DNA from: Cinnamomum chago
Lineage: Eukaryota > Streptophyta > Magnoliopsida > Laurales > Lauraceae
Reading direction: 5' to 3'
DNA: 64,000 nucleotides
NCBI GenBank assembly: GCA_038049695.1
Contig: CP142451.1
Location: 7,934,001 to 7,998,000 of the forward strand
The translations under genes and the position numbers were made by a program. Below the pieces are notes generated by a model. That model was not told where the DNA came from, did no database searches, and saw only the letters and a list, made by a program, of their open reading frames with translations. The number at the start of each line of letters is the position of its first letter. Positions within the stretch are counted from its first letter, which is position 1. Positions 1 to 64,000 of this stretch are shown piece by piece.

Positions 1-196
1 CAGACCTGGGCCCCAATTGTGGACCTGGATTTACGCCCGAAAATTATTCAAGGCCTATAAAAAGGGTCCATACCTGAATTTTCAAGGTGGTGTCCCTTTG
101 ATGAATGGGTAATTTGGTGTTACATCCCTAATCCATCTTGTTGATGTTAAATCCATGTGTGTGTGTGTGTGTTAAAATTCAAAAAAGTTCATGTAC
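1..196 (-). other. Start of LIM gene intron 1
   Basis: This follows the exon 1 donor on the minus strand. It holds a short (TG)n run at about 156-172 and no coding similarity that I can see. Confidence 0.6.
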
Positions 197-331
197 CACA
201 AGTTGTCCTCTGCAATGGCTGCATTTGAAGCAGGTCTTGTGATAAGGAACACCATCGGCTGATAGCAAATCCATCACATATACTGTCTTATCACATGCCT
301 TGCACTTCTGCAGGGTCCCGCTGAAAGCCAT
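197..331 (-). CDS. Plant two-LIM-domain protein, exon 1 only (partial, runs off the left edge)
   Basis: The minus strand from the ATG at 331-329 encodes 45 residues beginning MAFSGTLQKCKACDKT. C10, C13, H31 and C34 are the first zinc site of a LIM domain, and C37/C40 begin the second. Plant LIM proteins (WLIM/PLIM, related to animal CRP) have two LIM domains and bundle actin filaments; some also enter the nucleus. The exon ends at codon 45 followed by GTACAT, a usable donor, and from memory exon 1 of the family also ends near residue 45. Nothing in 1-196 resembles exon 2, so the gene continues leftwards outside the window. The start wording and the phrase DLLSADGVPYHKTCFKCSHC look closer to the pollen (PLIM2) group than to WLIM1, but 45 residues are too few to settle this. 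It is transcribed divergently from the NF-YC gene. Confidence 0.88.
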
Positions 332-841
332 CTAGAAGAAGAAGAAGAGGAAAAAAGAAAAAAAAGAAGATGAAACCCCCCACAAAAAATAAAAATCAAA
401 AATCAAAATTCTTGCCCCTTTCAATCACCAAGAAAGAATTGCCTAAAAGTTGATTCTAACTTGTGAGAATTTATTTTGACCATAATATAGCCAATGTTGT
501 CTTCTTCTTTTGTAAATGATTGAGGTGAGATTAAAGGTGGAAAAGATAGAAGTGGATGTTCCACCAATGAAATGAACACACGTGCTAAATCTAAAGATTA
601 GAAGATGGAGATTAATGCTCTAAACCATGGGATTTTAGTGCCTAACAGAGGTGAAATGTAAGCAGGATGGGAAAAGAGAGATAATAGGAGATTAAAGCTC
701 CTGTACTTTATGACCCAGTCTCTGATGAGAGAGAAATGGCTAAATACTCCACATCTATATGAAATGACCAGTATTAATGGGCACATGTCTAAATGTCTGT
801 CACGTGCATCTCACAAGCCCTCACCCTAATAAAGTGGTAAT

Positions 842-1204
842 TAGGGTTGTAAATGGGCCGGTTCCAGTCCGGGTCCATCGGAACCGGAACCATTAAGGAG
901 AAGGTGGAACAGGATCCAGACCCGAAACCATTTCGAAACTGGTTTCTTAGCTCCGGAAACGGAACCACACGTCTGGATCCGGATCCGGATTTAGATAGAG
1001 AATGATATTTTAAAAAAAAGTTTTTAGGGGAGATTTTTGAAAATTGAGATAATATGTCAGGTCTCGGGTCCACAGGTTCAAACTAAGGTGGAATCAGACC
1101 CCGGCCCATTTACTTATTGGGGCTTAAATAAGGACTCAGACCCGATTTTTCACGGGTCGAAACTTCCGAATAATCGAAGAATCGAGTCCCCATTTACATC
1201 CATA
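842..1204. mobile_element. hAT-like MITE, copy A
   Basis: The ends are inverted: TAGGGTTGTAAATGGG at the left, and CCCCATTTACATCCATA at the right. They are flanked by 8-bp direct repeats, gtggtaat (834-841) and gtagtaat (1205-1212), which match at 7 of 8 positions. An 8-bp duplication with a TAGGG-type end fits hAT elements. The interior is rich in GGATCCGG-like and GGGTC words and has no coding capacity. A second copy lies inverted at 6463-6783, on the other side of the NF-YC gene. Confidence 0.72.
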
Positions 1205-2409
1205 GTAGTAATGTGAGGACAACACATAAGAAAGTCTACATATGCTTTAAAAATATGCCTAGAAGATACATACATGAATGCATGTGCTATGGCTTGTCAT
1301 AATAATTCATGAGGCTGAAAAGGCTTAGGGCTCCAGAAACAGTATGAAAAGAAAAATTAGAGTATCTTCATTGGAATAATTCCACCCAATCCAGTTAATT
1401 TGACCATGATTCTATATTCAATGAAAGTTTTGACCAAATCCCACCCACCTTCATCAGCTTTGGAGGCAAACAGTTCACACTTATATAAAGAAAACCCAGT
1501 ACTTGGATCACATTAATATAAACCCCAATCGATTAATGATGTTATTTGAGTAATTAATCAAACTCATTGGCTTTTCTTCATCTTAGGGACTAGGGTTCAC
1601 TGGAAAGTAGTTGTTTGGCTTTAAGCATCAGGCAAATATATATTTGTAATCAAATGGGAAGACAGTTTTATATTTGGATGACAAATTGACAATAGCTACA
1701 ATTCACTTCACCTAGAGTCCCAGATATGCAAAGGAGCTATAAAATAATATAACCTTGATGAGAGTAAAATCCAATTTCAATGCTCCAAAAGCCAATTCAA
1801 AGGGTCACTATCAGCAACCATACTTTGTAATTAATTTACTAAAATACCCTTTGACCCTTTGAATTGAAAGTAAGTACACTATACTTTATTAATAAAACCT
1901 ACTGTCCAGAATCACCCGGACCATCTAATGCTGGGAATAAGAGAATCCCACATCACTCCTATAAATTCATTAACCGTGAGGAGGAATCAATAGGCCTGGA
2001 TCAGAGTTCGAAACTGTATTATCACTGGGGCCACAATTTCCGGCTCTCCCAGGCTCGTAGAAATGTTCCTTATATAGGGTCAGGACACCCTCCGTTATAA
2101 AATAAAATAAAAAGTCGTCCTATAAATACATTAACTGGGTTGAAAAAAAAATTTCAGAACGGTTTAAATAATTCCCCACCAAGTATTGGCTCTTGGCCAG
2201 ATTTGACCGAGTATGAATTGGGTCTGCTACCTGATATATATATATATTTTGATCGGTACCTTATATGTTGGATCAATGGCTCAGACCTCATGCCTATCAT
2301 GTTGCCGATTCATATGATTTCTGGTGGGCATCTTTTACGCATACTCTTGTATGGTTTAGCTGATGCAATGTTAATTCATGTGAAGGTGGGGATCAAAAGA
2401 TCTTATGAG

Positions 2410-2566
2410 ATCTTTTTTTTTTTGCTATCGGAGGACTAATCCTTTCGGATCTAGAGAGAAGTTGAGTAAACTCCCCCGTAGTCTCAGTGTGGTAGTGTAG
2501 TTTCGAACCTACAATATTCGAGGGCAAACCGTGGTCTTAGGCCAACTGAACTACCCTTTGGAGTTA
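2410..2566 (-). mobile_element. tRNA-derived SINE (Au-like), minus strand
   Basis: Read on the minus strand it starts near AAAGGGTAGTTCAGTTGG (an A-box-like word), contains GGTTCGAAAC (a B-box), then a GGATTAGTCC-type tail domain, and ends in an A-run (the T-run at 2410-2422 on the plus strand). The box order and the 3' oligo(A) are the marks of a Pol III SINE. The same family recurs at 5553-5733, and tail pieces occur elsewhere in the window. Confidence 0.65.
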
Positions 2567-2868
2567 ATCCCACATAATCTACGACCTTTTAGTTTAATGG
2601 TTTTAGAAGATATTATATTTTTAAATTAAAATCCGACGGCTCACAATCCTAGTGTGCAAACAATATGAAAAAGAGAGAAAAATCAAGTGCCTAACCCTTG
2701 GATCCTTTCCTTTGAGGCACATAGACACATTCAAAACAAAACAAGCAAGCAAACGGTAGGATCTTTTCTGTCATTTTCTATAGTATATTGGATCTTTTGC
2801 CGGCCCAAGCAGGCATGGCCGGCTTACATTTCATCACTCTCTCCACAACCTCAACCCTCCCTTCTTCC

Positions 2869-2876
2869 TTTAAAAG
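2869..2876 (+). promoter_or_regulatory. Possible TATA box of the NF-YC gene
   Basis: TTTAAAAG lies about 145 bases upstream of the NF-YC ATG, after a pyrimidine-rich stretch. Position and composition fit a core promoter; there is no other support. Confidence 0.35.
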
Positions 2877-3020
2877 CAGAAGAACTGAACAAGACTTTCT
2901 ATTCTATATTGTAGTTTATTACTCACTACTGCTCTCATCTGTCTCTCATTTCAACATCTCCCCCCCAACATACAAACCACACATATACAGGTGGTGGGGT
3001 GGTGCAGGTGCAGTGGCAGT

Positions 3021-3386
3021 ATGCGACAAGCAGGCACCTTCTCGGGAATCCTCTCCGGTGGGATCTCCGGGAGGACCGGGCCCCACTCCTTGCCCCTGGC
3101 AAGGATAAAGAAGATCATGAAAAAATCTGGTGAGGATGTGAAGATGATCTCCGGCGAGGCGCCCATCATCTTCTCCAAGGCGTGCGAACTCTTCATCGAA
3201 GAACTGACGGTGAGGTCATGGATGGTCACCCTCCGAGGTAAGCGGCGGACACTTCATAAAGAGGACGTCGCCACCGCCGTCATCTCCACCGATATCTTCG
3301 ACTTCCTCGTCGACATGGTGTCGGATTCTGATAATCAGGTACAAGACCCGGCGGCATCCTTAGAAGATATGGCAGTTGAAACATGA
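3021..3386 (+). CDS. NF-YC (CCAAT-binding factor, HAP5-type) histone-fold subunit, intronless
   Basis: Encodes 121 residues. The core from about residue 23 ([20 protein letters not shown]) through [12 protein letters not shown], then [14 protein letters not shown] and [10 protein letters not shown], is the NF-YC histone fold: alpha1 ARIKKIMK, the long alpha2 helix, and alpha3/alphaC ending at TDIFDFL. NF-YC pairs with NF-YB, and the dimer recruits NF-YA to CCAAT or a CONSTANS-type partner, controlling flowering, stress and development genes in the nucleus. The protein is short, lacking the long Gln-rich C-terminus of classical NF-YC members, and ends in an acidic tail. The ATG at 3021 is the first in frame; the preceding open codons have no ATG. 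The glycine-rich start ([10 protein letters not shown]) suggests a divergent small NF-YC clade. Composition is GC-richer than its surroundings, as is usual for an intronless plant gene. Confidence 0.93.
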
Positions 3387-5552
3387 AAGTCTCTAACATC
3401 TCTCTATATCTGTCTCCTACGTATTCATATAAATATTTAAGAACATGTTATAACATGTCAGTGTAATATGTCATGTGATGAGAATTAGCAAGATGTGTAA
3501 GTGTAATATTTCCCCCTGTTAACTCTTGAATGAGAGATCAAAAGAAATAAATTTCCATCTTTTGGAATAGGGTCTTTCTCAAGAGCATTTCAGTGGGAAG
3601 ATCCAAACTGCTAATTGTTGGACCTTTCTCTAACCATTTATTTATTCTCAAAAGCTTTCTTTGGATCATCCAAATGGTGTGAGTTTTTGGAGTAGGACAT
3701 TTATTTTATGTAGAGCCCAATAATTAATCAACGGTCCAGATCTCATAAACATGTGCAAAATTTACGGCTATCTGTCCTTCAAGATTTTGGGAATTATTAC
3801 ATCTCTCCACTAAAGGACAAAAAAAATCTCCACCTTTCTATTCAAAAAGTCAAAAAGATTCAATATCAAACAACTAAAAATAAAACACCATCATAACACT
3901 TTATAATCTATTTTCTCTTGATTTGATGCTTAACCTCACCATACTTCAATTCATTATACATTTAAACAGGCCCACGTGGGATAGTGAGATAACGATATAT
4001 GAACCAAGTGGAAGTGGAAGTTAAAATTGTCCAAATTTGAGGATGGACCTAGACCTCCTTGTGCAAGTACAAATTTTGAAAATTTATCATTAATCATCTG
4101 CTATATATTATATAGCTATTGCTAAATACAAAAAATAGAAAGGAATTGAGAATTGATCCCTATAGCCAATGATTTGATCCCTACAAAAACAAGAACAGAA
4201 AATGTCACCAACTAAGCCTAGGATTTACTTACAACTCCTACCATTGAGAAACTCCCTACTATATATGAAATTCTATTGGATAAGAACCAGACCATCCTTA
4301 ATATCTCTTTCAAGCTTGCCAAACACTCTAGTCTTAGACCATCCCACCACAATAGCAAACCCATTAGCTCATCTCGTGACTCAGCCCTTGTAGAGTGCGG
4401 TTAGAATGGGTTCCTATCAGAGAGGACCTAATAATGTGTTTTATTTTTTTTCTTAAACATTCAGAGATGTTAGTTAATAAAAGAAAAAAAATGACTGGGA
4501 TTCTCTACTTCAATTGTATAACTTTCTTGAATATTTTTCTTTCTAGAGAAAAGAAAAGGATGAAAAACAGAACATGCATGTGTTTGATTATAGAAGGATC
4601 TATAGGTGAGTCTCTTGGATTAAATGGGTGTGGCCCACATGACCACAAGCCCACTAAGGATCTTTAATCATACCCACTTGCTGCATATTTAAATTAAAGA
4701 CCTAATTATTTTGAACTTACTTGCCCACAAACTAATAATGGGTTAAGAGGTGATAGTTGGGCGTTAATGGTTCTTTGATGGGTAGAAATCTCCAATAAAA
4801 GGACCTTGAGTAACTCCTTTTGATTAATAGTTTCTTGGCCTCCATCACTAAGTAAAGCAAAGGGGTTGTAAACCCCACGTGTGTTCAAGCCTCAATCATT
4901 TCAAGGAACTTATGTCGGTTCAAAGAGAAAGAAGGTAAGCTCCTCCTTATTATCAGATTATTTATATTTACTTCATTGTATCATTTGGATTGGACTCAAG
5001 GAGATCCTCTCGTGATCGAGGGATTTTAAGCTCAGAGTCATGTATAAAAGGCTCAGGCAGAAATGAGGTTGCTAACTTTCATATTTGAAATAATTAAACA
5101 AACAGTTAGTTGATAATAAAAAAAAATCAAAGCTTTTGAACATCTCATTTTATAGATTTAAATCTAAAATTTAGCAATTCTCATATACAGCGACATAAGG
5201 ACACAAAAGCAAAAGACTAATCGTTCATATGTTGACTGGTTTTGCATGACGCGTGAGAAGAGATTTTAAAAAGAAAAGGCAGTTGTGATGGCATCGCGTG
5301 CCTCCACGATCACCCAATGCTTTGGACCTTATATTTGTATATATGTATCTTTATGGACGATCTTCAGTTCATTAAAAAATGATCTGGACATGGTTCTAGA
5401 AGAGTCCTCATCATGTACCACCAAGATCCTAGAGGTATCTAGGGTTTTTAATGGGCCTGATAGGGATTAAAAGGAGGGCAAAGTTGAGGTCCAAGTCCAA
5501 GTCCAATACAAACCTTAGATCTTGAGTCTGAGCTCTTTTTGTCTGTTTTCAA

Positions 5553-5733
5553 TTTTTTTTTTCTTTTATAATGGAGGGTGTCTCGTCCTTTTGGGCCGAA
5601 CTAATCCCAACGGGCCTAGAAAAAGTTAGATAAATCCCTTGTGGCCCTAGTGTCGTAGCGCAATTTTGAACCTTCAACCTGCATAAGTAAATTGTGGTTT
5701 TAGGCCAACCGATCTACCCCTCGAGGCTAAGTC
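5553..5733 (-). mobile_element. tRNA-derived SINE (Au-like), minus strand, second copy
   Basis: On the minus strand it reads GGGGTAGATCGGTTGGCC (A-box region), then GGTTCAAAATTG (degenerate B-box), then the tail domain GGGATTAGTTCGGCCCAAA, and ends in an A-rich run. It is clearly related to the element at 2410-2566. The 3' domain resembles the plant Au SINE consensus as I remember it. Confidence 0.65.
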
Positions 5734-6462
5734 TGAACTCACTTAATGAGAAATATAGCTATAGGCCTAAGCCCACCCGTGATTGGCTCAAAGTTTGACT
5801 AAGGTGCAAATCGGCCAAATAAAGCAAGAGCCTATTTTAAGCCTTTATTTTATTGGTAGCCCAGCTAAGGGATTTGGAATCCATGAGAGTACTCACACAT
5901 CCCAGGAGAGAGATTTTATCAAATTGAAAGCTTGCTTTAGTCAAGTTTTAGAAAAAGGAAGTTTCTATCTACATCTTCACATTCTTCACTCTCTGTTTTT
6001 TCTCTGAAAAGACTGAAGAATGTGAGGATGTTACCTCTCCATTATTCTTTCATTGATGTCTACCCTAATTATAGTAGTTGAAGAATCCAATACCGACTAA
6101 GCAACTTTGCCTTATTATGTGGTCTCTCATGTACTTTGCTTACTATGTGGGCTTGTGGTTTTAGTAGTTTTTGCATGCACTTTCGTTGCTCATGCATAAG
6201 CCCAATAACACCACATATTTTTGGAGAATAGTAGGACTAGGATCACAGATACACATGGTGTTTCTCCACTCTCAGGGCCTTGAATTTGGAAATGTGGGGC
6301 TTGAAAATGAAGCCCATGCAAAGCCCTTTCAATGTGTAAAAATACGTCGACTTTTAGCTTATCTCACAGAAGTGAAGCATGAATCTAACATTTACACTTG
6401 TATGCTAGAGAATATCCTCTTTTGAAAATCAACTTATTCAACGGTTTGCAACGGATTATCTA

Positions 6463-6783
6463 TAGAGATATAATTGGGTCTTTGATTCTTCGATTATCCA
6501 GAGATTTTGACTAACTAAAAATGGGGTCTCGGTCCTTAATTTAAGCCCCGATAAGTAAATGAGTTTGGATCCGGTTCCACCTTAGTTTGAGCCGGACATA
6601 TTATCTCAATTTTCGAAAAATTCTCCTAAAAATTATATTTTCTTAATATGATTTTCTATTTAAACCCGGACCTAGATCCGGATCCGGTTCCATCCCATAT
6701 ATGATTTGGTTTCGATTCCAATGCTAAATTACCATTCCAAAACGGTTCTGTCTGAATCCAGTCCCACCTTCTTTACAACCCTA
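6463..6783. mobile_element. hAT-like MITE, copy B (inverted relative to copy A)
   Basis: The right end, TTTACAACCCTA, is the complement of the copy A left end. The left end, TAGAGATATAATTGGG, is a decayed form of the other end. The interior shares the ATCCGGATCCGG words and the TTAAGCCCCGATAAGTAAATG block of copy A, in reverse. Flanks attatcta and gccatcta match at 5 of 8 positions, so this copy looks older. Confidence 0.62.
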
Positions 6784-8130
6784 GCCATCTAAGTGAGACT
6801 TACCTTCACCTACCAATACACTAGGAGGGAGTGCCATCTAATTATGGTAGCTACCACGTGCGTCGTATCCGTCCAAAAATTCAACCACTCATTCGGCATA
6901 CTCTGCATTTTAAAGCTATATAAGAGACTATTCCTTATAAGAGAAGCTGTACAAGAGACGTGGAACCCTTCGACCCACCTGCTGTTGATCATTGCTAAAC
7001 CCTGGATATAAGGCCCTAAATAACTCCGGGACCTCCAATCATTGTTGGACTCCTAACCAATCCAACAGTAGCTCAGATTTTGAAAAGGTGGGCTCTGTTG
7101 AAGCGATTGCTTTATTTAAAGAAAAATATTGAAAAGTATTTTCATATATCTATTGTAATTAAAGTCTAATTTTACGTGGACTAAAGATGGATGGGTCGGC
7201 CCAACCAGTCGATGCGGTGTCAATCCTCTATCTCTCCTGCGCAATTTCTCTTAATGGAACTTATGTTTCAAAAGCGAATACAGTGAAATCTCGATCGGAA
7301 CGTCCGACCGAGGTCCCTTTGATGCTTAACTTAGCAATGGATCTTGGAAAATTTTGTTTATCAATTGGTCTTCAGTTTTTGCCTATCTCGTCATCAGATC
7401 CTCTCCTCTTCTTATGGGAACTCCCCCTGGATTCTCACCCCTCTACCCGCACATGTTCCTACTTCCCACCTCATAGTGACTGGATAATGATTGCGCCGCT
7501 GGGTCGTGGGGCGCCCCCCAGGCCTTCATTATCTCTCCTTCTGCCAACTGTCCAAGATCTTCATTCGAATCATTCCTCTCTCCAGTTTGGGCCGGTAGGT
7601 TGGGTCAACCCTGATCCAAACCCAGCCTAAGTCGTTTTGGAATTTTCCCCCCTAAATCTACTAATGTCTCAAGATTTCGGTGGGAATGGTTAGTTAAAGA
7701 AAATTTAAAATTGTATCAATATAAATCAAGTGTGAGTATGAATTTTAGGATAAACGATAAAGTACGAAAAAATTACGTGCTGTCAAAAGTACCGGCTTGG
7801 GGGAGTGTTGAGGTATGGCCCCAATTCGAGGAAAAATATTAAAAAATATTTGCTCTGGAGCGTTTTATAGAAGAAAATCCATATATGAGAATTTGGCGAG
7901 ATGTAGATATGCGAACCAGGACAAGCCACGAATGACGAACAAGGCACAACAAATGGTCATGAGCCTACCAACCCTTGGCATGAAACGTGGCGCCTCCTCA
8001 ATCCACACGCGAAATTCAGACACAGAAGAACAACATCAACACGAGATGACGATCCTTCCTAACTTTCCTTCCTTCTTCTTCCAAAAGAAATATCATAAAG
8101 AGAGTCTACAGGAGAAGAGCAAAGAAGAGA

Positions 8131-8313
8131 ATGAAAGCTTCCTTCTCAATTTCGATCAATAGATCATGGCGTTGGGGATCCGAGCAGTTGGATGCACGTA
8201 CGTGGTGCACTTCCTGGGAGTGGTGTCGGCAGCTCTGGTGCTCGTCTGGTGCATACACTTCAGAGGAGGCCTTGCCTTCGAGGCCACCAATAAATCCCTC
8301 ATTTTCAATGTAA
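8131..8313 (+). promoter_or_regulatory. Overlapping upstream ORF on the b561 leader
   Basis: An ATG 35 bases before the b561 start opens a 60-codon frame in a different phase that runs past the main ATG and ends just beyond the exon 1 donor. If the transcript starts upstream of 8131, as the purine-rich leader suggests, scanning ribosomes would meet this ATG first. The peptide shows no recognisable domain, so any effect would be on translation. It could also be silent if the mRNA starts later. Confidence 0.4.
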
Positions 8314-11300
8314 TGTGTTCAAATGCTTTTAATTTTAATTAACTGCCATCATGTAATGTAGATGTTTCGGGGGTCACTCTTCGGATCACCTATCATAGTT
8401 GTTATACTTTCGTGAGTAGGCTAATAATAGTCCGCCACGTCATCCAAAAAATTCGGTGATTTTGAAGTTTAAAAAAATTTAAATTAGATGAAAGGAAATT
8501 ACCTAAATTTTTGGATGACGTGGCAAACTGTTATTGGTCTACTCATGGTGAAGGTGTAATATCTGCGATAGGTGATCCAGACTCTTTTGTCGTTGTGTAA
8601 TGTGCGGGCCCGAGACAAATTATATATATATAATAGGGGCTTTTGGCGGTAGGTCCCTCATCATTTGCTTTTATAGCCTAAGGTCTACAATATTTTATTA
8701 TACCGGCAGCAGTCCTCTTATGAAAATGACACAGTGAAAAAGACAAAAAGACCCATATACACGTCAGCAAAAAGGTTTCGCTTAAAACCGCTTGAAACCA
8801 TTTCAGAGAAGCAAAAATCAGATTCATCTGAATCGCAGAAGCAAAAAGCGAAGCCGAAGGAAACTGCGAAACCTATAAGTAAATTCAACTGATCAAGGAC
8901 CTCCATCATCTGAATCGTCTTCACTTGGTTAGAAAAAGTACTTCTTTCATTCCTAAAAAGATGTACAAGATAATTTCTTTTGAAAAAAACCAAAAAACCT
9001 AATTTGATTTCGTTCTTCTCTGATTTTATCTATTCTTTATTCTCAACTCTATATAGACAATGGCTAGAACAAACCTCAATTCAAGAGAAAAAACAAGCGA
9101 AAGTCAGATAAATTTGTTCGAAACTCAGATAAATTTATTCGAAACTCAGAAAAGTTGTTCAAAACTTAGATAAATTTATCTGAGTTTTGCCAAAAGTTCA
9201 GGTAAGTTTGCCAAAAACTCAGATAAATTTGGCAAATTTATCTGAGTTTTCGTCCAGTTTATCAAAGTTTCTGTTAAATTTATTTGAGCTCGGCGACACC
9301 AAAAGTCAAAATACGAAAAATCAGATTCTAATAAAAATCGAAATCCAAAACAAAAACACTTGATGACCATAATCCAATCGAGAAGAGAGAGAGAGAGAGA
9401 ACAAGCAAAAGAGCAAACTGCTCTATTTCAAATCAGTTATAGAGAGAGAGATTTGAAAGAGATTTTAGATCAAAGAGTAAGAGAAAGTAAAAGTGTTTCT
9501 ATCTTTGAAGAAATGAAAGAGAGAGAATTGGAAGTCATGGTGGCGACAGAAGATGCTTTGCAACGGTACTCCATAACCATGGGAAGGAACTAAAAATGGA
9601 AAATGAGAGAAAAGAAGACGGAAGGAGTGAGAATAAGAGAGAACTTGGCCTAGGAATGAGAGTTGACAGGGGCAAATTAGTCATGAAAATATATGACATA
9701 ACGAATTAGGAACCTCTCACAAAAATATCTCCAGCTCTCTGGACTATAAACATTAGAGAAAAAGTTGTTGGACTGGATGCCTTAGAAGACCGTGCTTAGC
9801 GACTGTTGGCTAATAAATAACTATTATTGTGCATCGCCTCCCCCTTCTTCAATGTACTGTGGGACCCACCTTTTTGAGATCCAAGACGCTCATTAGCTCT
9901 AGCACCCATTATAGTAGTTGTTCCTAGATTTTCAAAAATGATTTTAGTGGGCCAATCGTAGGATTAATCACACATGAGGGATTCCTTCCATTTTTATCCC
10001 AAACCATAAAAACTGCTAGAAGTTCGTAACCTATTTCAATATAGGAAAATCCAATAGGTGGCCATCTTACATATTTGAAAAATAATTTGCGAGTTGATCA
10101 TCACATAGGATGATAGGACTAATGAGCAGCTCAGATTCTGGAGAAGGGGGATGCACATACTAGAATGCATCCATGGTGCATTGTAGCCCACCCTGTGGAA
10201 AAAAAATAAAAATCATTAAACCGACCCCAAATAAATGGGATAAGGTTACAGGTTGAAACGATGACAACTAATTTATACTTAACATAAATCTTAAGACAGG
10301 CTTAATCCCAAGGCCTCTATGGCCAAGTCCGTTAAATTTTCAGGCTGAATATTAGTGGGCTGGTCTTGCAATGAACTCTGCTGGCTCACCCTCCACCAAA
10401 ATCTGCAACCACCCCGGAGATATTTCTTATGATACTGTGCTAGAAACAGTGATTTTCATGGAGTTACTATCTACTTTATGGGTATTAATCTTCTGTGCTA
10501 AATTGCAGATACATCCAGTTTTGACACTAATTGGCTTTATTGTATTTGGAGGTGAAGGCAAGTAGATTAAAACCAACTTAACCCTTTCAGTAGTTTTGAT
10601 TTATTTTTCTCAAGATTGACATGATGTCCTCTCTGTCTCTCCTCTTGATAAATGCAGCAATAATCAGTTACAAAACATGGCCATTGAGGAAAGAAGTGAA
10701 GAAGCTGTTTCATCTAATTCTTCACGCAGTTGCCCTTACACTTGGTGCCATCGGTACCTATGCCGTCTTCAAATATCACAATGAGAAAGGGATTGCTAAC
10801 CTTTACAGTTTACATTCCTGGACTGGGCTGGGAACCATCTGTTTGTATGCCATTCAGGTAACTAGTAATTGCAATTACAGTAGTAAAGCATCAGCGCTAA
10901 GCCACTAACAGAATAATCTGTCTGGCCGAGTCAAATTGGTGCATCAACGAGATAGATGAGTTAACTGAATTCCAGCTATAACTTGTCTAGACTGAGTTCA
11001 AGCCGACTCAGACACCCAGTATGTAATTGGGTTGAGTCATCTTGGCTGAGTTCATAATGGACCCACCAGGTCAAGGAATCATAGAAGTTCACCCACTATG
11101 GTCACTACTACAAAGGCATTGTAGGAGCTGAAGCAGAGTACTTGTCTGTTTTCACACATCAATGTTTTTTACAGCACATTTGGCTTTTATTCTTGGGCCT
11201 GCTTGGGAAATTCTTCTTAACTGTTAAAGAGTTTGTAGTAAAGAGGCTTTTGGCAAAGGATGAAGAAGATTGAATCACCTAATCTTAAGATAACTCTAAT

Positions 11301-14300
11301 CACTTCATAACTAAAATCTCTTGGATAGATATCCTTATCACATGATTACTGCGAACCTACTACCAATAACATCCTAAATCTAATCTAATCCTAGTTTAGG
11401 ATGAACTCATCCTTGTAATAACATATCCAAGCTTATGTACAATATTCTCATTTTTGAACACCTGTAATACCTGGGCCAGAATAGGCCCCAGATCTATCTG
11501 ACCCATAAGCTAGTGGGCTGGGTTAGGTTGTTTGGACCTATTTCTAACCCACTAGGACCCATGTGTGTAGTTAAGTTGTTAGAAACAACTTCCCTGATAG
11601 AGGGGAATAGATATCTCAATTGGGTAGGGTGGTTCCAACGAGTGATATCTGGGGTTATCCCCAGATGACTTCTTCTTCCCTCTCCTTATTAGTTCTCATA
11701 TTGATCCCCATGAGTTGCAATTGATTTCTAAAGAAGAAGGTAGCAGAGAAGGGAAAGAGGGAACTCTTCTGAAGAGCAACAGAGGCCAATCAAGCTTGTG
11801 GGAAGGAAGAAGAAGCGGGAACGTATAGTGGATGCAGCGATTGAGTTCTCACCTCGACCGTGCTACGATTTACTACACTAGGAGGTGAGTAATCTTTCCA
11901 GTACATAGAATTGTAGATTCTGGTTTATATGTAATCATGTGGTTTATGGATAAAATGAATTCAGTTAAAGGAGGAAATCAGGAACAGAACCTGAATTCTG
12001 CCAGATCTTGGAAATTACATTGGACAGACCAAGATCTGAACTTGTTCAATTTAATCAGTTAGAGATTATTGATGCCTGTGCAATATTGATTTGAGATGTA
12101 ATGATAGATGGGTGTTGATTGGATCAGCAGAGAGGAAACAAGTGAAAAACTCAAGCTAGAGGCTTGGTTTCCAACCCCATCGACAGATACAAGATCTGTC
12201 GATGGGAGTACTGTGATCAAGGGGCCCACCTAATCATGCATCACCACCAGGGATCTGGTAGGGGACCCATGGGCGTCCATTGCCTAGATGGACCCTTGTG
12301 GAGATGGGCCCCACTTTGGCCACAATTGATTCCAAGGGATGGAATGACGTCCAGCCTGGGCGTTGGACGTCTGTAGGGAGATCTAGTAGTGGGACCACGT
12401 GGCCCACTACAGCCTCAATCTGACCCAGGGATCTGGAAGGGGACCCCTGGGCGTCCATAGCCTAGATGGACCCATCCAGGATGGGTCCCATCCAACCACA
12501 CATCATATGCACAAAGTCTCTGCATCGTCACTATTGGGAAATTCTGGAATTTCCATGGTTGGATTGTGGGGCCCACTGGTCCACCTGATCAAGGATCAGG
12601 ACCAGTCACTTACTTGACCCCTGATGGGCGACCAAAGTGACCTGGACCCAGCTTGGGGGGGGGGCCCACCCATTATTTCTTTCTTGTGCAACAGAGACGT
12701 CATTTTTATAGTAACAGTGAATGTCGACATCCATAGTGGGACCCACTATCTGATCCAATCTGAGATTGGGACCTCACATATTGAAGGGGGCTCAGTGACG
12801 ATCTGAATGGTGGTGGTCTCATGTGTCCTGGTCTCCATCTGACTAGTTATCCAGGAACTTCAATATTGTTAGCTGCTATAAAAGGGAATTAGGAAATTTG
12901 GTTGTAACTGTTTGAATAGTGGGGCCCAAGAACGATGATTGATGGTAAATCCAATCCTTTAAGAGTAGAGCCTACCACTAGGTGACCTTAAACAGTAGGT
13001 CTAATCTTGATTTGGACCATTAGGATTCACTATTTCTTATCATCCAAAATACTGGGAGTGAGAACTACTGTATAATAGTGAGGAACAGTGTCTGTCAATC
13101 CAACATAGTAATAACAGAGTACATATCCAATACTACCAAAGACCAAATATTGTCAACTACTTTGAGATGAACCCCAAGGACTTCTTTCATGATTATTATA
13201 AGTACAGAAACATTATCTGTATCAGGTAGTGTTCCAAGAGTTATAACTAACTGTTATTCATACAAATTTTGTATAGGCTGGGTATTCTTATGTGGGACTG
13301 TTGGAGTTATATACCTCCAAGTTATATATTATTAAGTACATAGTTTGATAAATTTGAAACATGTTATTGGTTTATGAAGGAATACTCAAGTTAACAGGGT
13401 AAACTCTAAAACTAATAATAATTATGTTGTTAGTTTAGACCCTATTAACATCACAGAATTAGAATAAACATGGGATTAGTACACAAAGAGGGTACTAAAT
13501 GTTGATATTAAAGTGGGGCCTTATTCATCCCGATATTGTGGAACTAATCTTATGTTAATATAATATAATTGGTGTGTAAAAATCCCTTGATAATGTTATT
13601 GAACGCATAATGAAATTACGCGAATTAATGAATTCGCTTAGGAGAATATTTGCTACAAATTTATATGAAACAGTGATATCTTATTGGAATGACAGAAAGG
13701 AGCCTTGCTCCTGAGTTTATTGAATCGAACACTGAACCCTGAAGGGTTAGGAGGAATAAGGTTGGACTGGGACTGAACTACCATTTGCGCAATGGACTCC
13801 ATTGTTAGGAGTTTTGAATGTATTACATAAGAACTTTCTCCCGGAAGGGACTGAAGTATTGAAACTCTGTGGTTAGAGTTCTATTATAAGAACCCATAAC
13901 TTGGGAATTCAGAACCTATCAAAGTTACAGACTGACTATGCTCCCTTATGTATTAACCAATAAGAACCATTTATGAAATCTGTTATTTATCGAGTGAATG
14001 CTTCCGCACTTTTGTTAGTTTATTATTTTATAAATGAACTGTGTATGTGGTAATATTACTCACCAGACTTCTGATAAGTGATTTGCCCCACCACAGGTAT
14101 GCACCGTTTGGGGGAGCGTGGCAACGGAGATAATCAGCCATTGGACTTCAATATGCGTGGCTGATAAGAGAGCGTCTAAATGAAACCGAACTAGATATCA
14201 GTTTATTTCTTTAATAAATGTTGAAGTTCTAGGATTTTGATTGAAAGACTTATTTATGTTTCATGTCTAGTTAAATTGATTCCTCAAATAAATCTTTTCG

Positions 14301-17300
14301 TTGCTCAGTTCCTTGTTTTAATTTGATTTATGAATGATTTGGATTCTTTTTAGTAAGACCCGGGATCCTGATGAGCTCCGGGATTCGGGGTGTTACAAAG
14401 TGGTATCAGAGCATGGTCTTGAGCAATATAAAAATCTTAGCAACCCTTAGGATACGTGGTGAGGACGCTATAAGGGGGAAATTAGTAAGATAGAAGTTCA
14501 CTGTCTATGATGATATGCTAAATTGTGACTCCTTTTGTAGGAGAAAGAACATGAACAACCAAGAGAACTCTCAGAACGTCAATGACGGCCAAAATGAGAA
14601 TGTGAACATAAATAACAATGAGGGCATTAATCCAAACCTTATTGGGGGACAAGCTGAACTGCCAGAATATGCTCGACAGATGTTCGCATCATTCATGATG
14701 GCCTACAGTCAGGTGCAGGAACAAATTGCGACCTTGGCAGCACGTCAAGGAGGGAGTAATGATGCTCACACAGGCACAAGCAATGAAGGAAGTGGAACTA
14801 TTGCTGGAGGCAGAGACAGAGAAAGAGACACCTTATACAAACGGTTTAATGAGTTCCGACCCAAGAGTTTCGAGGAAACCTCCAATCCTTGGGACGCTAA
14901 TAAATGGGTGGAACACATGGAGGGGATATTTGAAGTGATGGGGTGCCCGGACAGACAGAAAGCAATCTTGGCCGCTTTCAAACTGGAAGGGGATGCAAAG
15001 GAGTGGTGGAAGGCCGCAAAGAAAACCTTCGAAGGTCCAGAGAATGAAATCACCTGGGCATTCTTTAAGAAGGAATTCATTTTGAAATTCATTCCGGAGC
15101 ATATCAGAGAAAGGAAGAAGAGAGAATTTCAGAATTTGGTACAAGGAGATATGACCGTAGCAAAGTACTCCAATAGATTTACAGAATTGTCTCACTTTGC
15201 AGAGGAGTTGATAGCCACTGATGAGATGAAGCGGAACAAATTCATCGAAGGGCTACGACCAGACATCAAGAAAGATGTGAAACTGGGTGAACCTGCTACC
15301 TTTGCAGCTGCTTTAAAGAGAGCCTTTATATCAGAAGAAACGACTGCCGAAATGAACGGGACGGTCCCGGCTAAGGCAACAGGGGCTAAGAGAGACCACC
15401 AAGGCAACCGTGCGCCATCAAAGAAGCAGAAACTGGATAGGAAGGTAAAATGCCAGCGGTGTGGGAAGAATCATAACACTGAAGAGTGCCATTGGTCTAC
15501 AGGTGCATGTTTTGCGTGCGGCCAGGTTGGTCACCTTATCAAGGATTGTCCAAAGAAACAGGATAAGGACAGACGACAGCAGTCAGAACAGCCACCACGG
15601 CAGAATCAACAGCAAGGGTACCACGGCAATCCCCGCTCGGCCAATCAGCAGAATCCACCAGCAAGAAATCAGTACAATGCCCAGAACCAGCAAAACCAGC
15701 CTAGGGGACCACCGAATCAGCCCCAAGGACAGAACTTTAACCGTGGTCGACCCAATCAGGGCGGACATCAAAGGAGGCAGCAACAACCTGAGGCTAGGAT
15801 TCTTGCCATTACTCAACAAGAAGCTCAAGCCGCCAATGATGTGGTGGAGGGTATGATTCTAATTTCTAATGTTGAAGCTTATACTTTATTTGATTCGGGC
15901 GCTACACATTCCTTTGTGTCATCTGTATTTGCTTCCAGAATGAATAGGCCACCCTCTACACTAGATCCACCAATTTCAGTAGCAACTCCCACTGGAGGAC
16001 ACTTGAACACTTGCACAATATTTTATAATTGTTCCCTGAACATTGGGGGAGTAAATATGCCGGTTGATTTGATCATGTTACCCATGAATGATTTTGATAT
16101 CATCTTGGGAATGGATTGGCTAGCAAAGTATAGGGCAATATTGGACTGTTTTAACAAACAGGTCCGCTTTAATTTGGAAGGGTTCGAAGATGTGTGTGTA
16201 CCAGGAAGGAGAAGGTCGATACACACGGCAGTCATCTCGGCAGTTAGGGCTTGTGAATTATTGAGGAGTGGATGTGATGGGTATCTTGCCTTTGTTACAG
16301 GAGAAAAGCAGAAACCGGGACTGGGAGAAATTCCCGTAATCTGTGAATTTCCTGATGTGTTTCAGGAAGATCTGCCCGGTTTGCCACCGATTCGGGAAGT
16401 GGACTTTGCCATAGAACTGGTACCGGGGACCGCGCCAATTTCCAGAGCTCCATATCGTATGGCGCCTACTGAGTTGAAAGAACTCAAAGAACAATTGCAA
16501 GAATTACTGGAAAAGGGGTTCATTAGACCCAGCGTCTCTCCATGGGGTGCACCAGTTTTGTTTGTTAAGAAGAAAGACGGGTCCTTACGAATGTGTATCG
16601 ACTATCGTCAGTTGAATCAGGTCACCATCAAGAATAAGTACCCACTTCCACGTATTGATGAACTATTTGATCAACTGCAGGGTGCGAAATATTTCTCGAA
16701 GATTGATCTCCGGTCGGGATATCATCAGTTAAGGGTAAAGGAAGGAGATATACCTAAGACAGCTTTTCGAACTAGGTATGGGCACTATGAGTTTCTGGTA
16801 ATGCCTTTTGGGCTAACTAATGCGCCAGCGGTGTTCATGGCGTTAATGAACCAGATCTTTAAACCATACTTAGACCAATTTGTGGTGGTATTCATAGATG
16901 ATATACTCATCTACTCTAAGTCAAAGGAAGATCATGGGGATCACTTGCGCACTTCTCTTAACCTGTTGAGAGAAAACCAGCTCTATGCTAAGCTGAGTAA
17001 GTGCGACTTCTGGCTAGATCAAGTGAGCTTTTTAGGCCATGTCATCTCAGGTGAAGGATTGTCCGTAGATTCCAGCAAGATCGAAGCTGTCACCAATTGG
17101 AAGAGACCAGCGACTGTATCTGAAATCCGTAGTTTCCTTGGGCTAGCAGGTTACTACAGAAGATTTGTGCAAGGTTTTTCTTCTATAGCAGGTCCTTTGA
17201 CCCGACTTACTCGGAAGGACGTGCCATTCATTTGGGATGAGAGATGTGAAGCAAGTTTCCAAAGGCTAAAAGATAAGTTAACTACAGCTCCAGTCTTAGC

Positions 17301-20300
17301 TCTACCCTCTGGCAACGGCGGTTTTGTGATATTCTGTGATGCCTCACTGAATGGTCTAGGATGCGTGCTCATGCAGCATGGCAGGGTAATTGCCTACGCA
17401 TCACGACAGTTGAAATCACATGAACAGAATTATGCCACTCATGATCTAGAACTGGCTGCTGTGGTTTTTGCACTCAAGATCTGGCGACACTATTTGTATG
17501 GAGAAAAATTTGAAGTCTATACAGATCACAAAAGCTTGAAATATGTGTTCACTCAAAAGGATTTGAATCTACGGCAGAGAAGGTGGATGGAATTTCTGAA
17601 GGATTATGACTTCTCTATCTTTTACCATCCAGGTAAAGCAAATGTTGTGGCCGATGCTTTAAGCAGGAAATCTGCGCAGATGACTTCGTTAACAGCAGAG
17701 AAGACATCCGCGGAGGAAGTCGGAAATCTGAATGTAAACCTCGAGGCGACCAGCCAAAAAGTATTATTGGGGAACTTCAGTGTTCAGCCTGAGTTGATCC
17801 AAAGGGTCAAAGATCGCCAGAGAGACGACCCAGCATTAGTGGAGATATTCGATAAGAAGGATAACAAGCCTGAGTTTTCCATCATCAATGGTACATTATA
17901 CTTCCGGAATAGGCTTTGTGTCCCAAACATTCAAACAATTAAGGATGAAATTATGAAGGAGGCACATTGCACACGTTACACCATCCATCCGGGGAGCACC
18001 AAAATGTACCAAAATCTGAAGATAAGGTTTTGGTGGGTTGGTATGAAGAATGACGTTGCTGAGTTTGTGGGTCGGTGTTTCACCTGTCAACAAGTAAAGG
18101 CTGATCACAGGAAGCCTGGAGGGTTACTCCAGCCATTACCGATACCCGAATGGAAATGGGAACATATTTCAATGGACTTTGTGTCAGGTTTTCCAAGGAC
18201 GGTTCGGAACAATGAAGTCATTTGGGTGATCGTCGACCGGTTGACAAAGTCGGCGCATTTCCTTCCCATTAAAAACAAGACTACTATGGAGTACTTGGCA
18301 CAGAGATATGTGAAGGAAATTGTGAGGTTGCACGGTGTACCTGTATCAATAGTTTCTGACCGAGATACGAGATTTGTGTCAAATTTTTGGAAGAAGCTTC
18401 AAGCAGCAATGGGTACTAAATTGCGATTCAGTACGGCATATCATCCGCAGACTGATGGGCAAACAGAAAGGACTAATCAGACCCTTGAAGATATGCTAAG
18501 GGCTTGTGCTCTGGACTTCAAAGATAGCTGGGATGAACAGTTGTCACTTATTGAGTTTGCTTATAATAACAGCTATCATTCTAGTATCAAAATGGCGCCG
18601 TTCGAAGCACTCTATGGGCGAAACTGTCGATCCCCAATTTGCTGGGAAGAGGTTGGCGATGGGAGAATACTTGGTCCCGACTGGGTTCAAGCTTCCACCG
18701 TCAATATCAAGAAAATCAGAGACAGAATGCGAGCAGCTCAGAGCAGACAGAAAAGTTATGCAGATAACCGGCGGAGAGAACTGGAATTTGCAGTGGGTGA
18801 TTATGTATTTCTTAAAGTTTCTCCGACTAAGGGCATCATGCGGTTTGGCAAGAAGGGAAAATTGAGTCCTCGGTATGTTGGACCATTTGAAATCATTGGC
18901 CGTGTCAGCGATGGCAACGCTTATGCTCTTGGTCTACCACCGCAATTAGCTGGAGTACACAATGTGTTTCATGTGTCCATGCTTAGGAAATATCAGCCTG
19001 ATCCTTCTCATGTGATAAACTATGACTCGATACAGTTGCAGTCAGATTTATCCTATGAAGAACGGCCGGTGAAGATCCTTGAAACTAAGAAGAGAACTCT
19101 GCGGAACAGGACAATAGAACTAGTCAAAGTTCTGTGGGAACATCATAACCAGCTTGAATCTACTTGGGAGGTAGCCGATGAGTTCAGGAAGAAGCACCCC
19201 CACCTTTTTCTACCAGGTATGTGCTCAATTTGGAGGACCAAATTTACTAAGGGGGGGAGTATGTAATACCTGGGCCAGAATAGGCCCCAGATCTATCTGA
19301 CCCATAAGCTAGTGGGCTGGGTTAGGTTGTTTGGACCTATTTCTAACCCACTAGGACCCATGTGTGTAGTTAAGTTGTTAGAAACAACTTCCCTGATAGA
19401 GGGGAATAGATATCTCAATTGGGTAGGGTGGTTCCAACGAGTGATATCTGGGGTTATCCCCAGATGACTTCTTCTTCCCTCTCCTTATTAGTTCTCATAT
19501 TGATCCCCATGAGTTGCAATTGATTTCTAAAGAAGAAGGTAGCAGAGAAGGGAAAGAGGGAACTCTTCTGAAGAGCAACAGAGGCCAATCAAGCTTGTGG
19601 GAAGGAAGAAGAAGCGGGAACGTATAGTGGATGCAGCGATTGAGTTCTCACCTCGACCGTGCTACGATTTACTACACTAGGAGGTGAGTAATCTTTCCAG
19701 TACATAGAATTGTAGATTCTGGTTTATATGTAATCATGTGGTTTATGGATAAAATGAATTCAGTTAAAGGAGGAAATCAGGAACAGAACCTGAATTCTGC
19801 CAGATCTTGGAAATTACATTGGACAGACCAAGATCTGAACTTGTTCAATTTAATCAGTTAGAGATTATTGATGCCTGTGCAATATTGATTTGAGATGTAA
19901 TGATAGATGGGTGTTGATTGGATCAGCAGAGAGGAAACAAGTGAAAAACTCAAGCTAGAGGCTTGGTTTCCAACCCCATCGACAGATACAAGATCTGTCG
20001 ATGGGAGTACTGTGATCAAGGGGCCCACCTAATCATGCATCACCACCAGGGATCTGGTAGGGGACCCATGGGCGTCCATTGCCTAGATGGACCCTTGTGG
20101 AGATGGGCCCCACTTTGGCCACAATTGATTCCAAGGGATGGAATGACGTCCAGCCTGGGCGTTGGACGTCTGTAGGGAGATCTAGTAGTGGGACCACGTG
20201 GCCCACTACAGCCTCAATCTGACCCAGGGATCTGGAAGGGGACCCCTGGGCGTCCATAGCCTAGATGGACCCATCCAGGATGGGTCCCATCCAACCACAC

Positions 20301-23001
20301 ATCATATGCACAAAGTCTCTGCATCGTCACTATTGGGAAATTCTGGAATTTCCATGGTTGGATTGTGGGGCCCACTGGTCCACCTGATCAAGGATCAGGA
20401 CCAGTCACTTACTTGACCCCTGATGGGCGACCAAAGTGACCTGGACCCAGCTTGGGGGGGGGGCCCACCCATTATTTCTTTCTTGTGCAACAGAGACGTC
20501 ATTTTTATAGTAACAGTGAATGTCGACATCCATAGTGGGACCCACTATCTGATCCAATCTGAGATTGGGACCTCACATATTGAAGGGGGCTCAGTGACGA
20601 TCTGAATGGTGGTGGTCTCATGTGTCCTGGTCTCCATCTGACTAGTTATCCAGGAACTTCAATATTGTTAGCTGCTATAAAAGGGAATTAGGAAATTTGG
20701 TTGTAACTGTTTGAATAGTGGGGCCCAAGAACGATGATTGATGGTAAATCCAATCCTTTAAGAGTAGAGCCTACCACTAGGTGACCTTAAACAGTAGGTC
20801 TAATCTTGATTTGGACCATTAGGATTCACTATTTCTTATCATCCAAAATACTGGGAGTGAGAACTACTGTATAATAGTGAGGAACAGTGTCTGTCAATCC
20901 AACATAGTAATAACAGAGTACATATCCAATACTACCAAAGACCAAATATTGTCAACTACTTTGAGATGAACCCCAAGGACTTCTTTCATGATTATTATAA
21001 GTACAGAAACATTATCTGTATCAGGTAGTGTTCCAAGAGTTATAACTAACTGTTATTCATACAAATTTTGTATAGGCTGGGTATTCTTATGTGGGACTGT
21101 TGGAGTTATATACCTCCAAGTTATATATTATTAAGTACATAGTTTGATAAATTTGAAACATGTTATTGGTTTATGAAGGAATACTCAAGTTAACAGGGTA
21201 AACTCTAAAACTAATAATAATTATGTTGTTAGTTTAGACCCTATTAACATCACAGAATTAGAATAAACATGGGATTAGTACACAAAGAGGGTACTAAATG
21301 TTGATATTAAAGTGGGGCCTTATTCATCCCGATATTGTGGAACTAATCTTATGTTAATATAATATAATTGGTGTGTAAAAATCCCTTGATAATGTTATTG
21401 AACGCATAATGAAATTACGCGAATTAATGAATTCGCTTAGGAGAATATTTGCTACAAATTTATATGAAACAGTGATATCTTATTGGAATGACAGAAAGGA
21501 GCCTTGCTCCTGAGTTTATTGAATCGAACACTGAACCCTGAAGGGTTAGGAGGAATAAGGTTGGACTGGGACTGAACTACCATTTGCGCAATGGACTCCA
21601 TTGTTAGGAGTTTTGAATGTATTACATAAGAACTTTCTCCCGGAAGGGACTGAAGTATTGAAACTCTGTGGTTAGAGTTCTATTATAAGAACCCATAACT
21701 TGGGAATTCAGAACCTATCAAAGTTACAGACTGACTATGCTCCCTTATGTATTAACCAATAAGAACCATTTATGAAATCTGTTATTTATCGAGTGAATGC
21801 TTCCGCACTTTTGTTAGTTTATTATTTTATAAATGAACTGTGTATGTGGTAATATTACTCACCAGACTTCTGATAAGTGATTTGCCCCACCACAGGTATG
21901 CACCGTTTGGGGGAGCGTGGCAACGGAGATAATCAGCCATTGGACTTCAATATGCGTGGCTGATAAGAGAGCGTCTAAATGAAACCGAACTAGATATCAG
22001 TTTATTTCTTTAATAAATGTTGAAGTTCTAGGATTTTGATTGAAAGACTTATTTATGTTTCATGTCTAGTTAAATTGATTCCTCAAATAAATCTTTTCGT
22101 TGCTCAGTTCCTTGTTTTAATTTGATTTATGAATGATTTGGATTCTTTTTAGTAAGACCCGGGATCCTGATGAGCTCCGGGATTCGGGGTGTTACAACAC
22201 CCTTTTAGGGGTTGCAAGTATGTGCAATATGTTGCCTAGTTTGAAGTAGCTGGGTATCATAGGTTATAAGGGTGTAGGTCTACAGTAGACCATCAAATTC
22301 TAAAGATTTAATTTCATATGCTTATGATTTTCCTGGAAAGGTGGCTTTGATTGAGAGGGATTGGACAATCTTAGCAAGAGAAATAGAGGTGTGGTACTTG
22401 GTCTTAAACATGTTATAGTGAAAAAAAAGTGGAAGGTCAATATTCAAATTAAGTGCTTCATACCCCTTCATACATGAATACGAATTTCAAGTGCACGAAG
22501 AAAAATCTGATGGTTTCTTGCAGATTTAGACCATGATCATTCACCCTTCACCTCTTTGATCAAAGCTCCTCTTCTAAGAAAATCTTTTCAAAGGTGTTTA
22601 TACTTTGTCCATTCTCCAAACGTTTATCATTACAAACTTCTGTTTTCCCTTGTTAATGGGTGTACTTTATGTTGGAATTCCAGTGTATTTTCGGTTTCAT
22701 TGTCTTCTTGTATCCCGGCACAGCAGAGTCTGTCCGAGGAGAGGTGCTTCCTTGGCACATATTGTTTGGGCTCTTGGTGTATGCATTGGCTGTGATCTCA
22801 ACTGAGCTGGGGTTCTTGGAGAAACTCACCTTTCTTGAGAAGTCAGGGCTCAACAAGTACGGGCCTGAGGCCTTTCTTGTCAACTTCATGGGGTTGATCG
22901 TGTTGCTGTTAGGAGGCGCCGTTGTGTTCTCTGTCATTGCACCTGCCCACACTCAAGACGATAACTTCAGCTATACAGCCATATCAGATGATTTAGCATA
23001 A
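8166..23001 (+). CDS. CYB561: Cytochrome b561, transmembrane ascorbate ferrireductase type; four exons, 236 aa
   Basis: Exons: 8166-8309, 10509-10557, 10658-10857, 22684-23001. The protein carries electrons from ascorbate across a membrane to monodehydroascorbate or Fe(III) through two b hemes. The core covers about residues 10-220 with six predicted membrane helices. Four heme-ligand histidines are in place with family spacing: H50 ([11 protein letters not shown]), H83 (KLFHLILH), H117 (YSLHSW) and H156 (LPWHILFG), pairing H50/H117 and H83/H156. Other hallmarks are [17 protein letters not shown] and a short polar tail [12 protein letters not shown]. Intron 1 is 2.2 kb. Intron 2 is only 100 bp and appears to use a GC donor. 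Intron 3 is 11.8 kb because a whole LTR retroelement sits in it; without that insertion it would be about 1.1 kb. Residue 132, first of exon 4, is Cys where I recall Trp in relatives. The length matches the family (about 220-240). An overlapping upstream ORF precedes the start. Confidence 0.93.
8375..8592. mobile_element. MITE with long terminal inverted repeats, in b561 intron 1
   Basis: The left half (CTTCGGATCACCTATC, later GAGTAGGCTAATAATAG, then CCACGTCATCCAAAAA) reappears in reverse complement in the right half (TTTTTGGATGACGTGG, then CTGTTATTGGTCTACTC, then GATAGGTGATCCAGA). The arms are about 90-95 bases around a short AT-rich centre. No clean target duplication was identified, so the superfamily is open. 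Confidence 0.7.
9100..9262. repeat. Cluster of direct and inverted ACTCAGATAAATTT motifs
   Basis: The 14-mer ACTCAGATAAATTT or a close variant occurs about five times, spaced roughly 20-50 bases, and its reverse complement AAATTTATCTGAGT occurs at least twice. Adjacent copies in opposite orientation can form short hairpins. It lies in b561 intron 1 and has no coding content. Confidence 0.6.
9380..9400. repeat. (GA)n microsatellite
   Basis: A short GA run inside a purine-rich stretch of b561 intron 1. Confidence 0.7.
10205..10272 (+). mobile_element. Possible RTE-type LINE 3' end fragment
   Basis: The words GACCCCAAATAAATGGGATAAGG followed by a short degenerate tail resemble the 3' ends of plant RTE LINEs, which often read CCCCAACT...TGGGACAAGG. 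The same type of end appears at about 51350-51445 and 59280-59345. It is short and decayed. Confidence 0.38.
10552..10563 (+). other. GC-type splice donor of b561 intron 2 with a competing GT donor
   Basis: Exon 2 must join the exon starting at 10658 so as to read GGEAIISYK. That places the donor at GAAG|GCAAGT (intron starting 10558), the strong consensus of GC-AG introns. A canonical GT donor six bases earlier, GGAG|GTGAAG (intron starting 10552), is also in frame but removes Gly-Glu from the GGEA motif. The next GT (GGCAA|GTAGAT) would shift the frame. Confidence 0.72.
11463..14397 (+). repeat. 5' LTR of the Ty3/gypsy element
   Basis: It starts TGTAATACCTGGG and ends GGGGTGTTACA. It matches 19262-22196 at a constant offset of 7,799, with no length change. 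An internal direct repeat is present: the block with GGGACCC(A/C)(T/C)GGGCGTCCAT followed by CCTAGATGGACCC occurs near 12258 and again near 12436. Confidence 0.95.
12877..12884 (+). promoter_or_regulatory. TATA-like box in the LTR
   Basis: TATAAAAG occurs here and at the matching position 20676-20683 of the 3' LTR. It is the best core-promoter candidate in the LTR by sequence; no start site is known. Confidence 0.45.
14401..14412 (+). other. Primer-binding site, initiator tRNA-Met type
   Basis: TGGTATCAGAGC stands three bases after the 5' LTR. It is the usual plant complement to the 3' end of initiator tRNA-Met and fixes the LTR boundary. Confidence 0.9.
14515..19266 (+). CDS. Gag-Pol polyprotein of the Ty3/gypsy element
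   Basis: A single frame of 1,583 codons. Rough residue positions: retrotransposon Gag domain 105-290; zinc knuckle about 331-345; Gln/Pro-rich linker to about 420; aspartic protease around 459 (motif DSGATHSF); reverse transcriptase about 660-840 with the FIDD box at 793; RNase H about 935-1055; integrase zinc-binding region about 1150-1195, then the catalytic core about 1210-1330; C-terminal chromodomain-like segment from about 1515. Gag and Pol are fused in one frame, as in many plant chromoviruses. The frame closes just inside the 3' LTR, its last codons spanning the polypurine tract and the first LTR bases. The element looks whole at this level. Open frames on the opposite strand across this region are shadows. 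Confidence 0.95.
19249..19259 (+). other. Polypurine tract
   Basis: AAGGGGGGGAG lies two bases before the 3' LTR TG, the expected place for plus-strand priming. Confidence 0.85.
19262..22196 (+). repeat. 3' LTR of the Ty3/gypsy element
   Basis: Same length and ends as the 5' LTR; directly followed by the ACACC target duplication. Confidence 0.95.
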
Positions 23002-24318
23002 AATGCAAATGTCTATGTTTAGCTTGTGTTAAAGAATGTTTGCAAAGATTGTTGTTTTTCTTAATCTTTCTAAAGTTGCTATTTGTGCAGAAAGGCACAA
23101 CACCATTGCTTTAAATTAATGGTTTGTTTCTCTGTCTCTTGTGCTCTTCTCCTTGTTCCTCTTGGGGCTCATTGAACATTTGTATTCTTTTCTTTCTCTT
23201 TTAATACATTTTACCCCTAAAGCAAAAAAATGCAAAGCAAACACACAATATTGGGAAATCACACAATTACCAAAATACCTCGACCCAAAATCTAGTCCTC
23301 GCTAACCCAATGGACCGTTTCGATCAACCCGACCTACCAGACATAAACCCAACATGTCTTGTTTGCTGTGAACCAGTTTCACACTACATGGTTATTGTCA
23401 TGTGAATATAAAGGCCTCTAACATATAATGACATTTGAATCAAAATGCAAATGAGCTGCTGTATATTTAATGGTATCTTTTTGTTTATATATTTAATAGA
23501 CTCTAAACCCATTTAGGGTGTTTTTGTGCAGCGAAAAGATTCCGCTGTCTGTAAATTTTCATTTTTGTGAGAAAGAGGAATCGTGCATTCCTCTCCATCA
23601 ATGAAAATAAGTTCATTTTTTCTTTTCTTTTCCTTAGAGGAAAGTATCTCACTAAATGACCAAAAAGGGAGTTGTATGGGAAATCTGAACAATTTTCCTC
23701 TGTACTGCAAATTCATTTTATAAAACTTTTAATTAAAGATTTCTCAGAGTAAACGATTGACTGGAATGAAATAAAATGGTCTGGAGTCTGGGCCATTGTA
23801 ACAGATGTTAAAGAACTGTTCTGCCAGTGCAGGTTCCAAAAGTGTGTTTATGAACCATGTATATACATCATGCACCAGGGGCAAGTGTACATGTTTTGAT
23901 GCCTCAAAAAGCTTGGAAAGGCTGGTTTAAGATCTGCACATGATCTAGGCTGGTTTAAGATCTATTGGCTGGGCCTTTTGTTTTGGTCAATAACTAAACA
24001 GGGTGGGTTTGTGCTCTTATATTGAAATGCCCAACTATAGGTTTATTTTGGACTGCATTGCATTCATATTTTTGACAAAAAAGATGGATTTTTTTTTTTT
24101 TTTTTGGTTTTCAAACGGTGAGGTCATGGACAACACTTTCAGGCTCATGGGCCAGGTCTGTATTGGAGCAATAACTAAACAGACTGTTTTACCAAACCAA
24201 AAAACTAAACAGAATGGGCATGAGCTAGACTCATCCACCTGAGTCTGGGCCCAAAAAGCCAATCAGGGTCAGGGTAATGTTAGCCATCTAAAGAGGTGGG
24301 CCACCCTAGCCACCCAAC

Positions 24319-24320
<2 letters not shown>

Positions 24321-24364
<44 letters not shown>
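24321..24364. repeat. (CT)22 microsatellite
   Basis: Uninterrupted CT for 44 bases, 1.3 kb downstream of the b561 stop. Confidence 0.97.
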
Positions 24365-24365
<1 letters not shown>

Positions 24366-27300
24366 AAAATACTTATGGCTCCTCGCTTGCTGATCCATGT
24401 CTGGACCCAACACAACCCCTGACACCTGTGTATGAGCCCACCCCAAGAAGGTTATAGAGGTACAAATCTTCCATATAAAGGCCCAAGCCTGACAGCGTCA
24501 AATAGTGTTTGGATATAGTTTAATTAAGTTTACGTTTGAGCCAATCCAGGCCAGAGTATAGTAACCTAGTTCGTTCAAGAGGCCTTTGAACAATGAATTC
24601 ACAGTTCGGTTCGCAAATTAATTCTACGTAGTTCTCTAAGTGAACCATATAATTTTATTGTGGTGCATACCTAAAAATACAAGACATTACGCCTTGATGT
24701 ACTAGCACTAATTCATTTTTAACTCTGATCAAAGTTGGCCCCATAAAAAGAATATAAATCACACTAAAATATGAAATTTTACTTTGGTTTTTATTATAAT
24801 TATGTTTTACATGGAGTGAATCTGATTGTGACCCAGACTATAATTGAAGTAGAGTTTTAATTATAAGTTAAACGAATATAACAATTATTTTGAGTGGTTT
24901 GGATTTTAGAGAATGACCTTTACTGATGGACTTACAAAATGTGTACATGTGAATTAGTTCATCAAATTTGTCGAACTCAAACTTGGAATTATCCGAATTG
25001 AGAAGTAAATCAAATAAACCTACTCCATAAAATTTTATCATCAAGCTAAGTCTCGAATTACAGCGAATTATTCGAACAGCCGTGCTACACGGTCCGACTG
25101 GGTGACTGCCTAGGATCCAACGGTCCTTATAGAATTCAGTCTCCCGGTCAGGCCGTGTGGACTTTTCCTTATTCGAATTGCGAATTAGATAACTATATGT
25201 GCCAGACGTGGTCCTTGTTCCTTGTGGACATTTTTTTTTTGCCCTTGCACTAGGCTCTCTCAGCCATATCCATTCACCAAAGAAGCCCAAAAATCAAGTG
25301 ATGGCGTCATGCCTGTGGCACTTTGTTGGGTCCCACTGGCACTTACAGACAAATAGAGATTTGTAACAATCATCTTTAAATAAAAAATAAAAAACAAAAA
25401 CCTGCCCCATACTATCACTTTCAAACATAAGAAGGGGAAGAAACAAAAGACGAACGGATTAAAATCGTCCTCGTACATCGGACGGCTGAGGGCTCCAGTC
25501 AGCAAAATAGAGTTACAAAGGCAGTATCGACATCTGTGCAAAGATGATACAACCGTTGCTTGGCACCTGGACACGTGTCGCAAGATTCGATGCAGCAGTT
25601 AGATGGAATCCGAGAAGCAACAGACAGCGACAGCCACGTTGTCGGCTCGGCCGTTCCCATCATATATACACGCGGATGAGAAGAAGAAGGAGATCTTGGA
25701 TTACTTCACCGACGGTTGAAATTTTATTTTCAGTTATTAATTTTTTTTGAGATTTTTATCAAATAAGTAAGCTTAGAGTATAATTAATCAATTTTATAAC
25801 AAAACCATCATTTAGTTGTTCCTACTTTATTTTTAACGAAATTACTCGAGTTTACGTCCGCTTTTTGTATATAAACCCATGAATTTTCATCTCTTACATG
25901 AAAGGAGCCTTCAAGCACCGGGCTCAAGATTACATATGATTCTTGAGGGCAAGGACTTTAGAATTATTTTAAATCATTTTTTTTATCTTTTTACATAATA
26001 TTTACATGTATTATACAATATATCTCTTCCAATATTGTCATAAATTCCAATTTCAAAATAGCACAGGACCACCTTTTATTAGAATAACTGATTAATTATT
26101 TTGATGACATTATTTTCTTTTTTTAATTTAAATTAAATATTTTATAAAAATCAGATCTATTCAGTGATTGTTTCACACATTCAGAAACTTTAGCAACTTA
26201 GTTTTGATTGTTATTTATAATTATTTTTATATATATCTAGATTTTATATTCATTATACTTTGAAATTCTTACTACCTCTTATTCTTATCTTCTATCTTTT
26301 TTTTCTTTTATAATCTACACATTTGTCTTTTTTTAAGCGTGGGCGTATTTCACTAGTTACATTCATATGATTTTTTTAATGACCCAGGGACTCAGCTCAG
26401 CACAAGAGCATTTAGCCATAAACCCAAGGGATATTCGAAAACTAATCCATAGAGGCACATACAAACCCTCTTATTTATATTCATATGTTTTTACCATAAA
26501 TTATCCAGAATATCAATGCTACTTGCGACAGGGCTCATGATTGCTTTGGTGATTAGTCAATGTTGAGAGGGTTAAATTATTATATATAAACTACTTTAAT
26601 TACAAATTTGGAAGTGCATCCACTTTCAAGTTGATTATTATATGCGAGTTAATAATGTGTTCTTTGTATAATCAATGAATATAATATAGCTACCCTTCTA
26701 TTTGGAGTGAAAATGTAGTGAAGTGCAAATCCAAGTTTGCAATAACCTATTTAAATGCAAGGAGTGCCAAGAAAACTAATGTTGGCTATTTCTTCTTTTA
26801 GCGAATGGGACCCGTCTGGATTACACCCAATCACAAGAGGAGACATTGAGAAACTATGGTGGAGATCAGGGGTTGCCAATTTATATATATATATATCACT
26901 CCAATTAATTCATCTTGATTTTATTATTACAACCTTAAAGTAAAAAATAATAATAATTTCATTCAGGTGTGACCTGACCTTAGAACTAGCTGTGGGGCTC
27001 ACTATGCGTCCCATTTGGCGGTGGGATTGAGGAAAATAAAAAGATCTATGTGGGACCACCCTAGGTATCAAGTTTGGCCCAATCCAATGCCCCTAACTCC
27101 TTTCATCCATGGTCAACAAGCTTAATGGCTTTATATTAAAGAAAAAAAAGGGACCTTCCATCCATTGGTCTAATTCATTCTCATGGGTACCAAACCCTGG
27201 GATTGGTGACTGTTAAGGGGGTTCCTATTTGGTGATTAGTGATGGGTGGGCCCCACAATGTAGCAAGGTGAGAACCATAGCAACCAATTTTCACCCATAT

Positions 27301-27420
27301 ATTTTCATTTAAGAAAATGTGTTTGCATCTATTATAGGGACCCACTTGTATTTAGCATGTGGGTGGATCCCAATGACAGAAGACACCCTCAAAAGGATAC
27401 CTTGCCTTGCTATTTAATTA

Positions 27421-27636
27421 TAGCGGCTGAGTGGAAAGGATCATGGTTCCTCTCTCTTCCGGAGTTAGAAGTTCTGGTATCGATTTTTAGTTTCCCCCTT
27501 TTTTAGGAACGGAAGGTTGAGTCTATTAGTGCTACCACCTGGGTGCCAAGGGGTTTTACCGGGCTTCTCTCTTGACCCAGAGGGATTAGTCCAACCCAAA
27601 GGGCTGGGAACCCTCTGTTAGCTAAAAAAGAAAAAA
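27421..27636 (+). mobile_element. SINE-like element, plus strand
   Basis: It starts with a GGCTGAGTGG A-box-like word, has a degenerate B-box (TCTGGTATCGATT), then the tail domain GGGATTAGTCCAACCCAAAG followed by GGCTGGGAACCCTC and an A-rich end. The tail is the best match in the window to the Au SINE 3' end. Confidence 0.55.
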
Positions 27637-28734
27637 TCACATCTTGATCCTTGCATATGATTTTGGATTCTTATCTCTGTCCACATTATCTCTCTCCTCC
27701 CAATTCGAATTGATCCAAGAAAGTGAAAAACCTATTGGGAAAGTCTGTTATCTCTTCCTCCCATTATTATTATTTTTTTTTTACATTCAGGGTGTCCATA
27801 CTTGCCTTTGGATTGTGAAGAGTGAGTAAAAAATGATAGATCTCTCAACACTAGTTACAGATCTCTGTTTGTAGTGCTTGATTCAAGACAACGCAATCCT
27901 GATTGCATTTGTAGCATCCAACCTCAATCAAATCCATACTTCAACAGCGTCTAAAGCTATCAAGATATGACACAGAAGGAATAAATCTGGATATTCTGAA
28001 ACTCCTTCCCTTTTAAGTTTAGGCCAATGGGAATACAAGAAAATGAAGAAATGCTCAGAAGAAGAAACCTATTCAATAATCTACTCAATTAGTTATGATC
28101 AAGAATGAAAACAAGATCGACTCATTAAGACAAATTTCCTTTGTAAATATAATGACCAATTTTGCAACAAGTTCATGTAAGCATCTTTTGTAAATCTTAC
28201 GTTAACTATGAATCCCCATTTTTGTATTAATCAATGTGGTTTTAATTAGTTTTGTTGTGTACAACAACCAACAACACAAATAAAATAAAAAGATCACCAC
28301 CAAAAGCTAAACTTTTTTTTTTTATCCCCTTGCTAGGAAAAAGCTAAGCTATTATTGCTGGGCTGAAACTTTAAGCCCTTAAGTTAGGTCATCCAGTCTG
28401 GAACGTGGGACCTTAATACGCCATATATTAATTCATAAAGAAGTATCTTCACATGGACCCTTTGAAATTAAAATCACTAGTGATGTCTTTATCATCATCA
28501 TCTGTGCACTGCTGGAAAGTTATGCGGATCAAACACTGAAATTGGTAGAATTGGAGGATTTGAAAGAACAACAAATCTTTGATACTCCCTTGCCAGTCAA
28601 TGCCGACTCCCACCAAAAGGCTAAAAAAATGTTGTCTGGGTTGAAACTCCTTTGAAGTTAGTGCCACATTATCATCATCAATGTGCCAAGTTTCTTTGGG
28701 GTGCTGCGAAATGGACAAAAGAAATGCTTAAATG

Positions 28735-28805
28735 GGTTCGAACAAACTTATAACCTTCTGATACGAACTGAGGTTCTATGTCAATTGAGCTACTCGTTGG
28801 GGTTA
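28735..28805 (-). mobile_element. tRNA-like SINE head fragment
   Basis: On the minus strand the order is CGAGTAGCTCAATTGACA (A-box-like), then a GGTTATAAGTTTGTTCGAACC B-box-like segment. No acceptor stem can be drawn, so it is not a tRNA gene; it most resembles the 5' third of a SINE. Confidence 0.35.
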
Positions 28806-31719
28806 AAATGGGTTCGAGTTCGACAGTAGGATTATTCACCCACAGCTTTTTTTCTTAAAGAAATTTATAAGTATTGAGGGGAGGATGGAAAATCATAATA
28901 TAAATTTTACCTTGTCAAAAAGTATTAGTTATAAAGCTAACCTCAAGCTGATAGGATGAACTTTTATTAAAGGTATATGAACTCTTTTTTCTTTTGTATG
29001 TTTATTTTGAACTTTATCTTTTCTTAGTACTTTTATGAATTTATTTTAGCATGTACCTTCTAATCACATTCATTTACAAATGTGATATTATAGCATTTGA
29101 ACATGCATGGAGTTTAGAATTGATCCTCTGATGTTAGGCATAAGACATTTTGAATAGGCAATGAGGGTAAATTAAGCAGTTGAGGTCATCTATTGAATCG
29201 AAATCAGTTAAAATTATTGTGAGCCATATAATAGAGTGACTCTAAATTTTTACACATGCTAAACGCATGATTTCACTATCTTTTTTTCATCTATTTATCA
29301 AAATTAACCAAAAATTTGAAGCTTCCGATCAAAATGTGCCTAATAAATAAACCTTTGCTCATTTTCAAAATTTTAAAAATCTCTTATCATTTTGCAAAAT
29401 TGGTTTTGCTTGATGTGGTCCACTGTATTGGAACTTCTGCTTTTTGGTATTCCAGACTTTGCTTGTCTTTTGGTATGTCAACTCTGATTGATTTAAAATT
29501 TGGCCGATTAACAAGGAACGCATTAACTTCCACAGGTAATTAAGTTCCCTATGTCCACTCATGGATTTATAAATCTGGCATAAAAACTTTTTATGCGGCC
29601 CAGTAACTCAATCCACCTAAACCAACCCAAAGCCAATTAACCTGATTTATGGGAGCGGTCACATGCTAGAAAAATCTAAACCACAATTGAACATGTTTTA
29701 ATTAGGTTGATCGCCTAAACAGTCAAATTCATTTATATTAATTATTCCTAATATATTCAGAGAAATTTCATTGTTGTTACTTCTATTTAAAGGGTTTTTT
29801 TTTTGTATGGTAAGATAAAACTTTCAATGCTTAGGAGCCAAAAAGCTACAAAAGATATGAACACCACTTACATCCAATCAGGGATCTTGTCGGTCCACAA
29901 AACCTCAGTAGCACTTCTGATCTTACCACCTTAGGCAAAACAACGTTCCAATCTATTTAGATTTATATGAATATAGCGAAAGATCGAACCAAACAAAAGA
30001 CCTCAGCCTCTATGAATGTTTGAAATAACAATCTCAATTGACAACTTTCCCCCACCATGAAAAAGACTTAACAACTTACGAAGCATCTGAACAAACAAGA
30101 ATCTTTAGGCAATGATTTTCTTCTTGACTGATCAGTCAGGCTAATTATGTATGCGTCTTAGTGAAATATATAATATTTGAGGCTTTAGCAGGGCTTAAAA
30201 CTGATTAAGTGGGCAAGGCTCAGGTTATCTCCATGCCAGGTTAAGCAGGCTACACAGGGTTGAATCGACCTGTGCCAATTGCAGTTTGGTGTTGACCGAC
30301 CAGTTTAACTGGGTTAGAACCCCAATTGTTAAGTCCAAATGGACTGTGCAGATTATTTATTTCTTTCTTTTCTTTCATTTATCCGAAGTCGGCTTACCAT
30401 GGCCAAGAGTGATGCTATCAACCTAAAGACACAAGGATCGATAGTCGGATGTAGACGTATATGTGATACCGATGTGTCAACAAGACTCATCCTTGTGTGT
30501 TGGTGACTCTTTAATTAAGTACTTATCTTATGGATAGATTTTTCATACGATTGCACCTACTGTCTAACTTTCTAGAGCTCATTAGAGCCTACTTCTGATT
30601 AGCAAACTTTTACTCACAGTTGGTTTAAGTCTAAAAAAAAAGGCTATTCCATAGATTATTAAATCAATAATTAGGGTTTTTTTTTTTCCATGACCTTTAT
30701 CCATCAAAAGACTTTCTCGCTGGGCCATGCATCTACGTCGGCCTATAAACAAACAGGTAAGTAGGTGAAGATGTTTCCTGCTTATATCATACACAAGAAG
30801 GCATCTCCCGTGACATGACAACCACCCTATCTGTAATTCTTAGCTCGGCAAAAGCCATGAACTTGATCAGAATGCTCTTCCAGTGGAGCCCACGCTAACA
30901 GTGATCGGAGAATTTGGCAATAACCAGTAGAAGAATACAAATTCCTAACTACCCCCTACCGAATCCTTACCAAAAAAAGCTACCCTACCGACTACCCGTG
31001 CCTTACAATTGAATAACTGAAAGAGAGCAACCACCCATGTTTAAGCAAGTTCCAATCTACCTGTTCTAATGGTGTTTAGCTGTTATGCCCTACATAACCA
31101 TATTCATATCCAAACTTGGATGCACCAAACCACCTGTCAAATAGTGGCCCCACATGAGTCCATTTTTAAATGGCACTAGTGTTGATTTTTCATTCTTCAT
31201 TTTTTGATTTGGGTAAGAAAAATGGCTCAAGTTAAAAGTAACATAAGAAATAAAAGCAAGAAAAGAGGAGAGAAAAAAAAGATGTTGCAATCATTCTTTC
31301 TCACCTAAGGATAGTGGGGTCCATCTACTAAAGTCATTGATATCTGAATCAAGATACATGGGGCCCACATTCACATCAGAGGAGACCCTTTTGTAAAAGA
31401 AGCCCGGATCTTCAGCAGCCTTCGCTCTTCAGGTTATATTTTTCCAAAATAATGACACATGGCATGTAAATGTGATGTGAGGCTCACTATCATCGTCAAT
31501 GCAAAGATGTTCATTAATCTTTAGGTTAACAATGAATAAAGATGCTCGATGGTTTAGTTGTTGTTGGTCGTTCGATTTAAAGAGATTAACATGGTATAGA
31601 TACTAGGAAGAATTGAATCCGGATCCTAGTTTGGAATAATGAGGGGGTAACACATGGGAGGAGGATGTCAAATTAGCTGACAACTCATCTCCTCCAATGA
31701 ATAAAACAAAAAAAAAAAA

Positions 31720-32260
31720 GCTTTTTACATATACTCCCCTATGGTATGTAGGATTTGTAAAAAGGCCTCTATGGTTTTAGTATTTGTAAATAGGCCCATG
31801 CCTTTGCAATTTAATACATTTTGTATTTTCAAAATCAGTAGTCTTCCAACCACCAAAGGTTTTTAAAGTAAAGTGAAACTTTTGCCCATCTCTTTATCCC
31901 TATATATATGCATAAATTTAAAAGCTTGAACTTATTTTTCTCTAAAACTTGTAACATTAATAATTCTATGTAGTGAGAGAGAATAACCGCATATAAATCT
32001 ATTTTTACCGGTATAGGGCCTATTTAATTAGATTCAAATCAATCATGATGACAATGAAAGTACATGCTTATAGTTGGTTATAATTGATTCAATCCATGTA
32101 TAATCGACCGTTAGATTGATAAAAGTTTCAAAATACATGATTATGCTCCATTTGCATTAAAGAGTTATTAAGAGAGTAGGGGCCTATTTACAAATACAAA
32201 AATCACAGGAGCTTATTTGCAAATCATACAAACCTTAAGGGGGTATATGCAAAAAACTTA
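31720..32260. mobile_element. Inner MITE with terminal inverted repeats of about 80 bp
   Basis: The left end TTTTTACATATACTCCCC to TATTTGTAAATAGGCCC is mirrored by the right end GGGCCTATTTACAAATA to GGGGGTATATGCAAAAAAC. It is flanked on both sides by A-runs, which hide any target duplication. The long arms suggest a Mutator-like non-autonomous element. No coding content. Confidence 0.65.
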
Positions 32261-32274
32261 AAAAAAAAAAAAAA

Positions 32275-32356
32275 AACATCTCCTCCATGTGTCACCCCCT
32301 CATTGGTCCAAACAGAACATCTCCTCCATGTGTCACCCCCTCATTGGTCCAAACAG
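32275..32356. repeat. Perfect 41-bp tandem duplication
   Basis: Units 32275-32315 and 32316-32356 are identical (AACATCTCCTCCATG... to ...CCAAACAG). They form the duplicated right arm of the outer MITE. Confidence 0.93.
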
Positions 32357-33052
32357 GAGATCCGGACTCGAAAGAATTTCAAGATCGACGGTCCTTTATT
32401 TTAATCCCAGCTAATCTTAAATTGAAGGATTATAAAAAGATTTACATGATTGGGCCTATCTATGCCGACAAGAAAAATAAAATTTTGATAATGGGCTCAT
32501 TCCTTTCTAATAGGGTTAAAGACTTAGGGCATGTTTGTGTAGCCCATTTCATCGAAAAAGGTTGTAGTTTTCTACGGAAAACTTTTTTTTCAAGTGTTTG
32601 GTGTGACAGTTTTTCCGCGGAAATGCTTTTTTGCCACGTCAACTTTTTCCTTCATAGCCATGTAAATAGACTTTCTATGAGGGGGGTATAAGAAGTCCAT
32701 TTCCACGGAAAACTGACCCCCCAATTTCCTTTCACTCACCCTCACTCCACCGTGTCACCCTCTTTCTTCCTCTTCCCCTCTCAACCCCACCCACACCACA
32801 CACATACCAACCCACCAATCCAATAGTTTTCACTAAAAAGTGGTTTTCACTAAAGAAATCTATAGTTGCACCAAACAACATTAGCACTAATTCATCGAGA
32901 AAAACATTTTTACACCAAATATAAAATTTTGACTTCCGCGGAAAAACTTTTTTAAATAATTTAAAACCCATGGATTTTACTGATGTGGCAATTTCTAATT
33001 TTCACGAAAATTACATATACACATGTTAGTTTCTTGTACTCTACTAAAGACA

Positions 33053-33123
<71 letters not shown>
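33053..33123. repeat. Compound (AT)n(AG)n microsatellite
   Basis: About 27 AT units run directly into about 8 AG units. Confidence 0.97.
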
Positions 33124-33748
33124 AAACCACCCTTGAATCTTAATCCTTAGTCGTGACTAACCCAGATAAACCAATCCAGTTAAACTAAAATATAAGACAC
33201 AATCCAACAATCCTCACTAATCTGATAGCATGACAGCCAGTGGGCCCCACTGATTTGAGGGCAAGTTCTCGAGATCTCGATCAATAAAAAGGAATAAAGA
33301 AAGAAGAATCTGTAGAGAGGATGTGGACATGATTGTTATCAGTAAATAGTCCTCTGAATCCTCTCTGTGCTGGCATTAAATTCCTAGCCACCTTCCCAAC
33401 ACGCAATATACACACCATGACGCCAATGCAGTCCAGAGAAGCTAAGTTGCCGACAAAGTTCACTTTCATGCTTGTCTGTTTGAGGAGAGAGGGAGAGAGG
33501 GAGAGAGCCCCAAGCTGTCAAGGAGAATGTGTCATGTAGCAGTGGGCCACCTTATCAGGCCCATTTCAACAGCCAACATCAATTAATGCAACAAACCAAA
33601 CCCCTGGGACCCACAATCACATGGACTGCCAGATCAGATTTGTTCATTTATGGACCATAAACTACTAATATCACCCACAATCTAAATAGCCATGATTTTA
33701 TGAATCTGCTTTTGCCACTTGTCGTTAAATGGTCATCTGTTCTTTTAA

Positions 33749-33860
33749 GGGATAGCTCAAGTGGCCTGGAGCTATAGTTCGTGCCAATAAATTATTAGTT
33801 TGAAACTGCAGTATCAAATTAGTGTTATTGGAGAGTTTATACGGTTTTTTTTTTATCCGG
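33749..33860 (+). mobile_element. Possible SINE fragment
   Basis: GGGATAGCTCAAGTGGCC (A-box-like) is followed about 55 bases later by TTAGTTTGAAACTGC (B-box-like), then a T-rich run. Spacing fits a tRNA-derived head. No clear tail or target duplication. Confidence 0.35.
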
Positions 33861-35211
33861 ATGGATTAGTTCAGTTAATAAAATCGAACCCTTTAATAGT
33901 AAAAGAAATAAAAAATAATTGAAACCATGGACGATAAAATACTAATATCACCCACAATCTAAAAAGCCTAATGGGACCGGCGCACGTTAGATTATGAATA
34001 TCTATAAACAGTGGTGGATATTCCTCTGTGTCGTATGTGGTGGACTATAATAGGAATTGGCACCACTAAAAAATAATAAACAGGTCATAATTACGCCATT
34101 TACACGTGAATACATACATCTGTGGAGTTTTGGATGGATGGGTTGTGGTCTTTCAACTTCAACCAATCTTTCAAGCTAAAACTTATGTGGATGCATTTTG
34201 AAGATACTTCAGCCAGGTTGTAACGTCCACACACGCATACGTTATGGTTAAAGTGGAAAATCAATTAAAACAGGCCTTAGGTTAAAATTGAAGAAATAAG
34301 TGTGAGTGTGAATTTACAAAAATAACGGTTAAATTATATTTCGGGTGATAAATAAAGTTATTTATTTGCATATAATGCATAGAAATTTATTGTGCAATAA
34401 ATTTCACTTAAAGATTATTAAAGATGTGAGGGATAAAGAATTTAAGGTAGAGCTATAAACGAGGCATAGATGTTTTAGAGTATTAAATTCCTAAAATGAT
34501 GGTAAGATATTCTCTTGATTCAAGATTTTCATTAAAGAAGAAATTATTCGATGGTCGTTTTTAAATGTTGCTAATGAAAGAAAGCATCTCAAAAATAGCA
34601 TTGGTATGAGAAATTTTAGTAAAAGAGTTGGATTATGTGTTTTAGCTTCTTTTTTTTCATTGAAACCAAGAAAGCTTTAAAAGTGAGTTGTTTTGCTTGC
34701 CATTGGCTATAACCAGTTACAAGAAAGCCGTCGTTTACATGCAATTGTCTTTACATCCCAACTTAGGTGTAAGGTGATCAATAATGTTCAAGGTGATCAA
34801 GTTTTGATTATGGTCCATCTCTTAGTTAATCGATTGTCATTTCGGCTGGCTACTTCAAAGATAGTTTCTTTCTTTCAATAATTAAGATGGCTTTTTCTTG
34901 GTGTGAACATTGTGATGGATCATCATTCAACATCTTTTCTTTTAAGATTCCTTCAACAACTAGTTTTAATTTTCTGGAGATGTGCCACTTTTAAAAACTA
35001 TAAAAAGTAGTAAAAGGCATGTTAAAGCCAAAATTCTTGTATTTACCTAAACACTCAAACATGCACCAATAAATGAATAAAACAATTGTGCTATCACTGT
35101 GAAACTTTTAAGCCCAATTCATTGCTGGTCCTATAATTCAAGACTTAAAGGTAATTTGGTTACTAATAGTTTTAGATCTTCCACATAGTACAAACACTCA
35201 TCTTACTTTTA

Positions 35212-35326
35212 GGGCATGTTTGGATAGTAAAAAAATAGAATATAGTGGAGTGAAGAGCTCTTCACTCCACTTCAAATGTTAAATCCACTTCATTTTACTC
35301 CACTCCTCATTTATCGAAACAGACCC
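35212..35326. mobile_element. Tourist-like (PIF/Harbinger) MITE
   Basis: Ends GGGCATGTTTGGATAG and, inverted, GGGTCTGTTTCGATAA, flanked by TTA on both sides (35209-35211 and 35327-35329), the PIF/Harbinger target. At 35245-35270 it holds a perfect 26-base palindrome, GTGGAGTGAAGAG and its complement. Confidence 0.78.
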
Positions 35327-35779
35327 TTAGGAGTCACTATGTTAAAAATAATTTGAAGTTAGAAAAAGAAAAACTATGGGTCATGGACATCCTGTCCAAG
35401 TGTCCCAGGGTCATTTTCATTTTTTTCCTGCTATCGAAGGGTTCCTAACCCTATCCTTGTGGCACCCTTGTTGCCTCAAGGTGGTGGAAGTCGATATCAA
35501 AAACTTTTGCTTCAGAAGAGGGAAGAACCATGGTTCTGACTACTCGACCAACCCCTTGAGGTTGCTTGGTCGTTTCATTCAAATATCCATTTATTACAAA
35601 ATAAAACACATAAAAGAGTTTTATAAGTAGGGGGGAAAAAAAAAAGCCCCCCCCCGGATGGAACAGTGTGAGATCCTCTCGTCAAAGGGCTGAATTGATC
35701 GCCTTACTTGGTGGGTCAGGATTGGGTATCGGAAAAGATCTCCCTTTTATTTTTATTTAGCAGTTCTACCTGGCCTGGT

Positions 35780-35855
35780 CCCCCCCCCCCTTGGACCGTT
35801 GGATCCCAGAGCCCTAGGACCCGTCCAGGATTCGGCCCCCCAGTCGGTCCAAGTG
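35780..35855. repeat. GC-rich repeat fragment
   Basis: The words GGACCGTTGGATCCCAGAG and CTAGGACCC are shared with the hairpin at 56161-56223 and, inverted, with CTAGGATCCAACGGTCC near 25112. It looks like a scattered repeat family; ends are not defined here. Confidence 0.35.
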
Positions 35856-36028
35856 GATTTATTGATTTTTATTTTATTTTCCTCTAAATCCTTATCTTAA
35901 ATATAATAGGGTGGCCCACTGATTGATTAATGACTTGGGGATTTGTAACTGTTGGCCACGCATGCGCCATTACACAAATCTATACCCACCATAGATGGAA
36001 AAAAGAAAATCTCATTTTCTACAGTTGT

Positions 36029-36064
36029 ATGTATATCTCTCTCTCTCTCCTCTTTCTATATCAA
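36029..36064 (+). promoter_or_regulatory. Possible remorin core promoter: TATA words and pyrimidine patch
   Basis: GTATATC and CTATATCA flank a (CT)-rich patch 155-190 bases before the remorin ATG. TATA plus a Y patch is a common plant core-promoter layout. Confidence 0.35.
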
Positions 36065-36216
36065 CCAACGCCCTGGGTCACTGAGACTACTGTCATCTTC
36101 TCTACACTCAACAGCTTCAAACCAACTACTTCTATTTCCTTTCTTTCATCCCAACTTCTTCTTCTCTTTAAAAAAAACACAAAACGAAATTCCAGATCTT
36201 GATCAGTGAGGGAGAG

Positions 36217-39200
36217 ATGGGAGTAGAAGAAGAGGCCAAGAAGGTGGAAGTGGAATCGCCTTCTCAGACGGTAGAAGCAGAAGCGCCGCCTGCGACTCCA
36301 CCTCCTCCTCTGGCGCCGTTAGAAGTTTCTCCAAAAGACGTGACGGAGGAGAAGACTGTGATTCCGTCGCCTACTACAGTGGAGAAAGTCGATGATTCCA
36401 AAGCTATTTCTGTTGTTGATAGTAAGATCTCTGAATTTCTGAGTTTTAGATCTTCTCGGATTTTTTTTTCATGCAAGTTGCTGTGAAATGATTGTTTTAG
36501 ATTTAGATGATTCAGGATTCATGTGATCTTTGCAGAAATTCAAGATCTGTATTCCCTTTTAGTATGATTTTTTTTTCTGTTCTCTGTTTTAGCAGCTTTT
36601 AGCTTGTGTGAGTTTCTGTTGAATTACAGAACTTGCCTTGTTTTATGATCATTGGATACTTGGATATGTTCTTCACCAAATTATCTTCTCAAGATACCTT
36701 TTTTTTTTTTTTGAATACTTCAGACAAATTTTGTGGAACCAAGATGTAAATTAGCCTTTACTTTGGTAGTTTGGTGTAGGTGTTATCTAATAAAGAATCA
36801 CAATCCTACAAAATTCTACTGTATGTGGAATCATCCCCTAAGATACCTTGGATTACTTGTATCAAGCATGTTTGGTAACAGGTGAGGAATTCGTAGATAT
36901 GAAGATTTATCACTGCCCTTGGAACATAGATTCCTCATTGAGAACTTGTATAGTGAAGATTTTAAATTGATATCAATGCATATAGTTGAGAAAAATTGGT
37001 TTTGGCAGAATATTCTCAGATCCTATGGGGGAGGCAGGATCTAAAAATCCTCAAAAACGATGATTTTCATCATCGGTCTGAATCCTCAGTAATTTACAAT
37101 TGCCCGAACATGGATTTTCCACGACTATGTGAAAAGCAGAAATCTTTTTCCACAAGGATTCGGTTTTCAAACGTAAGAATTTCTTTTTTCAGAAAAATAC
37201 TTCTTCTTGATTATCCTCTTAATGCTTCATTCTTAAATCTTGTCTTCGCGAGTATGCACAAATAATTTTAGAAAATTATTTTTTAGGGTTGTCCATATCT
37301 AGATTCAAATTTGCACTTCTGATTTATTTATTTTTCAATTTTCCTAGGCTTTTCTTTTTTACTTTTGTAACATACACTTAATCCACTCTCATCATTTGTT
37401 AGAATATACAGAGTTTTTTTCTATTTTATAATCTTTGAGGAGCTTTCAATGATTTTTCTCAAAATTCTATAAAAGATTTTCATTCATATCTTTGAGCGTT
37501 TTCAGTTATTTTCTATCTTCTCTGAAAACACATTTGTCTTTTGGGTTTTCCTTTTTCCTGCTCTTTCTAGCTTATGTAAAAAATAAAAAATAAAAAATTT
37601 CTTGAAAGAAATTCAATAAATTATATGGGATGCTCTAAGCAGATCTTCATCTAACCAATGTCATTTCATGGCCTTATATCTGGCTATAAACTTTCAAAGG
37701 GGCTGGATAATATAGAGAGTCACATTTATCATATCATCTGGACCTCATAAACTTGCAAAGAGGCCCACTTGTGGATGCAGCATGGAAATCCATCCTGCGG
37801 CCACAACAGAGGATCTGTTTCACTCAATATGGTCGATATATATTCCTTTCACTCCCCATATCTTAAATTTACATAGGCTCCAATTTTGGCATTTCCTTTC
37901 TTGTTCTATCAAATTTTTTTGGGGCTTTTATGTAAAAAATGCGTTTTATAGCATCACTTTATATCAGATCCATATGAAATTTAGTGTTATATTATAAATG
38001 TTCAGGGATCAAGCTACGGCTGGGAACAAAATCTTTTCTGTTTTGTGCTTATCAGATGTTCAAGTTCCTTTAACTATTTTATGTGTGTGATTATAAATTT
38101 GGGAATTTTAAAATGTTTTTGTGTTTACTTGGATTTACCCTTTTGAGTGTCTGTTTATTGACAGAGGTTTCTTCTGAAAAAAGCTCCGGGGGATCAATTG
38201 ACCGAGGTTAGTATTGAACTAGATTATGAATAAATATGGAGAGCTTAATGTGAGTTGTTTCATAGTAAGAGTTTGTTGCTTTTTATTTCAGATGCTGTTC
38301 TTGCACGAGTCCAAACAGAGAAGAGGATGTCTTTAATCAAGGCATGGGAAGAAAGTGAAAAGACACAGTCTGAGAACAAGTGAGAGTTCCTATCTTTTTT
38401 TCTCAGTGCTGGTTTTGTCTTTTCCTTTGCTTTTATTGTAGTATGAAATATAAATACCTTTTTAGTCACGGGTCACCATTTCATTTCTTATCCAGATTAT
38501 CATCCTTGGTTTGCAGTTTGTTTGACATAAATGTTGTTGAATCTTTACATAAATTGCTTTAATGGGGATTCTATTAGACGTGTTCTTTCACTCTTGACAA
38601 ATTTCTTATCTTTGCCTTACGAATTTAAGGAGTGTTGTGAAATCTTTCACTCTTAGAACTGAGAAAATTGTAGCACTTCGGACAAGTTTAGCATGCTAGA
38701 AAGCCTTAAAGGAGAACCTCCTTTAAGAAAAATAGAATTAAAGGTTTGGGTTACATTGACAAGAGCCCCTGTCAAATTGGAAAGATGCTCATTGTTGCAA
38801 CCTTGAGGTTGCGGGTTGAGTCGAGGAAAAGGAAATGGGGTCAACATGTGAATCAGTTAGGTCACAACTTCCATCCAAATTGTAGTTACGGTTGGATTTG
38901 AACACCAGTTTTTCCACACTTCAACAGCCGTTTAATTGTAGAGGTTATACCAAATCAAGAATTTATGTATTGGTATGGGCCCCTTATTGGCTGGGCCTGA
39001 ACTTCTAACTAAATATGCTCATTCTATCTAAAATTTAGGTGACCATGTCCCGGATTGGTCCATTAGGAGCCCTGTTAAGTGAGTTAAAAATTGATTTTCC
39101 GCCTATGGTTGGCTCTTCATCGCTTGTATCTGAATTTCTTTAACTTTTTTATTTCAATTTGGTTTCCTTTTCCTTGGCATTCGTATTTCCTAACATTTTG

Positions 39201-39638
39201 ATAAGTGCAAGTTCTGTACCCAAATTCGCTCTTTTGTGCAACTAAAATATGCAATCTCGGAGTAGGCATGTTTCACTTGTTTCGTCATTGGGTAGTTCTG
39301 TCGCTAGTTAAGATCCACTGAATTATCAATTGATTTAGCTCAGACAGCTTATATCTGGTGTTGGATTGGAGAACTTTTATGCTTTTCAAGTTTTATCGTG
39401 TTGCTATTATTATGATTCTGGCTTGCATGACTTGTTTCTTAACTGTTGGGAATTTAACATGCTTGATCAGGGCCCATAAGAAGCTTTCAACTATTATATC
39501 ATGGGAGAACACAAAGAAGGCAACTGTAGAAGCTCAGCTGAAAACAATCGAGGTTTGCTTCTCCTAACTGACACTTTTTATGCACATTAGACCTCAAGGA
39601 ATAAAATTGTGCTTAAGGGAGGAGTACTACGTTCTTCG

Positions 39639-39702
<64 letters not shown>

Positions 39703-41031
39703 ATGAAATAGGGAAACATAGCCCTTATCCCATTCATTTCCCGCCCTCCGTTATCCACTACTTTTGTAATGCCCTTTTCTCTGAAACTATTGTATTGCTC
39801 CAAGAACTAAAGCAAAGTGTTTCAACCGTATACTTTCCACTGAAAATGGTACACTTTTTGTGGGTATTTCAAGGAGTACATTTAACTTTTTTACAGGGTT
39901 GTCAAGCAAGCTCCATGCTTAATTGGTCTTCCCTGTTTATTTAGTTTTTAATATTTCTAACACTTCAAACCTTCACAGAGTGGGTGTTTTAACGGTTTTC
40001 TATGTACATGCTTGATCCATTTCCAGCAACATTGAATCTCTTTCATTAGGATAAATGAGTGGAAATATCTAAACTTTCAAGAGCTAAACTGCATGTTGGT
40101 TGTGACACACATTCGTTGGCAAAAGCAAAAGGGCCTAATTTCGTTGGAGTTAATTATTGGCTCAATTGAAAGAAGTCCTGCTTCTTTAAACCTATGTATA
40201 TAGTAAAACTGGCATGAATCAAAATAGCAATTAGCCCTTTTGTGTCTGATTCTTCATTTGTTTATCATGTAGGAAGGGATTTTTTTTTTACTTTTTTTTG
40301 GAAATGTTAAGAGGTTACAGCACTTTATTGGGAAGACATAACCAAACAACAAGAGAACCCAAAAGGGGCTTATACCCTACTCCAAAAGCAAACCATGACA
40401 AAGCCATGACAAAGTATGAGCAATGCAAGGGACCACTCTATCCACATATATTACCCTGAAACTTATATCAGGGCTATATTTAATGATACAAATAGTCTTG
40501 CTTAGACATTTTCAACCCAAGCAGGTTTTCCTAATCGTCTGTTTCACCAAATTGAAACACACTCTTAAAATCCATTAAATGGGTTTAAATTATCTTCTCG
40601 TGATTCTCCAAGTTATTTCTATTTTTTTCCTCCTTTTCTAGTTATTGAATAATAATTCAACAAGTTTTAACTATCAAAAGCTTACAAAAAAATGTAAAAT
40701 ATGGAGTTTTCATTTACATGAATTGAGTTTCTTGGAATTGTCTCAACCTGGTGGAAAGTCTCAATCAATTATTTAGATAACTAACCTCCTACTAGTAGAG
40801 TGACTGATGCTATGCCAACTTCACAACCAGGAAAAGCTGGAGAAGAAGAAGGCAGAATATGCAGAGAAAATGAAGAATAAGATTGCTATCATCCACAAGG
40901 AAGCAGAAGAGAAGAGGGCACTGGTTGAAGCCAAGCGTTGTGAAGAGATGCTCAAGGCTGAAGAGATGGCTGCCAAATATCGTGCAACCGGCCTCGCCCC
41001 AAAGAAGCTTTTTGGGTGCTTCAGTGGCTAA
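36217..41031 (+). CDS. Remorin, group 1 type; five exons, 205 aa
   Basis: Exons: 36217-36421, 38165-38206, 38292-38379, 39471-39552, 40831-41031; all junctions are GT-AG and keep frame. Remorins are plant-specific proteins attached to the inner face of the plasma membrane, where they organise nanodomains and affect plasmodesmata, virus movement and immune signalling. Residues 1-80 form a Pro/Glu-rich disordered region (PPATPPPPLAP). The Remorin_C domain starts near DRDAVLARVQTEKR (81-94) and contains IKAWEESEK, a long charged coiled coil (about 115-185, EKLEKKKAEYAEKMKNK), and YRATG. The C-terminal anchor APKKLFGCFSG is the RemCA type: two lysines, hydrophobic residues and one cysteine (C202) available for S-acylation. 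Most relatives end at GCF; this one has two more residues. A non-ATG open stretch precedes the start; the ATG at 36217 is chosen because it fits the family. Confidence 0.95.
36422..38164 (+). other. Remorin intron 1
   Basis: 1.74 kb, T-rich, GTAAGA donor and TTGACAG acceptor. No feature beyond homopolymer runs. Confidence 0.8.
38380..39470 (+). other. Remorin intron 3
   Basis: 1.09 kb. A block near 38740-38840 with GGTTGCGGGTTGAGTC resembles a SINE B-box but has no clear partner. Nothing else is supported. Confidence 0.6.
39553..40830 (+). other. Remorin intron 4
   Basis: 1.28 kb. Holds a long (AT)n run followed by a short (AC)n. The stretch after 40280 (T-runs, then CACTTTATTGGGAAGAC) may be a decayed transposon end, unassigned. 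Confidence 0.55.
39640..39700. repeat. (AT)n(AC)n microsatellite in remorin intron 4
   Basis: About 25 AT units then a short AC run. Confidence 0.95.
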
Positions 41032-42531
41032 AACCATCACACTCAGAAGACAACAAAAGAAAAGGGAAAAGAAAAACATGTTTTCTTTTATTTGTTTGTT
41101 TGTATAATTCCTCCCCCATCTTTCGTTTGCCTTCTGTGAGTGTTAACTCTGTAGGTAGAGTTTCATTGTTGTATGTGTGTATAGTGTGATGTGTTGCTGT
41201 ATATTTAATTATACAGTTAATTTATGACAACCAAGTTTGGATTATTCTTTATTTTGCATTTGTAGATTCTTATGCTTGTGTTAAAACTGTTTCCAATCAA
41301 GTAGAATTGCCACTCTTCCCACTTGTGTGGACTCTCTTGGGTCCCAGTCCCCTGTGCTGGGTACCCAAAAAAATTCCAAGTGGAATTTTCAGAATCAGGA
41401 AAAATGATTCTGCTGTTACCAATAACAAAGATGCATTTCATTTTATCAATCTCACAGTATTAAACCCAGAAATATGGGACATTGAAATGAAATAGCAGGT
41501 GATCTTTCTAAAGCAGAAGGAAAAGGTCGATTAGCGGAAAAAGAAATGGTAAGATGGTACATTGAACTTGGTTCTGGGTCTCAGGTACTTTTCCAGAAAC
41601 TAGTCAGGTTTGTAGCAAGTGGTTGGGAGAACCTTAAGTTCAATTGGCGTGGAGTGATCCTTGCTTGTTTGCTGTTTCTCATGGACCCATGTTTTCATGC
41701 TCTTGTGATCTTTCAGCTCAACATATTTTTATGAATAGTAGTAGTTGGGAATCAAGTGTCTGACTTATCTCAGCATGGATTTCGAGAGATTTTCCTTTCC
41801 ACATTCAAGAATCAACATTGATCCATTCATGTTTTCAAGTGTTCTTGCCAAATAACAGTTATACAGATGACTCTAATCTGATGCCAATTCTTCTCCATTT
41901 ACTGAGAGATCAGGTACCTAGCCTATGGTTGGATTAAATGATCAAGATAGAAAATCATCCTGTCATACAAGAATAGATAATACTAATGGGCCTCACATAC
42001 ATTATTGGTAGGACTTGGTTTCTCTAAATTAGGTTATGCCTTCACCATCATAACATCAGGAAAACATAATATTATAATGTGTTATCAATATTTTATATAA
42101 TACTTCTGTATCCTGTCCAATAATATCATCATAATCCTAATGATAACAACAATACTATAATATCAAGAGTAATGTAATTATACTTGTTATCCTAGTAGTA
42201 TCTATATGGCTATTAAATTGGATTTGATGTCAATTTATGGAGGAAATGGGATCAGGAGTTTTGTATTTTTTGTAGTGAGATGTGCATGGGTCTACATGGG
42301 GCTCTCGCCCTCACACACTTTAGCCCCATTTGCCACATCAGTCCCACTCCCATATGTACAATAGTATCTATGGGATGGAACTACAACAGCGTATTCTTTC
42401 ATGGCATAGCACATTTAGAACTAATAGAATGATACAAATGTAATGAAGTTAAAACAAAACAAGTTTAATGCAACAGTAATTCATACATAAGATAAAGAGC
42501 AACAACTATGAGATTGTTATTATTACTATTA
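41032..42531. other. Convergent intergenic region between remorin and PMEI
   Basis: The two genes point at each other 1.5 kb apart, so this holds both 3' UTRs. No gene or clear repeat otherwise; 42050-42250 is strongly AT-rich. Confidence 0.6.
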
Positions 42532-43062
42532 TTATCCAGACCCAGTGACAAGCTTTAAGATGGCCAAAGAAATACTGCATAACTTGGTGAATTCAACATT
42601 GTTGGTAGTCAAGGGCGATCTAGAGCCTACGTCGTGGAATTCTTCCTCACATGCTTGAGCGTCGCCCATGGCCGCTGTCACCCAGGTGTTAACGTCACTA
42701 TAACCATTCGATTCAAGCGCTGCAAGAGAGTCCTCGATCTGGTCGATGGCGTCAAGGTATTGCTCCAAGCAGTCATTGAGGCATTGGTCCATGTACTGAT
42801 TATTCTCGCCCACCATCAGCTCAGTGATGCGGTCATGTGTCATGGATGCCTTTGTATGAGCTATCCTTAGGACAATGGCCACTAGTTCTTTAGGGTCTGC
42901 CTTATGGCTATTGGGGTCCGATTGGAACGTCGTCAAACACAAGTCATTGTGCAAGGTTTTCTTGCATGTGTCGCGAATGAAGTTGGTGACGGCGATTTCC
43001 TTGGCAGAGGAGAGTGTGAGAACTAGGGGGAGGAGAAGGAACAAATGGAAGAAAAGTCTCAT
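42532..43062 (-). CDS. PMEI / invertase-inhibitor-like protein, secreted, intronless, 176 aa
   Basis: The family binds pectin methylesterase or apoplastic/vacuolar invertase as a four-helix bundle and blocks it. Residues 1-20 (MRLFFHLFLLLPLVLTLSSA) are a signal peptide with cleavage likely after SSA. The mature part has the expected cysteines: C33 and C42 in the N-terminal helical hairpin, and C98 (DCLEQYLDAID) with C138 (ACEEEF), which pair in known members. C94 and C162 are additional. The C-terminal LCSISLAILKL matches the last helix (often SNALAI). The length is typical. The sequence alone does not separate PMEI from invertase inhibitors. A TATA-like ATTTAAAA lies at 43163-43170, about 100 bases upstream, and the leader has a GA run. 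Confidence 0.9.
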   Translation of the reverse strand: MRLFFHLFLLLPLVLTLSSAKEIAVTNFIRDTCKKTLHNDLCLTTFQSDPNSHKADPKELVAIVLRIAHTKASMTHDRITELMVGENNQYMDQCLNDCLEQYLDAIDQIEDSLAALESNGYSDVNTWVTAAMGDAQACEEEFHDVGSRSPLTTNNVEFTKLCSISLAILKLVTGSG

Positions 43063-45467
43063 ACTTTTATCTCTTTGTTTGTGTTTGAGAGAGAGAGAGA
43101 GATGCAGATAGTAATGATAGTAAGAGGAGTAAGTATTGGTGGGATATCAGCAAGAAGGGTCCTTTTAAATTGGGGTTGTGAATGAGACTGAAAGGAATGG
43201 TTTTATTTATGTTGTAAAAGTGCAGTGTAGGAGGAGATTTGGTGTGGATGGTCACAGTGGTAATGGTTATTAGAACGGTGGTAGGGAGGGACACAAGACC
43301 CGCTTTTGCTGTTAGGAGGTTTTCTTTAAGAGGACTGGTTTATGGTGGGTATTTCATGGTTCTTCCACGAGAATAGTTTGTGGTCGGTATTTCATTGATT
43401 TTACATGAGAATAGTTGTTAGTTTAAGGACTGAGTTAGGATGGTCCCAATGAGATTTTAGGTGAAGGGGTCTTTTTCACAGCTTATATGACTTGCAAGTG
43501 GTATTAAGTATAACATAATCTTAACCAAAGATATTAACAATTCAGTTGAATATCGTTGGCCAGATCGCCCATATATGGTTTCATAGGTATGATTTATCAC
43601 GGTGCATATTTTATTGGGATGATATCAGCAAGAGAAAATATCATGATATATTTGGATTTTGGATATTTTTTTTAAGGATAATTTTGGAAAAATATAGTTA
43701 AAAATAAAATTATATCTCATCATAAAAACTGCAGTGCATAAATGGTAAATAGTTTGAGATAGAAAATTAATTTTACTAGGATATGAGACATTTCCTATAT
43801 TAAGCTTTCTTCTCCTATCTTGTAGCCATATGAAATCATAATCTAAGAAATAATTTTAACTATTGTTCAGTCATACTCATAGGGCGCCGAACATCAATAT
43901 TAATAGGAAACATTAAAGTTTGACTGATATCAAACCCCAATAATGTATTTCCAACATTGATCTAGATGGCCCTTAAGAGGTTGCAGAAGTTGCACAAATC
44001 ACTTCAATCTGACTGTTACACGCATAACTAGTGGGGCTGATAGGCAGCAGCACCCAGGTGGCCCGACCCAATCCTGGCCCGTGGACTCTAACAACCTCTC
44101 CAGGGCTAATTTATCGACTGATAGGCCTATATACGTTAAAGGCCCTGCCCAGAATATTTAACACAATGGGCTTATATATTTGCAAATGAACTGTGCCTGC
44201 AGTTGACTTTTGAGGGAGGCCCATGGGCTGGAATGGAGCATGGGATTAAGCAGATCATAAAAGTGCAACGTTTGACAAGCCTGACTTTTAGGCTCAGGGC
44301 CTGAACTTAAACCCAACAAAGTATGGGCTAGGCTTGGACAAGCTTGAGCCCGGCCGGGCATAACAAAGGCCATGAACATCATCCTCACACTCAAGCATGC
44401 ACCCCGGGAGTACTAGATCATCCTTGACTGAAGTCTGAAGTAGCGTCGAATCAGGTAGTTCACTCAGCAAAGTGGCTTGCTCGGTGCCACCAGAAGCATT
44501 TCCAACCATTCCGTTGCAGCCACATCACCACCTTGCCCAAAAAACCATTCTCCCATGGATAGTTAAGTGGGTACACACCTACCTCTCCATAGAAATCACC
44601 TGAGATCGATCCGTATTTGACAGGTATCATGTCTCAGTGAGCTAGTATTTAGCAAAGAAATAAAAAGGTCAAGGACTACAAGTGTTTCAAATGAAAACAG
44701 GGGGAGAGGGATTGAACCCAGAAATCAATCATGGATTTTCAAATGGGCTCATAGAAAATGGACCTCTGTACAAAGGAAAATCCAAAAATCAGACAGTTCA
44801 GGTCCTGAAATTAACTTTTGGTCATGAGTTGTGACCGAGGATGACCATCAAGAATAATGAAAGGCAGCCCCATCTGTACATAACCAGAAAGCCCCAGTAC
44901 TGTATTTACTTGTACTGACTCTTGAGTAAGAACGGCAATGTTTATCTCCATGTTCACTTGATAGAACAGCAAATACCCTAACAACCATGCAAACCTTTTT
45001 TTTTAATGGGAATTCGTATTATCAGCATCTTAGTAATACAAAAAGTATACACTGAAATGCATAAAAGAAACAGCCAAAGAGCTAAAGCAACCACCCCACA
45101 TTAGCTTACAAGTTCCTCACCAGGCTACCCTAAAAACAATAATAAACAATAATAATGTCTATGCCTCCACTAGCATAAACAAGCCCAACGCCGTTCTGCT
45201 GCATAAGACTCTTGAAGTAGAATCCATTTTCCATACAGAAGTACAAATAAACTTTAACAAAGTCAAATAGTATACAAAGACATAATCATTAGTCCAAACA
45301 TGCAGATTTAGGACAGATTAGTCCAATCATATGATTTCTACCTGGAAAAAAAAACCCTATTTGAACCAATCATATGATTTCTACCTGGAAAAAAAACCCT
45401 ATTTGAACTGCAAACTGTTAAATTTAGATTACCAACTGTTGAATCAGTGATCTCATTTTCTCCAAGC
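43063..45467. other. Intergenic: PMEI promoter and CFIm25 3' region
   Basis: Both flanking genes are on the minus strand. An imperfect tandem of about 42 bases lies at 43337-43420 (GGTATTTCAT...GAGAATAGTT twice). A perfect-looking 42-43 bp duplication sits at 45323-45407, just after the CFIm25 stop. The rest has no supported feature. Confidence 0.5.
45323..45407. repeat. Tandem duplication in the CFIm25 3' UTR region
   Basis: Units 45323-45365 and 45366-45407 differ only by one base in an A-run. They start 61 bases past the CFIm25 stop codon in transcript direction, so they should lie in the 3' UTR. Confidence 0.9.
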
Positions 45468-54462
<8,995 letters not shown>

Positions 54463-54986
54463 TTACGACTCACCACACCAATATAGAAGAAAAGAGAGCA
54501 TTCTCGAGTGGGCTTTTATTTGCGGGTTACCACTAGAGAGGTCCATTCAAATTGTATTTCAGGCCCTGGGGTTTCCCTTTATATTTTAGGGATAACTTTC
54601 AGATTAGCCCTCAGAGCCTAAACTACAGAAAGAATCAACAATTTGCTAATGCTCAAGGAAAAGTTCTCAAATTATCAATGTTAGTCGCAATCACTATTTC
54701 GCAAAATCCATGAAGATTTTAGATATGAAAACGTAACCTTCTTGGTTTTGTCGTTAATATGATAATATTGAATAATTTGTATCACGGGGACTCACAAAAG
54801 TGTAGAAAATTAGATCTCTAGATTGGAGTTTTCTTTTATAAATTACTTAAAGTCTATGAAGATTAAAATAAATATTTTTTATTATAAATATGGGCTCGCA
54901 AAAATAAAATGAAAAATGGTTCCGAAAGTATACTCGGAGAGAGGGTAATTATTAACAAGAGGTGATGTTTCCACCATCATTGTCCC

Positions 54987-55488
54987 TAGGGGTGTAAAAA
55001 AAAACCGAAAAACCGTCTAACCGAACCGAAACGCGGTTAATAACCGTATTTCACGGTTCGGTTACGGTTACGGTTAATGAAATCAAAAAACCGCAAGGTT
55101 CGGTTAGTTACGATTTTCCGTAATAATTCACGGTTATTAACCGAATCGAACCGTATCATACGGTTTGGTTAACCGTATGCGGTTAACCGTATCGTTTACA
55201 AATAAAAGAAAAAATAAGGGAGTTGAATGAAATATTTCTTATCTTATTTAATTGCTCATTATGTGTCATTTTACCTTCAATCATTCACATTTATTCCCTT
55301 ATGTTAGGAAGGCATTCCACTGTTATTAACCGTAACCGAACCGTTTAATACGGTTAACCGCGGTTACGGTTTTTCACGGTTTTTATGAATACAATTACCG
55401 TTACGGTTTTTAAAGATAGAAAACCGCGGTTACGGTTCGGTTAACGATTTTTCCAAATTAACCGGTTAACCGAACCGTTACACCCCTA
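54987..55488. mobile_element. hAT-like MITE packed with AACCG / CGGTT words
   Basis: Ends TAGGGGTGTAA and TTACACCCCTA, flanked by attgtccc (54979-54986) and actgtccc (55489-55496), 7 of 8 matching. Both arms are crowded with AACCG, CGGTTA and their complements in both orientations, more than twenty in 500 bases, separated by an AT-rich centre (about 55200-55320). There is no open frame of note. Confidence 0.8.
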
Positions 55489-55584
55489 ACTGTCCCTCCC
55501 CTCTCTTGCAACTAACACCAAAAAAGAAAATAACGGAATCGAAAATATGAGATGTGAACATGTGATAAAACTATAATGATGATG

Positions 55585-55660
55585 ATTTTTTATTTTTTTC
55601 TCCTCTTTTACAACAGAGGGTGTTCCAGCTTTTTGGGCCAGAATAATGATAATGATGTTA
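55585..55660 (-). mobile_element. SINE 3' tail fragment
   Basis: The minus strand has GGCCCAAAAAGCTGGAACACCCTC followed by an A-rich run, matching the tail of the SINEs at 5553-5733 and 27421-27636. Confidence 0.42.
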
Positions 55661-55861
55661 ATGATAATACAATTATCAATTTAAAAATAAAATTAATTGC
55701 ATGCACACTAAACAATCATTCTTCAAGTAATTACAGTGGTAGGTACTAGCACGTACAATTATTATTGAAATGCTGACATGTCATCTGTTTAGCTGAAATA
55801 TATTTAATTATATTTTCATTTTACATTATTATATAAGCCTTCACAAATTATTCTCGGATAA

Positions 55862-55991
55862 GGATCCCCTGTTTGGACCAAACAGGGGTCTCCACATGGG
55901 GGGGCGGAGGAGAGAAAAAGTCAATCTCTCTTTCCTCCTCCCCCCCCCCCCCCCCCCCATGGAGGCCCCTGTTTGGTCCAAACAGGGATCC
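55862..55991. mobile_element. Foldback MITE with G- and C-runs
   Basis: Left arm GGATCCCCTGTTTGGACCAA...CCACATGGGGGGG; right arm a C-run of about 19, then CCATGGAGGCCCCTGTTTGG, then TCCAAACAGGGATCC. The arms pair along most of their length. The arm sequence matches the outer MITE at 31619-32366. The long C-run could differ in length between individuals. Confidence 0.7.
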
Positions 55992-56160
55992 CCTGTTTGG
56001 TTCCATTATTCTCTTTTCCTTCTTTGACATCACAACAACTTTAAGATCTCTTTATTGTTCCATGTTTAATATTGTCCTTTTCTAATGTAGGAGTAGCTGG
56101 GCGCGTCTTTTTCTAAACAGAGGTACTACATGAACATACTGGAGGGAACGAACTGTGGCC

Positions 56161-56223
56161 CGGTCCTCCCGACAGCCCTTGGATCCCAGAGCTAGGATCC
56201 AAGGGCTGTCGGGGGGGAGACCG
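56161..56223. repeat. Near-perfect GC-rich hairpin
   Basis: Arm 56161-56186 (CGGTCCTCCCGACAGCCCTT, then GGATCC) pairs with 56195-56223 across an 8-base loop; the only disturbance is extra bases in a G-run. It is related to GGATCCCAGAG repeats near 35790. Confidence 0.85.
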
Positions 56224-56640
56224 AACTGTATGTCCAAGTGTACATAAAAGTGGGGCCAAAGTGGCAATTGGGACTTAAGCATGAGATTGTAAGATATCAA
56301 TATGAAGAGGAGCAACATGAAGGGTTTAGCCATCGTTGATAGATAGTTCTGATCTATGGATTTCATGCACAATGAAGAGGTGATGTGTCATATCTGTGAT
56401 CTGTCCCTCCTGATGTCAGTAGTATATTTGAATGATGAAGCTATTTCTCCTCAAAGAAAAAGGAAAAAAATTAGTTAAAAGCATTTTCCCAACAAGCAAT
56501 TGATACGATTGTAAAATTCAGATTTTAATAGAAATGAACAAGAAAATATGTGTTTGTGCAATTGAGTTGATTGCAATAGTTAACAGAGGCTTCCATCATT
56601 ATATTATGTAGAATGATATGATCATCAGTTTACAATTATT

Positions 56641-56822
56641 ATATATTATAGAAGTACGATTTGATTTCAAAATTGAGCTTTAATTTCGCAATTGATTGTA
56701 AAATTGGAGCTCAGTTTCGATTTCAATTAATATATATTATAGACGTAGGATTTGATTTCGAAATTAGAGTCCAATTTGCTAATCGATTGTAAAATTGGAC
56801 TCTAATCTCAAATCAATTCAAG
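56641..56822. repeat. Imperfect 91-bp tandem duplication
   Basis: Units start at 56641 and 56732 with ATATATTATAGA(A/C)GTA and share GATTTGATTTC and ATTGTAAAATTGGA. They have diverged by roughly a fifth by eye. Confidence 0.72.
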
Positions 56823-58448
56823 AAATTGAATCACAAATCAATTTCAAAAGATAAGCTCTATCAATCAATTAAGAGTCCACTTTTGTTAAGCTTCTTTATG
56901 TGAATTCAAATATATATATATATATTATGGATAGGTGTTTAAAGAATCCAGATGAAAAAATCCACTTTACTCAATAACTCTATCCAATCAAATTAACATG
57001 AGTCTTCTTTACGTGGATTTAGAATTTTAATATATCTATTATGGTTAGAAAATCCTTAATGTTTGTAATTTTTAAAAGTGGATCATTGGTAGTAATTTAT
57101 ACATATGGGCTCCACATACAATAATTTTTTTTAAAGTGGGCCTCATATTCTAATTCCTAAAGACGGGGCCACATGCAATTTTACAAATATTAATTTACAT
57201 AAGACTTGAAGTTTCATACTCATTTATATAAAAAGTAATATTTACTTTGTATAAATTTCAGGCTGGGTCATGCTTCGAACCGTAATAAATAGTATATTTG
57301 TTTGTTTTATATTGATTTTCATATTTGTTTGTTTTATATTTATGTTCTCATTAATTAATATCAAATAAAGTAGCCACAAATTGGACGTGTTTTTATATTT
57401 GAGCCCGGGCTTGGCATCTTAATATAAAAGAGGGTATCTAGACGTTGCTTGGTGGGCTCCTTAGCTTAATATCCAATCCAAGCTTCTTGTTTTGATAGCT
57501 CTGTTCCTTCTTGTGAGAGTAGACTACACAAAATCAATATTTTTATCGAACGTTCCTAAAAACTAAAACATGGGTGTCAGAAAATCTTTCGTTCATTGTG
57601 AAGAAACATTAAAACGAAGAATCCAAAAATAAAAAAGGAATAACTTACCAGCAGAAAGCAGGAAACCTATAAGTGATGGAGTACCTGTATATGATTTTTC
57701 AAATGGTTTCACTCTCTTTTCTTCTAACACAAACCATTTACATGTCCCACCATGTTCTCGGGTGTGATGTGATTAGTTTTATAGTAGCAATTTCTGATGT
57801 TGATATGCTTCCAAGGGTTTAAGATGTATGTTGAGAACTTCCAACCCAAGTGTCTCTTGCTATGATTTGATTGATAGTTACCACCACACCCTTCAAATTA
57901 TTGCAAACCCAACCCGCCTGGTCCCGCCAAGTTGATGCAATTGCAAACCCCTAGCAAGGAAATTTAAAAGGGTTTGGATGAGACTCTTAATTTGAGAAGT
58001 GGGTCTCGTTTACATTTCAAATTTAATCCTCTGACTTGACTTTTTTTTTTAAGGCAGTTTTTACCATTAAAGTGAGATCATTTGAGATTTCATCCATTAT
58101 TCAATCCTATCCATAGGATGATTACAAGTTAGACAAATATAGATAGAGTGATAAGGTTTCACAACTATTGAGATATGGGTCCTATTGAGCAGTTATTCAA
58201 TTCCACTAAGAGGATAAGAGATTTTATGAAGTATTAGAATGAGACATTTTAGGAGGATATGAGAGATTTTAGGGAAGTATTAGAGGGAGAGGTTTGGAGT
58301 AGCCCACATTAAAACCAAAACTATGTGTGATTTTCTAAGTGATTTTTCTTAAAGGAGAATAATTGGGTGCTGAGGTGACACCCCCCACAGCCCACCTCTC
58401 CTATTGCTTTAATATATATAATGGGAGCCATCTTTCAATTGATTAAAC

Positions 58449-58496
58449 TTCTTTTTTTTTTTTTTAGATAATGCAGGGTTCCAGCCCTTTGGAAAC
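58449..58496 (-). mobile_element. SINE 3' tail fragment
   Basis: The minus strand reads CCAAAGGGCTGGAACCCTGC followed by ATTATCT and a long A-run, the same tail as the other SINEs here. Confidence 0.42.
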
Positions 58497-59204
58497 TGAT
58501 TAAACTTAAATAACTTAAAATAGACTCCAACAAAATAGATTATATTTTCAAGTGTGATCTTCCAAAACAACGAGGGGCATGTGGCATAAGTAGCTTAATT
58601 TATCACAAGTTGGCTCACTGCATGAATTTAAGAAAATGGGAGCTAAAATTGTGTCACACTTTTATTTACTTATATTTTCTGCATGTGTATGAGTAATCTT
58701 TTTTCGAAACCAATAAGAATAACTTCGGATCATTTTATAAATCGCTGAAAATATTGTCATATGGATTAAGACCTTTACACATGAACAACTCAATGGTCAG
58801 ATCAATTTCGATTTTAGTAGAAATTTGAATCATCCATAATTAAGTTTCTAAAATTATTAGGAACTTAAATCAGACATTATTATGCTAGTTGAAAAACTCA
58901 TAACATTATTATTGAAGCTCTATATATGGACTTCTTTTTAGTTAATTATAGTATAAAATATGAATTTATATTATGATGATTATACACATAGGTTTTTCAT
59001 TCACTCAGTTCATTTATCTTTTATTAATAAATACTTATTTGGATAATAATTCTAATTTACTATTAAACTTGCATGACTTAACCAATGCATTACAATCTGT
59101 TTTGCTAGTCATATATTATAATGGAAGGTTTCAATTCAATGTTGACCTCTTCCCCTCGATTTTGACATTTAGTGCAGCCCACCTAGATCTTTTTAGTATT
59201 TTAA

Positions 59205-59345
59205 AGAAGAAGGCAGGGATGGAAGTAGTAATGTTAAATCTATAGAAATGCAACCTATTCAATGATTTAGCTCGGTATAAATTAGAATAGGAAAGAAATT
59301 CATGTAGTTAACCCTAACATTGTTTGGATAAGACTTTGATAATAA
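59205..59345 (+). mobile_element. RTE-type LINE 3' end, second copy
   Basis: Shares with 51215-51455 the order GGAAGT...AAATCTATAGAAATGCAACC, then ATGATTTAGC, then TTCATGTAGTTAACCCTAAC, ATTGTTTGGATAAGACTTTG and a short ATAATAATAA tail. Confidence 0.55.
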
Positions 59346-60344
59346 TAAAATCACTGCCTTTTTAACCATTTATAATTTTTAAAATACTTTGATTCTCATT
59401 TTAAGATTATAATTAAATCACAAATTCTTTAAGTCTTTTCAAATTCTTTCATTAAAATTTTAACATTAGAATTGTCGTCGGATTATTAATCTTCCAAAAA
59501 TACTTTCATTACTTTTAGGCTTCTTTAAAAAATATTTCTTAATATTTAAAAAATAAAATTACTACATATAGTTCTTTCTTATCCTTGACGGTTGATATTC
59601 TATGTAATGATAAAAGTGAAGACAAACTATACAAGTAACATCCCCAATGAATTCATCATATATATTCTATTTTTCTACTTCAAAAAAATTAATGATATCT
59701 TAATAATCAATTCAACGAGAAAACCACATTAAAACTATCCAACATATAAACATATATAACAAAAATGAAAAAGAAGAAAACACAATATCTATCCAACAAA
59801 ATATTTAATAATTAAATAATATGATCATTAAAAAGTCCAAACAATATACTAATAGCAAAGATAAATCCAATAGATTTTCAAACGTATTATTTTATTTTCA
59901 TGATATTTAAATGTGCTACGTAAATTTGGATTTATCTTTACTTATAAATCAAGATATTTCAACATCAAATGAAAACCCTCATATGAGATATAATTAGTGG
60001 GGTCAATAGAATACTTATATATATTCGCATGGAAAATGACAAATGTGAAAAAAAAAGAAAAAAAGAAACAAGAAACAATCTTATCATTATAATTTTCACT
60101 CTCGACTGATGAGAGTCTCAAATCTAATGTTTACCCATTTTTCAGTTTTTTTCTACTATCTCAATAATTCTCAATTGATTTTTGACTTTATTCGTCATCT
60201 TACTGCTTCATAAATCTTTGAACATATATTTATGAATGTAAGAAAGAAGGAGAAGATGTATCCTATATTGGTGTCCCACTGCGCCCTCATTAATAACTCA
60301 TGCATAAATATGATTTTGTTCGAACGCAATAATTTTATGACACT

Positions 60345-60610
60345 CACTACGTCTAAAAGCCACTTAATCGACGGCCAAAGCCCGTTGTTTTTTTAAAAAA
60401 ACGACGGCACAATCCGTCGAGGAAGCCGTCGAAAAAAATGGCGTCGTTTAATTAAAACGACGGACCATGACCGTCGGTAAATTTAAAATTTATCGACGGA
60501 TATAGACCGTTTCAATTGCCGATGGTCATTAACCGTTTGCAATGAATTTTCCAAAAATAGTGGGTAAAAATAAAACGACGGGCCATGACCGTCTATTTGT
60601 TTAAATAGAA
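60345..60610. mobile_element. CACTA (En/Spm) terminal region with CGACGG subterminal repeats
   Basis: CACTAC at 60345 is followed by many copies of CGACGG, CCGTCG and GACCGTC in both orientations (the block AAAACGACGG-CCATGACCGTC occurs twice). Dense short inverted subterminal motifs after a CACTA end are the mark of CACTA transposons, where the transposon-coded TnpA-like protein binds. A second CACTA-like end (AATAGTG at 60555-60561) lies inside, but the flanks do not form a 3-bp duplication. Confidence 0.55.
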
Positions 60611-60916
60611 CTTTTTAAAAAACATTTTTTTAATTATTTTAAAAAACCTCCAATTAATTTTAAAAAATTGAATAGAGTATCAATTATAGAACCATCCATT
60701 TTCCATCCATTAAAAGGGCTCAAGTGAGCTAAAAACACTGGTAGTTAAAAGTTCATCCATCCATTTAATATGTAAACTTACATTATCAAAATAGTTATGA
60801 GAAACAACAAACTTAACAAAAAAAACATATTTCATATGACCACTACCACGGTTCCACATATGAAAGTAAATACAAAAAATCAAAATCATTTACATATGTC
60901 ATTGTTTGCAATAAAA

Positions 60917-61324
60917 TTAGTCGGCCACAGTTTTAAAAATCGGCCATGAAATAATATCGCCCAAAGTCAAATCCCCAAAAGTCGTGTCTCCGCCCAACAA
61001 CAATTCATCATCCTTCAAGATCCCATCTATAATAATCCTATAGCAGCCCCCCTCATCGTTTGACAAACCCATCACACGGCCAACCGCAACAGTAATCTCC
61101 ATCCTCAAATATGAAAGCAGCCTACATGAACCCTCTCTTGTATGTGAGGTGTTGTTCTGGTTCGTGCCCATACGTACCTCCTCACGTGGGGAACCATCTT
61201 GGGCCTGCTTGAAGAAAGAAATATTTAGCTCATAAAATTGGGAAAAAACCATCACATAAAAGTGGGCATTTCTACAAAATACATGCTCAAAAACATCACC
61301 AAACTTCAAACATAAATAAAGCAA
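60917..61324 (-). pseudogene. CACTA transposon protein fragment (DUF8039-like)
   Basis: A 135-residue open frame on the minus strand. Its C-terminal half has a pattern I recognise from plant CACTA-associated proteins: a cysteine-initiated segment with VAVGRVMG, then RIIIDGILKDDELLLG, then TFGDLTLGDIISWP, corresponding to the DUF8039-type motif that ends in SFVxWP. The N-terminal part looks like translated intron or linker. No transposase (Tnp2) domain is nearby. It reads towards the CACTA end at 60345, as a 3'-terminal exon of an element would. It is likely a relic of the same element; the other end was not found. Confidence 0.5.
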
Positions 61325-62397
61325 TTAGATGAGCTGATTTCTGAATGTTGTTTCCCAAAGGCATAAAGAAACCAACCCACAGAACAATCTCTAGAACAAG
61401 TGCTTCCTTCCTTCTTCTTGTTTTTTTTTTTTTTTGTTTTTTCCTTCCTCTTTTTTTCCTCTTTTTGGATGTATTTTGGGGTGAACCTTGTTTTGGGCTG
61501 TTGTCTTTCTTAAGTTATTAAGGAGACTTTGAAAATGGCACTTGTTGGAGAGAGGTCTTTGTTTGAATGAATTGGGGTGATGGGTTATTGCATGGTTGTT
61601 TTATATTTTTTTAATGAATTGGGGTCTTGGAAAGTTGCACTTAGTGGTGGGGCTGATGTATTACCAACTCTGAAATGGGAGGAAAATTACCAACTCTTTG
61701 CCCAGAACAAAGAGGAAAAGATCCGGATCACAACCCAAGAAAAACCTGAAACTGCACTACAAAATCCATCACAACAGCAACTAAAAGCAACTCATCAAAA
61801 AGAAGAGAGCCACCACCAAACAAACTGCATTGAAGGCATTGCAGGCGCTGCTCACAGTAACACTCTACTAAAGCAAAACCAAACCACCACATACAAAATG
61901 GAGCTCTAAATAGGGCTGGAACTTCCCCAAACCACTGAAGAGCTCTGAGAAAACCAGGGAAGCAGCTGCTACAAGGCCCCACCACAACAGAAATCACCAC
62001 TGCTAAGCAGCTCCAGCAACCCAGAAATCGGACAGCACAAAGGAGCCTGCACAAAGAAAAAAACACACTCCTCACAGCAACATTGAAAGCCACCACAACT
62101 CTAATCTCCAATAACTAAAACCAGCCACTGAGAAAATGAGCAGATCAGACCTCCCCGGAAGCTATAGAACAGAGAGGGAAGGGAACCTCTGGTCAGAGAC
62201 TGAAGCAGAACACTAGGAGACAAAAAAAAAACTGCCAAAACCACCTACTCAATCATCTGGGAAGTCTATTCTTGGCGTTTGCTTTTCAGGTGTGTGTGAG
62301 TTTAATACTCTTTCATACCAATCCACCAGAATCATGTTTTTCACCCAAATGCTCCCATCCCATCTGCAGCATTCATGAATGACCGATTTCCTAACAA

Positions 62398-62464
62398 GAT
62401 TTCTTCATGTTAGGAAATGGGTTTCTCTTAGTACATGAAACCCATTTCTTAACATGACGAAATC
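62398..62464. repeat. 28-bp inverted repeat (hairpin)
   Basis: GATTTCTTCATGTTAGGAAA TGGGTTTC at 62398-62425 pairs with 62437-62464 with two mismatches across an 11-base loop. Part of the left arm also pairs with ATTTCCTAACAAG just upstream, giving an alternative fold. Confidence 0.85.
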
Positions 62465-62543
62465 TTCTTCATACAGTTTTAGTAAATCAGTTTTACTGAA
62501 ATTTGCTCTTACTCCCATGAATACCCACATGAAACCCATATCC

Positions 62544-63170
62544 CACTACAAGCAATTTAGGCTATTGTGACGAAATTTGATGACGAATTTTTTTTTTGTC
62601 TTAAAAGAACACCCAAAGAGGACGAAATATAAATTTTGTCGTTTGTTACAATTTTTTTCAAAAGTATAGGAGACGAAAACAAAATTTCTTCTACAAAAAT
62701 ATGGCGCCAACTTGTTTTGTGTTGGCGCCAATTTTTTTAGCTCATTAGAGACGAAAATTGTTGTCACAAAATATAATTTTTTTTGCGACGAACGTAATTC
62801 GTCACCGATAAGGATAAGTTATGAAAGACGAACATATTTCGTCACCAAAATAAGGCGCTAATTTCATTTGCTTTGGCGCGGATTATTTTAGCTCATTGGA
62901 GACGAACATTTTTGTCACAAAATATAATTTTTTTTTGTGACGAACTTAATTCGTCACTAATAAGGATAAGTTATGGAAGACGAAAATACTTCGTCACCAA
63001 AATAAGGCGCCAATTTCATTTGTGGGAGCGAATTATTTTAGCTCATTGGAGACGAAAATTTTTATTACAAAATATAATTTGTTTTTGCGACGAATGTAAT
63101 TCGTCACTAATAAGGATAAGTTATGAAAAACGAAAATATTTCGGCCAACAAAATAAGGCGCAAATTTCAT
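62544..63170 (+). mobile_element. Second CACTA-like terminus with 150-bp subterminal tandem repeats
   Basis: CACTACAAGCAATTTAGG at 62544 is a typical CACTA terminal inverted repeat. It is followed by repeated GACGAA and TTCGTC words and by about three tandem units with a period of 150-152 bases (GGATAAGTTATG recurs at 62812, 62964 and 63114). Each unit carries GGCGC, TAGCTCATTGGAGACGAA and AATTCGTCAC. A perfect inverted pair TGGCGCCAAC / GTTGGCGCCA lies at 62702-62711 and 62721-62730. No other end is seen before the window closes. Confidence 0.62.
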
Positions 63171-63659
63171 TCACACTTGAGCATATTCCTCTATTACAAG
63201 TATTACTTTGGAAAAGCCTTTAAAATGACTAAAATGCCCCCCCCGGCCCTAACATCCACCCCCCATCCAACGCCCCTTTTCCAAAATCCATTTCCCCCTT
63301 TGTCCCTCCATCTATCCCGGTCTCTTATTTCCAAAACTCTTTTCCCCCTTTTCTAGAAGAGGAGAGAAGAACCCTTTTCCCCATTTTCCAAAACCCTTTT
63401 CCAACATCTCCCACTTATCGTCTCAGGCAGCAGCCCCATGGCCCATTGGCCCCCATCAATCATCATCACCCTCCATCAACACACGCAATGCAGACCCATC
63501 CCTGATCAGTGATCCCTCTCATCTCTACTTCTCTCAGTCTCTCTCGCCTATAACTCCCAGACGCAGCCACCATCACCAATCATCATCATCTATGCCCATC
63601 ATCCTCCATCCAGGAGTTCGTCCCCACCAGGTACACTTACCTCTCTCAGTCTCTGCTAC

Positions 63660-63979
63660 TGTGAGAACTTGGTCCGGGCGGTACCCTTAACCATGGGGCG
63701 TAGCGTGTTAACCACGGGCTTCAAACGGTGAGTCTCCGTTAGCTCACATCAGAAATATCCAAGTCCTGACCTTCCTGACCTTGAGCTTATAAGTCAAACC
63801 CCGTATTAACTTAGCATGAGGCTTTTTAAAACCGTGTGTCCCCGGAAATCATAAGAACTCCAAAGTTAAGCGTGCTCGGGCGGGAACAGTACTAGGCTGG
63901 ATGACCTCTCGGGAAGTCCTCGCGCGTGCACGTGGGCCAAAGCGGACAATTTCATGCTGAGTTGGGCGGGGCTGTGACA
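63660..63979 (+). mobile_element. Cassandra-type TRIM, 5' LTR (element continues beyond the window)
   Basis: The LTR runs from TGTGAGAACTTGG to GGGGCTGTGACA (320 bp). It is followed two bases later by TGGTATCAAAGCC, an initiator tRNA-Met primer site, so this is the 5' LTR on the plus strand. It contains a 5S rRNA-like segment, the defining feature of Cassandra, a non-coding short LTR element of vascular plants. The second LTR and target duplication lie outside the window. Confidence 0.88.
63843..63930 (+). other. 5S rRNA-like segment inside the Cassandra LTR
   Basis: AAGTTAAGCGTGCTCGGGCG (A-box region and intermediate element), then AGTACTAGGCTGGATGACC (C-box region) and GGGAAGTCCTCG match plant 5S rRNA in order and spacing. 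The 5' third of 5S is much diverged. It lies in an LTR, is single and is not a 5S array unit, so I do not call it an rRNA gene. Confidence 0.85.
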
Positions 63980-63981
63980 GT

Positions 63982-63994
63982 TGGTATCAAAGCC
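63982..63994 (+). other. Primer-binding site of the Cassandra element
   Basis: TGGTATCAAAGCC follows the LTR end after GT. It matches the initiator tRNA-Met site with one change from the common TGGTATCAGAGCC. Confidence 0.82.
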
Positions 63995-64000
63995 GAGGAC

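Follow-up and report, generated by a model that had tools for sequence, protein, structure and literature searches.

The kind of element that we describe here is familiar in both respects, as a young chromovirus within an intron and as a carrier of recombinant LTRs. Several families serve for comparison below, among them ONSEN of Arabidopsis, a Ty1/copia family. Tekay elements, for which Del is described as an alias (PMC6317226), have undeleted LTRs of about 2.6-3 kb in sugar beet, together with a tRNA-Met primer binding site (PBS) and a 5-bp target site duplication (TSD) (PMC3605345). Bongo3 (SCHMIDT), a sugar beet Tekay/Del element of 11,565 bp in total, has LTRs of 2,561 bp that diverge by 0.08%, and one copy is found near a gene; besides this Tekay copy near a gene, a Reina-clade copy lies in an intron (PMC3605345). 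Like the element studied here, Bongo3 has a single gag-pol frame, a tRNA-Met PBS at most 3 bases off the LTR and a 5-bp TSD, whereas the LTRs of our element measure 2,935 bp and show 0 differences, and its site is an intron of a cytochrome b561 gene; the two are likened by description (PMC3605345). A long LTR (>3.2 kb) is also found in Retrosat2 of rice, which has been placed under the Del/Tekay group (PMC6317226) and is possibly still active and dispersed along the chromosomes; Retrosat2 has an extra ORF0 (PMC3485330), whereas among the listed frames of our element none other than gag-pol reaches 150 aa. Tekay is still moving in cotton, where it is mostly pericentromeric (PMC12557855).

The second known aspect is recombination between LTRs. 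Among the centromeric chromoviruses of grasses, new prolific subfamilies likewise came from partial LTR exchange between related subfamilies; those recombinants are CRM elements, whereas ours is Tekay-like and has at least one copy inside a gene (PMC4079200). Old members of ONSEN similarly pass sequence into new copies when pairs of them recombine during replication, which was observed during transposition bursts, whereas our case is a mosaic that is fixed in a subfamily found in nature (PMC5668417). Recombination between LTR subfamilies has likewise given new promoter modules to young subfamilies of HERVH/LTR7, a human endogenous retrovirus with expression data, while our element is known from its sequence (PMC8912925). 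Template switching has been described in Triticeae elements as well (PMC1950507).

In this study we analysed a window of 64,000 nucleotides from Cinnamomum chago, by which we mean the whole stretch of DNA (C1:7934001-7998000), and carried out all genome searches in one assembly of 1.06 Gb and 14 contigs. We consider it probable that the window holds a complete chromovirus, most likely of the Tekay/Del clade, which recently inserted into a b561 intron as part of a burst of one subfamily (here called A) whose founder was a recombinant between a sister subfamily B and a diverged LTR type C.

The element is 10,734 bp long, with an internal part of 4,864 bp, and lies on the forward strand, as do its parts and the exons of its host gene located below. 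Its two LTRs, at 11463 to 14397 (TGTAATAC...GTGTTACA) and, with the same sequence, at 19262 to 22196, have TG...CA ends and enclose a PBS, TGGTATCAGAGC, 3 bases past the 5' LTR (14401 to 14412) and a polypurine tract, AGGGGGGGAG, ahead of the 3' LTR (19250 to 19259). The PBS is of the initiator tRNA-Met type, and we take it to match that tRNA. Together with a TSD, these are the parts of a complete LTR retrotransposon. An earlier note on this DNA had described a very young, whole-looking element with LTRs of exactly 2,935 bases that were identical wherever compared by eye, a perfect 5-bp ACACC duplication and an unbroken Gag-Pol frame, and our analysis bears this out: pairwise comparison of the full LTRs gave 0 differences in 2,935 positions without a gap, as is characteristic of a very young insertion, ACACC stands at 11458 to 11462 and again at 22197 to 22201, and the frame runs open for 1,571 aa from ATG at 14551 to TAA at 19264-19266, the stop codon being bases 3-5 of the 3' LTR. 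Within the LTR we noted an imperfect direct repeat of 89 nt (12207-12295 and 12385-12473, 79% alike, 178 bp apart), which lies left of the recombination point described below. Overlapping repeats of 84-87% identity are found near the right end of the window (62665-63171), and tRNA and Rfam scans of the whole window found nothing.

A Pfam search of the gag-pol product (14551 to 19266), run on five overlapping pieces, gave the order GAG-PR-RT-RH-INT that is typical of Ty3/gypsy elements, with the integrase core rve scoring 29.1 bits, under the Pfam cut-off of 32.6. GAG (PF03732, E 2.2e-20) is encoded at 14968 to 15261 and followed by a zinc knuckle of 14 residues (15508-15549). Next come an aspartic protease (RVP_2, E 1e-39, 15793 to 16173) with its DSG motif within 15886-15903, a reverse transcriptase (RVT_1, 16564 to 17046) with FIDD at 16891-16902, RNase H (RT_RNaseH_2 / RT_RNaseH, 17233 to 17607) and an integrase at 17938 to 18447, consisting of the zinc-binding H2C2 part (E 4e-17) and the rve core (E 1.3e-6). 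An SH3-like integrase part (SH3_Tf2-1, E 2.2e-23) and a C-terminal chromodomain-like segment (Chromo, E 0.0093; 16.3 bits, under the cut-off of 25.1) occupy 18796 to 19206. The closest solved chromodomains match this segment weakly (PDB 2h1e, E 0.056; 2m2l, E 0.089). By eye the cage tryptophan is present and the first and third aromatic residues are absent; type II chromodomains have been described as being without the first and third cage aromatics (PMC6317226). Structure prediction for 73 aa, made from the single sequence without an alignment, gave one long helix and not a chromodomain fold; taken at face value this model would count against the chromodomain reading, and we give it little weight.

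The single gag-pol frame, the tRNA-Met PBS, the 5-bp TSD and the long LTRs are the features of Bongo elements and agree with Tekay, while such features also occur in other clades, LTR length least so. For Reina elements of sugar beet, LTRs of 0.3-0.5 kb are given in the available part of the table (PMC3605345). The earlier assignment to a Tekay/Del-like element fits the frame, domain order, PBS, TSD and LTR of about 3 kb, as well as a C-terminal end that is chromodomain-like. Judged by its sequence, the element most likely is a chromovirus of the Tekay/Del clade; it would be a structurally complete, autonomous-looking Ty3/gypsy element of the chromodomain type, and presumably an active one.

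The host gene was read from the sequence and from a protein match. Exon 1 (8166 to 8309) is followed by exon 2 (10509 to 10557), which probably ends at a GC donor, exon 3 (10658 to 10857, ending CAG|gtaact) and exon 4 (22684 to 23001, starting ttccag|TGT and including the stop codon). The GC donor of intron 2 would lie at 10557-10563 (GAAG|gcaagt); the GT option would lose two residues that are aligned in PDB 4o6y. Spliced from the four exons, the protein has 236 aa, and its residues 12-223 align with 4o6y, a 'probable transmembrane ascorbate ferrireductase 2', at E 3.6e-62. Since this alignment is gap-free across the junction of exons 3 and 4, the element lies in sense within intron 3 (10858 to 22683). 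That intron has 11,826 bp with the element and, after subtraction of 10,734 + 5 bp, 1,087 bp without it, which agrees with the enlargement from about 1.1 to 11.8 kb in the sense direction stated before. Searched against the assembly, the left and right intron flanks each match over their full length at the window alone; for this reason an empty copy of the ACACC site, which we sought across the one assembly, was not found there. It is plausible that some individuals of the species are without the b561 insertion. Part of the left flank (11274-11458) is similar, at 68-93% identity, to sequences dispersed elsewhere and is possibly an old repeat remnant bordering the insertion site.

Searching with LTR and 5' internal DNA queries, we found at least eight full-length copies of subfamily A, matching at nearly 100%, and one 5'-truncated copy; eight is a lower bound because only the best candidates were scored. 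The full-length copies are on C1 (four, window included), C3 (three) and C7 (one) and the truncated one is on C4, a distribution in which we claim no bias. Between the 5' and 3' LTRs of a copy we counted 0, 2, 0, 0, 0, 0, 0 and 1 substitutions, a total of 3 over 8 x 2,935 positions, and one copy has an additional indel in a G run. Relative to the window copy, the seven sisters show 0-3 substitutions over the 4,864 bp of the internal part, and one of them has a 1-base internal insertion that breaks the frame. The copy at C3:22.74 Mb equals the window copy over all 10,734 bp, LTRs and internal part included. Small subgroups exist, with adenine at 19090 in 3/8 copies, and adenine at LTR position 1856 together with cytosine at 19246 in 2/8. 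All this makes the A copies a recent burst of one subfamily.

Near-identical repeats of 10.7 kb are difficult to assemble from short reads, and on that account the A copies might be assembly duplicates, or a collapsed repeat misplaced in the intron. We regard this as extremely unlikely, since every full-length copy stands between flanks of its own and has a perfect 5-bp TSD, different in all eight, since both flanks of the window copy match over their full length at the window only, and since several copies have private variants common to both of their LTRs.

The truncated copy (C4:36.965-36.972 Mb) starts at the equivalent of window position 15901 and has an intact 3' LTR; no TSD was seen. 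Its match at C4:36.97 Mb was considered as a solo LTR and rejected because a polypurine tract lies upstream. Upstream of this copy there is a 145-bp stretch that is about 72% like the pol of the element, in the opposite direction. From the flanks of the seven sister copies, 20 of 121 ORFs of at least 90 aa were searched in Pfam; 14 of the 20 had no match, and the other six matched PPR-DYW, LRR, AAA ATPase, SWIM, a reverse-transcriptase-like domain and, weakly, a GTPase, counts which stand without a random-site baseline and from which we claim no gene preference. Between the stop end of the PPR-DYW frame (L010:3660-5660, minus strand) and the 3' LTR of the copy at C1:101.2 Mb there is about 0.7 kb.

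Substitution rates of 1.3e-8, 7e-9 and 1.5e-9 per site per year were used for dating. At these rates, which are generic values and may not be the host species' own, the zero LTR differences give the window copy 95% upper age bounds of about 39, 73 and 341 thousand years, and the pooled mean ages of the eight A copies are about 5, 9 and 43 thousand years. Because the rates may differ from those of the species, 'very recent' is the one safe statement about the age of the window insertion.

Aligning all 17 LTRs of subfamily A gave 14 columns with substitutions. Three of them split the two LTRs of a copy and would have arisen after insertion, and the other 11 are common to both LTRs and would have arisen before or during insertion, or by conversion. 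These 11 are found in one or two copies each, 10 being private to one copy; one of them adjoins a G run and may be an alignment effect. Pre-insertion events thus make up 10/13 of the private events, more than an equal rate predicts (opportunity 16 vs 8 LTR lengths; binomial P 0.0016), and it seems from this excess that the replicating lineage was the source of most differences between the LTRs of different copies. Conversion of one LTR by another is a known general process and could equally yield the 10 private substitutions that a copy has in both LTRs, so an old insertion with LTRs equalised by conversion might be considered as well. Such conversion would need to have reached the LTR pair of every one of the eight copies and to have spared no more than 3 substitutions in 8 x 2,935 positions; the internal parts, too, hardly vary from locus to locus (0-3 substitutions in 4,864 bp). 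This makes an old insertion a very remote prospect next to a recent one.

Comparison of subfamilies A and B showed that the LTR of A is a mosaic. Its positions 1-1139 are 92% and its positions 2012-2935 89% identical to the B LTR, and the internal parts of A and B are 96.7-97.3% alike. The 872 bp in the middle gave no alignment with B above shuffled sequences (local score 28; maximum of 100 shuffles 28). Outside subfamily A, the two best genomic matches to this middle part reach 88% over nearly the whole length; other matches, mostly partial, range from 74 to 93% among the best 40 of 545 candidates. The two best matches belong to LTRs of the diverged type C. Both read as solo LTRs, flanked by TATAA and AGTAT duplications; the first (TATAA) begins with TT and not with TG. 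A three-way comparison of A, B and C gave 820 informative sites and, as the best segment, LTR 1140-2196: inside it 381/413 informative sites go with C, and outside it 363/407 go with B. The mosaic improves the log-likelihood by 315.8, whereas the highest gain in 200 permutations, scanned on a coarser grid, was 10.6. When the segment was kept constant, the split stayed the same for the other three pairings of copies (2 B x 2 C). Segments of the A LTR have different closest relatives, which is the mark of a recombinant LTR. We describe it as a C-type core in a B-type LTR, with approximate ends at 12602 to 13658 in the 5' LTR and 20401 to 21457 in the 3' LTR.

A TATA-like box, TATAAAA, lies within the core at LTR 1415 (12877 to 12883) and may have a promoter role. 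Further TATA-like sites are found at LTR 1861, also within the recombinant segment, and at 2567; in our judgement TATAAAAG at LTR 1415 is the most canonical of the three. B LTRs carry TATA-like sites too. The A LTR also has the motif AATAAA at LTR 2001, 2751 and 2825, where transcripts might end.

Which of the two subfamilies changed its core was decided by parsimony. C and A have the core in common and B is without it, so it might be possible that A retained an ancestral C-type core and that B is the recombinant. This we consider improbable, because the B core occurs at at least 40 places among the matches listed, with 81-100% identity, some of them in copies close to A: at C5:64.43, C3:115.81, C1:20.08 and C1:28.88, B cores of 88-89% go along with a gag that is 96-97% identical to A. 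The B core therefore appears to be old in this backbone. Recent acquisition by A would also predict that A and C are more alike in the core than around it, and identity is 88.6% in the core against 73.8% and 80.4% in the flanks, the low value of the left flank coming partly from a badly aligned stretch at about LTR 751-1050, the site of the 178-bp-spaced repeat. Thus A, not B, is likely the recombinant. At C9:17.995-18.013 Mb we noted three B-type LTRs with an exact spacing of 7,699 bp, which looks like a tandem element with a common LTR.

A full-length C donor was not found at the six C-core places examined. Beside the two C solo LTRs there is no match to window 14398-15600, three further places show no gag match in the 1.5-2 kb past the LTR end, and the fourth (L061) has just 94 bp past the LTR end, too short to tell. 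As C-type LTRs exist in the genome, the two close ones being the solo LTRs with TATAA and AGTAT, A could have received its core from one of them by recombination or gene conversion at the DNA level and not during reverse transcription. All 17 A LTRs (two from each of the eight full-length copies and that of the truncated copy) carry one and the same core, which is explained most simply if the change arose in replicating RNA or cDNA. In addition, the presumed U3/R boundary falls inside the core, an arrangement that strand transfer in R would permit. Exchange at the DNA level is for these reasons an unlikely origin of the mosaic compared with a change during replication.

We therefore favour a founder of A that was a B-type element which had exchanged its LTR core, and with it the likely core promoter, for the corresponding core of a diverged C-type LTR. 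This probably happened when reverse transcription, near the strand transfer in R, switched templates from one to the other of two RNAs packaged together. Pol II would transcribe the element from the LTR core, Gag particles would enclose two RNAs, reverse transcription would be primed by tRNA-Met, and a one-time template switch during it would have supplied the C core; the integrase would then have carried out integration. Insertion into the b561 gene probably took place in the same ordinary way, by reverse transcription and the 5-bp staggered cuts of the standard integrase mechanism.

New full-length ONSEN insertions in genes of Arabidopsis are mostly spliced out as introns, and new copies are methylated (PMC12112155). 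More than 10% of rice genes contain intronic heterochromatin, and OsIBM2 is involved in their transcription (PMC7145194). In view of these cases, the likeliest outcome in b561 is that the element is spliced out along with the intron, and it is probably silenced by DNA methylation.

Could the new core have driven the burst? A foreign core promoter might have given A a new expression pattern and a burst that is ongoing, with A insertions, that in b561 included, still varying between individuals. We regard this as a speculative extension, more doubtful than not by some distance. B copies also include one with identical LTRs (2,836/2,836 positions; another B-type copy has 15 substitutions in 2,861), so the association of core swap and burst is no more than suggestive. 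In conclusion, the eight A copies record, on a small scale and in a natural setting, a single recent burst in which changes made before insertion, present in both LTRs, can be told from those made after it, present in one. The swap of the LTR core can be dated to before the burst of A, and the b561 site offers a clean place to study how a gene copes with a new intronic element of 10.7 kb.
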